From positions 1 through 64,000 of IMG/VR virus record IMGVR_UViG_3300044997_001199: a DNA stretch of 64,000 bases. The stretch is one strand, 5' to 3'. Positions 1 through 64,000 of this stretch are shown here, in pieces. The stretch's first letter is position 1; each line of letters starts with the position of its first letter. This stretch comes from a virus. The notes beneath the pieces were generated by a model, which saw nothing but the letters and a program-made list of their open reading frames with translations, was not told the origin of the DNA and ran no database searches. The translations under genes were made by a program, and so were the position numbers.

Positions 1-2
1 AT

Positions 3-359
3 ACTGCCCGAGGTAAAATCTGTGATCGTGATGCGATCGCCCGAGCTTTAGAAAGTGGTCATTTAGCAGGATACGCAGGAGATGTCTGGTTTCCACAACC
101 AGCACCCCAAAACCATCCATGGCGCACTATGCCAAATCATGGCATGACTCCACATATTTCTGGAACCAGTTTGAGTGCTCAGACTCGTTATGCGGCAGGT
201 GTGCGAGAAGTATTGGAATGTTATTTTGAACACCGCCCTATTCGCAATGAGTACTTAGTGGTCAAAGATGGTGTGTTGGCCGGTGTTGGCGCCCACAGTT
301 ACTCCAAAGGTAATGCCACAGGTGGTAGTGAAGAGGCGACAAAATATAAATATAGATAG
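3..359 (+). CDS. fdh: NAD-dependent formate dehydrogenase, C-terminal part (5' end outside window)
   Basis: Oxidises formate to CO2 with NAD+. The reading frame is open from base 3. It shows the C-terminal part of the D-2-hydroxyacid dehydrogenase-fold formate dehydrogenases: an ARGKICDRDAIARAL stretch, GYAGDVWFPQPAP, the catalytic-His region MTPHISGTSLSAQTRYAAG, and the family-specific tail GAHSYSKGNATGGSEEA, followed by a short KYKYR end. The tail is characteristic of methylotroph and pseudomonad formate dehydrogenases and separates it from other hydroxyacid dehydrogenases. The start is missing only because the window begins inside the gene. It is not a usual phage gene. It is either a host-derived metabolic gene or flanking host sequence joined to the phage. 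Function is sure, origin unsure. Confidence 0.9.
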   Translation, partial: TARGKICDRDAIARALESGHLAGYAGDVWFPQPAPQNHPWRTMPNHGMTPHISGTSLSAQTRYAAGVREVLECYFEHRPIRNEYLVVKDGVLAGVGAHSYSKGNATGGSEEATKYKYR

Positions 360-372
360 TAGGTATTGCTGT

Positions 373-406
373 ATGAAGTATAAGGAAAGATGAAGTATAA
401 GGAAAG
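373..406. repeat. 17-bp perfect tandem duplication
   Basis: The unit ATGAAGTATAAGGAAAG occurs twice back to back just after the formate dehydrogenase stop. It may be a slippage duplication. No function is apparent. Confidence 0.85.
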
Positions 407-430
407 GTGGTTTGGTGGCACCAAACCACC
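406..430. repeat. 25-nt palindrome downstream of formate dehydrogenase
   Basis: GGTGGTTTGGTG and CACCAAACCACC are perfect reverse complements separated by one base. It could act as a transcription terminator stem (no T-run follows) or be one copy of a dispersed palindromic bacterial repeat. It abuts the 17-bp tandem duplication. Confidence 0.75.
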
Positions 431-651
431 CTACGACAACATCACTGGTATCAGCCGCGCTGTGATGAAAGACAATGCGCGGGAAACCATTGCCAACTAC
501 AACGGTAATGCTCGACCCGGAGAATAGTGGTAAATTTGGCAGTGGCCCGCTAAACGGGTTCTGAGTGACAGCGTTGTATACAAGGGTGCCGACACAATCT
601 AAACTTCCGATGTTGTTCAGCGACCCAAATTGTCAAGAAGGAGATGTTTAG
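431..651. other. Gap with a possible broken gene end
   Basis: In one plus frame bases 438-527 read as a gene-like tail (ISRAVMKDNARETIANYNG, stop at 525-527). The frame runs upstream through the palindrome to an ATG at 390, which makes a real short gene doubtful. I do not recognise the family. It may be the 3' remnant of a gene. Bases 528-651 hold only the leader of the cytochrome gene, with AAGGAG at 639-644. Confidence 0.3.
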
Positions 652-1020
652 ATGAAGCGCGTTGTTCTGACTGCCCTGCTGTTGGGCTTTGCCGCTCCGG
701 TCCTGGCCGACGATGCCCCCTACACGGTCAAGGACGGGCTGGTCGATGGCAAGACCTTCAAGGGTTTCCAAACGTGGCGCTCTGCGGCCTGCGAGCGTTG
801 CCACGGTGCCAACCAGGAGGGCCTGGTCGGTCCATCCCTGATTGATTCGCTCAAAAAGATGACCAAGGACGAGGTGATGACCACGATCGCCAAAGGCCGG
901 CCGGAAAGGGGCATGCCCCCGCACGACGCGCTCGGTGCCGAAAAAATCGATGCGCTCTACTCTTACCTCAAGGGTCGATCTGACGGCGCATTTCCGACCA
1001 AGGTCAAGTCGTTCGAGTAA
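652..1020 (+). CDS. Periplasmic class I c-type cytochrome
   Basis: Small soluble electron carrier of 122 aa. A signal peptide (MKRVVLTALLLGFAAPVLA, cut after about residue 19) sends it to the periplasm. The single haem site CERCH is at residues 47-51, and Met88 in the GRPERGMPPHD segment is the probable sixth ligand. The start has a good AAGGAG 8 nt upstream. Similar short cytochromes serve PQQ-dependent alcohol or methanol dehydrogenases, which fits the formate dehydrogenase just upstream, but the partner is an inference. The gene is clearly more GC-rich than the formate dehydrogenase and the phage genes on either side, suggesting a separate origin. Confidence 0.85.
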   Translation: MKRVVLTALLLGFAAPVLADDAPYTVKDGLVDGKTFKGFQTWRSAACERCHGANQEGLVGPSLIDSLKKMTKDEVMTTIAKGRPERGMPPHDALGAEKIDALYSYLKGRSDGAFPTKVKSFE

Positions 1021-1421
1021 GCCGCTCCTGCCGGTTGGCGCCTCCCGATGTGAGAAAAACAAGTAAGTCCGGTGGGCGATGCTCAGTTTGCCATCGGGGC
1101 GATCCATAGAGGCACGGTAACTGCCGAGAACGGACGAGATGGGCGACGCGGCCGGTATTGGCATTGGCGCGGCTTACTACCGGCAATCGGGACAGGTGTT
1201 TGTGTGCTTGACCTGACCGATCAGCTGGGCGAGTCTGCAAAAATTCATAAATAATTTCGTAGAACACCGAGATAACGCATGGTCAAACCCAAACCTACTG
1301 AAGTAACCCCTTGATATCTGCGCAACATCACCTTGACCCTGGCAGTGTCCTATACCGGTACCAACAGTGACTTGTTATATAAACTGGGCTGGGAAGAACC
1401 CACAAACCAGACGGAATCAAA
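1021..1421. other. 400-bp stretch without a convincing gene
   Basis: Both strands contain only short open frames with no recognisable protein. The first 200 bases keep the GC-rich character of the cytochrome gene. After about 1,230 the composition shifts to that of the phage. A CATAAATAA string at 1246-1254 resembles the phage late-promoter core but no gene follows closely. This is the likely border between host-like and phage sequence. Confidence 0.4.
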
Positions 1422-1868
1422 ATGAAAACAATCTTAGCAACAGTGTTTACAGTATTCGCAATGATGGGCTCAGCCTATGCGCAGAAGCAGCCCAAAAATT
1501 CAGCCACAAATGACGCACAGGTCCTGCGTGTGATTGACGGCGATACCATCATTATCTCAGCACCATTCCTGCCAGCACCACTCAAGCCAGAACTCGCAGT
1601 TCGCATCTACGGAGTGGACACTCCGGAAAAAGGCCACCGTGCGCAGTGCCCAAGCGAAGATCAACGTGGGCAACTGGCTACCAAGTTTACCACACAGGCC
1701 GTGGCCCAGAGCACGGAGCGACGAGTGGTACTCTATGGTTGGGACAAGTTTGGTGGACGCGTGCTGGGCGACATCATGTTGGACGGTCGCAGCCTGCGTG
1801 CCATGCTAATCGAACAAGGGCTGGCGCGTGAGTACCACGGCGAAACCAAACAGAGCTGGTGCCGGTAA
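1422..1868 (+). CDS. Secreted thermonuclease-like (SNase) nuclease
   Basis: Staphylococcal-nuclease family protein, 148 aa. An N-terminal signal peptide (about residues 1-20, ending SAYA) is followed by the OB-fold nuclease core: LRVIDGDTI, VRIYGVDTPEK with Arg61 and Glu69 at the catalytic positions, and a second Arg in FGGRVLG. It would cleave DNA or RNA in the periplasm or outside the cell. In phages such enzymes could degrade competing DNA or scavenge nucleotides; that role is inferred. It converges tail to tail with the next gene, whose stop is the adjacent base. Confidence 0.85.
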   Translation: MKTILATVFTVFAMMGSAYAQKQPKNSATNDAQVLRVIDGDTIIISAPFLPAPLKPELAVRIYGVDTPEKGHRAQCPSEDQRGQLATKFTTQAVAQSTERRVVLYGWDKFGGRVLGDIMLDGRSLRAMLIEQGLAREYHGETKQSWCR

Positions 1869-3017
1869 CTAGATCTTGAACCACGACAGGTACTGATGCA
1901 CCCGATTGGTCACTGACGCCCAGTCATCAAATGCCGATTGCCGAAACAGTCTCGCGGCGGAATACCACGGCGAATCATCGCGATCCAACAGCCAGCGCCA
2001 GTCCACTCCAAACTTTTGCAACATCACCCAGGTGGGACGACCCAACGCACCACCGAGGTGTGCGATCGCAGTGTCCACACTGAGTATGACATCTTGATGA
2101 GCGATCAAGGCAGCGGTGTCGTGGAATCCGCGTATGGTACCGGGATACAGTTTCACACCGGCTGCAGCCAGAGCAGCACTTTCCTCTTCGGTGGCGTCGA
2201 TCTGTAGATTGGTCCACTCATACTGAGGATTTTTCTCAATTAGATCTAGCATGACTCGGAAAGGCATGCCCTTGTGCTGGTTCAGCCAGGAATCTCTACG
2301 GCCGGACCAGGAAAAACCCACACGCATGCGAGTTTTTGGTCCCAGGCGCTCCTGCCATCTCTGGGTCAACTCACGGTCCGCAGACATGTAACTGACTGGC
2401 CGCGGCAGATTGTCGTAGGTCACACCCAATATTCCGGGAATGCTCATGACAGGCACCCAAACATCAAACTCGCCCGGGTCATCGGTGTAGGTACCAGCCC
2501 AGGCAACCACAGCACTGCCTTGGAACATGGGCACCAGGCCCGCGGTGACCTGCAATTTTATTCGTGCACCCATGACATGCAGATTGTAGGCAAAACGAGA
2601 AAACTGTATGTTGTCTCCGTGGCCTTGCTCGCCTACGATTAGCACAGTCTTGCCCTGGAGGTCTTCACCACGCCATCGCGGCTGTGCAAACTTGGGTTCG
2701 GTTCCGGCTAGATGTTCGTAGTTCCATCGGGCCTCGTAGGCCGGCCATCCCTGGCGCAGATTGCCCATGAGAAGATGAGTGACAGCCAGATTGAACTGTG
2801 CAGTGACATTGTTGGGTTCCAGCGTCAGAGCCTGCTGTAAAAAAGGTACGGCTGATCCTGGCTCCCCTATTTCTCGCAGCACGTTGCCGTAGTTGTTAAA
2901 GGCCGCAGCTGATCTGCGATCCTGTGCAAAGGCCTGTGCATAACAGGTCAGTGCCTGCTCGTACTGACGCTGTTCTCTGTGTTGATTGCCGATTACAATG
3001 AGTTCTTGGGTTTGCAT
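1869..3017 (-). CDS. TPR protein with heptosyltransferase-like domain
   Basis: Two-part protein of 382 aa. Residues about 1-95 are tetratricopeptide repeats (YEQALTCYAQAF, AAFNNYGNVLREIGEPGSAV, NVTAQFNLAVTHLLMGN). Residues about 110-380 resemble GT9-type ADP-heptose transferases, with the C-terminal nucleotide-sugar motif SVDTAIAHLGGALGRPTWVML and a WRWLLDRDDSPWY tail. Such TPR-glycosyltransferases are common in aquatic T4-like phages and may modify virion proteins or host surface sugars. The start is preceded by AGTAAATA ending 6 nt upstream and no Shine-Dalgarno sequence. Donor and acceptor are unknown. Confidence 0.75.
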   Translation of the reverse strand: MQTQELIVIGNQHREQRQYEQALTCYAQAFAQDRRSAAAFNNYGNVLREIGEPGSAVPFLQQALTLEPNNVTAQFNLAVTHLLMGNLRQGWPAYEARWNYEHLAGTEPKFAQPRWRGEDLQGKTVLIVGEQGHGDNIQFSRFAYNLHVMGARIKLQVTAGLVPMFQGSAVVAWAGTYTDDPGEFDVWVPVMSIPGILGVTYDNLPRPVSYMSADRELTQRWQERLGPKTRMRVGFSWSGRRDSWLNQHKGMPFRVMLDLIEKNPQYEWTNLQIDATEEESAALAAAGVKLYPGTIRGFHDTAALIAHQDVILSVDTAIAHLGGALGRPTWVMLQKFGVDWRWLLDRDDSPWYSAARLFRQSAFDDWASVTNRVHQYLSWFKI

Positions 3018-3023
3018 GGAAGA

Positions 3024-3031
3024 TATTTACT
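3024..3031 (-). promoter_or_regulatory. TAAATA late-promoter core
   Basis: Reads AGTAAATA on the minus strand, 6 nt before the TPR-glycosyltransferase start. It matches the core of T4 late promoters (TATAAATA). At this distance transcription would begin at or next to the start codon. Confidence 0.45.
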
Positions 3032-3060
3032 CACGCTAGATAATTGATTGTAGATTATTG

Positions 3061-3068
3061 GTAAATAC
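3061..3068 (+). promoter_or_regulatory. TAAATA late-promoter core
   Basis: GTAAATAC lies in the intergenic region ahead of the virion protein at 3152, divergent from the minus-strand core at 3024-3031. Confidence 0.45.
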
Positions 3069-3151
3069 TTGTCAACGCAAACGGCGTTTTATGCGGAAAC
3101 CACCGCGTAGTGGCTAGAACCCACATCGGACTTCTTTAAAGGAGAAAACAA

Positions 3152-3901
3152 ATGGGACGTCCTCTCAAAATTCAAAAACTTTCCACCGGCTCGGGCAACA
3201 GCGGAGAGTCAGTCGGTGTGGATCTTGGCTTTCCTAACTTTGGAAGCCTGACCAATCCGGTCTACAACACCGCTGACACCCTCAACAGCACACAGTTTCT
3301 GGGTGTGGTTGGTGGAGCCAACCCCACAGATACCCCCAGCACCACATTTCCTCGAGTGAGAGTGATTGTCAACATACAGCTGACATCAGGATCGGGTCAA
3401 GGTGTGGCCACTGGTTACATCATCCGCCAAAAAGGTGCCCACAAGTACCTGGTAGGATCAACCACTACCGTCCAGGACGAAGGCATCGTGACTGGAAATT
3501 CCTACATCATTGCCACAGTGGGCAGCACTGACTGGACACTGTTTGGCGCACCAGCTGGCTATGCAGTGGGCACAGTGTTTACAGCCACTGCAGAAGGTTC
3601 CAACAACGGCAATGGTACCTGTAACCTAGTGGGAGTCTGCGTGCTGGATGACGATACCACACCTGCTGCAGGATTGATGGCCATTACCTATACCCTGGGC
3701 GACTCCACGGCCACTACCATCAGCAAATTAACCAACAAGTGGTTGTTGAACTGGGCCGGCGGCAGTGATTATGCTGCTACCAGTGTGGTCAATAATCAAC
3801 GCTATGCGGCCAACTTCTTCACCGACGAAGGCACAGTGATCAAGTCAGGCACACCGCAAACCGCTGTGGAACTGGCCATAGTAGACAACGTCACCTCATA
3901 A
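3152..3901 (+). CDS. Virion structural protein (T4-like, probable decoration or fibre component)
   Basis: 249 aa, rich in Gly, Thr and Val, with no enzyme motif. The centre carries a segment typical of phage virion proteins: GNSYIIATVGSTDWTLFGA followed by GTVFTATAEG. The N-terminal GRPLKIQKL start is shared with head or tail-associated proteins of aquatic myoviruses. A strong AAAGGAG lies 8 nt upstream of the ATG. It is followed directly by a terminator-like hairpin, and tail-fibre genes come next, so a tail or capsid-surface location is likely. Confidence 0.6.
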   Translation: MGRPLKIQKLSTGSGNSGESVGVDLGFPNFGSLTNPVYNTADTLNSTQFLGVVGGANPTDTPSTTFPRVRVIVNIQLTSGSGQGVATGYIIRQKGAHKYLVGSTTTVQDEGIVTGNSYIIATVGSTDWTLFGAPAGYAVGTVFTATAEGSNNGNGTCNLVGVCVLDDDTTPAAGLMAITYTLGDSTATTISKLTNKWLLNWAGGSDYAATSVVNNQRYAANFFTDEGTVIKSGTPQTAVELAIVDNVTS

Positions 3902-3918
3902 AAGTGTTGTGATATCCG

Positions 3919-3950
3919 GTCCTTCCAGATACATACTGGAAGGACTTTTT
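3919..3950 (+). terminator. Terminator-like hairpin containing the next gene's ribosome binding site
   Basis: A perfect 10-bp stem (GTCCTTCCAG with CTGGAAGGAC, loop ATACATA) followed by TTTTT has the form of an intrinsic terminator. The 3' arm contains GGAAGGA, the only Shine-Dalgarno for the ATG at 3951, which follows the T-run directly. Read-through mRNA would hide its own ribosome site. Confidence 0.8.
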
Positions 3951-4538
3951 ATGCCCGCAGCATTTGTGTTAGGTAATGGACGCAGTCGTCTAGCAGTGAA
4001 TCTCCACGAATTAAAACTTCGCGGGCCTATCTATGGATGCAATGCTCTCTATAGGGAATTTGTTCCTGACACATTGATCAGCACAGATCGACCTATCAGT
4101 GAGCGCATACAGCAGGAAGGATATGCGCTTAAAAATCGCATGTATACCCGCAAGCCCATGGCTCAATGGGGGGCTTTGCCGGTACCTCAAGAATACTATG
4201 GATTCAGTTCAGGGCCAATCGCAATGGCACAGGCCGCACTGGACGGCCATTGTGTGCTGTATCTCCTGGGATTTGACCTTGGTCCAGATGCCTTGGGCAA
4301 ATTCAACAATGTCTATGTTGACACAGAATTTTATAAAAAAAGCTCGGCCAGTCCCACCTTTACTGGTAACTGGGTCCGGCAAATCTGTCAGATAATGAAA
4401 ACCTTTCAGCGAGTGAGTTTTGTCAGAGTAGCCGGAGATACCACTGCTCCTGTTGCGGAATTCCAAACACATCACAATCACTGTGTCATGCCAATAACGG
4501 AATTTTTAGACCGTATAAATAATCTAAAGGATCTATAA
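3951..4538 (+). CDS. Rossmann-like protein, possible DUF115/MptE-type
   Basis: 195 aa from ATG 3951, chosen because GGAAGGAC sits just upstream; the frame is open to 3909 but that extension lies in the hairpin. The N-terminus AAFVLGNGRSR resembles the glycine-rich nucleotide loop (VLGNGPS) of DUF115-type proteins linked to surface-sugar biosynthesis, followed by YGCNALYREFVPDTLISTDRPI. No catalytic residues can be assigned with confidence. It stands between two virion genes, and its stop overlaps the leader of the following tail fibre. Function unknown, possibly sugar-related. Confidence 0.5.
   Translation: MPAAFVLGNGRSRLAVNLHELKLRGPIYGCNALYREFVPDTLISTDRPISERIQQEGYALKNRMYTRKPMAQWGALPVPQEYYGFSSGPIAMAQAALDGHCVLYLLGFDLGPDALGKFNNVYVDTEFYKKSSASPTFTGNWVRQICQIMKTFQRVSFVRVAGDTTAPVAEFQTHHNHCVMPITEFLDRINNLKDL
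4514..4521 (+). promoter_or_regulatory. T4-type late promoter TATAAATA
   Basis: An exact match to the T4 late consensus, 17 nt before the ATG at 4539 of a tail-fibre gene, with AAAGGA in between. A second TATAAAT overlaps the ATG itself. Confidence 0.65.
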
Positions 4539-7130
4539 ATGGCCACTTTCAAGCGCATCAATGGCAATTATACTATCAAAACTCTAAATCACACGGACAC
4601 AGTCACTGTGGACGCTGTCAACACTGTGATCACCGGCGATCTAACAGTGCAGGGCAATGCCACATTGGTTGGTAATATCAATGCTGATCGTATTTTTTAT
4701 GGTAATTCCAGCGTGGAAATACCTGTTCCGGGCGGCAATGTCGCGGTGTCAGTGGACGGAACCAGCAACGTAGCGGTGTTTTCGTCATCGACGCTGTCGG
4801 TGTCTGGCAACATTGCAGGCAACTACTTTCTAGGCAACGGCAGTCAGTTGATCGGGGTGGTAGCCACGGATCTTGGCGTGATACCCACTCTCAGCGTGAC
4901 CGGAAATATCGATGCAGGCAATGTGCGTACCGCTGATCAGATCTCGGCCACAGGCGATGTCACTGGCGGCAACCTGCTGACATCGGGCAATGTGTCCTCT
5001 CAAGGCAATGTAATTGCCACGCAGTTCCGTGGTGACCTGATTGGCAGTGTGTTTGCTGACGATTCCAGCTTGATCGTGGATGCCATTGACAGTTGTATCT
5101 TTGCTAACTCAGTAGCAGCACTGGGCAACGTCACTGGCGGCAATTTCATCACTGCAGGAACAATCACTGCCACTGGTAATATCGTTACTGCAGGAACCTT
5201 TGTTGGTAATTTTTCAGGCAACATCACTGGAAATTTAACAGTGCCCGGATCCAACACACAGATCATTTTCAACAATCAGGACAATGCAGCGGCATCAAGT
5301 GCATTTACCTTTGACTCGGCCGGTAATACTCTGACTGTGGCAGGTACGGCCACAGTCACAGGCAACGTCGTGGCTGGCAACGTCAATACCGCTGATCAGA
5401 TATCAGCAACCGGCAATGTCACCGCAGGCAATGTGTTGGTCGGGGACACGGTCAATGCCACCACGTATACCGGAACCGCAGTTTCTGTGACCGGTAACGT
5501 CACTGGTGGCAACCTGATTTCCAGCAACATTGTGTCCAGCAACCTTACCATGACAGCAGCAAATGTGACCTTTGCGCTGTCAGGCAATGTAAATCTAGGC
5601 ACCAGTTATATCAACAATGTAAACTCTCCCATACAAGGCAGTGATGCAGCTACCAAACAATATGTAGACGATTCGGTGTCCACCGGAATCATCATACACA
5701 CCCCGGTTCGTGTGGAGTCGCCCACAGCTCTGACTGCCACGTATGCACCGGGGGGAAATGTGTTCACGGTGACCGATACCATAGACGGCAACACCGTGGT
5801 GTTCAGCACCGCGGCCAACCTGCAGGTCAACGACCAGTTGTGGTTTGCCAATTCTTTCCAAGGTATCACAGCCAACAACGCTTATTTCGTGGTGTCCGCA
5901 CCCAACACCAGCGCAGCGGTGTTGACCACTACCTACAATGGTTTGCCGGTCAGCAATATCACATCGGCGTCGGGGATGACTCAATCGGTGCGTGTGAATT
6001 CAGGTGTCGGTGCCACCCTGACCAATGCCGGGGACAATGCTGCATTGATAATCGATGGTATCACACTGGCAGCCAACGATCGGGTATTAGTGTATACTCA
6101 GGCCAATGCTGCTCACAATGGTGTATACACAGTGAGCAACGTGGGCAATGCCACTGTGGCCTGGGTCATGACCAGGTCTTCCGACACAGATACATATGCA
6201 CCAGACGACATCAACGCCTTGGACGCCGGTGATTATTTTTTTGTACAACAAGGTGACACCGGCGAGGGCGAAAGCTATGTGATGACCTTACCAGTGGGTC
6301 CACTGATCATAGGCTACAACAATCTGGTGTTCACACAATTTTCAGCCAGCAAGGCCTATCAAGCCGGCGATGGGCTGACACTGACTGGCACCACATTCAG
6401 TGTTAATATTGACAACACTACCACGGCCATCGTGGCCGATGTGGTAGTAGTTAAATCTGGAGCCAACCTAGTCACACCCAACATTGGCAATGCTACAGGC
6501 AACAGTCTCACACTGGACGGCAACGGTGCGATCAATACAACCACGGCCACGGCCACCGGTAACATTGTTGGTGGTAATGTCCTAACCGCAGGCCTGATTT
6601 CGGCCACTGGCAATGTGTCAGGCGGTAACTTGTCGGCCGGGCTTGGCACAGTTACCCTTGGCAATATCGTAAATGCCAACGGCAACGGAGTAGGCAATAT
6701 CGGCAGTGCTTCGTTGTATTTCGATACAGTGTTTGCCAAGGCTACGTCTGCGCAATACGCGGACTTGGCCGAAATGTATGCAGCAGACAGTCACTACGAA
6801 ACGGGCACAGTATTGTCCATGGGCGGAACCCACGAAGTAACATTATCTAATCATGCCAACGATCAACGAGTGGCCGGAGTAGTGTCGGCCAATCCGGCCT
6901 ATATCATGAACACAACTATCCAGGCACAATATCCAGTAGCATTGGCATTGGCCGGTCGCGTTCCTACCAATGTGATTGGCCCAGTACGCAAAGGAGACAT
7001 GATGGTAGCAGCTGGTAACGGCCGCGCACAGTCCTGCACCGCACCTGCGATTGGTACCGTGATTGGCAAAAGTCTCGAGGATTTCGATGGAATCCACGGC
7101 ACTATCGAAATAATAGTGGGCCGCCTGTGA
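4539..7130 (+). CDS. Tail fibre or virion protein with Gly-Asn repeats and C-terminal DLAEMY domain
   Basis: 863 aa. Residues about 30-370 are degenerate beta-repeats of the form sATGNVtGGNvlt, typical of trimeric beta-helical fibres. The middle (about 370-610) is a non-repetitive insert with KQYVDDSVSTG and repeated 'ANDRVLVYTQANAAHNGVYTV'-like adhesin segments. The C-terminus (about 720-863) begins TSAQYADLAEMY and ends IEIIVGRL. This domain recurs in the fibre at 32321 and may be an intramolecular chaperone or tip domain. It would mediate receptor contact at the virion. The leader has TATAAATA and AAAGGA. Long antisense open frames here are composition artefacts. Confidence 0.75.
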   Translation: MATFKRINGNYTIKTLNHTDTVTVDAVNTVITGDLTVQGNATLVGNINADRIFYGNSSVEIPVPGGNVAVSVDGTSNVAVFSSSTLSVSGNIAGNYFLGNGSQLIGVVATDLGVIPTLSVTGNIDAGNVRTADQISATGDVTGGNLLTSGNVSSQGNVIATQFRGDLIGSVFADDSSLIVDAIDSCIFANSVAALGNVTGGNFITAGTITATGNIVTAGTFVGNFSGNITGNLTVPGSNTQIIFNNQDNAAASSAFTFDSAGNTLTVAGTATVTGNVVAGNVNTADQISATGNVTAGNVLVGDTVNATTYTGTAVSVTGNVTGGNLISSNIVSSNLTMTAANVTFALSGNVNLGTSYINNVNSPIQGSDAATKQYVDDSVSTGIIIHTPVRVESPTALTATYAPGGNVFTVTDTIDGNTVVFSTAANLQVNDQLWFANSFQGITANNAYFVVSAPNTSAAVLTTTYNGLPVSNITSASGMTQSVRVNSGVGATLTNAGDNAALIIDGITLAANDRVLVYTQANAAHNGVYTVSNVGNATVAWVMTRSSDTDTYAPDDINALDAGDYFFVQQGDTGEGESYVMTLPVGPLIIGYNNLVFTQFSASKAYQAGDGLTLTGTTFSVNIDNTTTAIVADVVVVKSGANLVTPNIGNATGNSLTLDGNGAINTTTATATGNIVGGNVLTAGLISATGNVSGGNLSAGLGTVTLGNIVNANGNGVGNIGSASLYFDTVFAKATSAQYADLAEMYAADSHYETGTVLSMGGTHEVTLSNHANDQRVAGVVSANPAYIMNTTIQAQYPVALALAGRVPTNVIGPVRKGDMMVAAGNGRAQSCTAPAIGTVIGKSLEDFDGIHGTIEIIVGRL

Positions 7131-7152
7131 TGTCAGACCTGGACAGTACTGC

Positions 7153-7572
7153 CTAGGTCACCGAGTCGAGTTTTTGTAATACAGACTCTATGTTCACGGT
7201 ATTCCATAGTCCAGGGTGCATGGGCCGAGGCCATTGACCTGGGTCGATCCAGGCATATCCCAGGTGCTCGGTGTTCAGTCGCGGTTGGAACTCGTCCTTG
7301 ATCACACAGATCCAGGTGTTGTATTCAAATCTACCGTCGGCTGTGGTGAACTTTTCCAATGGAACCAACCGACGATAGGTCGGAAAATGCCCCAATTCTT
7401 CGCTGCATTCTCTTTGCATGCCTTGTAGCAGGGTTTCCCCAGGCTCAATTTTTCCACCGGGCAATCCCCAAGTTCCGGGATTTTTACAATCATTTCTTAG
7501 CAAGTAGAGATACCGCTCAGTGGCAGCACTCCTGAACCATACACCCACTGCCTTTACAACACCAGTCTCCAT
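7153..7572 (-). CDS. Nudix hydrolase
   Basis: 139 aa from ATG 7572, chosen because GGGGGG precedes it; a longer frame extends to 7626 inside the gp15 gene. The full Nudix box GX5EX7REXXEEXG is present at about residues 40-61 (GKIEPGETLLQ followed by RECSEELG), so the Mg-binding glutamates are intact. Such enzymes hydrolyse nucleoside diphosphate derivatives such as damaged dNTPs, ADP-ribose or NADH. The WGLPGG lead-in is MutT-like. It overlaps the end of gp15 by 19 bp, so it is co-transcribed with neck genes. The substrate is not predictable. Confidence 0.85.
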   Translation of the reverse strand: METGVVKAVGVWFRSAATERYLYLLRNDCKNPGTWGLPGGKIEPGETLLQGMQRECSEELGHFPTYRRLVPLEKFTTADGRFEYNTWICVIKDEFQPRLNTEHLGYAWIDPGQWPRPMHPGLWNTVNIESVLQKLDSVT

Positions 7573-8960
7573 TTGCCCCCCACATATGTTCCTTGATAAC
7601 TTTTGACCCACATCTCCCCGGTCCATCGATACTGGATACCACTGGTAATGTTGGTAATATATTGTATGGCAGTTTCCTGCGCAGCATGAAACAGCACACG
7701 CCAGTAACCGTAATCGTCATCGTACTCGATGATATCATTGGCTTCGGCGATCAAAGACCGTCCGTTGTGCCCGATCCAGGCTGTGGGATTGCTTTGGTTG
7801 TCAAAATTTCCAGTGGCTTCGGTAAGCAGATATCTTTGCCCAGGTTGTGTGGGAGGCAGCCTGTCGCCGGGTCCGCTGATTAATGGATCAACCACAGCAT
7901 CAACTGGGGGCAAGGTGTTTTGCGGAATAGTATCGATGTCTACGTCGTAGATCACAAAGATATCATCGTTGGGATCAACCACAATGGTACCAATCACGTC
8001 GGTGCCATCGGGCTGTTCCAGTCGAATCTGGCTGATTCCTGGACGCAGAGTTCCATACATGTTGATCACAGCAGGCCATTGTAGGGTTGAAGTTAGCAGT
8101 GGCTCAGGATCGACCAACGCGTCGTTGTCGGGCTCTCGGCTGAGATCCTGCTGCTCAAGACATTGTATTCGATTGCCAAGCACTACCAGCGCATAGTTAA
8201 ACGGAGTCACAACCACTCTGGTACCCAACAATAGATCATTGTTGATCACGGCCTCGGCTAGATCGCCCTGGGCATCATGCATGCTTATGATTATGCGTTC
8301 TACCACGCCCAGTTTTTTTACCTTGGCCGGGGGTGACAACCAGATCGGCAGGTTGAATTTCACGGTTGCGATGTCGATGGGATTTTCAGTGCCTACGGGA
8401 ATCACACGACTGGACCAGTTAACCGATTCCAGTTCCAGCACAGTAAGACTGGTCCAGTCGATAAAGTTGTCTGTGCTCTGGATTTCGAGACTGGGATTGA
8501 ACAGTGTCAACATCTGTTCCAACAGTTGTAGTTTCTGATTGGTGTTGGAGGTCCAGATGTCAAGATTGATAGTTAATTGATACGGAACCGGCATCAGTCG
8601 TTCTATGGTAAATGCATTGCCTTGTGTGGTTTCGTAGGTTTCAGTGGAGGTATCGTAGGTCCGCTGTCTTACCGATACCTTGCTTACATGATAGGGTTCT
8701 TGCATGCGCGGCCGATCATAGTTCAGTGCTGCGATGTAAAAGGTCATCATAGGCGTAGCAGGCATGGAATTTTTGCTGTTTTCCTGCAGTATGGTCTGGG
8801 CCTGGCGGCTGGCATCCCCGTAGCGCACAGGCACACGTATCAACGCAGCAGCATTGCCATCTTCATCTCTGCCATATTCGACCTGAAAGTTGCTGACAAT
8901 GCGAGTGAACTGAAGGAGAAATCTGCGTATTTGTTCGTCGTAGAAAAATTGAGATACCAT
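7554..8960 (-). CDS. 15: Tail sheath stabiliser and completion protein, gp15-like
   Basis: 468 aa from ATG 8960. The N-terminal 230 residues match the gp15 family of aquatic T4-like phages: SQFFYDEQIRRFLLQFTRIVSNFQ, RVPVRYGDASRQAQTI, YDRPRMQEPYHVSK, YTIERLMPVPY-type core, DIWTSNTNQKLQLLEQ and IDWTSLTVLELESVNWSSR. gp15 caps the tail and joins it to the neck. The C-terminal half is a long extension not present in T4 gp15 (272 aa). The start is fixed by a TAATG overlap with the stop of the GIY-YIG endonuclease gene, and the gp14-like gene lies beyond it. Confidence 0.85.
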   Translation of the reverse strand: MVSQFFYDEQIRRFLLQFTRIVSNFQVEYGRDEDGNAAALIRVPVRYGDASRQAQTILQENSKNSMPATPMMTFYIAALNYDRPRMQEPYHVSKVSVRQRTYDTSTETYETTQGNAFTIERLMPVPYQLTINLDIWTSNTNQKLQLLEQMLTLFNPSLEIQSTDNFIDWTSLTVLELESVNWSSRVIPVGTENPIDIATVKFNLPIWLSPPAKVKKLGVVERIIISMHDAQGDLAEAVINNDLLLGTRVVVTPFNYALVVLGNRIQCLEQQDLSREPDNDALVDPEPLLTSTLQWPAVINMYGTLRPGISQIRLEQPDGTDVIGTIVVDPNDDIFVIYDVDIDTIPQNTLPPVDAVVDPLISGPGDRLPPTQPGQRYLLTEATGNFDNQSNPTAWIGHNGRSLIAEANDIIEYDDDYGYWRVLFHAAQETAIQYITNITSGIQYRWTGEMWVKSYQGTYVGGKWRLVL

Positions 8961-9517
8961 TATTCTTTTTCCATATAAATTCTTTTGCCATCTACAATTT
9001 TCCAAGTTTTACCACGAGTACCACTGCGTTCTAATTGGATTTGTCTAATTTTTTCTTTAGCACAATCTGGCATAGACCATCGTCCTTTTATTCCTCTTCC
9101 AGTATGAGCTTTACCCTTCATAGCACCACCATCTCGTCTTGTCCGGGTATCGGTACCTAACGCGCGCCGACGTGCATGAGCCTTTCTTTGTGATTCTCGC
9201 ATTTTTTCTATGCTTTTTGGGTTATGTAATTTGTTGCCACCGGCTTCTCTATTGTTATAAACAACAGCAATTTTTTGATAATGTTCCAACCAGGCCTGTT
9301 CTTTTTCGTTTAGCTTGTTGATATTGTTGGCGGCATCTATCACTTTCCACAAAAAATTTTCGATGCCATATTTTCTCACGCTATCATAAAGATAGCTTTT
9401 GCGTCCTTTATGCATGTAATCACAATGGGCATACCATCTTATCTTAGGATTTTTTTGAACCGTTTGTCCAATGTACACTTTGTTATTGATCTTGTTAGTA
9501 ATCTTATAAATGTGCAT
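8960..9517 (-). CDS. GIY-YIG homing endonuclease (Seg-like)
   Basis: 185 aa. The GIY-YIG catalytic module is at the N-terminus (HIYKITNKINNKVYIGQT, residues 2-18, then KIRWYAHCDY). A NUMOD3-like basic DNA-binding segment follows (SIEKMRESQRKAHARR, GGAMKGKAHTGRGIKGRWS). This is a free-standing endonuclease that copies itself into phages lacking it. It sits exactly between two neck genes, sharing a base with gp15 (TAATG) and lying 4 bp from the gp14-like stop. It is more AT-rich than both, as expected for a recent insertion. It appears intact. Confidence 0.9.
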   Translation of the reverse strand: MHIYKITNKINNKVYIGQTVQKNPKIRWYAHCDYMHKGRKSYLYDSVRKYGIENFLWKVIDAANNINKLNEKEQAWLEHYQKIAVVYNNREAGGNKLHNPKSIEKMRESQRKAHARRRALGTDTRTRRDGGAMKGKAHTGRGIKGRWSMPDCAKEKIRQIQLERSGTRGKTWKIVDGKRIYMEKE

Positions 9518-9521
9518 AATC

Positions 9522-10916
9522 CTACTCGCTAAATGGTGGATACTTCACATTGGGCTGCCCGGGCTGGGTGCCAGGCCGCAGCCGTGTGGGCTTGTTGCCG
9601 TTGTCATTGCCATTGTCCGCACGAGGTCTCAACAGTTCACTCAGGCTCTGGCGACTGGGAATGTTTCCTTGATCAGTAGTGGGCACTGTGTAGTCATTGT
9701 TGACAAAACTGCTGCGCAGTGTGTTGTTGTCTGGGCGGTTGTTGAGGTTGGTGCGCACTTTGTCTTCGATTTTGACCCAGCGGTTACCATTGAAACGGAA
9801 CAGCCTGTTGGGGAAATAGTCTAGACGTAGGCAAAAATCTCCGCTGCTGGCATTTGGGGGGAAAGTCACACCAGTGCTCACAGGCAGTCCATTGGGAGGA
9901 ATTCCGTCTCCGGTGAGATATCCAACAGTGTATCCGTCGGCACGCGGGCTGACTCCCAGCCCGTCCTGCTGATCGTCCACTGTGATCCCGCTGTCGGCCG
10001 TGAGACCTGCGGGATCTGCAGGTTGACCATTGGCCCGGGTAGCCAACACATAATATTTGGATACATCATAGCCTGACAATGGAACTTCAACATCGGCCTG
10101 AGTCAGTATGGCATCGTTGATTTCTTGATCCTTGGGTCGGGTACTGAATTGGTCGCTCTGCATTGGAGGAACATAGATCTGCCAGAAAGTATTGTTGGTG
10201 ATGTCGGTTCCGGCCGGAACATTTTGACTGGCCTGATAGTAGGTGTTTCCGTAGTTTACGATGGACCCGCCGGGATAAAAATTACCTGGATCCCAGATCT
10301 GTTGAGAAACCACGGGTTTTTTGAGTATGTCAGCGTATTCCTGCGCGTTGGTCAAAGGCGTGGCTTTGACTCTCCATAGGTGCGGTAACCAGGTCTGGCT
10401 GAATCCTTCCGATGCATATGCAGCATCTTGTATCACGTAGTATTTGGGCAGCGGCTGGGCAATATTGGCATTGAGAGGGTAATAATCCAGCAACGATGGT
10501 ATTTCTAACACGTCACCGGTCATGAGTTTGCGGCCAAAGGTGTCGAGCATGTCGTTGAAGTGGAATGTGATAAACAGTGTGTCGTTGTTGAGAAACAGCC
10601 CAAACTGGGTAAGGTCAAAATCCACGTCCGAGGTATTGAATACTCCGCGCATGACGTAGATGTCGTTGTCGTAGCGCCGATCACGGTTTTCCAACAGCAG
10701 CAGATCCTGTATGTGCAAGGGCGACAGCGTGTCATAGATTGGCTGAGTGGCATCACCTTTGCTTGACAGGGCAGAATCTTCGCCACTGGTGTCAGGTCCA
10801 AGAAATTTGTGCACATAAACATCTGCTCCGCCCACTGTGTACATTTCTGAAATGGTGCGATCGAGAAATTGATAGTCGCGAGTGCGATTGGAGCGATAGA
10901 GACTGAGCCTTGGCAT
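9522..10916 (-). CDS. 14: Neck protein, gp14-like
   Basis: 464 aa. The N-terminal 210 residues fit the head-tail connector family: DRTISEMYTVGGADVYVHKF, IQDLLLLENRDRRYDNDIYVM, DFDLTQFGLFLNNDTLFITF, GRKLMTGDVLEIPSL and YVIQDAAYASEGFSQTW. Alignable T4 gp14 features are the early ES..-..VYY-type strand and the EGDLI.FP-like MTGDVLEIP. The C-terminal half is a Pro/Asn-rich extension with two repeated chitin-binding-like SQ.WDPG..Y..G..V.Y...YY segments. Position between gp15 and gp13 supports the call. GGTAAATA ends 5 nt before the ATG and there is no Shine-Dalgarno. Confidence 0.65.
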   Translation of the reverse strand: MPRLSLYRSNRTRDYQFLDRTISEMYTVGGADVYVHKFLGPDTSGEDSALSSKGDATQPIYDTLSPLHIQDLLLLENRDRRYDNDIYVMRGVFNTSDVDFDLTQFGLFLNNDTLFITFHFNDMLDTFGRKLMTGDVLEIPSLLDYYPLNANIAQPLPKYYVIQDAAYASEGFSQTWLPHLWRVKATPLTNAQEYADILKKPVVSQQIWDPGNFYPGGSIVNYGNTYYQASQNVPAGTDITNNTFWQIYVPPMQSDQFSTRPKDQEINDAILTQADVEVPLSGYDVSKYYVLATRANGQPADPAGLTADSGITVDDQQDGLGVSPRADGYTVGYLTGDGIPPNGLPVSTGVTFPPNASSGDFCLRLDYFPNRLFRFNGNRWVKIEDKVRTNLNNRPDNNTLRSSFVNNDYTVPTTDQGNIPSRQSLSELLRPRADNGNDNGNKPTRLRPGTQPGQPNVKYPPFSE

Positions 10917-10921
10917 AACAC

Positions 10922-10929
10922 TATTTACC
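10922..10929 (-). promoter_or_regulatory. TAAATA late-promoter core
   Basis: GGTAAATA on the minus strand, 5 nt before the gp14-like start codon, with no ribosome site between. It implies an almost leaderless late transcript. Confidence 0.5.
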
Positions 10930-10939
10930 GAGTCGGCAC

Positions 10940-10968
10940 TTGACCAGAAACATCACTCTGAGTATAAT
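10940..10968 (+). promoter_or_regulatory. Sigma70-type promoter TTGACC-17-TATAAT
   Basis: The -35 TTGACC (10940-10945) and -10 TATAAT (10963-10968) are separated by exactly 17 bp and face the gene at 10998. The same -35 recurs before other early-type genes. Confidence 0.8.
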
Positions 10969-10997
10969 TACCATACTGTTGATAGGAAGGGACCACA

Positions 10998-12140
10998 ATG
11001 ATCACCACAGTTGCAAAATTGAAGCCAATGAATCCCGGTACCGCAGATGTCAAGTACACTGGCATCGAGCCTTGCTGGGAGCAACAATCTCAATACGGCG
11101 ATCAAGTGAGCCGTCTCACCAAAGCATTCAGTTGGTATAACTACCACTACGGACGCAAAGAGGCGCGAGACATCATCACGGCTTATCTCGAACATCAAGA
11201 ACGCAAGGACGATGTCAAGAATTTCCGCAAAGTGGGCGACAACGATGTCAACCTTACCGCGGCCTGGCTCTGCCGCATGAGCATGCTGGGTCTGGTGTTG
11301 ACCGAGCAAGAGCAACAACAGTTACAAGATCGCATCGACTGTATGTTGAAAACAACCATGAACCAAGCGGCCGTGACACAAGAACCACAGACCGTCGTGG
11401 ACAAACCCAACATCCAGGAACGTCTGCGCGAAAAAATGATCGAATGTGCTGGCGAAATCGAAGGCATGTTCGATGATTTCCTTCTGGGTGGTGCTCGGAT
11501 CACCGCGGAACACAAGCCCGTGAACCTGCTGAGAAGCAAAAATGTAGCCCCAAATCTAGTGGCAGAAATCGCCACGCTGTGGCAAGCGCGACTGCAAGAA
11601 ATCGTACAGGTCCTGGGCGGCCAGGATGATCAGCTGACCGAGGGCTGGAGCAACTATAGCAAAGCTCAGTTGCGGTCAATTGAGAAATTCTGCGAGTCTG
11701 TGATCAACAATTGCAGCGCCTATGTGCAGATCAAGAAAATCGAAACCAAACCGCGCCGCGCCAAGAAAGTTTCTCCCGAACAACGTGCTCGTAAGTTTCG
11801 TTGTGCTACAGAAATCGAGGAGTTTGGAGTCAAGGGTCTACCGGCCACTGGACTGGTCGATTGCTCGGAAGCATGGTTGTATGATGTCAAGAAACGCAAG
11901 CTGATCCATGTGGTAGCCGACAGGCACGTGGGGCGATTTACCATCAAAAACAACATGTTGATTGGTATCAGCCCGGCTGATACCCTACAAAAAACTCTAC
12001 GCAAGCCGGCAGAAATAGTCAAGGCGATTGCAGCAGCAGGCAAACCTGCTGCCCGCAAGATTTTTGCAGAACTTACCACGACCGGAACCCAATTCAACGG
12101 CCGCGGCAACGAACATGTCGTGATCCTCAAAACCTGCTAA
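10998..12140 (+). CDS. Conserved T4-like phage protein of unknown function
   Basis: 380 aa, mixed charge, no signal or membrane segment. It begins with a conserved NPGTADVKYTGIEPCWE motif and a SRLTKAFSWYNYHYGRKEARDII helix, typical of a family found across aquatic T4-like phages. A basic linker (KIETKPRRAKKVSPEQRARKF, about residues 250-270) precedes a C-terminal beta domain with LYDVKKRKL and FTIKNNML. Promoter type (TTGACC-17-TATAAT) suggests early or host-polymerase expression, unlike its virion neighbours. The basic region hints at nucleic-acid contact, but no function can be assigned. Confidence 0.7.
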   Translation: MITTVAKLKPMNPGTADVKYTGIEPCWEQQSQYGDQVSRLTKAFSWYNYHYGRKEARDIITAYLEHQERKDDVKNFRKVGDNDVNLTAAWLCRMSMLGLVLTEQEQQQLQDRIDCMLKTTMNQAAVTQEPQTVVDKPNIQERLREKMIECAGEIEGMFDDFLLGGARITAEHKPVNLLRSKNVAPNLVAEIATLWQARLQEIVQVLGGQDDQLTEGWSNYSKAQLRSIEKFCESVINNCSAYVQIKKIETKPRRAKKVSPEQRARKFRCATEIEEFGVKGLPATGLVDCSEAWLYDVKKRKLIHVVADRHVGRFTIKNNMLIGISPADTLQKTLRKPAEIVKAIAAAGKPAARKIFAELTTTGTQFNGRGNEHVVILKTC

Positions 12141-12151
12141 GTATTGGTCTA

Positions 12152-13039
12152 ATGACCAAACCATATTTCAGCAAGATAGAATTTTACATTACCAATACTT
12201 GCAATCTCACTTGCGAGCAGTGCAACCGATTTAACAACTACAATTTTCGTGGATGGCAACGGTGGAGCGACTATGAAGCAGAATATCGCCGTTGGTCAGA
12301 GCTGATAGATCTTAAGGCCTGCAGCATCATGGGCGGAGAGCCCCTTCTCAATCCCACCATCGTGGATTGGGTACACGGAATTAATGATGTTTTTGGTATC
12401 GAAGTACAGATACTGACCAACGGCACGAGATTTTGTCAGGCGCCACGCGGACTCTACGAAGCTATTGCATTTGCCAAACCCAAATCAGGGTGCCGCAATT
12501 CCATCGCAGTAAGTCTGCACAATCTCAATGATCTAGCCGAAGTAGAAAGCGACATCTGCCAGTTCCTCCAGGGCCCTATTACCCAGATGACACAAAAACC
12601 CGAACAATGGGGTTGCGATCATCAATATGTGGATCGCAACGGGGTAATGGTCAATGTCTACTATCAAAACACATTTTGGACTGCCAGTGTGCAACGATCT
12701 GCAGACGGTGTTTATACTTTGTTTGACAGCAACCCGGCAGACGCACATCAAGGGTGTTCGTTTGTAAAATACAAAAGTTATCATTTCATCGCAGGCAAAC
12801 TCTACAAGTGCGGTCCTGCTGCACTCATGCCCGAATTTGATTTGCAATATCCTTTTGACATATCCGACCAAGATCGGGAATTGCTACACAGCTATCGCCC
12901 CTTGACTCCTGACAACTTTGAGGACTATTGCGGAGAATTTCTGCAGTCACTGGAAAATCCCATTGCCCAATGCAAATTCTGTCCAGTGGTCAAACACGCA
13001 ATAAAAATTGCACCGGTACGCAAAGGTTACAGGCAATAA
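12152..13039 (+). CDS. Radical SAM protein with C-terminal cysteine cluster
   Basis: 295 aa. The [4Fe-4S] SAM-cleaving motif CNLTCEQC (Cys17, Cys21, Cys24) follows an EFYITNT strand, and MGGEPLLNP is the SAM-binding GGE motif. C-terminal cysteines (GCSFVKYKSYHFIAGKLYKCG, YCGEF, CKFC) can hold an auxiliary cluster, as in SPASM or twitch proteins that modify peptides. It lies between the 380-aa protein and gp13, 12 bp from the former. A phage protein or small peptide as substrate is possible but unproven. Confidence 0.8.
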   Translation: MTKPYFSKIEFYITNTCNLTCEQCNRFNNYNFRGWQRWSDYEAEYRRWSELIDLKACSIMGGEPLLNPTIVDWVHGINDVFGIEVQILTNGTRFCQAPRGLYEAIAFAKPKSGCRNSIAVSLHNLNDLAEVESDICQFLQGPITQMTQKPEQWGCDHQYVDRNGVMVNVYYQNTFWTASVQRSADGVYTLFDSNPADAHQGCSFVKYKSYHFIAGKLYKCGPAALMPEFDLQYPFDISDQDRELLHSYRPLTPDNFEDYCGEFLQSLENPIAQCKFCPVVKHAIKIAPVRKGYRQ

Positions 13040-13042
13040 ATA
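13035..13042 (+). promoter_or_regulatory. TAAATA late-promoter core
   Basis: AATAAATA overlaps the TAA stop of the radical SAM gene and lies 17 nt ahead of gp13 (ATG 13060). Confidence 0.5.
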
Positions 13043-13059
13043 CCACACCGGAGCCCGCC

Positions 13060-13827
13060 ATGGAACAACAGCAAGACTCGCTGTCAGAACTTAAGCAAAA
13101 TCTCATTGAATATGTGAGGCTTCAACTGGGCGATCAGATCATCGATCTTGAATTAGATCCTGCACACTATCAAGCAGCCTATCAAAAAACCATAGGTACC
13201 TATCGCCAACGTGCACAAAATGCATATGAAGAAGCCTACATATTCATGTATCTGGTCAAGGACGAAAATATCTATACCTTGCCGCAAGAAGTGATGAGTG
13301 TGCGTCAGATTTTCCGTAGAACATTTGGTGATGCCACAGGACCTTTTGCATCCAATTTTGATCCGTTTGCCCAGGCCAGCCTCAATGTGTACCTCATGAA
13401 TTTCAACGTGGCCGGTGGCTTGGCCACCTATGATTTCTACAGTCAGTATGTGGAACTCGCGTCTCGTATGTTCGGTGGATATATCAACTACACATTCAAC
13501 CCTGTGACTAAAAAATTGCAGATTGTACGTGATCCTCGCGGCACAGGGGAAGCAGTGCTGCTGTGGACCTATCAGCTCAAGCCTGAGATCCAATTGCTGT
13601 CGGACATGCAGATCTCGCAATGGATCATGGACTACATGGTTGGTGCGGCCAAAATGATCATTGGCGAAGCTCGTGAAAAATTTGCTGCCATCGCCGGTCC
13701 GCAGGGCGGTACGTCTCTGAACGGTGCGGCTATGAAAGCCGAAGCACAGGCCATCATGGATACCAAGGTCGAAGAACTCAAGCTGTATGTGGATGCTGGC
13801 CAACCGCTGACCTGGGTAATCGGATAA
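13060..13827 (+). CDS. 13: Neck protein, gp13-like
   Basis: 255 aa from ATG 13060 (GGAGCC upstream). Matches the gp13 head-completion family in order: LKQNLIEYVRLQLGDQIIDLELDPAHYQ at the N-terminus (T4: [23 protein letters not shown]), YIFMYLVKDENIYTLPQEVMSVRQI, a Gly/Phe-rich middle, and the C-terminal KVEELKLYVDAGQPLTWVIG (T4 ends LLDPPFGILVG). gp13 and gp14 close the packaged head and create the tail docking site. Confidence 0.8.
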   Translation: MEQQQDSLSELKQNLIEYVRLQLGDQIIDLELDPAHYQAAYQKTIGTYRQRAQNAYEEAYIFMYLVKDENIYTLPQEVMSVRQIFRRTFGDATGPFASNFDPFAQASLNVYLMNFNVAGGLATYDFYSQYVELASRMFGGYINYTFNPVTKKLQIVRDPRGTGEAVLLWTYQLKPEIQLLSDMQISQWIMDYMVGAAKMIIGEAREKFAAIAGPQGGTSLNGAAMKAEAQAIMDTKVEELKLYVDAGQPLTWVIG

Positions 13828-13852
13828 TTGGTTAATTTTCCAACCAGTCATC

Positions 13853-13927
13853 ATGCATACATTAGAAGATTGCTATAGACATATTGACATGCTTCGAGAA
13901 ACTTTAAAACATTTAACCGTGAGGTAA
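13853..13927 (+). CDS. Possible 24-aa leader peptide
   Basis: ATG 13853 to TAA 13927 encodes a small basic helix-forming peptide (HTLEDCYRHIDMLRE). It ends 5 bp before the next gene's GTG and contains its ribosome site. It could be a coupled leader or chance. Confidence 0.25.
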   Translation: MHTLEDCYRHIDMLRETLKHLTVR

Positions 13928-13932
13928 ATCAA

Positions 13933-14643
13933 GTGAAAGTATTGGTCAACGGATGCAGTCATATAGCCGGCACTGAATTGAATGACATCGACGAAGTTGC
14001 AAGAACAATGACTTGGCCAAACTTAATCAATGATTGGGACAGTGTGGTTAATATTTCTATGGCTGCATCTAGCAATGATTCGATATGCCGTAGAACAATT
14101 TTAGAACTTGACAAAAACAATTATGATTTTGTATATGTTCAGTGGACTCACTTTGATCGTATCGAACTTCAGATACCTTTCTACAAAGATCAAGGCGTTG
14201 AACACGAGTGGTTTTGTATCAACAGCGGAAATGCGGTTGTCGAGAGCAATCTCAATGGCATTCCAGGCTTAATATTCAACATTGCTCGCAGTGTTTATTT
14301 AAAACAATTCAATAACACCTGGTTTGACAACTTTAATATTGCACAAATGGTAGTGCTACAAACCTATCTAAAAAATCGCAATATACCTTATCAATTTGGG
14401 TTTGTGTTAGGTGAAGAGTACCGCCGAGTAAAAAAAAGCTCTCTTATCGATGTAGATCACGTGGTTGATCTTGCTTGGATTGATTTTTGCAACAAACATA
14501 GGTTTCAACGAATGATAGCTCACTATAGACGTGATGCACATGAAGCCTACGCTCAATGTATCACAAGAAACACACAGAAGAACAACGACAAAAAAGAGAA
14601 AAGAAAAACTTACACGACCAAAAAAAATATGTTATTATTGTAA
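13933..14643 (+). CDS. SGNH-hydrolase-like protein; C-terminus probably altered by an inserted or decayed sequence
   Basis: 236 aa with GTG start (GAGG upstream). The N-terminus VLVNGCSHIAGTEL is the block I position of SGNH/GDSL-like phage proteins (Cys-Ser-His in place of Gly-Asp-Ser), followed by WPNLI, NISMAASSNDSICRRTI (block II-like Asn) and FVYVQWTHFDR. A paralogue with the same layout lies at 61837. Such proteins are widespread in aquatic T4-like phages; substrate unknown. From about residue 210 the sequence turns into a Lys-rich AT-rich tail that runs into an endonuclease remnant, so the original C-terminus may be lost. Confidence 0.65.
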   Translation: MKVLVNGCSHIAGTELNDIDEVARTMTWPNLINDWDSVVNISMAASSNDSICRRTILELDKNNYDFVYVQWTHFDRIELQIPFYKDQGVEHEWFCINSGNAVVESNLNGIPGLIFNIARSVYLKQFNNTWFDNFNIAQMVVLQTYLKNRNIPYQFGFVLGEEYRRVKKSSLIDVDHVVDLAWIDFCNKHRFQRMIAHYRRDAHEAYAQCITRNTQKNNDKKEKRKTYTTKKNMLLL

Positions 14644-14707
14644 AAAAGCAGTAGACGCTATGAACTATGGGAGATGGCACGGTGACAGATGTAAACACAA
14701 CAAGTAA
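14563..14707 (+). pseudogene. C-terminal zinc-finger remnant of a homing endonuclease
   Basis: In a different frame from the preceding gene, bases 14615-14707 read RPKKICYYCKKAVDAMNYG then RWHGDRCKHNK stop. This CxxC...RWHGDxCK finger is the DNA-binding tail of T4-type HNH/GIY-YIG homing endonucleases. The A-rich upstream part (14563-14614) resembles the basic NUMOD3 linker (HTEEQRQKREK) but in another frame, so it is frameshifted. No catalytic domain remains. The dNMP kinase gene starts inside it. Confidence 0.6.
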
Positions 14708-15377
14708 AAAACCTATTATTATTGGAGTGGTGGGACTGATTGGAAGTGGAAAGGATACCATCGCTGATTACTTGCAAAACATACATCAATTTAGACGTGA
14801 AAGTTTTGCCCATACTCTCAAAGATGCTGTAGCACAGATATTTGGTTGGGATCGGGAATTGATGGAAGGACGAACCAAAGAGTCCAGGCATTGGCGTGAG
14901 CAAGTAGATTCGTGGTGGGCAGAACGTCTTGACATGCCTAATTTAACACCTAGACATGTACTACAGATATGGGGGACCGAAGTTGCCCGTAAGAGCTTTC
15001 ACGATGACATTTGGATTGCATCTCTAGAAAATAAACTTAGAAAAACCAATGATGATGTGGTAATTTCGGACTGCAGATTTCCTAACGAAATTTCAAGTAT
15101 CCGGCGTGCCGGTGGCATTGTAATCCGTGTTGTTCGTGGCCCGGAACCCAAGTGGTACAATGCAGCTTTAAGTGTAAATCGTGGCCCCGATTGCAATACT
15201 GAGTGGGAGTTGAGCAAAACTTGTTTGGAAAAATATCATATTCATGCCAGCGAAACTGCTTGGATTGGCACCAGGTTTGACAGTGTAATAGACAACAACG
15301 GAGCACTAGACAACCTATATCGGCAAGTCAACGATCTGGTTCAAGGTCCCCGGGACGCCACGGTAAATCACTCCTAG
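14667..15377 (+). CDS. 1: Deoxynucleoside monophosphate kinase, gp1-like
   Basis: 236 aa. The P-loop GLIGSGKD is at residues 23-30, followed by a FAHTLKDAVAQIFGW lid-adjacent segment and LTPRHVLQIWGTE, DIWIASLENKL and VVISDCRFPNEI, the layout of T4 gene 1 kinase. It phosphorylates dNMPs, including modified ones, to dNDPs for phage DNA synthesis. The annotated ATG lies inside the endonuclease remnant and lacks a good ribosome site, so the true start may be nearer the P-loop. Its last 50 bp overlap the convergent HNH gene. Confidence 0.8.
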   Translation: MGDGTVTDVNTTSKKPIIIGVVGLIGSGKDTIADYLQNIHQFRRESFAHTLKDAVAQIFGWDRELMEGRTKESRHWREQVDSWWAERLDMPNLTPRHVLQIWGTEVARKSFHDDIWIASLENKLRKTNDDVVISDCRFPNEISSIRRAGGIVIRVVRGPEPKWYNAALSVNRGPDCNTEWELSKTCLEKYHIHASETAWIGTRFDSVIDNNGALDNLYRQVNDLVQGPRDATVNHS

Positions 15378-15675
15378 CAATTTCTGTTTCGCAATTTCTA
15401 CATATACAACGTAGATTTTTGATATCGACATTGTCCAAGCGTCCGTCGATGTGATATACTATTATCTGTGCACTGAATTTAGCACGGAATCCGCAGCGAT
15501 CGCATCGCGATTTTTTTTTAAAACCAGCAGACTTCCATCGTGGTGTGCGAGACCTTAGGCCACGACCTCGGCGCATACAACTTTCACAGCGGCTGCGATA
15601 TCTTGCGGCTCCGTTGCGATAGTAATTTATTGCACAAGGTCGCTGATAGCAAGCCTGGCAGATAGGGCGTTCCAT
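15328..15675 (-). CDS. HNH-like zinc-binding protein conserved in T4-like phages
   Basis: 115 aa from ATG 15675. Cysteine pairs CQACYQRPC and CESCMRRG at the N-terminus, CDRCGFRAKF in the middle and CRNCE near the C-terminus flank the HNH-like core IIVYHIDGRLDNVDIKNLRCIC. The conserved end DLPWRPGDLEPD is typical of a core family in aquatic T4-like phages. It is probably a nuclease or nicking enzyme, though the second His of HNH is replaced by Asn/Asp positions. It lies convergent to the dNMP kinase and divergent from the tail sheath. Confidence 0.7.
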   Translation of the reverse strand: MERPICQACYQRPCAINYYRNGAARYRSRCESCMRRGRGLRSRTPRWKSAGFKKKSRCDRCGFRAKFSAQIIVYHIDGRLDNVDIKNLRCICRNCETEIARSDLPWRPGDLEPDR

Positions 15676-15735
15676 ATCTATATTTACAAGGACCTTTTGG
15701 AAAGGGATATATAGAACTCTTTTTTTATAGTTGCC

Positions 15736-15743
15736 GGTAAATA
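15736..15743 (+). promoter_or_regulatory. TAAATA late-promoter core
   Basis: GGTAAATA, 27 nt before the tail sheath ATG, with AAAGGAA between. A classical arrangement for a strongly expressed late gene. Confidence 0.6.
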
Positions 15744-15770
15744 TTTGCAACTTAACAAAAGGAACCAACC

Positions 15771-18700
15771 ATGGCTCAAATTTCCCCGGGTGTAGAAGTA
15801 GTAGTGATTGACGAAAGTCAATACATTCCATCGGCTGTCAACACAGTTCCGTACTTCTTGGTCGCCACTGCACAAAACAAAGTTTCCGGCGACGGTGTTA
15901 CCGTCGCCGCCGGCACCACTGCTGCCAACGCAAATCGCACTTTTTTGATTAGTAGTCAGCGTGACTTGGTGGCCACATTTGGTGTGCCGTTCTTCTACCG
16001 TACTACTACTGGTACACCCATCAATGGTTACGAACTCAATGAATATGGTCTTCTGGCAGCGTATTCGGCCTTGGGAGTCACTAATCGTGCTTATGTACAA
16101 CGAGTTGATGTTGATCTACCAGAGTTGACAGCTAGTTTAAGCCGCCCACGCGGGGAGCCAGCCAATGGTACCTATTGGTTAGATACTTCTACTACCACAT
16201 GGGGCATACAGGAATGGAATCTAGCCACCGGAAAATTTTCGGTAAAAACACCCATCCAGATCACAGACACAGCCCTGGTAGTAGATGCCGAGGACGATGA
16301 TTATACACCGTTGTCTACCGTGGGTAGCATCGGAGACTATGCGGTAGTCACATTGGATCTACTCAATAGTGGTTGGTACAAAAATACTGACAATGCTTGG
16401 GTTGAGCTGGGCTCAGATGCATGGAAAAGATCTTGGCCTACCATAGTCGGCGCGGCCAGTCCTTCGTCGTTGTCCAGTGGCTCCAACATGTTTATCAATG
16501 ACACTTTGATCACGGTTGGCGCCGGATCGACGGCATTGACTGTGGCAGGATTTGCCCAGGCCATCAATAATGCTGCAATTACCGGGATCACTGCTGAGGC
16601 GGTCAACGGACGTCTCAATATCTATGGTGACTCTACAGCAAGCAATGATGGTAGTACTTCCCTCGGTGGCATTATCGCTGTTGATCCCGGTCCAAACGGA
16701 GGGACAGCCTTGTTGGCAGCTCTCGGTATTGTGTCAAGCGAATATCAAGTTACTGCGTTCTTGCAGGCCTATAGCTATCAAATTCCTCGCTGGAGGACCA
16801 CCGACGGAATCAATGCCAGCCCCACCGGTTCGGTATGGAACAACGTCAGCGCAGTTAACAACGGTACATCTCTGAAAATCAAAGTTTGGTCGTCGACCTT
16901 GGGCGAATGGGTAGCTCAGAATGCTCCCACACATCTGACAGACCAGAGCGCCAATCTAGCATTGGACCCTGCCGGCGGTGGCAGAAATATTCCGGTAGGC
17001 ACTTTCTACACTGAGTTTCAAAATGGTGACAATACCTTTATCTTTCAGATATTGGAACGAGCACGATTTGGAGCGACCGAAGTCACAGGCACCACGGTTC
17101 CTACCAGTTTCAGAGTCGGTGACACCTTTTCTATCAGTGGATCCGCGGCTGGATCTGCCGATTTAAATAACGGCACTGTTACTATCGGCGGTACCGGAAC
17201 TGTGGCCGACTTTATTGCAGCAGTGAGTGCGTCCGACATTCCTTTTGTTAGCGCGACGGTCAATTCAGCGGGAAATATAGTTTTTACTCACAGCCAAGGT
17301 GGCGTAATACGGTTACTTGATACTGTCGGGACAGCAGTTGTAACCGCAGGATTCACAGTAAACACTCCTTTCTGCAGACTGGGAATTGGAGCGTCTCAAC
17401 GACTAGTTTTGAGTAATTGGGTAACTGCTCCTATCTTCACCTACATTCCCAGTGCAGAGGCACCACAACAGAATCCTGACAACGGACGCCTGTGGTATTA
17501 CAGTTCTGTGAGCGATGTGGACATCATGATACAGGACAACGGTGTTTGGCAAGGTTATCAAAATGTGTCCAACGATGTGCGAGGATTCGACCTTACCCTG
17601 ACCAATGCGTCGGGGCCGATTGTGTCGGCCACTGAACCTCTCACTCAAAACGATCTAGCCGAAAGCCCACTGCAATACGGTGATCTTTGGATTGATACCA
17701 GCGATCTTGAAAATTATCCGCAATTGTATCGTTGGCAACAGGTCAATGGCCTGGACCAGTGGGTGTTGATTGATACCACGGACCAGACCACGGAAAACGG
17801 TATCCTGTTTGCAGATGCTCGTTGGGCCCCGAATGGAACCACAGATCCCATCACAGATCCGGAACCGACCATCGAAAGTCTGCTGATCAGCAACTACCTG
17901 GATCTGGATGCACCGGACCCTGCCTTGTATCCACAGGGCATGCTGCTGTTCAACACCCGTCGATCAGGATACAACATCAAGAGCTTCCAGGTCAACTATT
18001 TTAATGCTCAGCGATTCCCAGATGACACAGTGCCTACGGTGACCAATACCTGGCTCACAGCCAGTGGTAACAAGACCAACGGATCCATGTTCGCCGGACG
18101 ATTGGCACAACGACAGATCATTATCAAAGCTCTGCGTGCAGGTATTACCACAAGCGAAGCCGCAAGAGAAGAGCAAAATCAGTTCAACATCATTGCCACT
18201 CCGGGATATCCCGAACTGATCGCGGACATGATTGCACTCAGCAACGAACGCAACAACACCTTGTTTGTTGTGGGGGACACTCCTGTGCGCCTGAGTCCTT
18301 CGGGCAACGATTTGGTCGCCTGGGCCACCAATAACAATGGACTGGGACTGCCCAACGAAGACGGACAGGTGGCAACCAGCAACTACGCTGCCACGTTCTA
18401 TCCAAGTTGCCAGACCACGGATCTTTCGGGCAACACCGTGGTAGCACCGCCCAGCCACATGATGATACGCACCATACTGCGTAGCGATGCTGTGAGTTAT
18501 CCGTGGTTGGCTCCTGCAGGCACACGTCGCGGTGTGGTGGACAATGCTCGTGCGATCGGCTACATCAATGCCGAGACCGGCGAGTTTGAAACTCTGGCCG
18601 TGAGAGAATCGCTGAGAGACAAACTGTACGAACGCAACGTTAACCCTATAACCTTTATTCCAGGAGTGGGTATCACCAACTTTGGTAACAAGACTTCGGC

Positions 18701-19040
18701 CGCAGTGACCACTGCACTGGACCGTATCAACGTTGCACGATTGGTTTCGTTCCTGCGCGAACGCTTGGCAGAAATCGGTAAATTGTTCTTGTTCGAACCC
18801 AACGACCAGATCACGCGTGATGAAATCGCCAGTGTGTGCAACAGCCTCATGATCGACCTGATAGCCAAGCGAGCTATCTACGACTATCTGATTGTGTGCG
18901 ATCTGTCAAACAACACTCCGGCCAGAATTGATCGCAACGAACTGTGGGTAGACATCGCCATCGAGCCGGTCAAAGCCGTGGAATTTATCTACATACCGCT
19001 GCGTATCAAGAACACCGGTGAGATTTCAGGACAGCAGTAA
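15771..19040 (+). CDS. 18: Tail sheath protein, gp18-like, enlarged
   Basis: 1,089 aa, much longer than T4 gp18 (659 aa). The N-terminal sheath domain is clear: ISPGVEVVVIDESQYIP, then a strand-rich region with QRDLVATFGVPFFY and GYELNEYGLLAAYSALG. The C-terminal sheath domain carries VVGDTPVRLSP, YPSCQTTDLSGNTVVAPPSHMM, WLAPAGTRRGVV, INPITFIPG-like NVNPITFIPGVGITNFGNKT and LNVARLVSFLRERL-like elements. The extra about 400 residues (130-620) are beta-rich and include GTYWLDTSTTTWGIQEWN-type repeated modules seen in surface-exposed insertions. Forms the contractile sheath around the tail tube. Confidence 0.95.
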   Translation: MAQISPGVEVVVIDESQYIPSAVNTVPYFLVATAQNKVSGDGVTVAAGTTAANANRTFLISSQRDLVATFGVPFFYRTTTGTPINGYELNEYGLLAAYSALGVTNRAYVQRVDVDLPELTASLSRPRGEPANGTYWLDTSTTTWGIQEWNLATGKFSVKTPIQITDTALVVDAEDDDYTPLSTVGSIGDYAVVTLDLLNSGWYKNTDNAWVELGSDAWKRSWPTIVGAASPSSLSSGSNMFINDTLITVGAGSTALTVAGFAQAINNAAITGITAEAVNGRLNIYGDSTASNDGSTSLGGIIAVDPGPNGGTALLAALGIVSSEYQVTAFLQAYSYQIPRWRTTDGINASPTGSVWNNVSAVNNGTSLKIKVWSSTLGEWVAQNAPTHLTDQSANLALDPAGGGRNIPVGTFYTEFQNGDNTFIFQILERARFGATEVTGTTVPTSFRVGDTFSISGSAAGSADLNNGTVTIGGTGTVADFIAAVSASDIPFVSATVNSAGNIVFTHSQGGVIRLLDTVGTAVVTAGFTVNTPFCRLGIGASQRLVLSNWVTAPIFTYIPSAEAPQQNPDNGRLWYYSSVSDVDIMIQDNGVWQGYQNVSNDVRGFDLTLTNASGPIVSATEPLTQNDLAESPLQYGDLWIDTSDLENYPQLYRWQQVNGLDQWVLIDTTDQTTENGILFADARWAPNGTTDPITDPEPTIESLLISNYLDLDAPDPALYPQGMLLFNTRRSGYNIKSFQVNYFNAQRFPDDTVPTVTNTWLTASGNKTNGSMFAGRLAQRQIIIKALRAGITTSEAAREEQNQFNIIATPGYPELIADMIALSNERNNTLFVVGDTPVRLSPSGNDLVAWATNNNGLGLPNEDGQVATSNYAATFYPSCQTTDLSGNTVVAPPSHMMIRTILRSDAVSYPWLAPAGTRRGVVDNARAIGYINAETGEFETLAVRESLRDKLYERNVNPITFIPGVGITNFGNKTSAAVTTALDRINVARLVSFLRERLAEIGKLFLFEPNDQITRDEIASVCNSLMIDLIAKRAIYDYLIVCDLSNNTPARIDRNELWVDIAIEPVKAVEFIYIPLRIKNTGEISGQQ

Positions 19041-19047
19041 CGGGCAT

Positions 19048-19079
19048 CTTGGGTAGAGATTTCGCAGTCTCTGCCCAAG
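19048..19079. promoter_or_regulatory. 12-bp hairpin between sheath and tube genes
   Basis: CTTGGGTAGAGA pairs with TCTCTGCCCAAG (one G-T pair), loop TTTCGCAG. No T-run follows; instead the late core GGTAAATA begins at its last base. It may protect mRNA ends or attenuate. Confidence 0.7.
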
Positions 19080-19086
19080 GTAAATA
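19079..19086 (+). promoter_or_regulatory. TAAATA late-promoter core
   Basis: GGTAAATA, 20 nt before the tail tube ATG, with TAGGAGA between. Confidence 0.6.
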
Positions 19087-19106
19087 AAGTATATAGGAGA
19101 TAGAAA

Positions 19107-19733
19107 ATGGCAGTCTCATCACTACAAAAAATGACAGTGCCCTTGGCCAGCGATCAGTCATCGTCCACTCAAGGTCTGTTGATGCCCAAGCTGCGTTATC
19201 GCTTCAGGGTAATGTTTGAAAACTTTGGCATATCAAAACCCACTACAGAATTGACCAAACAAGTGGTGTCGTTTAACCGCCCCAATCTTACGTTTGAAAA
19301 TATCGATCTGCCTGTGTACAACAGCGTATTGAAGTTGGCCGGCAAGCACTCGTGGGCCGATGTTTCCTGCGAAATACGCGACGATGCGTCGGGCGCGGTC
19401 AGCAGACTGGTCGGCGAGCAAATGCAGAAGCAGATGGATTTCCTGGAAATGGCATCGGCTGCATCAGGCATTGACTACAAATTCCTGACCAAGTTTGAAG
19501 TGCTGGACGGTGGCAACGGCGCTGCCGAACCTGTGGTATTGGAAACCTGGGAGCTCTATGGTTGCTATCTGCAGGCCGCAGACTATGGTGCCATGGCCTA
19601 TGGTACCAATGAACCAGCAACCATCTCACTGACCATACGCTACGACAACGCCAACCAAGTTCCCGAAGGCACTGGTATCGGCACCGAAATTGGTAGAACT
19701 GTCGGCGACATTGTCACCGGCGTTGGCATTTAA
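19107..19733 (+). CDS. 19: Tail tube protein, gp19-like
   Basis: 208 aa. It shows the gp19 family order: LMPKLRYRFRVMFENFG, the TKQVVSFNRPNLTFENIDLPVYNS strand pair, WADVSCEIRDD, and the C-terminal ETWELYGCYLQAADYG followed by ATISLTIRYDNANQ. Hexamers stack to form the DNA-conducting tube inside the sheath. It follows the sheath as in T4 and has its own late promoter core and hairpin. Confidence 0.92.
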   Translation: MAVSSLQKMTVPLASDQSSSTQGLLMPKLRYRFRVMFENFGISKPTTELTKQVVSFNRPNLTFENIDLPVYNSVLKLAGKHSWADVSCEIRDDASGAVSRLVGEQMQKQMDFLEMASAASGIDYKFLTKFEVLDGGNGAAEPVVLETWELYGCYLQAADYGAMAYGTNEPATISLTIRYDNANQVPEGTGIGTEIGRTVGDIVTGVGI

Positions 19734-19743
19734 AGGTTAGCCT

Positions 19744-20886
19744 GTGTCCAACGGCGGCGGCCCGTTTGGGATCGGCAATTCCATCCTAGGTCGGGCGCTA
19801 GGAGGGTTTTTAGGCAACAGCACCTTGCGTGATTACACTCACGCAAGTCGTGTTTTCGCAACCAACAGCTACGAACTCAAACCTCGCTTCAAGTTTCTAT
19901 TCCATGTGAGTTTTACCATCAACACCGCGGAAATACCCTATCTGCGCGGTGCATTTTCAAACAGCGACATACAAGAACTCAGCCTCATTGTAAAGAACGT
20001 AGATCTGCCAAAGTATACCATCGACACCGAGGTAATGAATCAATACAATCGCAAACGATTGATACAGAAACGCATCAACTATAGTCCGGTGAATCTTGCC
20101 TTCCATGACGACGGTGGAGACAATGCTCGCAGGCTGTGGTATTACTACTATACCTACTACTACAAAGATGCCACACAGCCCTATCTCACACCCAACGTGA
20201 CCAATGGATCTGCTGGTTCCAGCGCCAACCGCCAGTCTGGATTTGGGTACAACGCTGCAGATATCTATGACAACGAAATGCAGGTCAAGGACTGGGGATA
20301 CATCGGGGAAACCTGGACCGACGGCACCAGTGCCACATCGGGCAAACCACCGTTTTTCCGAGACATACGTATCTATGGCATGGACCAGAGAAAATTTGCT
20401 GAATATGTGTTGATCAACCCAATTATATCTGCCTGGAACCACGACACCTACAACTACAGCGAAGGTACTGGAATCATGCAGCATTCCATGACCATAGTCT
20501 ATGAAACCGTGAAATACTACGAAGGTGCCATTGGCTCCAGCAGACCCGACACCAATGTACAGGGATTTGCAGACCCCAGCCATTATGATACCAGGCCCAG
20601 TCCCATTGCGAGACCCGGCGCCAATCAAACCATATTTGGCCAAGGTGGTTTGTTGGATGCCGGCATTGGAATCATCAATGATCTACAGTCCGGTGGCAGA
20701 GCCGGTCTCATTGGTGCAGTGCAAACTGCCGGACGAGCAGCACAGACTCTGTCCAACAACCCCAATCTCAAGGCTACCATAGCCAATGAAGCACAGATCA
20801 TTGCACGCAATCAGATCCGGCAGTCGTTGCCCGGCGCAACACGATCTCTCGTCAATTCGTCAAGCGGCGTTTTTGTACCAAAATAG
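19744..20886 (+). CDS. Tail-tube-fold protein, possibly gp54-like tube initiator
   Basis: 380 aa with a GTG start, 10 bp after the tube gene. It repeats the tube fold in longer form: LKPRFKFLFHVSFTIN, ELSLIVKNVDLPKYTIDTEVMNQYNRKR, INYSPVNLAFHDD, then IRIYGMDQRKFAEYVLINPIISAWNHDTYNYS and MQHSMTIVYETVKYYEG. A flexible Gly/Ala-rich C-terminus follows. T4 gp54, which starts tube polymerisation on the baseplate, shares this fold. A second tube-like protein next to gp19 is usual in aquatic relatives, but the exact role cannot be fixed from sequence. Confidence 0.55.
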   Translation: MSNGGGPFGIGNSILGRALGGFLGNSTLRDYTHASRVFATNSYELKPRFKFLFHVSFTINTAEIPYLRGAFSNSDIQELSLIVKNVDLPKYTIDTEVMNQYNRKRLIQKRINYSPVNLAFHDDGGDNARRLWYYYYTYYYKDATQPYLTPNVTNGSAGSSANRQSGFGYNAADIYDNEMQVKDWGYIGETWTDGTSATSGKPPFFRDIRIYGMDQRKFAEYVLINPIISAWNHDTYNYSEGTGIMQHSMTIVYETVKYYEGAIGSSRPDTNVQGFADPSHYDTRPSPIARPGANQTIFGQGGLLDAGIGIINDLQSGGRAGLIGAVQTAGRAAQTLSNNPNLKATIANEAQIIARNQIRQSLPGATRSLVNSSSGVFVPK

Positions 20887-20903
20887 ATCTAGTAGATAAC
20901 CCC

Positions 20904-21269
20904 ATGACAACTGGATCCATCAACAACGTCAATTTCAACATCGATCAGACCGTGAGGATTTTTGATCAATTCTACGGGTTTGAGCGATTCGTGCCTGCTG
21001 CAGAATATGATGTGATCAACTCATATTTCCGCAGTGTCATGACCAGTCCCATTACAGCTGACTATTTTACCGTGGCACTGTTCCAGGTAGCCGAACAGTC
21101 TGGAATAGAACCACTGACCTTGTTGAACGAGTTTCAAGGCCTCAACGGTATCGAGTTGTCGGCCAGTTTGACCTACTACCTCAATCAACTGCGTAGCCGT
21201 GCTGCCTTGTTGGGTCTAGGGGTACCAGTGGTTCCTAACTTTTATGCTGCTCGCAATGTGCTGCAATGA
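20904..21269 (+). CDS. Conserved T4-like virion-associated protein
   Basis: 121 aa. It begins NVNFNIDQTVRIFDQFYGFERFVPAAEYDVINSYF and ends with a YYLNQLRSRAALLGLG helix and a PNFYAARNVLQ tail. This is a family found beside head-tail joining genes in aquatic T4-like phages. Its stop overlaps the gp4 start by four bases (ATGA), indicating translational coupling. Function unknown. Confidence 0.6.
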   Translation: MTTGSINNVNFNIDQTVRIFDQFYGFERFVPAAEYDVINSYFRSVMTSPITADYFTVALFQVAEQSGIEPLTLLNEFQGLNGIELSASLTYYLNQLRSRAALLGLGVPVVPNFYAARNVLQ

Positions 21270-21697
21270 AACGGTGGGCGCAAGGCATCTATGAAGTACT
21301 GAATCCTCAAAAATACGTAGGCAAGCATAGACCTCGTTATCGGTCGGGTTGGGAGCACAGTTTCATGCAATTCTGTGATACCAACGATCATGTGCTGCAA
21401 TGGGCCAGCGAAAGCGTGACCATACCCTATCGCCATCCGCTGACCGGCAAGATCACTAACTATGTGCCCGACTTCATCATAGTGTATCGCAATCGCGACA
21501 ACACAGTGCGTGCCGAATTGATCGAAATCAAACCCAAAAAACAAAGTGTGGTTGAATCAAAGATGAGTAACAGAGATCGTGCGATAGTGGCAGTAAACTA
21601 TGCCAAATGGGATTGTGCTACCAAGTGGGCCAAACGACATGGCATGACCTTTCGGGTAATCACTGAATCTGACATGTTTCACACAGGATCCCGTTAG
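21266..21697 (+). CDS. 4: Head completion protein, gp4-like
   Basis: 143 aa. It keeps the gp4/gp50 signature: KYVGKHRPRYRSGWEHSFMQFCD, a WASESVTIPYRHPLTGK strand, YVPDFIIVYR and ELIEIKPKKQS. The D...ExK arrangement is the TnsA/restriction-endonuclease-like core known for gp4, which protects DNA ends and joins filled heads to tails. The C-terminal KWDCATKWAKRHGMTFRVITE matches the family end. Confidence 0.85.
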   Translation: MKRWAQGIYEVLNPQKYVGKHRPRYRSGWEHSFMQFCDTNDHVLQWASESVTIPYRHPLTGKITNYVPDFIIVYRNRDNTVRAELIEIKPKKQSVVESKMSNRDRAIVAVNYAKWDCATKWAKRHGMTFRVITESDMFHTGSR

Positions 21698-21699
21698 CC

Positions 21700-21707
21700 G
21701 GTAAATA
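21700..21707 (+). promoter_or_regulatory. TAAATA late-promoter core
   Basis: GGTAAATA ends only 4 nt before the gp16 ATG at 21712, with no Shine-Dalgarno between: a candidate leaderless late mRNA. Confidence 0.5.
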
Positions 21708-21711
21708 CGGC

Positions 21712-22191
21712 ATGACAAAAAAATTGGAAGAACTTTTTGACCTGCCACGCAGCACAAATTTTGATTCCGGACCCATGGAAAATCTGCATGATCAGATCAT
21801 ATCCATAGATGCGACCATAGACAAGATTGACACGGCCTTGCCACAGGTACGTGGTCTGGATGCATCGGACAAAGAAATGGACGATCTGGCAGAGATGGCC
21901 GCAGCTAGTTATCGAGACCTCATGGATCTTGGTATGCAGGTAGATTCAAGATTTGCCAGTGATATCTTTTCTGTAGCTTCAAACATGTTGGGTCATGCGA
22001 TCACCGCAAAAACAGCCAAATTAGATAAAAAGCTCAAAATGGTCGATCTACAACTCAAGAAGATGCGTCTGGATCAAAATCAGCCCGAGTTGGCGTCGCA
22101 CCCCACGGCGCAGGGAACTGGTGTAGTACTGAGCCGTAATGATTTGTTGGGGCGCATTTTAGGTACCAAACAAAATGACAACAAAGAATAA
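21712..22191 (+). CDS. 16: Terminase small subunit, gp16-like
   Basis: 159 aa, the usual length of gp16. The central region DLGMQVDSRFASDIFSVASNMLGHAITAKTAKLDKKLKMVDLQLKK forms the long coiled-coil hairpin by which small terminases assemble into rings, and RNDLLGRIL near the end fits family C-termini. It recognises phage DNA and stimulates the gp17 packaging motor, whose gene is about 14 kb away rather than adjacent as in T4. No ribosome site precedes the ATG. Confidence 0.75.
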   Translation: MTKKLEELFDLPRSTNFDSGPMENLHDQIISIDATIDKIDTALPQVRGLDASDKEMDDLAEMAAASYRDLMDLGMQVDSRFASDIFSVASNMLGHAITAKTAKLDKKLKMVDLQLKKMRLDQNQPELASHPTAQGTGVVLSRNDLLGRILGTKQNDNKE

Positions 22192-22194
22192 ATA
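22187..22194 (+). promoter_or_regulatory. TAAATA late-promoter core
   Basis: AATAAATA overlaps the TAA stop of gp16 and lies 18 nt before the ATG at 22213. Confidence 0.5.
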
Positions 22195-22212
22195 TACAAC
22201 AGGATATCTCAA

Positions 22213-22821
22213 ATGAAATCATTCGCCAAATACCTAGCCGAAAGTGAACGCACCTATGATTATCGCATCAAAATTTGTGGTCGCGTGCCCAGTGAGTTCG
22301 TAAAAAAACTCAAATCAAAGTTTGACCAATTTGACCCAGTGCGCATGGGCGATGTCAAGACCACTCCCATCCAGTCAGTGCTCACAGACTTTCCCAACTT
22401 CCGCAACGACGCCGTGACCATGTTTGATGTGAGCTTTCGTTACCCGGCTATCGAACCGCAGATCAAGCAGTTGGCACAGTTGTTGCACCTTGATCCCAAC
22501 CGTATTGTCATGCACACAGTGACCTGGGACAACAGCATGACTCAGGAAATGCAAGACATCGAGTCGGAAAACAAGGGTCTGCTCACAGATACCGACTATC
22601 CTGCACCAGATGCAGAGCAGCGCGAGCTCAAAAAAGACTACAGTGCCGAACCACATGATCACGTGGTGCTCAAAAACGCATACCGCACCGACTTCACCGT
22701 GGCCGGCGGACGCACTGCCCTGGCCAAGACCACAAATGAATTGCCCATGGGAACTAACAGTCCCATGAGCCGTATCAAACGTCCGCCCAAGCCGCCCACC
22801 GGCGCACAGCCCCGGGGATAG
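22213..22821 (+). CDS. Conserved head-associated protein with capsid-targeting N-terminus
   Basis: 202 aa. The N-terminus MKSFAKYLAESE looks like the T4 capsid-targeting sequence (MKTYQEFIAE) with an LAE cleavage site for the prohead protease at residues 8-10. The rest has the conserved SERTYDYRIKICG, KLKSKFDQFDPVRMGDVKTTP and FRYPAIEPQIKQLAQLLHLDPNRI segments of an aquatic T4-like family. It may be an internal head protein. The C-terminus is Pro-rich and disordered. Confidence 0.6.
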   Translation: MKSFAKYLAESERTYDYRIKICGRVPSEFVKKLKSKFDQFDPVRMGDVKTTPIQSVLTDFPNFRNDAVTMFDVSFRYPAIEPQIKQLAQLLHLDPNRIVMHTVTWDNSMTQEMQDIESENKGLLTDTDYPAPDAEQRELKKDYSAEPHDHVVLKNAYRTDFTVAGGRTALAKTTNELPMGTNSPMSRIKRPPKPPTGAQPRG

Positions 22822-22889
22822 GGTAAACAAAAATGTAGTTCACGGGATTGCCGCCCCTAACTGCTCTAACGCTATAGAGGAGCGTCCGC

Positions 22890-23084
22890 ATGAGTACTTA
22901 TTCACGTGTTAATTATCGTAAAATCTATGAGAAACATTTTGGATCAATTCCAAAAGAACCCAGTGGTAGAAGTTACGAAATACATCATAAAGATAGAGAC
23001 CATGTCAACAATGATCCATCCAACTTGATAGCAGTGACACTACAGGAACACTATGATTTACATTATGCTCAAGGCGACTTTTGA
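22890..23084 (+). CDS. HNH homing endonuclease, N-terminal remnant
   Basis: 64 aa. VNYRKIYEKHFGSIPKEPSGRSYEIHHKDRDHVNNDPSNLIAVTLQEHYDLHYAQ is the catalytic HNH block (IHHKD...N..NL..V...EH) of T4-type homing endonucleases, which normally continue for 100-200 residues with NUMOD and zinc-finger domains. Here it stops right after the QGDF motif, so the DNA-binding part is missing. A strong GAGGAG precedes the ATG. Either a decayed element or a minimal nickase. Confidence 0.75.
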   Translation: MSTYSRVNYRKIYEKHFGSIPKEPSGRSYEIHHKDRDHVNNDPSNLIAVTLQEHYDLHYAQGDF

Positions 23085-23120
23085 GCATCAGTATTCATCA
23101 GATAAACAATCGCATACGTT

Positions 23121-23128
23121 CATAAATA
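23121..23128 (+). promoter_or_regulatory. TAAATA late-promoter core
   Basis: CATAAATA, 24 nt before the GTG at 23153, with AAGGAG between. Confidence 0.5.
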
Positions 23129-23152
23129 ATTTATAATGTCAAGGAGTCCAAT

Positions 23153-25138
23153 GTGAGCACATTTTTTTACGATCTAAATCGCAGACTCAACGAACTGGCT
23201 GCACCAAAAGAAACCCTAAACGAAGGTGTCAGTGCCACTGACTACAATCCCAAAAGTCAGGGGGGTTCACGCAAAGAGTCGACGGCCAAGTACCACAAGA
23301 CTCGAGATCTCCAAGATGCTGCGGCTGCTCGACGTGCCGGCGCCACCCAAAAAGAACTCAAAGCTGTGGAGGAAGGTTCCTGCGGTCGCATGGAAGAGGT
23401 CTCTTATTCTGCCAGGGCAGCACGTGCCGGCAAAGACATTGGCAAACCCAGCAAGAACTTTGCCAAGATTGCCAAGTCTGCGTCGGAACGCCACGGCAGC
23501 GAAGAACGCGGAGGAAAAGTCGCAGGTGCTGTGCTGGCCAAACTGCGTGCTAAAGAATCGGTAGAAGAAGCCGACATGGACGAAGGCAACGAATTCTCGG
23601 GTGCACTGGCCAAGGCTCGTGAGACCGGATCGTCCACGTTCAAAGTCGACGGCAAAATCTACAAGGTCACAGAAGCCGAACTAGACGAACGCGAATTTGA
23701 TACCAAAGAAAAGTTTGATCTCCGGGCGCAGCCCGGGGATACCTATCGTGGTGCCAAGGGTACCATTACCAAAACACTCTCGGGGATGACACATCGCCGC
23801 CGAGCAGAACAAGAACGCGAAGTTGCGGACGATGACGATGACAAGCTCAAGACCATGGGTCGTCCCACAGGCACCAAGCGCGCCATTGGCGCCACGGGAC
23901 CCACAGGTCGCAGCAAACTGCTCAAGAAAGATGCCATTGGCGAATCCGACATGGACGAAGATTACGACCGCGACGAATACGACAAAGAAGGTGAAATGGC
24001 CAAGAGTCAGAGTTATACCATTGCCGACGCAGCCATGGATCTTCGAGACATGCTGGCAGACAATGAAAACCTGCCCGAATGGGTACAGAAGAAAATTACC
24101 TTGGCTCAGGAATACATAGATTCGGCCCGCGACTATCTCAAGGCCAATCGTCCCGAAGACGAAATGGTAGCCGAAAAGGCAGTGAGTCAAGCTCAACGCA
24201 GGGCCGCAGGCATCGCTCGTGCAGCACAAAAAGGCTACATTCCACGTAGCGAACTGCGTGGCGCATCAAAGGCCATGGCCGAGATGCCTACCGGTGAACT
24301 GAAGAAATTTGCCAAGACCAAGGAAAAAGGTCTACCCGAGAAAGTCCGAGAAGGTGACACGGGTCAAGCAGATGCTCGTCGATCTGTGCCTTCCGGCAAA
24401 GAACACAACGAAAAAGTTTTTGCCAAACATCGCGAATGCACCAAACGAGAAAGCGAAGGAAACAAAAAGGAAAAGCCAGTAAAAGAAACTACGGTAGCAG
24501 GATCAGTGGCACCTACCGCTGACGCACCGACTAAAGGCAAAGGTAGCATGCAGCTTGGCAAAGGAATCTATGATTCGTTCAACCGCGAAGTAGAAAACCT
24601 TATCGCCGAAAGCATGGCAGTCAGCATGGAATACAGCACAGAAAATCAACCCAGTGTCACAGTCGAAGCTACCGATCAAGATGCTGTGAAGCTGATCAAA
24701 CTCCTAAAGATGGCCGGCGTGGGCACCATGGGTGCAGATTCGCATGCTTGCCCTACCTGCAGTCAGGAGCCCTGTGTTTGTGCTGAGCAGGTAGATGAAA
24801 ATCAACCTGATTGGCCTACCAACACTGAAACATCCAATGATGCTCTGCAATACGCAGGTGGCCTCAACAAGCCCAAGTCAACTGGCCAAACCACAGCACC
24901 TATCGTGGCCAGCCAGATGGATCGCATAGAGTCGGACGACGATGATGATGACCTGGATCGACTGCGCGAAATGGCAGGCATCGTAGAAGCAGCAAAGCCA
25001 GACTACATCGATTTGGACAACGACGGTGATCGCAAGGAATCCATGAAAAAGGCAGCGGCAGAAAAGCACAAAGGCAACAAAGAAGTCCAAGAAAGCATTC
25101 TTGCCATGAGTCAACTGTGGAAAGCATACAAGGCCTGA
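23153..25138 (+). CDS. Large charged virion-associated protein of T4-like phages
   Basis: 661 aa with GTG start (AAGGAG 6 nt upstream). Highly charged and Gly/Ala-rich, mostly disordered, with recurring modules: VEEGSCGRMEEVSYSARAARAGKDIGKPSKNFAKIAKSA, acidic runs (DDDDD), a folded patch LGKGIYDSFNREVENLIAESM followed by SVTVEATDQDAVKLIKLLKMAGV, a CPTCSQEPCVC zinc-like cluster, and a C-terminal calcium-loop-like YIDLDNDGDRKESMKKA. Similar proteins accompany head genes in aquatic myoviruses. A role inside the head or in assembly is inferred. Confidence 0.55.
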   Translation: MSTFFYDLNRRLNELAAPKETLNEGVSATDYNPKSQGGSRKESTAKYHKTRDLQDAAAARRAGATQKELKAVEEGSCGRMEEVSYSARAARAGKDIGKPSKNFAKIAKSASERHGSEERGGKVAGAVLAKLRAKESVEEADMDEGNEFSGALAKARETGSSTFKVDGKIYKVTEAELDEREFDTKEKFDLRAQPGDTYRGAKGTITKTLSGMTHRRRAEQEREVADDDDDKLKTMGRPTGTKRAIGATGPTGRSKLLKKDAIGESDMDEDYDRDEYDKEGEMAKSQSYTIADAAMDLRDMLADNENLPEWVQKKITLAQEYIDSARDYLKANRPEDEMVAEKAVSQAQRRAAGIARAAQKGYIPRSELRGASKAMAEMPTGELKKFAKTKEKGLPEKVREGDTGQADARRSVPSGKEHNEKVFAKHRECTKRESEGNKKEKPVKETTVAGSVAPTADAPTKGKGSMQLGKGIYDSFNREVENLIAESMAVSMEYSTENQPSVTVEATDQDAVKLIKLLKMAGVGTMGADSHACPTCSQEPCVCAEQVDENQPDWPTNTETSNDALQYAGGLNKPKSTGQTTAPIVASQMDRIESDDDDDDLDRLREMAGIVEAAKPDYIDLDNDGDRKESMKKAAAEKHKGNKEVQESILAMSQLWKAYKA

Positions 25139-25142
25139 CAAC

Positions 25143-26687
25143 ATGACAAAAAATCTGCGCGATTACATAACAGAAACCGAATCCACACAGGATCATCCGG
25201 CGTCGGGCGATCACTTTTCGATCAACATACGAGAAGAATGCCTGCTGGAAACTGCCATCGTAGATGTTGTCGAAGACAGTGTGATATTAGAAGCCGATGA
25301 TCGGTTCATGGAAATCCTGGAAAGTTATGGCATGCTGTCCAAAGACAGTCGCGATGCAATACGCAGTGCTATCTCGCGCAGAATTATGAGCCATCACATG
25401 GATCTACTGAGCCGCCACGGAATCGACCGTGTGCTGGCTGCCATCGATGATGCAGCGGATTATTATGGCAACGGCGATCTTGACGAAATTGGTACGTCGG
25501 ATGTGTCAGCATTTGTCAACTTAGTACGCCAGGGCCTCGAAGGGTCAGACCGTGTGGACGAACTCAGCTCAGGCCGCGTAGAACGCTACATGCAAGCAGC
25601 ACAGCGCGACATGGCCCGTCATGCAGCAGCAGCCAAGACTCGGCGTCATGTGCACGGCCCGGAGGACTGGCAGGCACAGGAGCACGAACGCGAGGCCGAT
25701 CGCAGAGAATGCGGCCTTGAGAGAGCACAACGTCGTATGCAAGAACAAAACGATATTCCGGGCTTCATGGGTGTCGAAGAAGATTGGGTAGAAGAAGGTG
25801 CCATGAAAGCCATCGCGATCCAATACCAAGATTGGAAACGGATGTCGCCGAGGGAGTTTTTTACGGCATACCGTGTGACCAAGGATGCCTGGATGGCCAA
25901 GTACCGAGACATAGTCAAGGCCACGGAAGCATATGAGTTGGACGAAATGCGCCGTAGAGCAGGTCTAGCTGAGGGCGACATTTCGCAACGGGAAAAAGAC
26001 ATCGCTGATGCTCCGGTCCGGCCTATCGCCAGCATGGAAGGATCATGCGTATACATGAGAGAAGTACTAGATCGTCTGGGGAACGTCAGCGACGATAAAC
26101 CAACCGGCAATGCTTACGAAATGGGCCATCGTGCTGCTGCATTGTACCACAAGAGCCGTAGTTCAAACCCATTCCAAGACACTGATCCCAGTAAAGCCAT
26201 GGAGTGGGAAGATGGCTGGTGCAAGGGAGCTGCAGAAGAAGGACTCGACGAGGCTGCAGAATACGACGTGGCAGCAGCGCGTGCCAGTCGCGACAAGATC
26301 GACCGTCCGGCAGTTTTTAGAAAACAAGAGCGTTTTTTGCCCAGCAAGAGCCGTGACTGGCAGGCTTCGTTACAAGATCTCGAACAGGCTGCTGATCTAC
26401 ACCGTCGTGAATTTGCTACACGCCAAAAAGAAATGGGCATCGACGAAGCCGAATATCAGGGACGCGAAGTGGCCTTGGGCAAGCCCATGCAAGGCGATGT
26501 CAAAAAGTTCAAGGTTTATGTCAAAGATCCTAAAACAGGCAATGTCAAGAAAGTGAACTTTGGCGACCCTAACATGCGTATCAAAAAATCAAATCCCGCG
26601 CGCCGAAGAAGTTTTCGCGCTCGTCACAATTGCGACACTGCAAAAGATAGAACTTCGGCTAGGTATTGGTCGTGTCGTAAATGGTAG
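25143..26687 (+). CDS. Head-associated protein with DUF5872-like C-terminus
   Basis: 514 aa. The N-terminus MTKNLRDYITETES carries an ITE site resembling prohead-protease capsid-targeting peptides. The middle is helical and charged (EHEREADRRECGLERAQRRMQ). The C-terminal about 70 residues (KKFKVYVKDPKTGNVKKVNFGDPNMRIKKS and RRSFRARHNCDTAKDRTSARYWSCRKW) form a small conserved cysteine-containing domain common in T4-like phages. It lies 4 bp after the preceding charged protein and probably shares its operon. Precise role unknown. Confidence 0.6.
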   Translation: MTKNLRDYITETESTQDHPASGDHFSINIREECLLETAIVDVVEDSVILEADDRFMEILESYGMLSKDSRDAIRSAISRRIMSHHMDLLSRHGIDRVLAAIDDAADYYGNGDLDEIGTSDVSAFVNLVRQGLEGSDRVDELSSGRVERYMQAAQRDMARHAAAAKTRRHVHGPEDWQAQEHEREADRRECGLERAQRRMQEQNDIPGFMGVEEDWVEEGAMKAIAIQYQDWKRMSPREFFTAYRVTKDAWMAKYRDIVKATEAYELDEMRRRAGLAEGDISQREKDIADAPVRPIASMEGSCVYMREVLDRLGNVSDDKPTGNAYEMGHRAAALYHKSRSSNPFQDTDPSKAMEWEDGWCKGAAEEGLDEAAEYDVAAARASRDKIDRPAVFRKQERFLPSKSRDWQASLQDLEQAADLHRREFATRQKEMGIDEAEYQGREVALGKPMQGDVKKFKVYVKDPKTGNVKKVNFGDPNMRIKKSNPARRRSFRARHNCDTAKDRTSARYWSCRKW

Positions 26688-26747
26688 AAAAATAAAATGC
26701 TAAAAGTATACACCACCGTTGCTCAATCTCAAACCCCGGAGGATCTC

Positions 26748-26870
26748 ATGCGTACTATGCCGCAACCTGTTGCAGTTCCACAACCTTATGTAGAAATTCC
26801 CGGAGTGCTCAATCAAACTCGTAATCTTTATCGGCCCTACACCGGTCGTGACGCCAAGGACAACAAATAA
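26748..26870 (+). CDS. Small 40-aa phage protein
   Basis: ATG 26748 follows GGAGG by 5 nt; an in-frame ATG at 26697 without a ribosome site would give 57 aa. The product is Pro/Gln-rich (PQPVAVPQPYVEIPGVLNQT). Its TAA shares a base with the next ATG (TAATG), indicating translational coupling. Function unknown. Confidence 0.5.
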   Translation: MRTMPQPVAVPQPYVEIPGVLNQTRNLYRPYTGRDAKDNK

Positions 26871-27169
26871 TGGTTGCAAACGTCTATACTGCTCTGGCCA
26901 ACGCAGTGGTCTATACAGATAAACTTGAAATTGCCACTTCGACCACCGCAGTGACTTATCAGGTCTATGCCACTGCATTGGGCAGCCAACCAGCGGTTGG
27001 AAATCTTTATTCAGCTCCGGTGCAGCTACCGGCTAGTTCGATTAACCAGGTCTATGTGGGCGTGGGAAATCGGGTCACAGTGACCGGTGCCAACTGGACT
27101 GCGACTGAACTTGGCACCAGAACATCTGCACAGGCCGGAGTGATCGCAAACACAGGTACTGGGCACTGA
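26870..27169 (+). CDS. Small beta-rich phage protein
   Basis: 99 aa of mainly Ala, Thr, Val and Gly with no charge clusters. VANVYTALANAVVYTDKLEIATSTTAVTYQVYATA suggests a beta-sandwich such as a decoration or virion surface protein. Coupled to the preceding small gene by TAATG. No recognisable family. Confidence 0.5.
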   Translation: MVANVYTALANAVVYTDKLEIATSTTAVTYQVYATALGSQPAVGNLYSAPVQLPASSINQVYVGVGNRVTVTGANWTATELGTRTSAQAGVIANTGTGH

Positions 27170-27174
27170 TTCTC

Positions 27175-27549
27175 GTGCGTGCAAGAGAATTCATCGCGGA
27201 AGTAGCCGGAAACGCACCCATCGGCAAGCGCAAACGATATGCCACGCGCGGTCTCAATCTCTTTCGCGATCGCGAACGGTGGAACACAGACTACACGCTG
27301 AATCGTGTGATGATGGCCGCTGCGGCCACTGATGGCACTTTTGTACCGGACATGGACAAAAAATCCTGGATAGGCAAACACAAATCTGCACATCCGTATA
27401 CCCGCGAGGAACAAGACATACTCAAGATGGCTTTCCGGGCCGCTGGTGCTGATTGGTATGACCTCAATCACGGTGACATGGAGTCCGAGGAGGTACCGGA
27501 TACCAACACACGTAGTCCTGTGGTGGGGTTCAAGGGTTATACGCGATGA
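27175..27549 (+). CDS. Small protein with capsid-targeting-like N-terminus (first copy)
   Basis: 124 aa with GTG start. It begins (M)RAREFIAEVAG, matching the T4 internal-protein signal with an IAE cleavage site, and ends VVGFKGYTR. The body is basic at the front (GKRKRYATRGLNLFRDRERW), which could suit DNA contact inside the head. Its stop overlaps the next gene by four bases (ATGA), and the next gene begins with almost the same signal. Confidence 0.6.
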   Translation: MRAREFIAEVAGNAPIGKRKRYATRGLNLFRDRERWNTDYTLNRVMMAAAATDGTFVPDMDKKSWIGKHKSAHPYTREEQDILKMAFRAAGADWYDLNHGDMESEEVPDTNTRSPVVGFKGYTR

Positions 27550-27932
27550 GAGCACGCGAATTTATCCGAGAACATCGAGAGTTACCGCCCGAGATAGACG
27601 GACCGCTGAGCTATACCTATGTACTGCCGGGATTGAGTACCGATAATACTTACCAACACTATAGATTTGGAGTGGCCATTGCCCGTGCTAGGTCAGATTA
27701 CATCGACGATGATGTTAACCCTTATCGTCCTGTGTGGTCACCCGAACCTGCGTTCGGTAAGCATAGCGTAGTAGTGGGCATGGATGCAGGCATCGAGCAA
27801 GTGATCGACCAGGCACTCAGCATGACCAAGACCCCGGGCGGCCGACGCCCGGGGAGTTCTTCTACCAGCAATGAACCCGCCTTGGTCAATGCGCAAAGTC
27901 CTCTCAAACCGTTCTGCGGATACCCTAGATAG
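27546..27932 (+). CDS. Small protein with capsid-targeting-like N-terminus (second copy)
   Basis: 128 aa. It begins MRAREFIREHRELP, the same opening as the preceding protein with an IRE site, and ends PFCGYPR in parallel with GFKGYTR. The middle (YTYVLPGLSTDNTYQHYRFGVAIARARSDY, PAFGKHSVVVGMDAGIEQVIDQALSM) is a small alpha/beta domain of a type seen beside head genes in aquatic phages. The two genes may be ancient duplicates at their ends only. Confidence 0.6.
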   Translation: MRAREFIREHRELPPEIDGPLSYTYVLPGLSTDNTYQHYRFGVAIARARSDYIDDDVNPYRPVWSPEPAFGKHSVVVGMDAGIEQVIDQALSMTKTPGGRRPGSSSTSNEPALVNAQSPLKPFCGYPR

Positions 27933-28059
27933 TCCTTGTTGTGATTGACGATGCCGACACAGTTGGCTACCGTGGCCTATTATCGATTTTATCAGCCAGG
28001 AAAAGAAATATGGATATATATTGTGTGTCTCTTTAAAATATTACAAAAGAATTAAACCA
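27933..28059. other. Spacer before the fibre array
   Basis: No gene seen. AT-rich toward the 3' end (GGATATATATTG, TTTAAAATATTAC), without a clear late core or ribosome site for ATG 28060 other than AAAGAATTAA. Confidence 0.4.
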
Positions 28060-28578
28060 ATGTCACAGCAGATTATCAATACCGGAAATGTAATCAACGA
28101 TGGCAGTGGGGAATCGCTGAAAGAGGCATTTGTCGCGATCAACGCCAATTTTGCCGAAATCTATGCCACAGGACTGGCAGACTCGCAGGTAGTGATCACC
28201 GGTAATACCATTGGTGTCACAGGAACCAACAACAACTTGGTACTGGCCGGCAATGGCATAGGCAATGTGCAGAGCAACAGTTCCATCCAACCCAACATCG
28301 ATCGAGTGCATGACATTGGGTCTCCTACCCGGAGATTCGACACAGTGTATGCTGCTTTTTTTGTGGGCAACGTACAGACATCCACACTTTCGGTCACAGG
28401 CAACATTTCTGCAGGAAATGTCGTAACAGCAGGTGCCGTAACAGGAGCCACGGTATCAGCATCAGGCACAGTCTCCGCCGCAAATGTCATGGCATCCGGG
28501 TCGATCTCGGTAGTTGGGGAGATAACCGCTGCCGGATTCAACGGTTTCATTGACGGCGGCAACGCCAATTCTTTTTGA
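28060..28578 (+). CDS. Tail-fibre-like virion protein, short
   Basis: 172 aa from ATG 28060. The N-terminus INTGNVINDGSGESLKEAFVAINANFAEIY is a common attachment module at the start of phage fibre proteins. It continues with NIDRVHDIGSPTRRFDTVYAAFFVGN, also seen near the ends of the long fibres here, and then a few Gly-Asn repeats. First of five clustered fibre-type genes. Confidence 0.7.
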   Translation: MSQQIINTGNVINDGSGESLKEAFVAINANFAEIYATGLADSQVVITGNTIGVTGTNNNLVLAGNGIGNVQSNSSIQPNIDRVHDIGSPTRRFDTVYAAFFVGNVQTSTLSVTGNISAGNVVTAGAVTGATVSASGTVSAANVMASGSISVVGEITAAGFNGFIDGGNANSF

Positions 28579-28598
28579 CCTTCGAAACAAATACACAA

Positions 28599-28620
28599 CA
28601 GACAAAAATTTGCCTGTCTG
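28599..28620. promoter_or_regulatory. 6-bp hairpin next to a late promoter core
   Basis: CAGACA and TGTCTG flank AAAAATTTGCC-type sequence. The last base starts GATAAATA, repeating the hairpin-plus-core arrangement found before the tube gene. Confidence 0.5.
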
Positions 28621-28627
28621 ATAAATA
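28620..28627 (+). promoter_or_regulatory. TAAATA late-promoter core
   Basis: GATAAATA, 25 nt before the ATG at 28653, with AAAGGAA between. Confidence 0.55.
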
Positions 28628-28652
28628 TCAGGGTTAACATAAAGGAACAACC

Positions 28653-29309
28653 ATGCCGTCAAGAATACAGCTTAGACGCGACACCGCAGCGAACTGGACC
28701 ACGGCTAATCCAGTTCTGGCCTTGGCCGAACCCGGACTAGAAACCGATACCAATCTGATTAAATACGGTGACGGTGTCACGGCATGGAACAGTCTTCCCT
28801 ATGCCGGTGTTTATCCTGTTATTTCTGGTAACCTAATACCGTCGACCAACAATGTTTACAGTCTAGGATCATCTGAATATGGCTGGAAAGAACTCTATGT
28901 TTCCGGCAACAACATACACCTTGGCTCCCTGACATTGTCCGACATAGATGGACAATTGATTGCTGTAGGAGATGGCTATCAGGTGAATCTCAGCGAGGGT
29001 GTATTAGCTGATCGAGGTGCAGATTCAAACAATTGGGACGATCTCACCCTGATGGGAGTTTATACCGTGGACCGCACATCGTGGGCAGGTGTTACCGGTG
29101 CACCGACGGACAGCTTGATATTTGTTGGAATTTTGGAAGTTTTGCACAGCACCAACGGTACAGAGACTGGAATAACCCAGATGTTTTTTCCGGGTGAACA
29201 GCAGGCCGATGTCACAGTCCAGTTCAATCGCAGTTACTGGAGCGATCTCTGGACGCCTTGGTACAAGGTCATCAATGATTCACAAATTGTCAATGGTGGC
29301 CAGTTTTAA
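28653..29309 (+). CDS. Tail-fibre-like virion protein
   Basis: 218 aa. The N-terminus IQLRRDTAANWTTANPVLALAEPGLETDTNLIKYGDGVTAWNSLPY is the phage fibre module that precedes receptor-binding domains in many tailed phages. It continues SLGSSEYGWKELYVSG, and the C-terminal half (VYTVDRTSWAGVTGAPTDSL, MFFPGEQQADVTVQFNRSYW) looks like a small beta-sandwich. Probably a short fibre or tip protein. Confidence 0.7.
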   Translation: MPSRIQLRRDTAANWTTANPVLALAEPGLETDTNLIKYGDGVTAWNSLPYAGVYPVISGNLIPSTNNVYSLGSSEYGWKELYVSGNNIHLGSLTLSDIDGQLIAVGDGYQVNLSEGVLADRGADSNNWDDLTLMGVYTVDRTSWAGVTGAPTDSLIFVGILEVLHSTNGTETGITQMFFPGEQQADVTVQFNRSYWSDLWTPWYKVINDSQIVNGGQF

Positions 29310-29348
29310 TCACAAGCAGTAACTACTATAACCAAAAGGGATTTTGAG

Positions 29349-31649
29349 ATGGCTAATACTATTCTTATTAAACGCAGTGAAACACCCAATGTTGCACCGA
29401 CGGCCAATGTGCTGTCGTCAGGGGAACTCGCGATTAACACTGCCGATGGCAAACTGTTCTTCAAGGACGCCTCTGGTAACGTGCAGGTTCTGGCCAGTAT
29501 CGGCTCACAGACATTTACTGGCAACGTCACAGCCGGTAACCTGTTAAGCAATGGCATAGTTTCAGCAGTCAGTACCGTAACCGGTGGCAACTTGGCCACA
29601 GCTGGTACAGTATCAGCAGCTGGTAACATCACTGGTGCTAACGTAAGCACAGCTGGTACAGTGTCAGCAGCCAGTACCGTGACCGGTGGCAACCTGGCCA
29701 CAGGTGGTACACTGAGCGCAGCTGGAACTGCCACAGTGGGCAACCTGGACACAGCTGGTACAGTATCAGCAGCTGGTAACATCACTGGTGCTAACGTAAG
29801 CACAGCTGGTACAGTGTCAGCAGCCAGTACCGTGACCGGTGGCAACCTGGCCACAGGTGGTACACTGAGCGCAGCTGGAACTGCCACAGTGGGCAATCTG
29901 GACACAGCTGGTGCGGTATCAGCAGTCAGTACCGTAACCGGTGGCAACTTGGCCACAGCTGGTACAGTATCAGCAGCTGGTAACATCACTGGTGCCAATC
30001 TGTTCACTGCTGGCAACGTCAGTGCTACTGGTAACGTGCATGGCAACTTTATACTGGGCAACGGCGCGTTTTTGACTGGTATTGACGCTACCAGCATCCA
30101 GAGCGGCACATCGAATGTTAGAATCGACGGCGTCAACGGCAACGTTGACATGAACATTGCTGGCAACTTGGTTGCCACGGTCCTTGCCAGCGGACTCGAA
30201 GTAACTGGCACTATCAGCGCCACTGGCGACATCACCGGTGCCAATGTGGCCACAGGTGGTACACTGAGCGCAGCTGGAACCGCCACAGTGGGCAACCTGG
30301 ACACAGCTGGTGCGGTATCAGCAGCCAGTACCGTGACCGGTGGCAACCTGGCCACAGGTGGTACACTGAGCGCAGCTGGAACTGCCACAGTGGGCAACCT
30401 GGACACAGCTGGTACAGTATCAGCAGCCAGTACCGTGACCGGTGGCAACCTGGCCACGGGTGGTACACTGAGCGCAGCTGGAACTGCCGCTCTCGGTGGC
30501 GATCTAGCGGTCAACGGCAACACTATAGCGGGCAACCTGGCCACGGGTGGTACACTGAGCGCAGCTGGAACTGCCACAGTGGGCAACCTAGCCACGGGTG
30601 GTACCGTGTCGGCCACTGGCAACATCGCCGGTGGCAATGTGGCCACAGCTGGTACAGTGTCGGCTGCAGGCAACATTGACGGTGCCAACCTACGCACAGC
30701 TGGTTTGGTTTCGGCCACTGGCAACATCGCCGGTGGCAATGTGGCCACAGCTGGTACAGTGTCGGCTGCAGGCAACATTGACGGTGCCAACCTACGCACA
30801 GCTGGTTTGGTTTCGGCCACTGGCGACATCACCGGTGGCAATGTGGCCACAGCTGGTACAGTGTCGGCCACTGGCAACATCGCCGGTGGCAATGTGGCCA
30901 CAGCTGGTACAGTGTCGGCTGCAGGCAACATTGACGGTGCCAACCTACGCACAGCTGGTTTGGTTTCGGCCACCGGCAACGTAGACGGTGCCAATTTCGT
31001 TACCACAGGTGCAGTGAACGCCGGAACCCTGTTCACAACTGGCAACGCCGTTATCGGCGGCGACCTAGCGGTCAACGGCAACACTATCAACATCAACATC
31101 ACTGACCTGAACATTGAAGATCCCATCATTGGTCTGGGTCGCGGTGCCAACAACTCACCGCTGAGTACCAATGATGGCAAGGATCGCGGCGAGCAACTGT
31201 GGTATTTTGATAGCTCGGAAGAATCGGCCTTCATTGGTTTCCAAAACTCAACCGGCAAGCTGATTGCTGCTGGCAATGTCACTATTGCCAACGAAATAGT
31301 CAGCGTACAATCTTACGGCGCGTTTGTTGTTGGTGACCTAGAAGGCACTACTGTCAGTGTATCGGGCAATGTCGCGGGCGGCAATGTGCTCACAGGCGGT
31401 GTAGTTTCGGCTGCTGGCAACATCACTGGTGCCAACGTAATCACGACCGGCATAGGTAACATCGCCACGCTGGAAGTAGGCACACTGGCCAACATCAAGG
31501 CTACCACAGCCAGTACCAATACCACTTCGGGTGCATTGGTCGTGGCAGGTGGTGTTGGTGTGGCAGGAAACGTGCATGCAACCAATATGTTCAAGAACGG
31601 CGTCACTGTGCTCAATGCAGATGACGCGGTGGATGGCGGTGTATTCTAA
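29349..31649 (+). CDS. Long repetitive tail fibre, first large paralogue
   Basis: 766 aa. N-terminal module NTILIKRSETPNVAPTANVLSSGELAINTADGKLFFKD. Residues about 55-570 are near-identical 12-residue beta-repeats built from TAGTVSAAGNITGANV-like units. Next comes a conserved block DLNIEDPIIGLGRGANNSPLSTNDGKDRGEQLWY (about 580-640) shared with the fibre at 32321. The C-terminus ends TTSGALVVAGGVGVAGNVHATNMFKNG. Trimeric beta-helix fibres for host recognition are the likely role. The DNA repeats are long enough for frequent recombination. Confidence 0.75.
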   Translation: MANTILIKRSETPNVAPTANVLSSGELAINTADGKLFFKDASGNVQVLASIGSQTFTGNVTAGNLLSNGIVSAVSTVTGGNLATAGTVSAAGNITGANVSTAGTVSAASTVTGGNLATGGTLSAAGTATVGNLDTAGTVSAAGNITGANVSTAGTVSAASTVTGGNLATGGTLSAAGTATVGNLDTAGAVSAVSTVTGGNLATAGTVSAAGNITGANLFTAGNVSATGNVHGNFILGNGAFLTGIDATSIQSGTSNVRIDGVNGNVDMNIAGNLVATVLASGLEVTGTISATGDITGANVATGGTLSAAGTATVGNLDTAGAVSAASTVTGGNLATGGTLSAAGTATVGNLDTAGTVSAASTVTGGNLATGGTLSAAGTAALGGDLAVNGNTIAGNLATGGTLSAAGTATVGNLATGGTVSATGNIAGGNVATAGTVSAAGNIDGANLRTAGLVSATGNIAGGNVATAGTVSAAGNIDGANLRTAGLVSATGDITGGNVATAGTVSATGNIAGGNVATAGTVSAAGNIDGANLRTAGLVSATGNVDGANFVTTGAVNAGTLFTTGNAVIGGDLAVNGNTININITDLNIEDPIIGLGRGANNSPLSTNDGKDRGEQLWYFDSSEESAFIGFQNSTGKLIAAGNVTIANEIVSVQSYGAFVVGDLEGTTVSVSGNVAGGNVLTGGVVSAAGNITGANVITTGIGNIATLEVGTLANIKATTASTNTTSGALVVAGGVGVAGNVHATNMFKNGVTVLNADDAVDGGVF
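29560..31010 (+). repeat. Direct-repeat array inside a tail-fibre gene
   Basis: Imperfect 30-36 bp units such as GCAACCTGGCCACAGGTGGT and GCACAGCTGGTTTGGTTTCG recur more than twenty times in frame. Higher-order blocks of 100-200 bp are repeated almost without change (29585-29760 with 29760-29935; 30650-30820 with 30870-30990). Confidence 0.85.
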
Positions 31650-31656
31650 GTAGTAT

Positions 31657-31678
31657 GGGTGGGGTTTTTACCCCACCC
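31657..31678 (+). terminator. Intrinsic terminator-like hairpin
   Basis: GGGTGGGG and CCCCACCC form an 8-bp GC stem around TTTTTA just after the fibre stop at 31649. A TATTCCTTTTT tract follows. Confidence 0.7.
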
Positions 31679-31698
31679 TATTCCTTTTTAGGACTATC

Positions 31699-32289
31699 AT
31701 GGCTAACACGATCAAGTTAAAAAAGTCATCCGTACCAGCAAAGTCTCCGCAGGTTGGGGATCTTGATTTCGGAGAGTTGGCAATCAACTATGCTGACGGC
31801 AACCTGTTTTTCAAAACAGCTAACAACGTAATCGCTACTCTGTCCAGCACACAGTTTGTTTCGGTCTCGGGCAATGTCACCGGTGGCAACATATTCACTG
31901 CCGGCAACGTCAGTGCCACAGGCAACGTGCATGGAAACTACATTGTAGGCAACGGCAGGGCACTCACAGGCATTAACAGTATTTCCGATGGCACTAGCAA
32001 CGTTGTAGTAGTAGCAGCGAGTGGGAACGTGGTAGTGGCGGTGGGTGGCGTAGCCGACACTGCGATATTCGGTCAGGGATCTTTTTATGTTCAAGGACCC
32101 ATGACTACACCTCGCGTGCTCAACACTAGTGCAGCAATGGCCGACGGAGTTAACGGCATAATGATCGGACCACTAACACTGGGTAACGCAGCCAACATAT
32201 CGATACCCGATGGGTCGGCTCTCACGATATTTGAACCCAGCAACACCGATGTCGACGGCGGCGACGCTGAGTTGACATTCATTACTTGA
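31699..32289 (+). CDS. Tail-fibre-like virion protein
   Basis: 196 aa. The N-terminus NTIKLKKSSVPAKSPQVGDLDFGELAINYADGNLFFKTA is the same attachment module as the preceding fibre. A few Gly-Asn repeats follow, then a different C-terminus (VNGIMIGPLTLGNAANISIPDGSALTIFE) resembling the exposed tips of phage fibres. It stands between two long paralogues and may be a hinge or tip subunit. Confidence 0.7.
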   Translation: MANTIKLKKSSVPAKSPQVGDLDFGELAINYADGNLFFKTANNVIATLSSTQFVSVSGNVTGGNIFTAGNVSATGNVHGNYIVGNGRALTGINSISDGTSNVVVVAASGNVVVAVGGVADTAIFGQGSFYVQGPMTTPRVLNTSAAMADGVNGIMIGPLTLGNAANISIPDGSALTIFEPSNTDVDGGDAELTFIT

Positions 32290-32320
32290 CATCTATTTTT
32301 ATAGAAAGGTAACGGAGAAA

Positions 32321-34939
32321 ATGGCAATATTATTGGATGGAACCACAGGAATTTCGGCCTCGGGAAATATCTCCGTTGGCGGCACACTGGCAGTCGGCGG
32401 CAATTTTGCCCCAAATTCACTTTCAACGTCTGGAAACGTACAGGGCGGTAACCTGCGCACAGCAGGACAGGTATCGGCCACTGGCAACATTTCCGGCAAT
32501 CATTTTATTGGTAACGGTGCTTTGCTTACAAACATCGTTGCTGAATCAGCAAACACTGCAACCACAGTGACCGGTGCAGCACAGGCCAATATCACGTCAG
32601 TGGGCACACTGACTTCTCTGAGCGTATCGGGCAACGTCAACGGCGGCAACCTACGCACCGCAGGCCTGATTTCGGCTACGGGTGAAGTGACAGCCAGCCA
32701 GTTTACTGGCTCGGGTGCAGGACTCAGCGCCATACCTGGTGCCAATGTCACTGGTACAGTGGCATCGGCCACCACAGCTACCACAGCTACCACAGCTACC
32801 ACGGTGACTGGTGCAGCACAGGCCAATATCACGTCAGTGGGCACACTGACTTCTCTGAGCGTATCGGGCAACGTCGACGGCGGCAATCTACGCACCGCAG
32901 GCCTGATTTCGGCTACAGGTGAAGTGACAGCCAGCCAGTTTACTGGTTCGGGTGCAGGACTCAGCGCCATACCTGGTGCCAATGTCACTGGCACAGTGGC
33001 ATCGGCCACCACAGCCACCACGGTGACTGGTGCAGCACAGGCCAATATCACGTCAGTGGGCACACTGACTTCTCTGAGCGTATCGGGCAACGTCGACGGC
33101 GGCAATCTACGCACCGCAGGCCTGATTTCGGCTACGGGTGAAGTGACAGCCAGCCAGTTTACTGGTTCGGGTGCAGGACTCAGCGCCATACCTGGTGCCA
33201 ATGTCACTGGCACAGTGGCATCGGCCACCACAGCCACCACGGTGACTGGTGCAGCACAGGCCAATATCACGTCAGTGGGCACACTGACTTCTCTGAGCGT
33301 ATCGGGTAACGTCAACGGCGGCAACCTAATTACTGCCGGTGTGTTGGATGCTGCTTCGTTGACTACCTCGGGCAACATCGATGGCGGCAATCTACGCACC
33401 GCAGGCCTGATTTCGGCCACTGGTGCAGTGACAGCCAGCCAGTTTAATGGCTCGGGTGCAGGACTCAGCGCCATACCTGGTGCCAATGTCACTGGCACAG
33501 TGTCATCGGCCACCACAGTGACTGGTGCAGCACAGGCCAATATCACGTCAGTGGGCACACTGACTGCATTGAGCGTATCGGGCAACGTCAACAGCGGCAA
33601 CCTAATTACTGCCGGTGTGTTGGATGCTGCTTCGTTGACTACCTCGGGCAACGCTGTTATCGGCGGCGACCTAGTGGTCAATGGCAACACTATCAACATC
33701 AACATCACCGACCTGAACATTGAAGATCCCATCATTGGTCTGGGTCGCGGCGCCAACAACTCACCGCTGAGTACCAATGATGGCAAGGATCGCGGTGAAC
33801 AACTATGGTACTATAGTGGTGCTGAACGTTCGGCATTTATGGGTTGGGATCAATCGGCTGGCAAGCTGATTGCTGCTGGCAATGTCACTATTGCCAACGA
33901 AATAGTCAGCGTACAATCTTACGGCGCGTTTGTTGTTGGTGACCTAGAAGGCGCTACTGTCAGTGTATCGGGCAATATCACTGCAGGTAACCTTGCTGGT
34001 ACATTACTTACAGCAGCACAGACCAATATCACGTCAGTGGGCACACTGACTGCATTGAGCGTATCGGGCAACGTCGATGGCGGCAATCTACGCACCGCAG
34101 GCCTGATTTCGGCCACTGGTGCAGTGACAGCCAGCCAGTTTAATGGCTCGGGTGCAGGACTCAGCGCCATACCTGGTGCCAATGTCACTGGCACAGTGGC
34201 ATCGGCCACCACAGCCACCACAGCCACCACAGCCACCACAGCCACCACAGCCACCACAGCCACCACAGCCACCACGGTGACTGGTGCAGCACAGGCCAAT
34301 ATCACGTCAGTGGGCACACTGACTTCTCTGAGCGTATCGGGCAACGTCGATGGCGGCAATCTACGCACCGCAGGCCTGATTTCGGCCACTGGCTCAATCA
34401 CCGGTGCTGCAATCACAGGCTCGTCGCTGTCGGTGATAGCCGGCAATGTTACACTTGGTAACATCGTCAACGGCGGAGCCAATGGCGCTGGCAATATCGG
34501 TTCGTCTGCTAATACATTCAACACTATATTTGCCAGAGCCACATCGGCACAGTACGCTGACTTGGCCGAATACTATCGCGCCGATCATGCATATGCACCA
34601 GGCACTGTGGTAGTGTTTGGAGGTAATGTTGAAATCACTCAGAGCACACAGTCACATTGCAGTGCAGTGGCCGGTGTGGTCAGTACCGAACCAGCCTATA
34701 TCATGAATGCTAGCCTGGCCGGTAACGATGCAGTAGCAGTGGCATTGGTAGGACGTGTTCCTTGCCGAGTAGTAGGCGATATCAGCAAGGGTGATCTTGT
34801 GGTTACCAGCTCGATTCCGGGAACAGCACAGCGCCTTGACCCAGCTCAGCATCGACCGGGCGTGGTCATTGGCAAGGCTCTGGAAAACCACAGCGGTGCT
34901 GAGCCAGGGGTGATCGAAATCGTTGTTGGTAGACACTGA
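32321..34939 (+). CDS. Long repetitive tail fibre, second large paralogue
   Basis: 872 aa. Beginning AILLDGTTGISASGNISVGG, it has repeated blocks of about 75 residues (VTGAAQANITSVGTLTSLSVSGNVDGGNLRTAGLISATGEVTASQFTGSGAGLSAIPGANVTGTV in essence), the shared EDPIIGLGRGANNSPLS block at about 465-545, and a C-terminal TSAQYADLAEYYRADHAYAPG...GVIEIVVGRH domain also found at the end of the 4539 fibre. The conserved C-terminal domain with Cys-free beta strands may be cleaved as a chaperone, which is inferred. GGAGAAAATGG precedes the start. Confidence 0.75.
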   Translation: MAILLDGTTGISASGNISVGGTLAVGGNFAPNSLSTSGNVQGGNLRTAGQVSATGNISGNHFIGNGALLTNIVAESANTATTVTGAAQANITSVGTLTSLSVSGNVNGGNLRTAGLISATGEVTASQFTGSGAGLSAIPGANVTGTVASATTATTATTATTVTGAAQANITSVGTLTSLSVSGNVDGGNLRTAGLISATGEVTASQFTGSGAGLSAIPGANVTGTVASATTATTVTGAAQANITSVGTLTSLSVSGNVDGGNLRTAGLISATGEVTASQFTGSGAGLSAIPGANVTGTVASATTATTVTGAAQANITSVGTLTSLSVSGNVNGGNLITAGVLDAASLTTSGNIDGGNLRTAGLISATGAVTASQFNGSGAGLSAIPGANVTGTVSSATTVTGAAQANITSVGTLTALSVSGNVNSGNLITAGVLDAASLTTSGNAVIGGDLVVNGNTININITDLNIEDPIIGLGRGANNSPLSTNDGKDRGEQLWYYSGAERSAFMGWDQSAGKLIAAGNVTIANEIVSVQSYGAFVVGDLEGATVSVSGNITAGNLAGTLLTAAQTNITSVGTLTALSVSGNVDGGNLRTAGLISATGAVTASQFNGSGAGLSAIPGANVTGTVASATTATTATTATTATTATTATTATTVTGAAQANITSVGTLTSLSVSGNVDGGNLRTAGLISATGSITGAAITGSSLSVIAGNVTLGNIVNGGANGAGNIGSSANTFNTIFARATSAQYADLAEYYRADHAYAPGTVVVFGGNVEITQSTQSHCSAVAGVVSTEPAYIMNASLAGNDAVAVALVGRVPCRVVGDISKGDLVVTSSIPGTAQRLDPAQHRPGVVIGKALENHSGAEPGVIEIVVGRH
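32560..33560 (+). repeat. About 225-bp direct repeats inside a tail-fibre gene
   Basis: Nearly identical blocks start at about 32566, 32800, 33020 and 33240 and return at 33520 and 34020-34330. They encode the GAAQANITSVGTL...AIPGANVTGTV module. Confidence 0.85.
34205..34276 (+). repeat. 9-bp minisatellite, 8 copies (Ala-Thr-Thr)n
   Basis: GCCACCACA is repeated seven times perfectly plus once with a final G. The same site in the other repeat blocks of this gene holds four copies (32768-32803), two, two and one. Each change keeps the reading frame. Confidence 0.95.
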
Positions 34940-34957
34940 TCCACCATAAATTACTGT

Positions 34958-36088
34958 ATGAATAATCGGTATTGTGCAGCCCCCTGGAGGGGGCTGCACA
35001 TTAATCCTCGTGGTGATGTCAAGACCTGCTGTGCAGGTGATCCCAACATGCTGGGCAATCTAAACCAGCATAGCATCGAACAAATACTCACAGGTCCTGC
35101 TCTGGCCGAAGTTCGACAGAGCATGCGCATGGGTCAGCTTCATCCTCAATACTGCTATAACTGTATCCAGGCCGAACGCTATGGACGCAGCGAGCGCGAT
35201 TGGCACAATTCCGTCAGCACAGACTTTGATCCGACCACAGCAACAGACATTGATCATGTACCCGCCATAGTGGATGTGCGGTGGAACACCACATGCAATC
35301 TCAGTTGTAACTATTGCAGCGACAAGTGTTCTAGTCGCTGGGCTGTTTTAAAAAATATTTCGGTGCGGTCAGGAGCAAGGCCTTACTATGAGTCTGTCTG
35401 TGATTATCTGGACCAACATCGCACGCACATCCGGGAAGTGGCACTTGTGGGCGGCGAGCCCTTGTTGTTGCCAGAAAACGAGCGGCTATTGGATGTGATA
35501 CCCGACCGCGCCATCGTGACTTTGATTACCAATGCAGCCGTGGATCTTGAGCGCAATCGTATTTTTCAGAAACTTCAACAACGATCTCGTGTGGGCTGGA
35601 GCCTAAGTTTTGACAACGTTGGGGAGAGGTTTGAATACGTGCGTCACGGTGCACAGTGGAATACATTGCTACAAAATCTCGATCGTATACAACATCTCAT
35701 GCAGACACAGGGTCATTGGGGTGGCATACATGCAGTATACAATCTATACAATGTCACGCGAATCCGGGAACTCACAGAGTTCGCTAGATCACGCGGTCTG
35801 ACCATACAGTGGCAGAGCCTGTATCAACCCGATTGTCTTGACCCAGCCCGCCTGGGAGAAAAAATTACGGCATTGGCTCGCACACATGTCCAAGAGTTAT
35901 TGGAACTGGGGATCTGTCTGCCACAGGAGCGATCCTTTTTTGAACAGGTACTCCAGAATCTAACAAGTCGAGAAGATCTAACAACCGATCTCAAACAATA
36001 TGTCACGGACATCGAGGCTCAGTATCACACCGATCAGCAAGGACAGTTTGTTCGGTTGTGGCCCGAAATCAACAACGTGCTGACATGA
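34958..36088 (+). CDS. Twitch/SPASM-type radical SAM protein
   Basis: 376 aa. N-terminal cysteines (Cys6, CC at 24-25, YCYNC at 66-69) suit an auxiliary [Fe-S] site placed before the radical SAM core, as in twitch-domain proteins. The core motif is CNLSCNYC (Cys113, 117, 120), with LVGGEPLL as GGE motif. Such enzymes carry out peptide or sugar modifications. It lies between the fibre array and terminase, and its stop overlaps the terminase start (ATGA). Modification of a virion protein is possible but unproven. This is a second, unrelated-looking radical SAM gene besides 12152. Confidence 0.85.
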   Translation: MNNRYCAAPWRGLHINPRGDVKTCCAGDPNMLGNLNQHSIEQILTGPALAEVRQSMRMGQLHPQYCYNCIQAERYGRSERDWHNSVSTDFDPTTATDIDHVPAIVDVRWNTTCNLSCNYCSDKCSSRWAVLKNISVRSGARPYYESVCDYLDQHRTHIREVALVGGEPLLLPENERLLDVIPDRAIVTLITNAAVDLERNRIFQKLQQRSRVGWSLSFDNVGERFEYVRHGAQWNTLLQNLDRIQHLMQTQGHWGGIHAVYNLYNVTRIRELTEFARSRGLTIQWQSLYQPDCLDPARLGEKITALARTHVQELLELGICLPQERSFFEQVLQNLTSREDLTTDLKQYVTDIEAQYHTDQQGQFVRLWPEINNVLT

Positions 36089-37662
36089 TGGCATCAAGGT
36101 CCACTCTAGACACAGTGTTGGTCAAAGCGCCACATCGGCGCGAAACCTACACTCACGAAGAACTCACAGAATTCTCTCAATGCGCCGATCCAGTGCAAGG
36201 GCCGCAGTATTTTTTGAGTTGTTTTTTCTATATACAACACCCAACCAAAGGGCGTATGTTGTACAAACCGTTTGATTATCAAAAACGGTTAATACACACC
36301 TATCACAATTATCGATATAGTATTGCACTAATGCCCAGACAGTCTGGTAAATCCACCAGTGCTGCTGGGTATCTGTTGTGGTATGCCATGTTTGTTCCAG
36401 ACTCAACCATATTAATTGCCGCACACAAATATACCGGATCACAAGAAATCATGTCACGTATACGATATGCGTATGAATCAGTGCCGGATTTCATACGTGC
36501 CGGCGCCACCAGCTACAACAAAGGCAGTATAGATTTTGATAATGGAAGCCGCATACTTTCCTCCACTACCACCGAGAATACCGGACGTGGTTTGTCAATA
36601 TCTCTGTTGTACGTAGATGAGTTTGCATTCGTCCGACCCACCATTGCCAGGGAATTCTGGACGTCGATCGGCCCTACGCTGGCCACCGGCGGTAAATGTA
36701 TCATAACATCTACGCCCAACAGTGACGAAGATCAATTTGCGTTCTTGTGGAAAGGGGCCAACAAAACACAGGATGAGTTCGGCAATGATACCGAGCTGGG
36801 TATCAATGGGTTCCGTGCGTTTCGCAGTTACTGGAACGAGCATCCTGATCGCGATGACCGCTGGGCCGCAGAACAGCGCCAACAGCTAGGCGAGGATCGT
36901 TTCCGACGAGAAATGGACTGTGACTTCATCATCGACGATGAAACCTTGATTGCTCCGGCCAAGCTCTTGGATCTAGAAGGTCGGGACCCCATTCGACGCA
37001 CTGGTCAGGTCAGATGGTACAAGACCGTTGATCCTGGTGCTATCTATGTAGTGGGTCTGGATCCCAGTCTGGGCACCGGCGGAGATCCAGCAGCCATCCA
37101 GGTGTTTGAAGCAGGAACCACCGAACAGGTGGCTGAATGGCGCCACAATCGGTCCACTATACCCGAACAGATACGCATACTGGCTGACATTGTGCGAGAA
37201 TTAAATTCAGTCACACGCGACGAGAAGCGGATCTACTACTCTGTGGAAAACAATACCATCGGTGAAGCCGCGCTGATCTCAATCGCAGAACTTGGTGAAG
37301 AAAATATTCCGGGCTACTTTCTCAGCAACGATTCCGTGACCGGTAGCCGTAGGTTCCGTAAGGGGTTCAATACCACTCCCAAAAGCAAACTCACTGCCTG
37401 CAGCAAACTCAAAATCCTGATAGAAACCAACCGGATGAAAATTGCCAGCAAACCGTTGATCAGTGAGCTAAAAACCTTTGTGGCCAGCGGTGTGAGTTAC
37501 GCTGCCAAGTCCGGCGAAACCGATGACCTAGTAATGAGCACTCTGTTGGTGGTTCGTATGTTGCTGGCACTGCAGCGTTACCATGCCGAACTGGACACAC
37601 ACCTCAAGGATCACGGTGATCAGATCATCGAACCCATGCCGTTCATTGCTGTCATGCGATAA
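36085..37662 (+). CDS. 17: Terminase large subunit, gp17-like
   Basis: 525 aa from ATG 36085 (ATGA overlap with the radical SAM gene; the frame is open back to 36058). ATPase domain: FDYQKRLI adenine contact, Walker A PRQSGKST (residues 84-91), Walker B LLYVDEFAF, coupling motif TSTPNSDEDQF. Nuclease domain: YVVGLDPSLGTGGDPAAI with catalytic Asp, SVENNTIGEA, and SGETDDLVMS with the last acidic residues. It pumps and cuts genomic DNA during headful packaging. Confidence 0.97.
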   Translation: MMASRSTLDTVLVKAPHRRETYTHEELTEFSQCADPVQGPQYFLSCFFYIQHPTKGRMLYKPFDYQKRLIHTYHNYRYSIALMPRQSGKSTSAAGYLLWYAMFVPDSTILIAAHKYTGSQEIMSRIRYAYESVPDFIRAGATSYNKGSIDFDNGSRILSSTTTENTGRGLSISLLYVDEFAFVRPTIAREFWTSIGPTLATGGKCIITSTPNSDEDQFAFLWKGANKTQDEFGNDTELGINGFRAFRSYWNEHPDRDDRWAAEQRQQLGEDRFRREMDCDFIIDDETLIAPAKLLDLEGRDPIRRTGQVRWYKTVDPGAIYVVGLDPSLGTGGDPAAIQVFEAGTTEQVAEWRHNRSTIPEQIRILADIVRELNSVTRDEKRIYYSVENNTIGEAALISIAELGEENIPGYFLSNDSVTGSRRFRKGFNTTPKSKLTACSKLKILIETNRMKIASKPLISELKTFVASGVSYAAKSGETDDLVMSTLLVVRMLLALQRYHAELDTHLKDHGDQIIEPMPFIAVMR

Positions 37663-37665
37663 ATA
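37658..37665 (+). promoter_or_regulatory. TAAATA late-promoter core
   Basis: GATAAATA overlaps the terminase stop codon and ends 7 nt before the next ATG at 37673, which lacks a clear Shine-Dalgarno. Confidence 0.5.
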
Positions 37666-37672
37666 AAAGATC

Positions 37673-39394
37673 ATGGCAAATCAACAAAATATTTCAACAG
37701 ATCTTTACGATCTTCTGACCACACGTAACCTTGACCCCGAAGTCACAGGTACGCAAGGCCAGGCATCACAGCCTGTCAACGGAGCAGTATTCAGCTTTGA
37801 TTATGTGAGCACCTCGGGAAAAAACTATGGCACTGCAGTGGCAGTGATTAACCCTGACGATCAGGAACTTGCTTTGTATTTCGGGAACAATCTGGGTCGG
37901 AGCATGGAAGAACCAGACAAAAGTGAGTGGTTTGAGTTTCTGCAACAGTTGAGGCAGTTTGCCACCCGCCATAATTTCCATACATTTAGTCCCAAAAATC
38001 TCACACAACTCAAACACACCATGGCTGGCATGGCCGCAATCAAGGAAGGCCTGTTCGAAGGCTACTATGGAACACGCCGCGTGAGTTACATGGGGTCGGT
38101 CACCGAGGCCCGATTGGTTATAGAACACAACAAGGTGCTGGAACAGGATGATTCACGTCATCGCAATATCAAAAACTTGTTTATAGAAACAGCAGAAGGT
38201 GAGAGATTCAAGTTGCCCTTTGTAAATCTTGCAGGTGGACGGGCCATGCTAAAACACGTGCGCAGCGGCGGCCGCCCCTATGATATTCGCGGCGTACACA
38301 TCACAGAAATGATCTCAGAATTAAAACTGCTCAATAGATTCAATCGAGCCAGTGCTTCACATGTGGTAGAGGGAGTAACTGCTCAACTGCGTGAACAGGC
38401 ACAGGCATACTACAGTGCCATGAGAGAAAACCTGCGGAGTCTGGCCACACACCGTGGTTATCAACGTTATTTCGAATCATGGTCCCCGGCCGAAATCACA
38501 GAAACCGACACCCTGGTAGAAGATCTCAAAACACTGTTTGTGGAACAAACCATTGATGCTAGGATCGAAGCTGCACTGCCGGTGCTGGTCAAGATACAAC
38601 AAGGATCTGTCATGAAAGAAGCCAAGATGTTCGAAACATGGGCCAATCACATGGTCGAGGGTACCTGGGCCATGCCCGATACCCCAGAAAAAATCAAAAA
38701 ACTGCAGGCATTTATGAGCCAAGAACAGCCGCTGGGTCCTGACGCAGCCAATGCCACTGGTTTGCTCCATGACATCATCGGCGACGGCGAACTCCATGAT
38801 CGACTGGCCGACATGGCCAACGAGAATCCCGACGCCGATGCTCGTATCGTGGTCAAGCACTGGATCCGGGATCATCAATTTGATCCTAAGTGGCAGGACA
38901 TGCTGCGCCCCGTTGCCGTGGAGTTTGATGCAGACGATCAAGAACAAAAACTAGACATAGATATTGACAATGACAAGGTCACCGAAGTAACACGTGGTAT
39001 TTCTGGTCTCCACGGTGATCTAGAAAGGACCGACATACCAGCGGGAACGACCGTGCAGCGAGTCAAATACCAAGACGTTGATCGGTACAAGCCCGACACC
39101 GAACCCGACAGTCATCCCCGGGCTGCCACTCTAGATCCTCGCCAGGGTCGACTCATGAAAACCGTTCTATCAATGAAGGAAGGTGACAACCTGGCTACGT
39201 TTGAAGAACCTGTGCAAGAAGCAGAATGCAACCATACCATGGAAGGTGAATCCTGCCCGATTCACGGCATGGTGAAATGTGATATGTATGAGGACGGCAA
39301 AGACCCCATAGACCATCGCGGCGCTGTCACAGACAGTTTCCACGAAGAGCTGGAACGTATAAAAACACTGGCTTCACCAAAACAGCATAAATAA
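37673..39394 (+). CDS. Conserved T4-like protein, unknown (probable virion or head protein)
   Basis: 573 aa. It begins STDLYDLLTTRNLDPEVTG followed by FSFDYVSTSGKNYGTAVAVI, ALYFGNNLGRSMEEPDKSEWFEFLQQLRQFATRH, LKHTMAGMAAIKEGLFEGYYGTRRVSYMG and IETAEGERFKLPFVNLAGGRAMLKHV, a strongly conserved block in aquatic T4-like phages. The C-terminal CNHTMEGESCPIHGMVKC is a possible zinc site followed by an acidic tail. No enzyme motif is seen. Confidence 0.7.
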   Translation: MANQQNISTDLYDLLTTRNLDPEVTGTQGQASQPVNGAVFSFDYVSTSGKNYGTAVAVINPDDQELALYFGNNLGRSMEEPDKSEWFEFLQQLRQFATRHNFHTFSPKNLTQLKHTMAGMAAIKEGLFEGYYGTRRVSYMGSVTEARLVIEHNKVLEQDDSRHRNIKNLFIETAEGERFKLPFVNLAGGRAMLKHVRSGGRPYDIRGVHITEMISELKLLNRFNRASASHVVEGVTAQLREQAQAYYSAMRENLRSLATHRGYQRYFESWSPAEITETDTLVEDLKTLFVEQTIDARIEAALPVLVKIQQGSVMKEAKMFETWANHMVEGTWAMPDTPEKIKKLQAFMSQEQPLGPDAANATGLLHDIIGDGELHDRLADMANENPDADARIVVKHWIRDHQFDPKWQDMLRPVAVEFDADDQEQKLDIDIDNDKVTEVTRGISGLHGDLERTDIPAGTTVQRVKYQDVDRYKPDTEPDSHPRAATLDPRQGRLMKTVLSMKEGDNLATFEEPVQEAECNHTMEGESCPIHGMVKCDMYEDGKDPIDHRGAVTDSFHEELERIKTLASPKQHK

Positions 39395-39413
39395 CATTGA
39401 CACCCAGCAACAA

Positions 39414-39445
39414 AGCGCATATACTTTGGGTATGTGCGCTTTTTT
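39414..39445 (+). terminator. Intrinsic terminator before gene 32
   Basis: AGCGCATATAC pairs with GTATGTGCGCT (11 bp, one G-T pair, loop TTTGG) and is followed by TTTTT. It would end late transcripts of the 573-aa gene and isolate the recombination genes. Confidence 0.9.
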
Positions 39446-39522
39446 GTTGATGTCACAGGCAATATTATCTAAAACAGTTAGATAGGCAACACACATAGGC
39501 AACTTATCAAGGAGATACTACT

Positions 39523-40488
39523 ATGGCTTCATTGGCAGAAATTCGAGCAAGACTACAGGCAGCAGAAATTAAAGGTTCACAATCTCAAGGCACAGGCGAC
39601 AGCGCGATCTATCCGCACTGGAACATGGAAGAAAACCAAAGTGCCACCCTCCGATTCCTTCCGGATGGCAACAGCAAAAATACTTTTTTCTGGGCCGAGC
39701 GTGCCATGATTCGCTTGCCTTTCAACGGCGTCAAGGGCGATATAGATTCAAAGCAGGTCATGGTACAGGTACCCTGCGTTGAAATGTGGGGCGATGCTTG
39801 TCCGATCCTGGCCGAAGTGCGCACGTGGTTCAAGGACAAGAACCTTGAAGAAATGGGTCGTAAATATTGGAAGAAGCGCAGTTATATCTTCCAGGGTTTC
39901 GTGCGTGAGAATCCCCTGACCGAGGACCGTACCCCGGAAAACCCCATTCGTCGTTTCATTATCGGGCCGCAGATCTTTACCATCATCAAGGGCGCACTTA
40001 TGGATCCTGAACTGGAAGAACTGCCCACTGACTATCAACATGGACTGGATTTTCGCATCACCAAGACTGCCAAGGGCGGATATGCCGACTACAACACTTC
40101 CAAGTGGTCACGCAAAGAGTCGCCCTTGACCGAGGTGGAACAAGCAGCCATTGCTGCTCATGGTCTGTTTGACCTGGTTGCATCGTTGCCCAAGCGTCCC
40201 ACTGATGTGGAACTGCGTGTGATGAAGGAAATGTTTGAATCATCAGTGAATGGCCAGAGTTATGATCCGGACCGCTGGGGTCAATATTTCCGTCCGGCTG
40301 GTGTGACAGCTCCCACGGGCGTATCGGTCGAGTCGGTCGAGCCCGCAGCAACCACTGTGGCACCAATGGTCAATGATGGGTTTGATGACGAACCTGCGGC
40401 ACCGTCTGCTCCGGTCGAAGCCAAGCTTTCCAGTCAAAAGGCCGAGGACATCCTGGCCATGATACGGGCTCGACAAAACAAAGGTTAG
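39523..40488 (+). CDS. 32: Single-stranded DNA-binding protein, gp32-like
   Basis: 321 aa. The N-terminal LAEIRARLQAAE helix serves cooperative self-binding. The core contains HWNMEENQSATLRFLPDGN, MVQVPCVEMWGDACPILAEVRTWFKD (Cys/His zinc residues in the equivalent region of T4 gp32), YIFQGFVRENPL and PTDYQHGLDFRITKTAKGGYADY. The C-terminus is acidic and flexible (GFDDEPAAPSAP) with AEDILAMIRARQ at the end. It coats ssDNA in replication, recombination and repair. CAAGGAGAT lies 8 nt before the ATG. Confidence 0.93.
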   Translation: MASLAEIRARLQAAEIKGSQSQGTGDSAIYPHWNMEENQSATLRFLPDGNSKNTFFWAERAMIRLPFNGVKGDIDSKQVMVQVPCVEMWGDACPILAEVRTWFKDKNLEEMGRKYWKKRSYIFQGFVRENPLTEDRTPENPIRRFIIGPQIFTIIKGALMDPELEELPTDYQHGLDFRITKTAKGGYADYNTSKWSRKESPLTEVEQAAIAAHGLFDLVASLPKRPTDVELRVMKEMFESSVNGQSYDPDRWGQYFRPAGVTAPTGVSVESVEPAATTVAPMVNDGFDDEPAAPSAPVEAKLSSQKAEDILAMIRARQNKG

Positions 40489-40489
40489 T

Positions 40490-40621
40490 ATGACAACTTT
40501 TCAATCTTTGATCAAAGACTGTGAAATGTCTGAGAATCATCCAGTTGAATCGGGGCATCGTAAGATCGCCGATGTAGTGATAAATTTTTTAGAAAGCAGA
40601 AATTATGGCCAAACCATTTGA
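40490..40621 (+). CDS. Small 43-aa protein between gp32 and UvsX
   Basis: ATG 40490 follows the gp32 stop by one base and the frame overlaps the uvsX start by 17 bp. The sequence (TFQSLIKDCEMSENHPVESGHRKIADVVINFLES) is well-formed amphipathic helix. Unrecognised. Coupling to gp32 is likely if it is translated. Confidence 0.45.
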   Translation: MTTFQSLIKDCEMSENHPVESGHRKIADVVINFLESRNYGQTI

Positions 40622-41672
40622 CGTAAGTAAGTTCCGTAAGGAAATTACAAAGTCCATCGATGGGCTGTCCATCGGTTTCAACGATCCCACAGATTGGGTC
40701 AGCACCGGCAATTATGCACTCAACTATTTGATCTCAGGTGACTTCAACAAAGGTATTCCGCTGGGTAAGGTCACGGTATTTGCTGGCGAATCCGGCGCAG
40801 GCAAAAGCTATATCTGTTCAGGAAATATTGTAAGACATGCACAACAGCAGGGAATCTTCGTGGTGTTGATTGATACTGAAAATGCTCTAGACGAAACATG
40901 GCTGCATGCGTTGGGAGTAGATACCAGCGAGGGGAAACTGCTAAAACTTTCAATGGCCATGATCGACGATGTAGCCAAGACCATCTCCACATTCATGAGC
41001 GAGTACAAAATACTGTCGGCCGAAGAACGGCCCAAGGTATTGTTTGTGATCGATTCGGTGGGCATGTTGCTTACTCCTACCGATGTCAATCAGTTTGAAG
41101 CCGGCGATATGAAAGGCGACCTAGGCCGCAAGGCCAAAAGTCTCACTGCCTTGGTGCGTAACTGTGTCAACATGTTTGGTAGTTACAACGTAGGCATGGT
41201 TTGTACCAACCATACCTATGCCAGTCAGGACATGTTTGACCCCGACGACAAGATTTCGGGCGGACAGGGTTTTATCTACGCCAGTTCCATTGTGGTAGCC
41301 ATGCGCAAGCTCAAGCTCAAGGAAGACGAAGATGGTAACAAGATTTCGGACGTTATGGGCATTCGTAGTGCATGCAAGGTCATGAAAACTCGATATACCA
41401 AACCGTTTGAAGGTGTACAGGTTAAGATTCCGTATGAGACCGGAATGAATCCGTATTCGGGATTGGTTGATCTAGCTGAGAAAAAGGGTCTTCTGGTCAA
41501 GGACGGAAATCGACTTCGTTTTGTCACAGATACCGGTCAAGAAATCAAATTGTTTCGCAAGGCCTGGGAATCAAACGAGGATGGTTGTCTTGACACTCTC
41601 ATGATCGAGTTCTCAAAAAAATCTTCCAGCCTTGGCGCGATTGCTGAAATCTCAACAGAGGAGCAGGCATGA
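40605..41672 (+). CDS. uvsX: RecA-like recombinase UvsX
   Basis: 355 aa. Walker A GESGAGKS (residues 61-68), an LIDTENALDE strand, Walker B VLFVIDSVGM, and the DNA-binding loop region TNHTYASQDMFDPDDKISGGQGFIYASS are as in the UvsX family. It forms filaments on ssDNA with help from UvsY and gp32 and drives recombination-dependent replication. Its stop overlaps the next gene by four bases. Confidence 0.97.
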   Translation: MAKPFDVSKFRKEITKSIDGLSIGFNDPTDWVSTGNYALNYLISGDFNKGIPLGKVTVFAGESGAGKSYICSGNIVRHAQQQGIFVVLIDTENALDETWLHALGVDTSEGKLLKLSMAMIDDVAKTISTFMSEYKILSAEERPKVLFVIDSVGMLLTPTDVNQFEAGDMKGDLGRKAKSLTALVRNCVNMFGSYNVGMVCTNHTYASQDMFDPDDKISGGQGFIYASSIVVAMRKLKLKEDEDGNKISDVMGIRSACKVMKTRYTKPFEGVQVKIPYETGMNPYSGLVDLAEKKGLLVKDGNRLRFVTDTGQEIKLFRKAWESNEDGCLDTLMIEFSKKSSSLGAIAEISTEEQA

Positions 41673-41908
41673 GTACAGAACTTGCTGTGGATGTCTGGGA
41701 AGAATTAAAGAGATACATAAACACTATTGATCACGCAGATGCAGCAGATACCTTGGTATCCGTTATGATCGATCATGACTATACAGCCGACGATATTTTA
41801 CAGGTGTTTTTTCATGATTCTGACATCAAACATGCTCTAAACAGTTATCTAACCACAACAGACGAGTTTGACAAGTACGATGATGATGACTTTGGATATG
41901 AGGACTGA
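41669..41908 (+). CDS. Small acidic T4-like protein downstream of uvsX
   Basis: 79 aa, strongly acidic (TDEFDKYDDDDFGYED end). The family is conserved beside uvsX in aquatic T4-like phages (VWEELKRYINTIDHADAADTLVSVMIDHDY). ATGA overlap with uvsX suggests coupling. Role unknown, possibly recombination-related by context. Confidence 0.65.
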   Translation: MSTELAVDVWEELKRYINTIDHADAADTLVSVMIDHDYTADDILQVFFHDSDIKHALNSYLTTTDEFDKYDDDDFGYED

Positions 41909-41910
41909 TC

Positions 41911-42363
41911 GTGTGGTACAGTCGTGTGGTCTCCGATCTCGGTCTGATTCCAGATTTTATCTCGTATTACGAACAGGAACTTGAACAGGCTAGGGCCGAA
42001 TGCCGCATTGGCGGTTTGGTAGAGCGCAATATCAAAGATCTGCCCGGAATCACTGAGCATCGTTTCAATCAACTGCAGGAGATTGAGGCAGTGCTCAACT
42101 ATCTCAATATCCAGTTGCGCAAGATCCGCCGCCGGCATTTCCAGAAATACCTTGAGGCCTATCAGCGAGCGCTGACATCACGCGACGCAGAAAAATATGT
42201 AGACGGCGAGGACGAAGTCATAGACTTTGAAACCATTATCAATGAAGTTGCCCTGCTGAGAAATCGCTGGTTGGGTATCATGAAAGGACTGGATTCCAAG
42301 AGTTGGATGTCTGGTCATATCGTGCGCTTGCGGACCGCAGGCATGGAAGACATACAAGTCTAA
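41911..42363 (+). CDS. uvsY: Recombination mediator UvsY-like
   Basis: 150 aa, GTG start. The block GITEHRFNQLQEIEAVLNYLNIQLRKIRRRHFQKYLEAYQRALTSRDAEKYVDGE followed by NEVALLRNRWLGIMKGLDSKSWMSGHIVRLRTAGMEDIQV matches the UvsY family of aquatic T4-like phages; T4 UvsY likewise ends with a helix containing an SRGF-like turn and an EAG-type tail. It helps UvsX displace gp32 from ssDNA. Two bases separate it from the preceding gene. Confidence 0.8.
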   Translation: MWYSRVVSDLGLIPDFISYYEQELEQARAECRIGGLVERNIKDLPGITEHRFNQLQEIEAVLNYLNIQLRKIRRRHFQKYLEAYQRALTSRDAEKYVDGEDEVIDFETIINEVALLRNRWLGIMKGLDSKSWMSGHIVRLRTAGMEDIQV

Positions 42364-42374
42364 AAGGAAACTCA

Positions 42375-43349
42375 ATGAAACGCGTGGCATTTGTGACAGG
42401 CATGACCGGACAAGACGGTCCATATCTTGCCAAGACGCTGTTAGAACAGGATTATCAGGTCTATGGACTGGTAAAACGCTACAGCAATCTTAATCTTGAC
42501 AATCTGCGTTGGCTGGGAATAGAAAATGACATCGAGCTGGTGACCGGTGATATCACCGACGAAAATTCAATGAATCATCTCCTGCGCAGTCTACAACCTG
42601 CCGAAGTATACAATCTCGCAGCGCAGAGCTTTGTTGGAGTGAGCTGGGATCTCAACAAGTTGACCACCGAAGTCAATGCCATAGGCCCACTTAACATACT
42701 CAATGCCATACGTACTCACAGTCCAAATTCTCGATTCTATCAGGCATCCACGTCGGAAATGTATGGTAATAGCACAGGCGGCCAGCAGAACGAAACCACG
42801 CCTTTCCGCCCTTGCAGTCCCTACGGCGTGTCAAAACTCTATGCGCATTGGATCACTGTGAATTTCCGCGAAAGCTACAGTCTCTATGCCTGTTCGGGCA
42901 TATTGTTCAATCACGAAAGTCCCCTGCGTGGTCGAGAATTTGTGACACGCAAGGTCACTGACGGAGTGGCTCGCATCGCACTGGGCCTAGCAGACACCAT
43001 TGCCCTGGGCAATCTTGATGCCCGCCGCGACTGGGGATTCGCCGGTGATTATGCCGAGGCCATGTGGCTGATGTTACAACAGCCCGAAGCTTTGGATTAT
43101 GTAATCTCAACTGGTGAGCAACATACCATACGCGAACTACTGGAGATAGCGTTTGATCGGGCAGGCATCACGTCGTGGACCGATCGGGTGGTCAGCGATC
43201 CTAGGTTCAAGCGTCCAGCCGAACTGCATAATCTTTGCGGTGATTCTGGTCGTGCCCGTAGGCTGTTGGGATGGCAGCCTCGTACTACATTTGAACAGAT
43301 GATCCGCGACATGGTCGATGCCGATCTAGCAAGACTCAAGCCGCGATAA
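42375..43349 (+). CDS. gmd: GDP-mannose 4,6-dehydratase-like epimerase/dehydratase
   Basis: 324 aa from ATG 42375 (AAAGGAAA upstream). Short-chain dehydrogenase of the extended type: NAD(P) loop GMTGQDGPYLAK, catalytic STSEMYG and YGVSK (Tyr/Lys), NHESPLRGREFVTRK substrate motif characteristic of GDP-mannose dehydratases, and LDARRDWGFAGDYAEAMW. It makes GDP-4-keto-6-deoxymannose, the precursor of fucose and rhamnose-type sugars. The adjacent glycosyltransferases suggest virion or host surface glycosylation. Confidence 0.9.
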   Translation: MKRVAFVTGMTGQDGPYLAKTLLEQDYQVYGLVKRYSNLNLDNLRWLGIENDIELVTGDITDENSMNHLLRSLQPAEVYNLAAQSFVGVSWDLNKLTTEVNAIGPLNILNAIRTHSPNSRFYQASTSEMYGNSTGGQQNETTPFRPCSPYGVSKLYAHWITVNFRESYSLYACSGILFNHESPLRGREFVTRKVTDGVARIALGLADTIALGNLDARRDWGFAGDYAEAMWLMLQQPEALDYVISTGEQHTIRELLEIAFDRAGITSWTDRVVSDPRFKRPAELHNLCGDSGRARRLLGWQPRTTFEQMIRDMVDADLARLKPR

Positions 43350-44171
43350 CAAACTGGCCACTGGCTCGCCACTGGCGATTTCTCCAACGGTCCATTCGGT
43401 GTGTGCGACCTGATTCAGCCAACTCTCGCGATTGGGTCTTTGGGGAGATTCGATCTGTGACCAATCCAGTGATGCTACAGGAGCAGCCAGGCTAGTGGGC
43501 CCAACAAATGCTGGCACCCCTTGTATCACGGCCTGGGTGCCCGGACCACTGTTCCAGTTCAGCACACACCAGGCCTGCTGTAAGCTGCGATCAAAATCAA
43601 AATCATCGTAGGTTCCGGGCAATTTGTTGGGAACCTCGATGTCAAATCCCAAACTGTGCAACATGCGTTTTCGCGGATGTGAGCGTATGCGTATGGGTCG
43701 ATCGGTGTGGCTCTTCAGCCCGGCAACAACATCAGCAAGCCATTGATCCATTGGTGGCTGGTCCTTCCATTGCTCGCTGTCTGTGCGCTGCAACGCGATG
43801 ACAACGTCGGTGCCAAATGAACGCCAGGGCTCGAGTGCTATGCCCAATTTGGTCGGCCGATCACAGTCACTCACGGATGGCCACTCGGCGCCACGGTCAG
43901 TGCCGTTGCCAGACATTTTCCAGGTATGGCCACGACGTAGCATGCCCACTTCTAACACCACCACTGGCCGACCGGTGTTGCGAAATGCGTTCCAGACCTC
44001 CTGGTTGGCCCGCATACGCCCGGCCCATACCACTGACCAAATCACTGCAATGTCGGCCGTGGCATCGTGCAGCCGCCACGCGTGCCCGAGACGGGTCACA
44101 GCCTGTGTAAATGCCTCAAACACTGGTTGACTGTTTGCTGCACCAAATTTATTGAAGACGCCAAAACGCAT
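43326..44171 (-). CDS. Capsule-synthesis-like glycosyltransferase
   Basis: 281 aa from ATG 44171. The N-terminal half is Rossmann-like (RFGVFNKFGAANSQPVFEAFTQAV, DIAVIWSVVW, PVVVLEVGML). The C-terminal WCVLNWNSGPGTQAVIQGVPAFVG is the nucleotide-sugar region of capsular polysaccharide (KpsC/S-like) and CDP-glycerol-type transferases. It overlaps the end of the dehydratase gene by 24 bp on the opposite strand. Acceptor unknown. Confidence 0.65.
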   Translation of the reverse strand: MRFGVFNKFGAANSQPVFEAFTQAVTRLGHAWRLHDATADIAVIWSVVWAGRMRANQEVWNAFRNTGRPVVVLEVGMLRRGHTWKMSGNGTDRGAEWPSVSDCDRPTKLGIALEPWRSFGTDVVIALQRTDSEQWKDQPPMDQWLADVVAGLKSHTDRPIRIRSHPRKRMLHSLGFDIEVPNKLPGTYDDFDFDRSLQQAWCVLNWNSGPGTQAVIQGVPAFVGPTSLAAPVASLDWSQIESPQRPNRESWLNQVAHTEWTVGEIASGEPVASLLSRLESC

Positions 44172-44173
44172 GA

Positions 44174-44181
44174 TGTAAATA
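44174..44181 (+). promoter_or_regulatory. TAAATA late-promoter core
   Basis: TGTAAATA, 27 nt before the GTG at 44209, with AAGGAAA between. Confidence 0.45.
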
Positions 44182-44208
44182 AAGTTACAAGTAGTTATAA
44201 GGAAAACT

Positions 44209-45039
44209 GTGTCAAGAAAATTCTCAGTGGTAACCACCTTTCATCGTGCAGGGTATGAAAAATACGGTAGTCGTATGATCGAAACCTTCTTGAAAAACTG
44301 GCCTCAGGCAGTCGAACTACATGTGTATGCCGAGGACTGTGACATACAACAACATGCATCGAACCTGGTGGTACATGATCTGCATCAAAGGGTCCCGGCG
44401 CTGGTCAAATTCAAACAACAATATCAAGCGGATCTGCGTGCGACCGGGCGATTGGCCCAAGGACCGCCCGACCGCAAAGGCAAACAACCTGGCATTGGAT
44501 TTCGTTGGGATGCAGTAAGGTTTAGCCACAAAGTATATGCACAGTGCGATCTGGCTCGACGTCGGAGCACGGGCACTATGATATGGATGGATGCCGACAT
44601 GGTCTGCCACAGCGCCATTGGTCTTGATATTCTAGATCAGGAAATACCCCAGGACGTGGGTGTGGCCTTCCTGGGGCGTGCACGAAAGTACACCGAAACC
44701 GGGCTATGGGCTATCAATCTGGATCGCCCGGGTAGTCACGAATTCATGGAACGCATGCAGTGGGCCTACGACCATGCCGAACAAGGTGTGTTGGCCATGA
44801 AAGAATATCATGACTGCTGGGTGTTTGACCGTACCCGAGAATGGATGACGCAACATTTTCCTGCTTGGCAACAACTGGATTGGAACCGGGGATCTTTGCA
44901 AGGCGAGGGGCACCCCTTGATCAACACAGCATGGGGCGCTTATCTCGACCACCTCAAGGGACGTAGAAAAGATCAAGGGTGTAGCACGGTTAAAGATCTT
45001 GTGTCACCTCGCACAGAGCGTTATTGGCAGTCCAGTTGA
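44209..45039 (+). CDS. Glycosyltransferase with DxD motif
   Basis: 276 aa, GTG start with AAGGAAAA upstream. KFSVVTTFHRAGYEKYGSRMIETFLKNWP is the GT-A-type first strand and loop. The metal/nucleotide motif is WMDADM (Asp128-Ala-Asp130). C-terminal HDCWVFDRTREWM and INTAWGAYLDHLKG are conserved in T4-like phage homologues. Together with the dehydratase and the preceding transferase it forms a sugar cassette just before the tRNA array. Confidence 0.75.
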   Translation: MSRKFSVVTTFHRAGYEKYGSRMIETFLKNWPQAVELHVYAEDCDIQQHASNLVVHDLHQRVPALVKFKQQYQADLRATGRLAQGPPDRKGKQPGIGFRWDAVRFSHKVYAQCDLARRRSTGTMIWMDADMVCHSAIGLDILDQEIPQDVGVAFLGRARKYTETGLWAINLDRPGSHEFMERMQWAYDHAEQGVLAMKEYHDCWVFDRTREWMTQHFPAWQQLDWNRGSLQGEGHPLINTAWGAYLDHLKGRRKDQGCSTVKDLVSPRTERYWQSS

Positions 45040-45065
45040 AACAGTCTGATTGTTCAAGCGTTATC

Positions 45066-45140
45066 TGGTACCTGGTGACGGGATCGAACCGCCGACCTTC
45101 TCCTTGTAAGGGAGACACTCTACCGCTGAGTTAACCAGGC
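45066..45140 (-). tRNA. tRNA-Val(TAC)
   Basis: 75 nt with encoded CCA. Acceptor GCCTGGT/ACCAGGT, anticodon stem TCTCC/GGAGA around loop CTTACAA, T arm GGCGG-TTCGATC-CCGTC. Last gene of the first tRNA array. Confidence 0.95.
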
Positions 45141-45150
45141 AATTCTAGTC

Positions 45151-45179
45151 GGAGTGCAAGGATTCCAACCCTACACTCC
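45151..45179 (-). pseudogene. Acceptor/T-arm minihelix remnant of a tRNA
   Basis: GGAGTG...CACTCC encloses a degenerate T arm (TAGGG-TTGGAAT-CCTTG). The D and anticodon arms are absent. It lies exactly between tRNA-Val and tRNA-Pro. Confidence 0.55.
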
Positions 45180-45183
45180 AAAT

Positions 45184-45262
45184 TGGTCTCGATGGCAAGA
45201 TTCGAACTTGCGACATCCTGCTCCCAAAGCAGGCGGAATGAACCAGACTATCCTACACCGAT
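45184..45262 (-). tRNA. tRNA-Pro(TGG)
   Basis: 79 nt with CCA. Anticodon stem CCTGC/GCAGG around TTTGGGA; T arm GCAAG-TTCGAAT-CTTGC; acceptor ATCGGTG/CATCGAG with the first pair mismatched. Confidence 0.9.
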
Positions 45263-45263
45263 T

Positions 45264-45337
45264 TGGTGGAGGATAACAGAATCGAACTGTTAATCTCGGC
45301 TTGCAAAGCCGATGTTATCCCATTTAACTAATCCCCC
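45264..45337 (-). tRNA. tRNA-Ala(TGC)
   Basis: 74 nt with CCA. Anticodon stem TCGGC/GCCGA around TTTGCAA; acceptor GGGGGAT/ATCCTCC. It has no G3-T70 pair (the usual alanine identity), but G3-T70-type wobble is present as G3 opposite T in the acceptor. Confidence 0.92.
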
Positions 45338-45342
45338 AAACT

Positions 45343-45419
45343 TGGCTCCCCAGCGTGGGCTCGAACCACGGACATTCTGATTAACAGTCAGACGCATCTA
45401 CCAACTGTGCTACTGGGGA
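45343..45419 (-). tRNA. tRNA-Asn(GTT)
   Basis: 77 nt with CCA, acceptor TCCCCAG/CTGGGGA, anticodon stem TCTGA/TCAGA around CTGTTAA, T arm CGTGG-TTCGAGC-CCACG. Canonical and well paired. Confidence 0.95.
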
Positions 45420-45420
45420 A

Positions 45421-45456
45421 TATTCTTAACTGCACTACCGCTGTACTACCTTGGAA
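45421..45456 (-). pseudogene. 5'-half tRNA remnant
   Basis: On the minus strand TTCCAAGGTAGTACAGCGGT continues as AGTGC: an acceptor-like strand and D arm without anticodon or T arm. It sits between tRNA-Thr and tRNA-Asn. Confidence 0.45.
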
Positions 45457-45462
45457 TAAAAA

Positions 45463-45538
45463 TGGTGCCGGTTGTCGGATTCGAACTGACGACCTATCGC
45501 TTACAAGGCGATTGCAACTACCACTGTGCTAAACCGGC
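45463..45538 (-). tRNA. tRNA-Thr(TGT)
   Basis: 76 nt with CCA. Acceptor GCCGGTT/AACCGGC, anticodon stem ATCGC/GCGAT around CTTGTAA, T loop TTCGAAT. Confidence 0.95.
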
Positions 45539-45564
45539 TTAAAACTATATATCTCTTTTATTGC

Positions 45565-45654
45565 TGGCGGAGAGTATGAGATTCGAATCTAAGTGTCCAT
45601 TTCTGAACGACGGGTTAGCAAACCGCTGCGTTAACCACTCTCGGTCAACTGTCA
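45565..45654 (-). tRNA. tRNA-Ser(GCT)
   Basis: 90 nt with CCA and a long variable arm, as expected for serine. Anticodon loop TTGCTAA, T arm TTAGA-TTCGAAT-CTCAT-type with weak pairs, acceptor TGACAGT/ACTCTCC with two mismatches. It may be functional but is less well paired than its neighbours. Confidence 0.8.
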
Positions 45655-45664
45655 AATTTTTAAG

Positions 45665-45739
45665 TAGGGCCCCGGAGGATCGAACTCCGAACCTATCCAT
45701 TATGAGTGGATTGCTCTAGACCAATTGAGCTAGGGCCCT
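45665..45739 (-). tRNA. tRNA with CAT anticodon (Met or lysidine-dependent Ile)
   Basis: 75 nt, no encoded CCA. Acceptor AGGGCCC/GGGCCCT fully paired, so not an initiator. D arm GCTC/GAGC, anticodon stem ATCCA/TGGAT around CTCATAA, T arm CGGAG-TTCGATC-CTCCG. It is first in the array and its promoter lies at the end of the tilS gene, so an Ile(CAT) identity requiring TilS is plausible. Sequence alone does not decide. Confidence 0.9.
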
Positions 45740-45781
45740 GTGACTTTACAACTAAAATTTTTCCGCGTTCGCAATGTTGCA

Positions 45782-45811
45782 ATTATAACCAGTGTCTTTG
45801 ATTCTTGTCAA
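45782..45811 (-). promoter_or_regulatory. Strong sigma70-type promoter for the tRNA array
   Basis: On the minus strand TTGACA (45806-45811) and TATAAT (45782-45787), both perfect consensus hexamers, are separated by 18 bp. They overlap the last codons of tilS and point into the tRNA array. Confidence 0.85.
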
Positions 45812-46397
45812 GGATTTTTCTTTGCACCATGGTAGCGATTCCAGGATTTACTTTAAGAATTTCGGGCATGACGGCATGTCGGATCTGATTACGACTGTAT
45901 CGCAGATCACGATTGCTGTGGTCTTCGTACCAGGTCACAGCGTGCCGCTGAGTCCAGGCAACCAGCTGTTGTTTGGGTGTTCTTAGGAACGGTCTCACAC
46001 AGCGTCCTCGCTGATAGTTCATGATTCTGGGCTGACCATGACACGATCCCCAGATCCAAGTTTCCACGGCATCGTCGAGATGATGGGCCAAAACCACCGG
46101 TTCGGATCCTGGCAAACGGTCAAGGAATCCATAGCGTTCGTTGCGCCAGTGTTCTTCGGGACTGATGCCCGGGGGCCTCGGTTGAGAGATTTTTCCGATG
46201 GCGAGAGGTATGTCATGCTGCGAGCAGTACGTCCTGACCGTGGCCAGGCCATGCTCACTGGCCACGGTACCGTGATCAAAAAAGGCCACCTGGGTATGGT
46301 GTCGCCGACGGAGAAAGTCCAGGGCTGCCATGGAATCCAACCCGCCTGAGCAGGCGACGACAACAGTTCTAGGCAGGGCGTTCAACAACCTGATCAT
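45783..46397 (-). CDS. tilS: tRNA(Ile)-lysidine synthase, minimal form
   Basis: 204 aa from ATG 46397. The PP-loop ATPase motif ACSGGLDSM is at residues about 15-23, followed by FFDHGTVASEHG, HWRNERYGFLD, VLAHHLDDAVETW (HxxDD) and DHSNRDLRYSRNQIRHAVMPEILKVNPG, all diagnostic for TilS. It would convert C34 of a CAT-anticodon tRNA to lysidine, changing decoding from AUG to AUA. Bacterial TilS is about twice as long; here only the catalytic N-domain is present. The start follows the upstream stop by 4 bp. Confidence 0.9.
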   Translation of the reverse strand: MIRLLNALPRTVVVACSGGLDSMAALDFLRRRHHTQVAFFDHGTVASEHGLATVRTYCSQHDIPLAIGKISQPRPPGISPEEHWRNERYGFLDRLPGSEPVVLAHHLDDAVETWIWGSCHGQPRIMNYQRGRCVRPFLRTPKQQLVAWTQRHAVTWYEDHSNRDLRYSRNQIRHAVMPEILKVNPGIATMVQRKILDKNQRHWL

Positions 46398-46401
46398 GTA
46401 A

Positions 46402-46641
46402 CTACTTGCGTTCGCGCAGTTGTTGACAGTACACACAGCACCGTACTCCGGGCATGAGTCGTTGTCGAGCCTCGGGGATGTCGTCACCACATTCTTCGCA
46501 ATGAGCCAAACTGGGGAATCGTGCCTGTTCGGCTAACTGTCGCTGTACATCGGCCACGGCATTCATGCCTAGGTGTATGGCATGCAGCTGACCCATCTCA
46601 GCTTCTTCTTCGTTGTTGTAAACAAAATCATCTTTATCCAT
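46402..46641 (-). CDS. DksA/TraR-like C4 zinc-finger protein
   Basis: 79 aa from ATG 46641. Cys48, Cys51, Cys69 and Cys72 form the CEECGDDIPEARQRLMPGVRCCVYC finger of TraR/DksA proteins, preceded by a helical acidic N-terminus (DDFVYNNEEEAEMG). TraR-type proteins bind the RNA polymerase secondary channel and change promoter choice without ppGpp. An upstream in-frame ATG at 46650 overlaps the promoter -10, so 46641 is preferred, which leaves almost no leader. tilS follows 4 bp downstream. Confidence 0.85.
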   Translation of the reverse strand: MDKDDFVYNNEEEAEMGQLHAIHLGMNAVADVQRQLAEQARFPSLAHCEECGDDIPEARQRLMPGVRCCVYCQQLRERK

Positions 46642-46648
46642 AGTTGAC

Positions 46649-46677
46649 ATTGTAACAAACTTTAAGTTAGAGATCAA
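46649..46677 (-). promoter_or_regulatory. Sigma70-type promoter TTGATC-17-TACAAT
   Basis: Minus strand, -35 at 46672-46677 and -10 at 46649-46654, driving the DksA-like gene and tilS. Same TACAAT -10 as other early promoters here. Confidence 0.65.
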
Positions 46678-46777
46678 CTGTTGACGTAAATACTGTATGA
46701 GAATTTTTTCAATACAAAGTCGCACTGCCTGTGTAACCAGAACAGATCGTTGTTCATAGTGTCAAATATTTATCGAC

Positions 46778-46785
46778 GATAAATA
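46778..46785 (+). promoter_or_regulatory. TAAATA late-promoter core
   Basis: GATAAATA ends 4 nt before the GTG at 46790. It forms half of an inverted repeat (ATTTATCG-A-CGATAAAT, 46768-46784) whose other half presents the same core on the minus strand. Confidence 0.5.
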
Positions 46786-46789
46786 CCGG

Positions 46790-47461
46790 GTGAAACTGAA
46801 CTTTCATCCCACGGACTGTGCCGGTGTTTATAGGATCACTGTGATAGATCCGCCTATGTCGGTGTCAGAGATCGTGGCACATCTTGCTGCAGATCCAGAC
46901 TGGGAACAGCCGGTCACGCATCCTGATACTGCCCATTGGGCAGTGAAATCTCTCACAGATTGGCAGACTCACGACTCTGTGTTGCAGGATATCTGTTGGC
47001 AATTGGACAGTGCCTGTGTCAAACAGCAGATACTGGATTTAGCCAGCCGCGATCAGATATTCCAAGAATTTTGGAGTTTTCCTAACCGGTCATGCCTGGA
47101 TTCCATTACCAATACCTACGCATACTTTATACAGACTCCGGCTCATTATGAAAATCATCCATGGCATGTTGATTGCAAAAATCTGTTGCTACAGGGCATG
47201 ATTTATCTTGTGGAACAGCCCAGCAACGATCAAGGCACTTGGTTTTGTAGAGATACATCGGTTCTGTACAACAGACATGACCCGGAAACCGAGCTGCGCT
47301 TGCCAGCAGCGCCCTGGCAAGGGTGGTTGTTGATCAACTCAGATCTCAGCTATCACCGTGCCTTGAATCTCACCGAGCAACCACGTTTCAGTATAAAGTT
47401 CGGACTGCAATTCAATCTCAAACGGCCACATCCGCGGATACCTGCAACACACAGTATCTAG
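46790..47461 (+). CDS. 2-oxoglutarate/Fe(II) oxygenase-like protein
   Basis: 223 aa, GTG start without Shine-Dalgarno. The C-terminal half has the jelly-roll oxygenase signature: HVD (His126, Asp128) after FIQTPAHYENHPW, a GMIYLVEQPSNDQGTWF strand pair, the distal His189 in SYHRAL and Arg199 for 2-oxoglutarate binding in PRFSI. The N-terminal 100 residues are less typical. Substrate unknown; phage members of this fold often act on nucleic acid or protein side chains, which is inference. Confidence 0.7.
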   Translation: MKLNFHPTDCAGVYRITVIDPPMSVSEIVAHLAADPDWEQPVTHPDTAHWAVKSLTDWQTHDSVLQDICWQLDSACVKQQILDLASRDQIFQEFWSFPNRSCLDSITNTYAYFIQTPAHYENHPWHVDCKNLLLQGMIYLVEQPSNDQGTWFCRDTSVLYNRHDPETELRLPAAPWQGWLLINSDLSYHRALNLTEQPRFSIKFGLQFNLKRPHPRIPATHSI

Positions 47462-47484
47462 CAAATTTCTCAAGGAAACTGTCA

Positions 47485-47850
47485 ATGTCTAGCGTTTGGG
47501 GGTACCACTTAACTCTAGATTGTCGTGATGCAAATCGAGCACTCATGATGGAACGATACAATGTTGAATGCTTCGTCAAAGAACTGGTCAGTCGAATCAA
47601 CATGGATCCAATTGGAGAGCCGTGGATCGAATATACCGCGGCCGACTGTCCAGACAAAGCCGGATTCACTGCAGTGCAGATCATCGTAGCATCCAGCATT
47701 GTTGCACATTTTGTTAACGACACTGGTGACATCTATCTTGATGTGTTCGGTTTCCGAGAATTTGACATCGACGTGGTCAAATCGGTAGTACAAGATTATT
47801 TCAAACCCAAAAACATGAGAATGAACTTTCTCACTCGTCATGCTGGTTGA
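47485..47850 (+). CDS. speD: S-adenosylmethionine decarboxylase proenzyme
   Basis: 121 aa from ATG 47485 (CAAGGAAA upstream). SVWGYHLTLDC at the N-terminus, a central IGEPWIEY strand, AVQIIVASSIVAHFVNDTGDIYLDVFGFREFD with Ser70/Ser71 as candidates for the pyruvoyl-forming self-cleavage serine and His75 near it. It would make decarboxylated AdoMet for spermidine synthesis. Polyamines help compact phage DNA. Relatives occur in cyanophages and other aquatic T4-like phages. Confidence 0.8.
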   Translation: MSSVWGYHLTLDCRDANRALMMERYNVECFVKELVSRINMDPIGEPWIEYTAADCPDKAGFTAVQIIVASSIVAHFVNDTGDIYLDVFGFREFDIDVVKSVVQDYFKPKNMRMNFLTRHAG

Positions 47851-47851
47851 T

Positions 47852-47926
47852 TGGCCCGCCTCGAAGGATTCAAACGTACGACCACTGGGTTCGAAGACCA
47901 GAGCTCTTCCACTGAGCTAAGAGCGG
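47852..47926 (-). tRNA. tRNA-Arg(TCG), weak T stem
   Basis: 75 nt including CCA. Acceptor CCGCTCT/GAGGCGG (one mismatch and two wobbles), D arm GCTC/GAGC, anticodon stem CTGGT/ACCCAG-type around CTTCGAA. The T stem GTACG/CCTTC pairs at only three of five positions. Possibly degenerate. Confidence 0.7.
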
Positions 47927-47983
47927 TGTGTGGCACGCCTGGGTAGATTCAAGCCCGCGGCCTTTCCAACGGTACGAATTACG

Positions 47984-48058
47984 AGTAGAGGGCAGGATTC
48001 AAACCTACGGTTTTAAGGATTTGCAGTCCCTTGCATTGGGCCACTCTGCCACCTCTAC
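47984..48058 (-). tRNA. tRNA-Cys(GCA)
   Basis: 75 nt, no encoded CCA (ends CTCTAC then T). Acceptor GTAGAGG/CCTCTAC, anticodon stem AGGGA/TCCTT around CTGCAAA, T arm GTAGG-TTTGAAT-CCTGC. Confidence 0.85.
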
Positions 48059-48062
48059 GTTT

Positions 48063-48120
48063 TGTCTCCGGGGGAGGAAATCGAACCCAACACCCGCATG
48101 TTTGTGCTGAGCTGGATACA
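48063..48120 (-). pseudogene. Shortened tRNA-like sequence
   Basis: 58 nt. Acceptor strands TGTATCC and GGAGACA pair at six of seven positions and a GGG-TTCGATT-TCC T arm is visible, with CAT in a would-be anticodon loop. The D arm is largely missing. Lies between tRNA-Cys and the tmRNA terminator. Confidence 0.5.
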
Positions 48121-48133
48121 AAGCTTCTAAAGA

Positions 48134-48157
48134 AAATGGCCCATCGCTGGGCCATTT
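48134..48157 (-). terminator. Terminator of the tmRNA gene
   Basis: A perfect 10-bp stem (AAATGGCCCA/TGGGCCATTT, four-base loop). On the minus strand the stem end runs into TTTTCTTT, so it terminates leftward transcription just past the tmRNA. Confidence 0.85.
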
Positions 48158-48192
48158 GGTCGTTCTGTTGCCAGGTGACCAACCCCGACAGA

Positions 48193-48237
48193 TCAAGCCG
48201 CTAGGCGGAGATCCTCAGCATAAACGTCGTCATTGGC
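48193..48237 (-). other. tmRNA tag reading frame
   Basis: Resume codon GCC at 48237-48235, stop TGA at 48195-48193, predicted tag ANDDVYAEDLRLAA. If the GCA 15 bases earlier is used instead, the tag is AKLINANDDVYAEDLRLAA. The -LAA end is the ClpXP recognition signal. Confidence 0.8.
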
Positions 48238-48325
48238 GTTTATAAGTTTTGCTAGGTTTACGACCTTCGCCTCTCGTGCTGTCTGTATCTGTACTCATTT
48301 GTCCTGTCGAAACCAAAACCGGCCC

Positions 48326-48399
48326 ATCATAAGCATACTAGATTTTATCGATACTACCGAATAATGGGAGGGCGACTCCATCTTACACCAGTATGCTTA
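48326..48399 (-). other. Intervening segment of the permuted tmRNA
   Basis: 74 nt between the CCA end and the mature 5' end. Its ends are the inverted repeat ATAAGCATACT/AGTATGCTTAT, which extends the acceptor stem (CCAT/ATGG across a bulged G) in the precursor and marks the processing sites. Confidence 0.8.
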
Positions 48400-48584
48400 T
48401 GGTGGACCGGGCGAGAGTCGAACTCGCGTCCAGAACACCTTTCCTTCAACTTCATACAGCAATAACTGTTATTTATGTATTTTTTTGAACAGTCGGCAGT
48501 CTTCTGTGCTTCTTCGTTGTACCACAGACGTCGAGTGTAGTCCTGATCGATGTCCCGAAGATACTGGTCGGTGAAATACTTCAC
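48354..48584 (-). CDS. Possible small protein overlapping the tmRNA acceptor piece
   Basis: From GTG 48584 (AAGGG upstream) the frame reads KYFTDQYLRDIDQDYTRRLWYNEEAQKTADCSKKYINN, which looks like a genuine charged helical protein. It then runs through the tmRNA acceptor piece (GREFDSRPVHH is the translated T arm) to a stop in the intervening segment. Either a real gene whose end was replaced by tmRNA sequence or chance. Confidence 0.35.
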   Translation of the reverse strand: MKYFTDQYLRDIDQDYTRRLWYNEEAQKTADCSKKYINNSYCCMKLKERCSGREFDSRPVHHKHTGVRWSRPPIIR

Positions 48585-48668
48585 ATGACCCTTGACCAAA
48601 TAAAACAAATTGTATGTGTCCTATACAATATTTAAAATCAAAGCCCAAAAACTAATGCGATATGTTAA

Positions 48669-48887
48669 TCAGTCGCGGCAGCAATGTTGATCACGGTGAT
48701 CGAGACTCACATAGTCATCTTGATACACAGTTTGTTGACCACACTGTGACGGTGTTTGGATAGGTGAATGGATGAATGCACAGAGACATTTGCCGCATTG
48801 ATAGTCAGGCCGCATGATACGCTCACGCAAGGCTTCGGGATCTGAGTACTCGGAGGTTCGGATGTTTCGGCAGACACAAACTACCAT
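48669..48887 (-). CDS. BFD-like [2Fe-2S] protein
   Basis: 72 aa from ATG 48887. The N-terminal VVCVCRNI and RPDYQCGKCLCAF give the CxC...CxxC cysteine set (Cys4, 6, 31, 34) of bacterioferritin-associated ferredoxin-like domains, which normally reduce bacterioferritin to release iron. The C-terminal half is unrelated and ends HCCRD. A phage copy might serve the iron-sulfur enzymes encoded here (radical SAM proteins) or iron release; both are inference. Confidence 0.75.
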   Translation of the reverse strand: MVVCVCRNIRTSEYSDPEALRERIMRPDYQCGKCLCAFIHSPIQTPSQCGQQTVYQDDYVSLDHRDQHCCRD

Positions 48888-48965
48888 GTCACGACCAGGT
48901 ACACGATGAAAGAAACAACCGCGATTGCCCAACAAGCAAATATGAATATCTGTAGCATTCCATAT

Positions 48966-49276
48966 TTATGGCCTCACACAGTTATTGCGCGGCGGCAGCC
49001 AGTCGGCATAGACGCGCTGGAAGTCGCGCTCGACGGTGCGGGCCCGGTAGTCGATGCCGAACTGCTTTGCATAGTCGTCGATCGTGCGCGCGCTGCCAAG
49101 CCCGAACACGCCCAGCTCGCGCCGCTCGTAGAGCAGGTCGGCGAGCCGCTCGTAGAGCAGGTCAGCGAGAACGCACACTTGCGCGATTTACGGCGCCAGT
49201 CATCCTGCGCATCTTTCAGGTTGTTCAATGCATCGCGCACGGCGTCGCGTTGATAGTCCTTGAGGGTGAACTTCAT
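48966..49276 (-). pseudogene. res: Truncated type III restriction (Res) gene
   Basis: The first about 38 codons (KFTLKDYQRDAVRDALNNLKDAQDDW, then CAFSLT) match the N-terminus of type III Res helicases just before the Walker A region. Then the frame breaks at a 24-bp tandem duplication (CTGCTCTACGAGCGGCTCGC-type, 49130-49175), and an unrelated segment in another frame (ELGVFGLGSARTIDDYAKQFGIDYRARTVERDFQRVYADW) runs to a stop at 48966. No helicase or nuclease domain remains. Confidence 0.75.
49130..49175. repeat. Tandem duplication at the res break
   Basis: GAGCCGCTCGTAGAGCAGGT occurs twice in succession with GGCGAGC-type linkers. Its translation is the repeated LADLLYER. It marks the junction between res and foreign sequence. 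Confidence 0.8.
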
Positions 49277-49278
49277 CT

Positions 49279-51381
49279 TTATTCCCCATTCGCAAAGCTG
49301 AAATTGGACAGGTACGACTCATACAGCCGCACTGGCTCGATGCCATCAGGTAGGCGCTTGGCAATGGCCTGAAAGCGCCGGTCGTCGTCGGTGACGATGT
49401 AGGCAATGCGCAAAGCACTGGCTTGACTCACTGCAAGGATGAACGGCGTGGCTTGATCCACCTCGGTCAACAAACCATAGGTATCCGCCACTGCCCATCC
49501 CTCGGGCGGCAATTTGTCGATGCGGCGGCCTTGTGCCCCCGCCCGCAACCACAGCATGGGCGCGATGCGTGCATACGCAAGGTTGTGATTGACGGCGCTC
49601 TTGGCCTCGTAGGTCAGGGTGAAGAACTCGGCGTTTTCCTCGAAACCCTCGGCCATCGGAAATTCGTCGGTGAACTTGTAATCGCCCTTGATCGGCTCAC
49701 CAGCAGGCGTCGTGCCGGTAATCGCAGCAGCCACGCGCGGCTTGGTGATGTAGTCGCAGATGCCGTGCTTTTCCCATTCGGGATCTCCGGGTCGCAAACC
49801 CTGCTCTCGCAGCACCTTTTGCTCATCAGCGGCCACCTCGTTGTTGGTCACCGAAATGCACTGGCGTCGCCCACCGTCTTGACGGTTCAGGCGCATCACG
49901 GCATGGGCCGTGGTGCCGGATCCGGAGAAGAAATCAAGAACTATTGCGTCAATCTTCTTGGAAACAAAAAAACGTAGTGCATCTTCTACTGCATAAAGAG
50001 ATTTGGGGAAATCAAAAGCGTGACCAGGAATAAGAGCCTTGATTATTGACTTCCCATGCTCTTGTGCACTATGCGACTCATAATCCCACTGAGTTGTTGG
50101 CATAGTTGCTTTACCCGTCTCAAATTCAACTATTGCAGCGCCACTGGCTTCGTAGCCCTTAACCTTAAGGTCACCCGCCGAAATCTCCTTTATTTGACCA
50201 CTTGTTAGGTAATAAAGCGCAGGCTCTTTATTTCCTCGCCCTGCTACGGCCTTAACATATCCGCCTTTAAGACGCGACCTAAGTGAATCAGGTGTTAGCC
50301 CCCAGTTCATCTCCGTTCCATCAGGTCGAACGGGCCAGATCGTAAAACACCCATCTCGACCACTTACAGTATGACGTTCAATGTGCGGTGGAATGGGCTC
50401 ACCAATCGCCTCAATAGCAGATGTCTTCTTGTTTACATAAATGGGGAAAAATTGGGACTGTCCACCTTTGGCAGTTCCTCTGCGGGATTCAATGTCTGTA
50501 CGCCGCAGGCTCGCCCACCTTACGGCGGCACCTGTATCGGCCCTGCTAGGGTTAAGTCTGGCCGAGCCAAACAATGCAAAATATATAAACTCATTTGTTC
50601 GAGTAAATTCATTTGCTCGAACTATTCCCTTTCGGTTAATTACGGATGTCACCATTTGAATCTTGGCTTCCGGAAAAACCTGCTCCAATAAAAGGCCCAA
50701 CCGAAGGTATTCTTTTTCGTCAATTGAAGCGATAAGCACTGAGTCGGCAGGATTCAGTAATTCCTTTGCCACTAGCAGGCGCCTCTCCATCATCGCCAGC
50801 CACTTGCTGTGTCGATATAGGTCGTCACCTTCGACGTAGTCATTGTTGTACTTCCAGTCCTTTGCGCCTGAGTTGTAGGGCGGGTCGATGTAGATGGCGT
50901 CGACTTTGCCGCGGTGTGTGTAGGTCAGCACCTTCAACACGTGGTAGTTCTCGCCGTTCATGACCGTGTGGAAGGGTTTGTCGCCGCCGCGCGTGACCTT
51001 GCCGGTGCTAACCATGCCTGGATAAATCGTGTCGCGGAACTCGGCCACCACAATCAAAGCGGCCAGCGGCACCGATTGTATTTCTGGAACTGCTGTATCC
51101 AGCAGTTCCAAGTCAGCAACTTTAATGGCCTTGTGAATGGCTTTGACCTGCCACAAGCGCTGATCTCCCTTTTTGACCGAGCCACGGTCAGGCAGCACGC
51201 GCACCTTGTCACCCTTGCGGACGGGGCGCAGCGGCAACTCCACCGCCTCCGGACTATGGCGTTCAAAGTTCAGACCAAACGGCAGCCGAGAGGAGAGCAA
51301 TTTGAACTCGCGTTCGAGATCGGCTCCTAGATGTGAGTCCTTGGCTTTGGCCTTAGCGAGTAGATCAGTGAGTCGAGACAC
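49279..51381 (-). CDS. mod: Type III DNA adenine methyltransferase (Mod)
   Basis: 700 aa, the full length of Mod proteins. Beta-class order: catalytic motif IV DPPYN within VDAIYIDPPYNSGAKDWKYNNDY, then SVLIASIDEKEYLRLGLLLEQVFPE, a central target-recognition region (about 240-430), and the AdoMet motif I FFSGSGTTAHAVMRLN followed by RRQCISVTNNE. It methylates N6 of adenine on one strand. The ends are GC-rich while the recognition region (about 49,930-50,760) is AT-richer, hinting at domain exchange. Four bases separate it from the res start, but res is broken, so it acts as a solitary methylase. Confidence 0.93.
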   Translation of the reverse strand: MSRLTDLLAKAKAKDSHLGADLEREFKLLSSRLPFGLNFERHSPEAVELPLRPVRKGDKVRVLPDRGSVKKGDQRLWQVKAIHKAIKVADLELLDTAVPEIQSVPLAALIVVAEFRDTIYPGMVSTGKVTRGGDKPFHTVMNGENYHVLKVLTYTHRGKVDAIYIDPPYNSGAKDWKYNNDYVEGDDLYRHSKWLAMMERRLLVAKELLNPADSVLIASIDEKEYLRLGLLLEQVFPEAKIQMVTSVINRKGIVRANEFTRTNEFIYFALFGSARLNPSRADTGAAVRWASLRRTDIESRRGTAKGGQSQFFPIYVNKKTSAIEAIGEPIPPHIERHTVSGRDGCFTIWPVRPDGTEMNWGLTPDSLRSRLKGGYVKAVAGRGNKEPALYYLTSGQIKEISAGDLKVKGYEASGAAIVEFETGKATMPTTQWDYESHSAQEHGKSIIKALIPGHAFDFPKSLYAVEDALRFFVSKKIDAIVLDFFSGSGTTAHAVMRLNRQDGGRRQCISVTNNEVAADEQKVLREQGLRPGDPEWEKHGICDYITKPRVAAAITGTTPAGEPIKGDYKFTDEFPMAEGFEENAEFFTLTYEAKSAVNHNLAYARIAPMLWLRAGAQGRRIDKLPPEGWAVADTYGLLTEVDQATPFILAVSQASALRIAYIVTDDDRRFQAIAKRLPDGIEPVRLYESYLSNFSFANGE

Positions 51382-51411
51382 GGCGCCCCCCTGTATTTGG
51401 TGATGCTCTCG

Positions 51412-51567
51412 TCAGCTTGGTTTCCCCAGACGGCCCACCCAGGCCGCCCGCCTCTGAAAATACTGCGGTCGGTCGGTACCTTGTGCAATGTAGGCTAAGA
51501 CCTTGTTGCCATCCACGAGATAGGTGTGGTTGTAGCTCCAGTCTGTGACTTCTCTTACTGCTTCCAT
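51412..51567 (-). CDS. Small 51-aa T4-like protein
   Basis: ATG 51567 to TGA 51412. REVTDWSYNHTYLVDGNKVLAYIAQGTD is a small conserved opening of short proteins in aquatic T4-like phages, then basic (RRAAWVGRLGK). It lies directly behind mod and has its own sigma70-type promoter, showing that phage sequence resumes here. Function unknown. Confidence 0.6.
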   Translation of the reverse strand: MEAVREVTDWSYNHTYLVDGNKVLAYIAQGTDRPQYFQRRAAWVGRLGKPS

Positions 51568-51594
51568 GATGGACCCGATGCGTGGCAATGATTC

Positions 51595-51623
51595 ATTGTA
51601 ACCTAGATTGCTTCGATGGTCAA
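51595..51623 (-). promoter_or_regulatory. Sigma70-type promoter TTGACC-17-TACAAT
   Basis: -35 at 51618-51623, -10 at 51595-51600, pointing at the 51-aa gene. Same hexamers as the promoter at 56472. Confidence 0.75.
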
Positions 51624-51629
51624 TCGTGC

Positions 51630-51854
51630 TCAGTTGGGGACGTCGTATTGCCAGGCAAGATTAACTACCAAAACATCGTCGCGCTGGAGAGCAGCATGCA
51701 GGCTCTGGGCAATGGCAGCATCGGCCAGGAGATAGTGAGCCGTGACCAGCTCATCCACTGTGACGTGCTCAGATCCGATTTGACCATCCAGTACAGCCTG
51801 CACGACCATGCTACGATCAATGCTGATGAAGATCATGTCGTCGCGATCATTCAT
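51630..51854 (-). CDS. Small phage protein, unknown
   Basis: 74 aa (DMIFISIDRSMVVQAVLDGQIGSEHVTVDELVTAHYLLADAAIA). Alpha/beta, no recognised motif. Its ATG overlaps the preceding stop by four bases, so translation is coupled. The upstream promoter at 52527 probably serves the run. Confidence 0.5.
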   Translation of the reverse strand: MNDRDDMIFISIDRSMVVQAVLDGQIGSEHVTVDELVTAHYLLADAAIAQSLHAALQRDDVLVVNLAWQYDVPN

Positions 51855-52075
51855 GCTGCGTGATCCTGGGTCAGGATTTCCACGGTGAGCCTTTGCACAG
51901 TTTGTCTCATGCTCTGTGACATCTTGCGCAAACTGGTATCATCGGCCTGCAAGGGCACAATGGCGCTGACCGCGCCTATCATCTTGGCATTGGCAATGTC
52001 TTCGCTGGAACTCGCGGCCCTGAAAGCCGCGCGCATATCGTTCCAATCCTTGATGAATTCTGCATATGCGGTCAT
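51851..52075 (-). CDS. Small helical phage protein, unknown
   Basis: 74 aa, mainly helical (YAEFIKDWNDMRAAFRAASSSEDIANAKMIGAV). AGGAG precedes the ATG at 52075. No family recognised. Middle gene of a three-gene early run. Confidence 0.5.
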   Translation of the reverse strand: MTAYAEFIKDWNDMRAAFRAASSSEDIANAKMIGAVSAIVPLQADDTSLRKMSQSMRQTVQRLTVEILTQDHAA

Positions 52076-52084
52076 GCTAGCTCC

Positions 52085-52492
52085 TTAGGCAGTGACAGTG
52101 TAGGGACGGTTCCAACGGCCCAGTTGCACATCCACATACCAACCGCGATCATGGTAGTCATACTCGATCTCGCTGCGATCCCAGTTGCCGTCGTTGAGAG
52201 CACTAATCAGTTCGCTCAGTGCCTCACGGGCCACACCGTCAAAATGATTGCGATAGTGGTAGACGTTGACGTCAATGTCGCCCCAGTCAGCACTCCGGGC
52301 AAAGTAGTCTGCGTGGTTGCGGCCCATGACGTCTTTGTGGTTGCCAACAAAGTCAATCTTACCACCGGTGAGAGTAAGCACCACGGTCCTGTGGTTGCGG
52401 ACACTCAGGCTTCCCTTGATGCCGTACTTGTTGAGGATGTTCTTGACAGCGGGGGCAATTTGCGTCTTGCGTTCTTGACTGAAATATGCCAT
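52085..52492 (-). CDS. Conserved phage/plasmid-type protein, unknown
   Basis: 135 aa from ATG 52492 (AGGAG 8 nt upstream; a GTG at 52498 is too close). AYFSQERKTQIAPAVKNILNKYGIKGSLSVRNHRTVVLTLTGGKIDF resembles the opening of a family found in phages and conjugative elements. The C-terminal IEYDYHDRGWYVDVQLGRW is beta-rich. Preceded by TTGACC-17-TAATAT. Function unknown. Confidence 0.6.
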   Translation of the reverse strand: MAYFSQERKTQIAPAVKNILNKYGIKGSLSVRNHRTVVLTLTGGKIDFVGNHKDVMGRNHADYFARSADWGDIDVNVYHYRNHFDGVAREALSELISALNDGNWDRSEIEYDYHDRGWYVDVQLGRWNRPYTVTA

Positions 52493-52526
52493 GGTCACTG
52501 CTCCTGTGTTGTTACGCTATGTGTGT

Positions 52527-52555
52527 ATATTACAGTGAGCCCCGTTATCGGTCAA
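52527..52555 (-). promoter_or_regulatory. Sigma70-type promoter TTGACC-17-TAATAT
   Basis: -35 at 52550-52555, -10 at 52527-52532, directly ahead of the 135-aa gene. The downstream flank of the -35 (GATAAC) is shared with the promoter at 56472. Confidence 0.75.
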
Positions 52556-52594
52556 CCATATTGTATTTCGTCGGGTGTGCTACTGCTGTCAGAG

Positions 52595-54893
<2,299 letters not shown>

Positions 54894-54903
54894 GGCGATT
54901 TCC

Positions 54904-55008
54904 TTAGAATGGATTGGTCAGTGCAGCCAACACGCCCAGGCTGGTAACAATCAGCACGAAAGTGCCCACAGCAGCAATAATCAGACGCAGTTCTGTTTGA
55001 GTAGTCAT
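54904..55008 (-). CDS. 34-aa single-span membrane peptide
   Basis: ATG 55008 to TAA 54904. A short polar start (TTQTELR) is followed by an uninterrupted hydrophobic segment (LIIAAVGTFVLIVTSLGVLAAL), one membrane span. AAGGA lies 8 nt upstream. Small membrane peptides of phages can act in lysis control or superinfection exclusion; nothing specific is shown. Confidence 0.6.
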   Translation of the reverse strand: MTTQTELRLIIAAVGTFVLIVTSLGVLAALTNPF

Positions 55009-55018
55009 TGATATGTCC

Positions 55019-55279
55019 TTACAGTGTGTCAAGAAAAGCCCGACAATCTGTGTAGTCGCGGAACACTTGATTGCCATGGCAGTTGGTAGTCATCGTGATA
55101 AAGTGACGATTGAAAATCTGCACAGTGTAGTCTAGGCTTCGAGCACGACCGAAGATCACTGTCTCGAATTGTGTGCCTCGGTGATTGGACTGCTTGCCAG
55201 TGAGTACACCATAGGGAGCAGTGAATTCACGACTGGTGGCACGGGCATAGATAGCAGGTTGGATGCTTTGGCTGTTCAC
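55019..55279 (-). CDS. Small phage protein, unknown
   Basis: 86 aa (SREFTAPYGVLTGKQSNHRGTQFETVIFGRARSLDYTVQIFNRHFI). Beta-rich with basic residues; no known motif. Its stop is 10 bp before the membrane peptide, in the same run. Confidence 0.5.
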   Translation of the reverse strand: MNSQSIQPAIYARATSREFTAPYGVLTGKQSNHRGTQFETVIFGRARSLDYTVQIFNRHFITMTTNCHGNQVFRDYTDCRAFLDTL

Positions 55280-55305
55280 GATTGTTGCTGCGTATCACGT
55301 GTTGA

Positions 55306-55740
55306 TTAACATGCACAATGGTTTTCATTCAGTGCCTCTAGATAACGATGCAGTTCTTTGTCTCGGGGTTGCACGGTATAATTGTGTTTGAAAAAGATTT
55401 CGTAGCTGTCAGACCCATACTGGCCAATGCCATAGAGTTTGCGAGCATCGTCGTGCTGCCATGTCACGAAATCACGAGTCATGCCGCGCAGCCGCTTGAG
55501 CCTGACCGTGACCAAGCCCAAGGGCCAGATTACCTCGCACACTTCTTCATCAGTGGCACGACAGAATTGCTGCGGTGTGGGCCAGCGGTCAATGAATATG
55601 GGCAGCACGGTTTTCACGGGTTTCCTGCCAGTCTGATTCAGCATGATCACAGCCACCATGTGTTGCCAGGCACCGTTTACGCTGTGTCCATCTGGCAACT
55701 GTTCCTGCACCATGAGATCATCTCTCAGCGGTTGTATCAT
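55306..55740 (-). CDS. HhH-GPD DNA glycosylase (MBD4/endonuclease III-like)
   Basis: 144 aa from ATG 55740 (ATGA overlap with the PRTase gene). MVAVIMLNQTGRKPVKTVLPIFIDRWPTPQQF, then EVIWPLGLVTVRLKRLRGMTRDF and the hairpin LYGIGQYGSDSYEIFF with the catalytic Asp, are typical of MBD4-like glycosylases that remove T or U from G mismatches. It is shorter than bacterial endonuclease III and lacks the FeS cluster. It may guard phage DNA against deamination. Confidence 0.8.
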   Translation of the reverse strand: MIQPLRDDLMVQEQLPDGHSVNGAWQHMVAVIMLNQTGRKPVKTVLPIFIDRWPTPQQFCRATDEEVCEVIWPLGLVTVRLKRLRGMTRDFVTWQHDDARKLYGIGQYGSDSYEIFFKHNYTVQPRDKELHRYLEALNENHCAC

Positions 55741-56291
55741 CGCCACCAGACCTCCCAGGGAAAATCAATCCAGACATCTTCTTCCAATTTGTTGATGGTT
55801 CGACCAATGAAATCAGGTTCGCGCCAGCACTCGCTGCTTTCGTTGTTTACCAACACTGCAAATTTTACATTGTGTCCCCAGACGTCGTCCCATTCGGGAT
55901 TGTTGGGCAAACAACTGTTTTGCCAGTCCTGGCGGATCCAGTTCAAGGTGGCGCCGGAATCATTGATGTCGTCCACGATGAGAATATTTTTACGCAGTGT
56001 GGAGGATGACGCCGCGGTACCCGGCAAAGACCTCTCATCTCGATAACTCACATAACCAAAAGCGTCCTGGCCCATCCAGCAGTTAGATTCTGTGTCTGAG
56101 TCATCACGCAGACTGACTTTGAGAGTTTGCATGGGCACATTGAGATATTGGCTCAGCAAAACCGCAGGAGTGAGACCTCCTCGTGTGATCCCCACAATGT
56201 AGTCGGGCAACCATTGATGTTGTTGTATCTGGCGGATGAGTTCATGGGTGAGACCTTGTACATCAGTCCATGTCAGTGGCATTGTTTTCAT
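55737..56291 (-). CDS. Purine-type phosphoribosyltransferase
   Basis: 184 aa. The PRPP-binding loop ILIVDDINDSGATLN (residues about 103-117) and the flexible-loop region IVGITRGGLTPAVLLSQYLNVPM identify a type I PRTase, closest in style to hypoxanthine/xanthine enzymes. It would salvage a purine base to its nucleotide. A second ATG at 56282 is possible. Conserved in T4-like aquatic phages beside nucleic-acid genes. Confidence 0.85.
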   Translation of the reverse strand: MKTMPLTWTDVQGLTHELIRQIQQHQWLPDYIVGITRGGLTPAVLLSQYLNVPMQTLKVSLRDDSDTESNCWMGQDAFGYVSYRDERSLPGTAASSSTLRKNILIVDDINDSGATLNWIRQDWQNSCLPNNPEWDDVWGHNVKFAVLVNNESSECWREPDFIGRTINKLEEDVWIDFPWEVWWR

Positions 56292-56392
56292 TCTTCAACT
56301 CCGAAATGTTGTTTGAATCTATCTCTATAAAGTTGTTTTGCGTGTTCTAAGAAAGTCCTATACAAATTATTTTCATAATCTTCATTACTCAT
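56288..56392 (-). CDS. Small 34-aa protein upstream of the PRTase
   Basis: ATG 56392, coupled to the PRTase by ATGA. The frame is open to 56473, but the ATG there overlaps the -10 of the promoter at 56472, so it cannot be the start of that transcript. The product is helical and charged (SNEDYENNLYRTFLEHAKQL). Unknown. Confidence 0.45.
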   Translation of the reverse strand: MSNEDYENNLYRTFLEHAKQLYRDRFKQHFGVEE

Positions 56393-56471
56393 AAAACTCA
56401 AAGGATCTATAGCGGCTATGAGATGAACATCGGAAGAATACTTGATGCCTTGTATTTGTCTAACACAATGC

Positions 56472-56500
56472 ATTGTAGGCTAGTCTCAGTTATCGGTCAA
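56472..56500 (-). promoter_or_regulatory. Sigma70-type promoter TTGACC-17-TACAAT
   Basis: -35 at 56495-56500, -10 at 56472-56477. It heads the run PRTase, glycosylase and small genes, and lies in the 3' end of the 60-aa gene upstream. Confidence 0.75.
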
Positions 56501-56672
56501 CCGGAACACAACTGGCAGTGATTTCTTTGACCTCAGGTCGTTGCTGATGTTTTTTCGCCCGTTGCCTTGAGACCCCCACGCAGCTAGCAAGGTCGTGGAA
56601 TCCCTTGCGTTCCACGATTTCGTTGCCGTCGGAGGCAAACAGTGTGACAGTAAGTATCCAGATTGTGTTCAT
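56490..56672 (-). CDS. Small phage protein, unknown
   Basis: 60 aa from ATG 56672. NTIWILTVTLFASDGNEIVERKGFHDLASCVGVSRQRAKKHQQ: a beta hairpin followed by a helix-turn-helix-like stretch (LASCVGVSRQRAKKH), so DNA binding is possible. Its end carries the promoter at 56472. Confidence 0.45.
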   Translation of the reverse strand: MNTIWILTVTLFASDGNEIVERKGFHDLASCVGVSRQRAKKHQQRPEVKEITASCVPVDR

Positions 56673-56718
56673 AGCATTATATATTTCTCTGCAGTCGAGA
56701 CTGTTCATAAGTATTTCT

Positions 56719-57792
56719 GTGACCGATCTTTATCATCAAATTTACAACAATGAAATCTTTCAGTTGAGTCGATGCATCTGGCAAGAAAACTCTATTTTGG
56801 ATTTTTTGCGCACTGTGTTGATCAGTCAGGGCTATGTCTCCATAGACTCCGGCAACAAAGTCTGGAAACGCAAACATCGCACTGTAGCTATTTGTCTGGT
56901 CGATGATTATACCACCTGTGCTCAGTACCCCGGGGAAACAGTGTCCCGCATGTTTGATCGTGACACTGTAGTAGTCACGGACAATTATGTGCTGTGCCCC
57001 ACTAGATATTCGGTACTGACCTTGCCCAAGAGCTTTGTTGGAATCTATGCTCACAGTGCTCCGTTGAGATCATGGAATCCACAGAGAAGATTTACCTTTG
57101 CAGTCAATCGAATTGACATCAAGCGTATGTTATTGCTGTTGGAAATTGTCCGCAGTTCTTATACGCTTTATGCAGATCCGACCAATCTTGATTTTATCAA
57201 TTTCAATTGCTGGGCCTGGGAAGGAGACAATTCCACCCAGTCGGGATTGCAACAGAATTTCCAAAACATATGGAATCAACTAGAACCGCACCATGTGAAA
57301 CTCTATGAAGAATACCATGGCAAATTGATCGATTGCATGCCGTTGCGCAATCATGACATGACCTTAGAGGAAAGCTATCATGCCAGTGGTATGAATGTGG
57401 TCATTGAAACTTACAGCGGAGAGTCAGTGATCGCACTGAGCGAAAAAACGTTTGCGGCACTGTGCAGTGCTGCACCATGGGCTCTGTATGCAGGCCGATA
57501 CGCAGTGAGTTATCTTGCCAGTCTGGGATTTGATACTCTGGTCGATCTGTTCGCCCATCAGTATGACGGATTGGTTGAAAATGGAACCTTTTCGGAAGGC
57601 GACAGGATAATCGAATTTGTTTGTGAGTCTCGTCTGCAGGCACACAATATACAATCAGCAAATCGCGATCGAACCAGTTGGCGATTACAACAGGCTGCGG
57701 AGCACAATCGTCGACGATTGTACGAGTTCAGAACCCAATGGGCACAAGATTTTGCCCAATGGTTGCCTCAGTTTGTCGCTGCGATCGGCTAG
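56719..57792 (+). CDS. Phage protein with glycosyltransferase-like C-terminal motif (1)
   Basis: 357 aa from GTG 56719. The C-terminal region VVIETYSGESVIALSEKTFAALCSAAPWALYAGRYAVSYLASLGFDTLVDLF has the pattern of exostosin/fucosyltransferase-like phage proteins (SEKT...P...G...LGFDT). The N-terminal half (DFLRTVLISQGYVSID, LVDDYTTCAQYPGETVSRMF) is unrecognised. Two related open frames follow in the same orientation, the next starting 3 bp later. Donor and acceptor unknown. Confidence 0.55.
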   Translation: MTDLYHQIYNNEIFQLSRCIWQENSILDFLRTVLISQGYVSIDSGNKVWKRKHRTVAICLVDDYTTCAQYPGETVSRMFDRDTVVVTDNYVLCPTRYSVLTLPKSFVGIYAHSAPLRSWNPQRRFTFAVNRIDIKRMLLLLEIVRSSYTLYADPTNLDFINFNCWAWEGDNSTQSGLQQNFQNIWNQLEPHHVKLYEEYHGKLIDCMPLRNHDMTLEESYHASGMNVVIETYSGESVIALSEKTFAALCSAAPWALYAGRYAVSYLASLGFDTLVDLFAHQYDGLVENGTFSEGDRIIEFVCESRLQAHNIQSANRDRTSWRLQQAAEHNRRRLYEFRTQWAQDFAQWLPQFVAAIG

Positions 57793-57795
57793 TGC

Positions 57796-58446
57796 ATGGA
57801 CACGATTCAACAGTTGTTGGGCAGCAACTATTGCATGTTTTATCACCCTGGCTATCCTGTAGCACAACTGTCACCGGTACAAACTCTAGACCGGGTGATA
57901 GTCACGGTAAATTATTGTTTGCAGACACAGGGACGCGATCTTTCCGTGTGGCATCATGGTGCACAGGACGAGATAGCTCGCTTGCTCTGGGTGAACTGGT
58001 TTTATCAACAGTTGGCCCAGGAGCCCATACGAAAACCCATTCTAGTGCACGAAGATCACAGCAAATTGATCGTGGACTGCGGCGATACTAGACTCATGGC
58101 AGTGAGTCTGCGCGATGCCAATGCTGCAGTGCCGGTTATGATCACTACGCGGTTGGATCAGACTGACCGGTACACTGACTGGATACAAATCTACTGCGCA
58201 GCAGATCTCATTTCTCTGCTGGACTTTGATCAGGAAAACTGTCAGATTTTTTATACACCAACTCAGTACGGGTCATCTCATGCAGTGTCGTGGCTGGAAA
58301 TCAGCGATCCCAGCACTGTGCATCATCTACACGACGTCGGTATGAGACTGAACATGATGCAAAATTATCTTGGCCAGCAATCAGTGGATTTTGTGTTTGG
58401 TTGGAAGTGGTGCGTGAGTCGCATTGAGTGGAGTCGGTATCAATGA
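57796..58446 (+). CDS. Unknown protein between two glycosyltransferase-like genes
   Basis: 216 aa, alpha/beta with many aromatic residues (MDTIQQLLGSNYCMFYHPGYP, YTDWIQIYCAADLISLLDF, FVFGWKWCVSRIEWSRY). No motif recognised. Its stop overlaps the next start by four bases (58443-58446). Presumably acts with its neighbours. Confidence 0.55.
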   Translation: MDTIQQLLGSNYCMFYHPGYPVAQLSPVQTLDRVIVTVNYCLQTQGRDLSVWHHGAQDEIARLLWVNWFYQQLAQEPIRKPILVHEDHSKLIVDCGDTRLMAVSLRDANAAVPVMITTRLDQTDRYTDWIQIYCAADLISLLDFDQENCQIFYTPTQYGSSHAVSWLEISDPSTVHHLHDVGMRLNMMQNYLGQQSVDFVFGWKWCVSRIEWSRYQ

Positions 58447-59414
58447 TTGACTATTCTGTGTTTTTTAATCGTGTGTTGACCAAGGCTGGGTTTGATCTCG
58501 TGGCCGAATACAATTGTTATAATGTTGGATACGACACAGATCAGGGCTGGCCAATGAAATTGCCCGATGTGGATTTTGGCTCAAATACCTTGTTGCTGTT
58601 GCATTTTCAGGATTTTGTTACACGAACTGATCGCGGTGTATTGGAACTGCTGCGTGTGGAACAGCACTATGGTGACCGGGCCGCACAAGTTCTGGTAACC
58701 TATTGGCCACACAGACTTCAACATTACTACACAGGGCCTGTGAATCTCATTGAGTTCAACAGTCACGAATATGCCATCATACAGAATTTAAAACAGTGCC
58801 AAACAGCATGGTATCCAAGGTTACAAGCGTCGCGGCCAGTGGCCTGGCAGTCGTTGAACGGTCGAAAATGTCCGCATCGTCAACGCGTCTGCAGGGTGTT
58901 GTCAACCTGGCCCAACGGAGTGCTGAGTCTCGGAGATTGTGTGTCCCTAGACCAATGGCCATATTCCACCTATCGAGGTGGCACTACCAACGAAGACAAC
59001 TACCTGCGCCTGATAGAAACATATGGCAGTTGTGCCGTGAATATCGTGACCGAAACACAGTATGATCGGGCACCGGGCATCATAACTGAAAAGACTATAT
59101 TTGCCATGCTGTCAGAACAGATTCCTGTGATAGTTGGTTATCCAGGCGTCGTGGCAGATTGCCAGGATCTAGGATTCGACATGTTCACTGATGTGGTCGA
59201 CACTGCCTATGATTATGCACCCAATGACACACGTGTGGAGCTTGCCTTGGAACTCAATCGCAATCTCATATTAGGCCTAAAGGACCTCGATGCTTACCGA
59301 CTACGGCTCAGGTGCCAGCGTGAATTTTTGCTTGACTACTATCCAAACCTGCTTGAATACAGATTCACCATCGCCGTGGAGTCATTGGCCAGATCGTGGC
59401 CCGGTATTAGATAG
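58443..59414 (+). CDS. Phage protein with glycosyltransferase-like C-terminal motif (2)
   Basis: 323 aa from ATG 58443. The C-terminal half NIVTETQYDRAPGIITEKTIFAMLSEQIPVIVGYPGVVADCQDLGFDMFTDVVDTAYD repeats the EKT...P...G...LGFD pattern of the gene at 56719, then RVELALELNRNLILGLKD. The pattern matches phage proteins related to exostosin-like transferases. It converges with the minus-strand cluster and overlaps its last gene by 33 bp. Confidence 0.6.
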   Translation: MIDYSVFFNRVLTKAGFDLVAEYNCYNVGYDTDQGWPMKLPDVDFGSNTLLLLHFQDFVTRTDRGVLELLRVEQHYGDRAAQVLVTYWPHRLQHYYTGPVNLIEFNSHEYAIIQNLKQCQTAWYPRLQASRPVAWQSLNGRKCPHRQRVCRVLSTWPNGVLSLGDCVSLDQWPYSTYRGGTTNEDNYLRLIETYGSCAVNIVTETQYDRAPGIITEKTIFAMLSEQIPVIVGYPGVVADCQDLGFDMFTDVVDTAYDYAPNDTRVELALELNRNLILGLKDLDAYRLRLRCQREFLLDYYPNLLEYRFTIAVESLARSWPGIR

Positions 59415-59753
59415 GAATTTTTCTAGATCCCCGTACAGTGTAAGCATCATGGCCTCTCGACTGCCAAACAGAGATAACTGGACCGGCCTTTTTGTTTGCA
59501 AATAGTATGCACAGGTCATGCGTCGATCCAGATCAAGCAAAACCTTGGGTTTTCGTGCCAGGCCAGCATCTAGATCAAAACTGTAAAACTCAACATTGAT
59601 TTCCAACAGGTACCTATGGGCAAATGCGGTCAGTCTGAGGCCATCGCTGCTGCGCTGATCATACCACCAGGCCTCCTCGACTTCGGCACAGGTCAGATCT
59701 TGTTGTTGGGCAACATCTTGTATGATTTTTTTGAATGCGGACCGGTTGGTCAC
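59382..59753 (-). CDS. Conserved small T4-like protein, unknown
   Basis: 123 aa. SAFKKIIQDVAQQQDLTCAEVEEAWWYDQRSSDGLRLTAFAHRYLLE is helical with a conserved GLRLT, followed by FYSFDLDAGLARKPKVLLDLDRRMTCAYYL. No enzymatic motif. Its ATG overlaps the stop of the upstream gene by four bases. Confidence 0.55.
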   Translation of the reverse strand: MTNRSAFKKIIQDVAQQQDLTCAEVEEAWWYDQRSSDGLRLTAFAHRYLLEINVEFYSFDLDAGLARKPKVLLDLDRRMTCAYYLQTKRPVQLSLFGSREAMMLTLYGDLEKFLSNTGPRSGQ

Positions 59754-60040
59754 GGGGCGGTCACAGTGGTACCTTGATTGAGTAGTACCACGGTAAACTG
59801 ATCGGTTTTGAACCGTGCATTGAGCTTGCGAGCAAGATTGTGTGCATGCCCAGGATTGCTGAACGAAACTTTTTTGTATTTGGGACCAGGATACTGTGTG
59901 AGCATGTTTCCGATCTTGAGATTGATGGGCTGACCTTGATAAAAAACCGCCCAGATTCCTTCACTGGCCAGCACCTGCTCGGTGCGATAGGTCTGACGAT
60001 CGGTCTGTTCGATTAAAACTCGTGGCTTGGGTCTGCTCAT
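59750..60040 (-). CDS. Conserved small T4-like protein, unknown
   Basis: 96 aa, basic. RTEQVLASEGIWAVFYQGQPINLKIGNMLTQYPGPKYKKVSFSNPGHAHNLARKLNARFKTDQFTVV forms a compact alpha/beta domain common in aquatic T4-like phages. The positive charge suggests nucleic-acid contact. Part of the leftward cluster. Confidence 0.55.
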   Translation of the reverse strand: MSRPKPRVLIEQTDRQTYRTEQVLASEGIWAVFYQGQPINLKIGNMLTQYPGPKYKKVSFSNPGHAHNLARKLNARFKTDQFTVVLLNQGTTVTAP

Positions 60041-60070
60041 TCGGAATCTCCGAACATTATTTATGGCAAC

Positions 60071-60283
60071 CTACGAGTCTTGGAACGAGCCCCCTTGTAT
60101 TTCTATGATCATGGGTTCCGCGGCCGCAGTGTTTTGGTCGCGCAGTTGTTCCAGGGTCAACAGCAGTTTTGTAATATCACTGTGCAGATCCTTGGCATCT
60201 CGCAGTGAAATCTGTAGATCACGCTGTCCGCGAGCTTCGGCGGATTTGATACTGTCAATGAATCGATTGATGTGTAAACTCAT
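60071..60283 (-). CDS. Small coiled-coil phage protein
   Basis: 70 aa from ATG 60283. SLHINRFIDSIKSAEARGQRDLQISLRDAKDLHSDITKLLLTLEQLRDQ is one long amphipathic helix, followed by a short strand. The family is common in T4-like aquatic phages. Function unknown. Confidence 0.55.
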   Translation of the reverse strand: MSLHINRFIDSIKSAEARGQRDLQISLRDAKDLHSDITKLLLTLEQLRDQNTAAAEPMIIEIQGGSFQDS

Positions 60284-60399
60284 TGATTGGCCTATAGAAA
60301 AGGATCTAACATCGGGGGTTGCCAGCGCGGGGGCAATTGAATTGTTCCTCATTGAATCCTACAGTATACTGCCCGGATGCAGTCATAAATTGTGCTTGA

Positions 60400-60846
60400 T
60401 CACTGAATGGATTCACGTGCTTGCTCTCGGTCATGGTATGGTCCCCGGAACGGATATCGTTCCAACACAATGAGTTTGGGATTGCGCTCAATGCGCCAGG
60501 TACGATTTTGTTGTATGGCATACCACCCAGCGGCAACCCAACTTTTGCTTTTCGTGGTCTTGGTAAACAGTGGCAGTCGATGGCGCACACTCCACATGGC
60601 ATTGTGAGCACGGCAACCCGCATCGTATCCATGTACCAGGGTGGGTTTTTGTGGTGTAAATCGTTGCGGAGGAATGAATTCAATTTCAGTATCGCAACGT
60701 ATCATGGGCATGGTCTTGAAACGACTGACTCGATCTCGTAGTTTGACCACATAACCTTCACCGTCGGCCTCCACTTGACCGATCTTGCGGCCGTCTTCCT
60801 TGAGAATCCAAAAACGATTGGCTATCACTGGTTTGGCTTCAATCAT
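60400..60846 (-). CDS. Conserved T4-like protein, unknown
   Basis: 148 aa. VIANRFWILKEDGRKIGQVEADGEGYVVKLRDRVSRFKTMPMI and LVHGYDAGCRAHNAMWSVRHRLPLFTKTTKSKSWVAAGWYAIQQNRTWR are a signature block found in most aquatic T4-like phages. Basic and beta-rich. It overlaps the RNase H stop by four bases. Function unknown. Confidence 0.65.
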   Translation of the reverse strand: MIEAKPVIANRFWILKEDGRKIGQVEADGEGYVVKLRDRVSRFKTMPMIRCDTEIEFIPPQRFTPQKPTLVHGYDAGCRAHNAMWSVRHRLPLFTKTTKSKSWVAAGWYAIQQNRTWRIERNPKLIVLERYPFRGPYHDREQARESIQ

Positions 60847-61856
60847 GCAACAATCTCCTCTATCAGTGTACCGCTATAGGATTGGTTGAGCCAGCGACCA
60901 AACTGTTCGGCGCTGTCACTGCAACGTGTGAGTTCGTAACGACCGCAGAATTTCAGGAAGTGGCTGCCGACCTGGCCGCAGTCTTGTCTGCTGATCTGCT
61001 CGCGTATGGCACTGTCCACTGCTTGTTTGATGTCCTGAGGCTGTGCAGTGAGATCAATCAGCACACGGTTGCGTTCATAGTCATCCAGCACACGATGTTC
61101 GTTGCCATCGTGGTCAGTCCATCGCTGCAGCATGAGATTGTTCCAGGCATAGCCTCGCTTGTTTTTGTCAGCAAAGGCTTCGCGCAGACCAATTCGATTG
61201 CGGGTACTGTGTTCACGCACACCGGGATATGCGCTGAACACATTGTCACTGACATCACCGCGCATGCATTTTTCGAACAACAACCAGGCAGGATCGGGCG
61301 TGGTCTTGGGCATATTGGTTTTTTTGTCTAGCACTGGCTCCAAGCGTTCATTGAATATACCCTCTATGGTCAGCAGTTCGTCGGTGATACCATTGAACTG
61401 AGTGACATTGGGTGCCAACAGTTGCACAAAGTCGGTGTCGCTGCTGACAATCACATGACTGTCAGCAGGATGCAGCGCGATCCAACGAGCAATGATATCA
61501 TCTGCTTCGGCAGTAGGATGACGTATTACCGAACAGTTGGTTCGTGTGCGCAGATATTCTGTAAATACAACGTACATTTCCCAAAACAAACGATCTTCCT
61601 CGGCTTCGATTTCGGTCAGTGCAGCACGAGCTGCTGCTCGATCCTTTTTGTACGGAGCATAGAAATCCTTGCGCCACGAGCGACCTTCCAGAGCAAAGAT
61701 CACATGGTCGGGCTGAAAACGCCGAGCCACCTTGTTGATAGCCATGAGTGTGACATGCAGTGCAAATCCGAGTTTGGTCCAGGGATCCGATGCTCGGTGA
61801 GCACTGTGTCGTGCCCGGAAAAACATGTTTGCAGTGTCAATTGATAGATATTGCAT
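60843..61856 (-). CDS. rnh: RNase H / 5'-3' exonuclease, T4 Rnh-like
   Basis: 337 aa from ATG 61856. FEN-family acidic residues are visible: YLSIDTANMFFR (Asp7), VIFALEGRSWRKDFYAPYKKDR, a TAEADDIIARW pair and VSSDTDFVQLL, then a helix-hairpin-helix region around GDVSDNVFSAYPGV. T4 Rnh removes RNA primers and flaps from lagging strands. The longer frame to 61934 lies within the neighbouring gene and is not used. Length is close to T4 Rnh (305 aa). Confidence 0.88.
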   Translation of the reverse strand: MQYLSIDTANMFFRARHSAHRASDPWTKLGFALHVTLMAINKVARRFQPDHVIFALEGRSWRKDFYAPYKKDRAAARAALTEIEAEEDRLFWEMYVVFTEYLRTRTNCSVIRHPTAEADDIIARWIALHPADSHVIVSSDTDFVQLLAPNVTQFNGITDELLTIEGIFNERLEPVLDKKTNMPKTTPDPAWLLFEKCMRGDVSDNVFSAYPGVREHSTRNRIGLREAFADKNKRGYAWNNLMLQRWTDHDGNEHRVLDDYERNRVLIDLTAQPQDIKQAVDSAIREQISRQDCGQVGSHFLKFCGRYELTRCSDSAEQFGRWLNQSYSGTLIEEIVA

Positions 61857-62568
61857 CGGCGGTATCCAGTAGTTTGTTATCTTTGATATATTGTAATAGA
61901 AACTCTGCCCAAAAGCAATGGGCCGCGGGTCCAAAATGCCAACTGTTTGGATTCACCGTTGAGAATCCGGCATGACGTAAAATATAATCATAGGTGCCCC
62001 GGTCATTGTAAGGGCTGATATAAAATAGCCCCCAATCATGACGATCTGCGATCGAAGCAAAATGACTGTTGCCATTGAAAAACACATGTGGAATCGATTG
62101 CTGTGTTAGTTCCTGATGAAACTGCCAGATCTCTTGGTGCGCTCGTTGAGTGCATTGTTCCCAATCCACCTCGGCCACAAATTTTTTGTACCTTTGTTGA
62201 TGGTCAGACGGAACATGGTCGATACCTGATGCATTGACTTGCCACCATTGGTCGTTGATCCACCATTCCTGGCGTTCCCACGTGCTCCATTGTATGACCA
62301 TGAACGTGCGATCCAGCAGGTCAGGGTTGTTGACGATCCAGTCACGAGTGGTACGCATGGTTCTGTAATTGCTGCCGGCGCTTTCGGCATCACAGTGCAG
62401 AACGGCGCCCAACCAATTGGCCAGTTTGCATCCGTAACTGGCCCTGAGATTGTCAGGATGAGGCTGACGGCCCAGCTCCCAGTGTATACCGTCATCCTCT
62501 GCAAACACATGCGGAGTCACTGATTCGGCCGCGGCCGAATGGCTGTCACCGTTGACATAGAGATGCAT
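61837..62568 (-). CDS. SGNH-hydrolase-like protein (second paralogue)
   Basis: 243 aa. LYVNGDSHSAAAE carries the block I GDS; CDAESAGSNYRTMRT and FMVIQWSTWERQEWW are blocks II and III; C-terminal DRGTYDYILRHAGFSTVNPNSWHFGPAAHCFWAEFL ends in the HFG..H catalytic-His pattern. Compared with the protein at 13933 this copy retains a standard catalytic set. Substrate unknown, possibly acetyl groups on polysaccharide. Confidence 0.75.
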   Translation of the reverse strand: MHLYVNGDSHSAAAESVTPHVFAEDDGIHWELGRQPHPDNLRASYGCKLANWLGAVLHCDAESAGSNYRTMRTTRDWIVNNPDLLDRTFMVIQWSTWERQEWWINDQWWQVNASGIDHVPSDHQQRYKKFVAEVDWEQCTQRAHQEIWQFHQELTQQSIPHVFFNGNSHFASIADRHDWGLFYISPYNDRGTYDYILRHAGFSTVNPNSWHFGPAAHCFWAEFLLQYIKDNKLLDTADAISIN

Positions 62569-62574
62569 GGTCTC

Positions 62575-63033
62575 TTACTTTTTTTCGGCCGCAGCCACAC
62601 GCTTTCTCAGGCTGCTGGAACTAAAGCTATGATCTCTAGTATTAAATATCAATTCAATACCACGTTGTATGCATATGTTACGCCCGGTAAATTCACGATC
62701 CTGGTATTCTACTCCCAGGATACGCACATCAATGGGCAGAGTCAACAAGATGTCTTCGAGATCTTTTTCGGTCTGGTAGACCACGATTTCGTCCACATAG
62801 CGAGTGGCACTGAGCTGTATCTGGCGTTCCACTATGCTCTGCACCGGCGGATTCTTGGAATCGGGACGATCAATGGTGGGATCGGTCTGCAGGCCTGCTA
62901 TGAGGTAGTCGCAGTGATTGCGAGCTTCGGCCAGCATGGCAATGTGTCCAGCATGCAGCAAATCAAAGGTGCTGAAAGTAATACCTATGGTATTGCCACG
63001 ATCTTTGAGATCCCGTACTCGATTGAAGATCAT
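62575..63033 (-). CDS. Cytidylyltransferase-like nucleotidyltransferase
   Basis: 152 aa. ITFSTFDLLHAGHIAMLAEARNHCDYLIAGLQTDP includes the HxGH nucleotide-binding motif (residues 27-30), with RILGVEYQDREFTGR and a C-terminal FSSSSLRKRV in place of ISTSxLR. Family members are glycerol-3-phosphate or sugar-phosphate cytidylyltransferases. The product could feed phage glycosylation. ATGA overlap with the next gene. Confidence 0.85.
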   Translation of the reverse strand: MIFNRVRDLKDRGNTIGITFSTFDLLHAGHIAMLAEARNHCDYLIAGLQTDPTIDRPDSKNPPVQSIVERQIQLSATRYVDEIVVYQTEKDLEDILLTLPIDVRILGVEYQDREFTGRNICIQRGIELIFNTRDHSFSSSSLRKRVAAAEKK

Positions 63034-63422
63034 GATACCTCACTCCTGCCGTTGCCGATGTCCCGACTTTTGACATAGATACCTGAATTTTGCATGGCCT
63101 GATCCTGTTCCCAAGTCTCCATGACCACATGTCGACAGACATTTTGAAACCACTGATCTACCACATCCGAATCGGTTTTCCCTGCGTATCCAGCTCTCAA
63201 AAGATTGGCCACAAACTTTTCGTTCCAGTCCAGTTCAAACGCGCCCTGATGAGGATTGGCTGGATCAATGTCCAGTCTCAGTACCGCCACATAGGGCTCG
63301 CCTTGTTCCGTGGCCAATTCTCGGGCAGATTTTGCGGGTTTTTTTGTTTCGTCCCGAGGTTTTTCTTTGGTTTGCTGCGGTTCGCTGATTTTGTTGTTTC
63401 TCCAGAAATCAAATATTCCCAT
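63030..63422 (-). CDS. Conserved small T4-like protein, unknown
   Basis: 130 aa from ATG 63422, which shares TAATG with the QueE stop. A charged N-terminal linker (PQQTKEKPRDETKKPAKSARELATEQGEPYVAVLRLDIDP) precedes a compact domain with GAFELDWNEKFVANLLRAGYAGKTDSDVVDQWF. Conserved in aquatic T4-like phages. Function unknown. Confidence 0.6.
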   Translation of the reverse strand: MGIFDFWRNNKISEPQQTKEKPRDETKKPAKSARELATEQGEPYVAVLRLDIDPANPHQGAFELDWNEKFVANLLRAGYAGKTDSDVVDQWFQNVCRHVVMETWEQDQAMQNSGIYVKSRDIGNGRSEVS

Positions 63423-64000
63423 TATCGTCCCCACCCGTTGCCCCAGATATCTACATGCAGCCGAGGCGAATACCAATGACCTCTGCGCAGAGCCTCGTCG
63501 GCCACATTGATACGATTGTCATCGTACACAGACACCACACCTCCTACCGGCATCACACACACCGGACCTCTAAATCCTGCTGTCCGATATTCTTCCACGG
63601 CTCGATCCACTTCGTCAAAGTCTGCTGTGTGTGCTACCACAAACTTGAGATAGGTCATACCCACAGTTTCGTATTCCACTATGATCTGTGGCTTGATGGC
63701 ATCTTCCCAACGTTCGCCGCTCACTGTGAGTTTTGGGCTCACCGAAAAAGTGATTTCTCTGCGACCCCGACAGGTGGTATTTAGATATCGTCGGAAATCA
63801 TCATGCAACGATTGTGTGCCATTGGTTTCAAATGTGATCTGCTGTAGGTCCTGCATGCGATCATGTTCAAACAATTCCACATAGGCCCGCTGCCATCCCA
63901 GCAACGGTTCCCCGCCAGTGATCACTAGATGCACGGGATTGCCATTGGGTTGCAGCCAGCGATTATTTGGCACGAGCGCCAACATGCGGTCCACGATTTC
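63422..64000 (-). CDS. queE: 7-carboxy-7-deazaguanine synthase QueE (5' end outside window)
   Basis: C-terminal about 190 residues of a radical SAM enzyme. VHLVITGGEPLLGWQ is the SAM-binding GGE motif, followed by ITFETNGTQ, ITFSVSPKLTVSGERW and a terminal LHVDIWGNGWGR, all typical of QueE. The CxxxCxxC site lies beyond the window. It makes 7-carboxy-7-deazaguanine, the precursor of preQ0, queuosine and the 7-deazaguanine bases by which some phages protect DNA. Whether this phage modifies DNA cannot be told from the visible genes. Confidence 0.9.
   Translation of the reverse strand, partial: EIVDRMLALVPNNRWLQPNGNPVHLVITGGEPLLGWQRAYVELFEHDRMQDLQQITFETNGTQSLHDDFRRYLNTTCRGRREITFSVSPKLTVSGERWEDAIKPQIIVEYETVGMTYLKFVVAHTADFDEVDRAVEEYRTAGFRGPVCVMPVGGVVSVYDDNRINVADEALRRGHWYSPRLHVDIWGNGWGR

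Follow-up and report, generated by a model that had tools for sequence, protein, structure and literature searches.

Circularly permuted ssrA genes, which specify two-piece tmRNAs, are usually found in alphaproteobacteria, cyanobacteria and some betaproteobacteria. Phage examples have also been described: the 2022 report on the Methylophilales phage Melnitz presented a two-piece tmRNA and counted 133 unique phage tmRNAs, 53 of them two-piece structures (PMC9004378). Counting all forms, 79 phage sequences are listed in a tmRNA database (PMC11915505), a tmRNA is also present in the Sinorhizobium jumbo phage AP-J-162 (PMC11242549), and both tmRNA and SmpB have been described in huge phages (PMC7162821). 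We analyzed a stretch of 64,000 nucleotides from an IMG/VR virus record (hereafter the window), and judge from its sequence that the phage gene at positions 48131–48519 of the minus strand is a real, intact and well-conserved circularly permuted ssrA. An earlier note on this DNA had pointed out such a gene in a phage; as a kind it is no surprise, since it was published in 2022 (PMC9004378) and is common in IMG/VR, where a pattern scan returned at least 120 stretches. The novelty is modest, and consists of a beta-type permuted tmRNA with a 14-residue tag in a T4-like lineage.

The ssrA of Melnitz is likewise a complete permuted gene in a large T4-like myophage, and similar roles have been proposed for it; however, it belongs to the alphaproteobacterial type and has a 3' domain with a glutamine riboswitch (PMC9004378), whereas the window gene is of the beta type, has no adjoining riboswitch match in Rfam, and adjoins tRNAs and TilS, which we count as a further difference. 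The betaproteobacterial tmRNAs of Rfam family RF01850, such as that of Advenella, resemble the window gene in the order of the pieces, in the tRNA-like domain, and in an intervening hairpin that ends 3–4 nt before G1, but the window gene is borne by a phage and has its 14-residue tag in place of ANDESYALAA.

Identity and anatomy of the gene

Two covariance models match the locus over their full length in the Rfam search, tmRNA_permuted (RF04321) with 123.1 bits against a cut-off of 47 (model positions 1–213, window 48193–48461) and beta_tmRNA (RF01850) with 121.9 bits against a cut-off of 84 (48131–48519). ARAGORN calls a permuted tmRNA (tmRNA*) at 48102–48492, with the 14-residue tag ANDDVYAEDLRLAA. 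The proposal of the earlier note, a phage-encoded circularly permuted two-piece tmRNA at 48158–48480 that a search with permuted covariance models should recover, is therefore borne out, and its coordinates fit within the RF01850 bounds. The alpha permuted tmRNA model reaches 57.5 bits on the same locus, and since RF01850 reaches 121.9 bits there, we assign the gene to the beta type. The alpha type, suggested by the likeness of the tag to ANDNYAEARLAA of alpha-type permuted genes, was ruled out by that lower score. The covariance-model scores also rule out a chance origin of the match, as do the shuffles: when the whole window was dinucleotide-shuffled 60 times, ARAGORN made a single tmRNA call, whose tag was not of the AND...AA type. 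The RNA fold of the precursor has a z of -3.0 relative to shuffles.

Read along the minus strand, on which all of the following features lie, the gene proceeds from an acceptor piece through a 74-nt intervening sequence to a 5' piece with the tag frame. The acceptor piece (48400–48461, the 5' end being approximate; placed from the sequence and the RF04321 alignment) contains the T arm (48427–48411), the 3' strand of the acceptor stem, CCGGTCC (48404–48410, with U70 at 48406, supported by pairing in homologues), and ACCA (48403–48400), that is, the discriminator A and an encoded CCA. The intervening sequence (48326–48399) has ends that fold into a 12-bp hairpin (48399–48388 with 48341–48330), and its excision from the precursor is expected. 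The 5', mRNA-like piece (48193–48325) was delimited from the sequence, ARAGORN, Rfam, and an alignment with the viral relatives L035, L137, and L138; it starts with the 5' acceptor strand GGGCCGG (48319–48325, with G3 at 48323, also seen in homologues), continues with the conserved D region TTTTGGTTTCGACAGG (48318–48303), and extends to the stop of the tag reading frame (48193–48237, GCC...TGA), which ARAGORN and the tags of relatives support. All seven positions of the acceptor stem are paired, six of them as Watson–Crick pairs and one as G3-U70, the established alanine identity pair. Thus, the two 7-nt strands that the earlier note had described, 74 nt apart in reversed order and fully pairing, are present in the sequence, as are the D region and the LAA-stop tag frame that it had placed in the 5' half.

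Past the tag frame lies a terminator-like hairpin read from the sequence, AAATGGCCCA-GCGA-TGGGCCATTT (48129–48157, minus strand; stem 48157–48134, then TCTTT), and the transcript may reach from about 48131, at this terminator, to about 48519. The hairpin is not among the hits of a consensus terminator scan, which needs at least five T in the eight bases past the stem, and a promoter scan at the tmRNA gave nothing above chance. A small ORF directly upstream (48354–48608, minus strand) runs into the tmRNA and has no match in Pfam or PHROGs; its first part, FYLVKGHxKYF...DYTRRLWYNEEA, has a conserved counterpart in the viral contig L035, where the related ORF stops inside the start of the tmRNA.

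Genomic setting and dependence on the host

The source record is a virus contig of 215,330 bases with a GC content of 49.5% and 14 tRNA genes in two clusters. Genes in the window specify a large terminase of the T4 type, together with tail sheath, tail tube, UvsX, and a single-strand binding protein. The closest terminases among isolates are those of PA5oct-like Pseudomonas phages (53%), Sinorhizobium phage Phosso (50%), and Agrobacterium phage Atu_ph07 (54% over 79% of the query). Downstream of the tmRNA on the same strand are tRNA-Cys(GCA) and tRNA-Arg(TCG) (47852–48058; ARAGORN, and RF00005 with 56.2 and 37.1 bits), followed by a 235-residue TilS with the catalytic N domain (45783–46490; PF01171 with 109.4 bits, TIGR02432 with 110.4 bits against a cut-off of 93.6). 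These searches uphold the earlier description of a tmRNA beside tRNAs and TilS in a T4-like genome. A tRNA with the anticodon CAU adjoins the short TilS (together 45664–46490, minus strand), a pairing also seen in the viral contig L147, and this tRNA may be a tRNA-Ile2, which needs lysidine, rather than a tRNA-Met.

Other features of the window deserve a brief record. A probable tRNA-Ser(GCT) with a long variable arm (45567–45653, minus strand) was missed by ARAGORN and Rfam, as were tRNA-like stretches that are without some arms and lie between the tRNA genes (48055–48122, 47927–47985, 45141–45186, and 45415–45462, minus strand); the latter are possibly decayed tRNAs. An S-adenosylmethionine decarboxylase-like gene (47323–47850, plus strand; PF02675 with 47.9 bits) adjoins the tRNA/tmRNA cluster. 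A freshwater-2 RNA motif (RF02980, 79.1 bits against a cut-off of 49.9) is found at 3073–3154 on the plus strand, upstream of an ORF at 3152–3901, and a protein encoded at 52595–54619 on the minus strand contains FG-GAP repeats and RTX-type calcium-binding repeats.

What would favor an assembly artefact, in which a bacterial ssrA segment was joined to a phage contig, is that the DNA comes from a virus contig in a sequence collection and not from a known cultured phage. However, the whole region, including the tmRNA, the tRNAs, and TilS, recurs at 99.98% identity in a second IMG/VR contig, 12,069 bases long, and the viral contig L035 has both a related tmRNA and the related upstream small ORF, so that we regard such a join as extremely improbable. 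Host contamination, too, was rejected as very improbable, in view of this second contig with the same arrangement, the phage genes on both sides of the tmRNA, and the tmRNA relatives in related viral contigs; the misgiving that the earlier note had raised about contamination or mis-assembly falls away on the same evidence.

It could also be argued that a host ssrA was captured recently and is carried without function, as a passenger or a decaying copy. The truncated tRNA-like stretches nearby would fit this, as would the frequent integration of mobile elements at ssrA (PMC11915505), but all parts of the tmRNA are intact, and across the viral homologues among the matches listed the acceptor pairs covary and G3-U70 is kept. 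Nor did a search of 399 genomes from the phylum turn up a close bacterial copy: its best DNA hits span 27–44 nt and fall mostly in the T arm, except for a single 72% hit over 86 nt, in a Herminiimonas bin. We therefore consider a functionless copy quite unlikely. DNA similarity did not identify the host, the bacterial matches being short and mostly pieces of the T arm.

The reading we prefer, at good though not full confidence and from sequence evidence, is that the intact beta-type permuted ssrA probably serves as an accessory translation gene of a T4-like phage in host-assisted ribosome rescue. One precursor would be transcribed during infection, and the tRNA-processing enzymes of the host (RNase P at G1, 3' nucleases at CCA) would excise the intervening loop, leaving two RNAs that would stay together by pairing. 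The acceptor piece would be charged with alanine by the host AlaRS, and host SmpB would deliver the charged tmRNA to ribosomes stalled on broken mRNAs, where ANDDVYAEDLRLAA would be added to the stalled chain and the tagged chain degraded by host proteases (ClpXP or similar). The phage would benefit from free ribosomes and from clearance of truncated proteins while the levels of host mRNA, and perhaps of host ssrA transcripts, fall. Like the tmRNAs of huge phages, this one stands within a phage translation gene set; unlike in huge phages, among which SmpB is reported (PMC7162821), a search for SmpB (PF01668) gave no match in the 215,330-base record, although, if the record is incomplete, an SmpB gene could have been left out of it. 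Because of this absence, any function of the tmRNA would use the SmpB of the host. The earlier suggestion that the phage would have a ribosome-rescue system of its own thus holds for the tmRNA, but not for a complete system.

Viral relatives and isolated phages

Permuted tmRNAs are common in the environmental viruses of IMG/VR, and ARAGORN finds one in nearly all of the matches listed from the pattern scan. The tally is approximate, since the contigs may include some prophages or some with flanking host DNA, and a small number of ARAGORN calls (L128, L129), whose tags are odd, are open to doubt. Among the matches listed, 109 distinct viral homologues could be compared: all seven acceptor positions are paired in 92, the pairs at positions 4–6 are swapped on both sides, and G3-U70 is kept in 107, a count for which U70 was fixed by the search pattern while G3 was free. 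The ends of the intervening sequence form 10.1 pairs on average in these 109 sequences versus 4.2 in shuffles; the corresponding stem averages 10.5 pairs, at the same offset, in 12 beta-type bacterial loci that include repeat fetches of one gene.

The nearest tmRNAs among the matches listed are those of L035 (tag ANDDVYAEDLALAA), L137 (ANDAFYNEDLRLAA), and L138 (ANDAFYGEELRLAA), which group with the window tmRNA with supports of 0.93, 0.82, and 0.98 in a short alignment, and the L035 contig has several proteins in common with this phage. Two contigs with TilS relatives, L147 and L148, have a permuted tmRNA upstream of TilS, in these cases of the alpha type. Among terminase relatives the gene is patchy: one of 47 records has a tmRNA match over the cut-off (G037, 317 kb), and a permuted tmRNA was also found in the further terminase relatives G073, G092, G083, and G055. 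As most of the large-terminase relatives searched show no match above the cut-off, this lineage seems able to do without the gene, but their records may be fragments and the absence is consequently weak evidence.

RF04321 exceeds its cut-off in three isolated phages, Alcaligenes phage vB_Af_QDWS595 (111 bits), Sinorhizobium phage Phosso (113 bits), and Tunturiibacter phage Tunturi_5 (86.4 bits), and does not in the genomes of PA5oct and Atu_ph07. A blastn search of phage records with the tmRNA gave T-arm matches only, which led to two isolates with a permuted tmRNA. The annotations of QDWS595 and Tunturi_5 show no RNA feature at the tmRNA site, and it seems that permuted tmRNAs went unnoticed in at least two isolate records. 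The tmRNA of QDWS595 is of the beta type, like the window gene, with the tag ANDNVYAAAA, whereas that of Phosso is of the alpha type. The host of Tunturi_5, an acidobacterium, falls outside the three usual lineages of permuted tmRNAs. Thus, alpha-like and beta-like permuted tmRNAs occur in different phages, isolates included. Separately, a Herminiimonas MAG (L230 2698–3057, L241) has a permuted tmRNA with the predicted tag ANDANYLVQVYG together with a standard tmRNA with the tag ANDNSYALAA, and may be a mixed bin.

The tag and what it may mean

Among the matches listed, 53 of the 74 distinct viral tags end in LAA, and those of the nearest viral relatives follow the extended pattern ANDxxYxEDLxLAA or come close to it. 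The tag frames of the window tmRNA and of L035 are separated by three synonymous codon changes and one residue change (R to A), and the flanks diverge more; because the differences are of this kind, the comparison suggests, on few sites, that the tag is under selection. The permuted genes sampled in Advenella's family have tags of 10 residues, such as ANDESYALAA and ANDENFALAA. Could the longer tag then serve to redirect tagging, with the phage RNA competing with host tmRNA for SmpB and tagged proteins being degraded more slowly, more quickly, or by a different route, to the advantage of the phage? The 14 residues against 10, and an extended pattern common to the nearest relatives, speak for it; however, the tag still begins with AND... 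and ends in LAA, as degradation tags typically do, and loci matched by the alpha model also have tags of 12–13 residues, such as ANDNYAEARLAA, and we consider redirected tagging unlikely. Slightly more doubtful still is the idea that the viral clade with ANDxxYxEDLxLAA has a phage-specific tag that would send proteins stalled during infection to a fate unlike that conferred by the host tag.

The window tmRNA, for which ribosome rescue with host help is our preferred role, is a clean and well-supported case of a virus-borne two-piece ribosome-rescue RNA. The extended tag of its small viral clade is the sole aspect that could make it more than an added example of the published phage tmRNAs. Together with its many relatives in IMG/VR, the gene provides a comparative set for asking: is phage tmRNA kept for ribosome rescue or for altered protein tagging?
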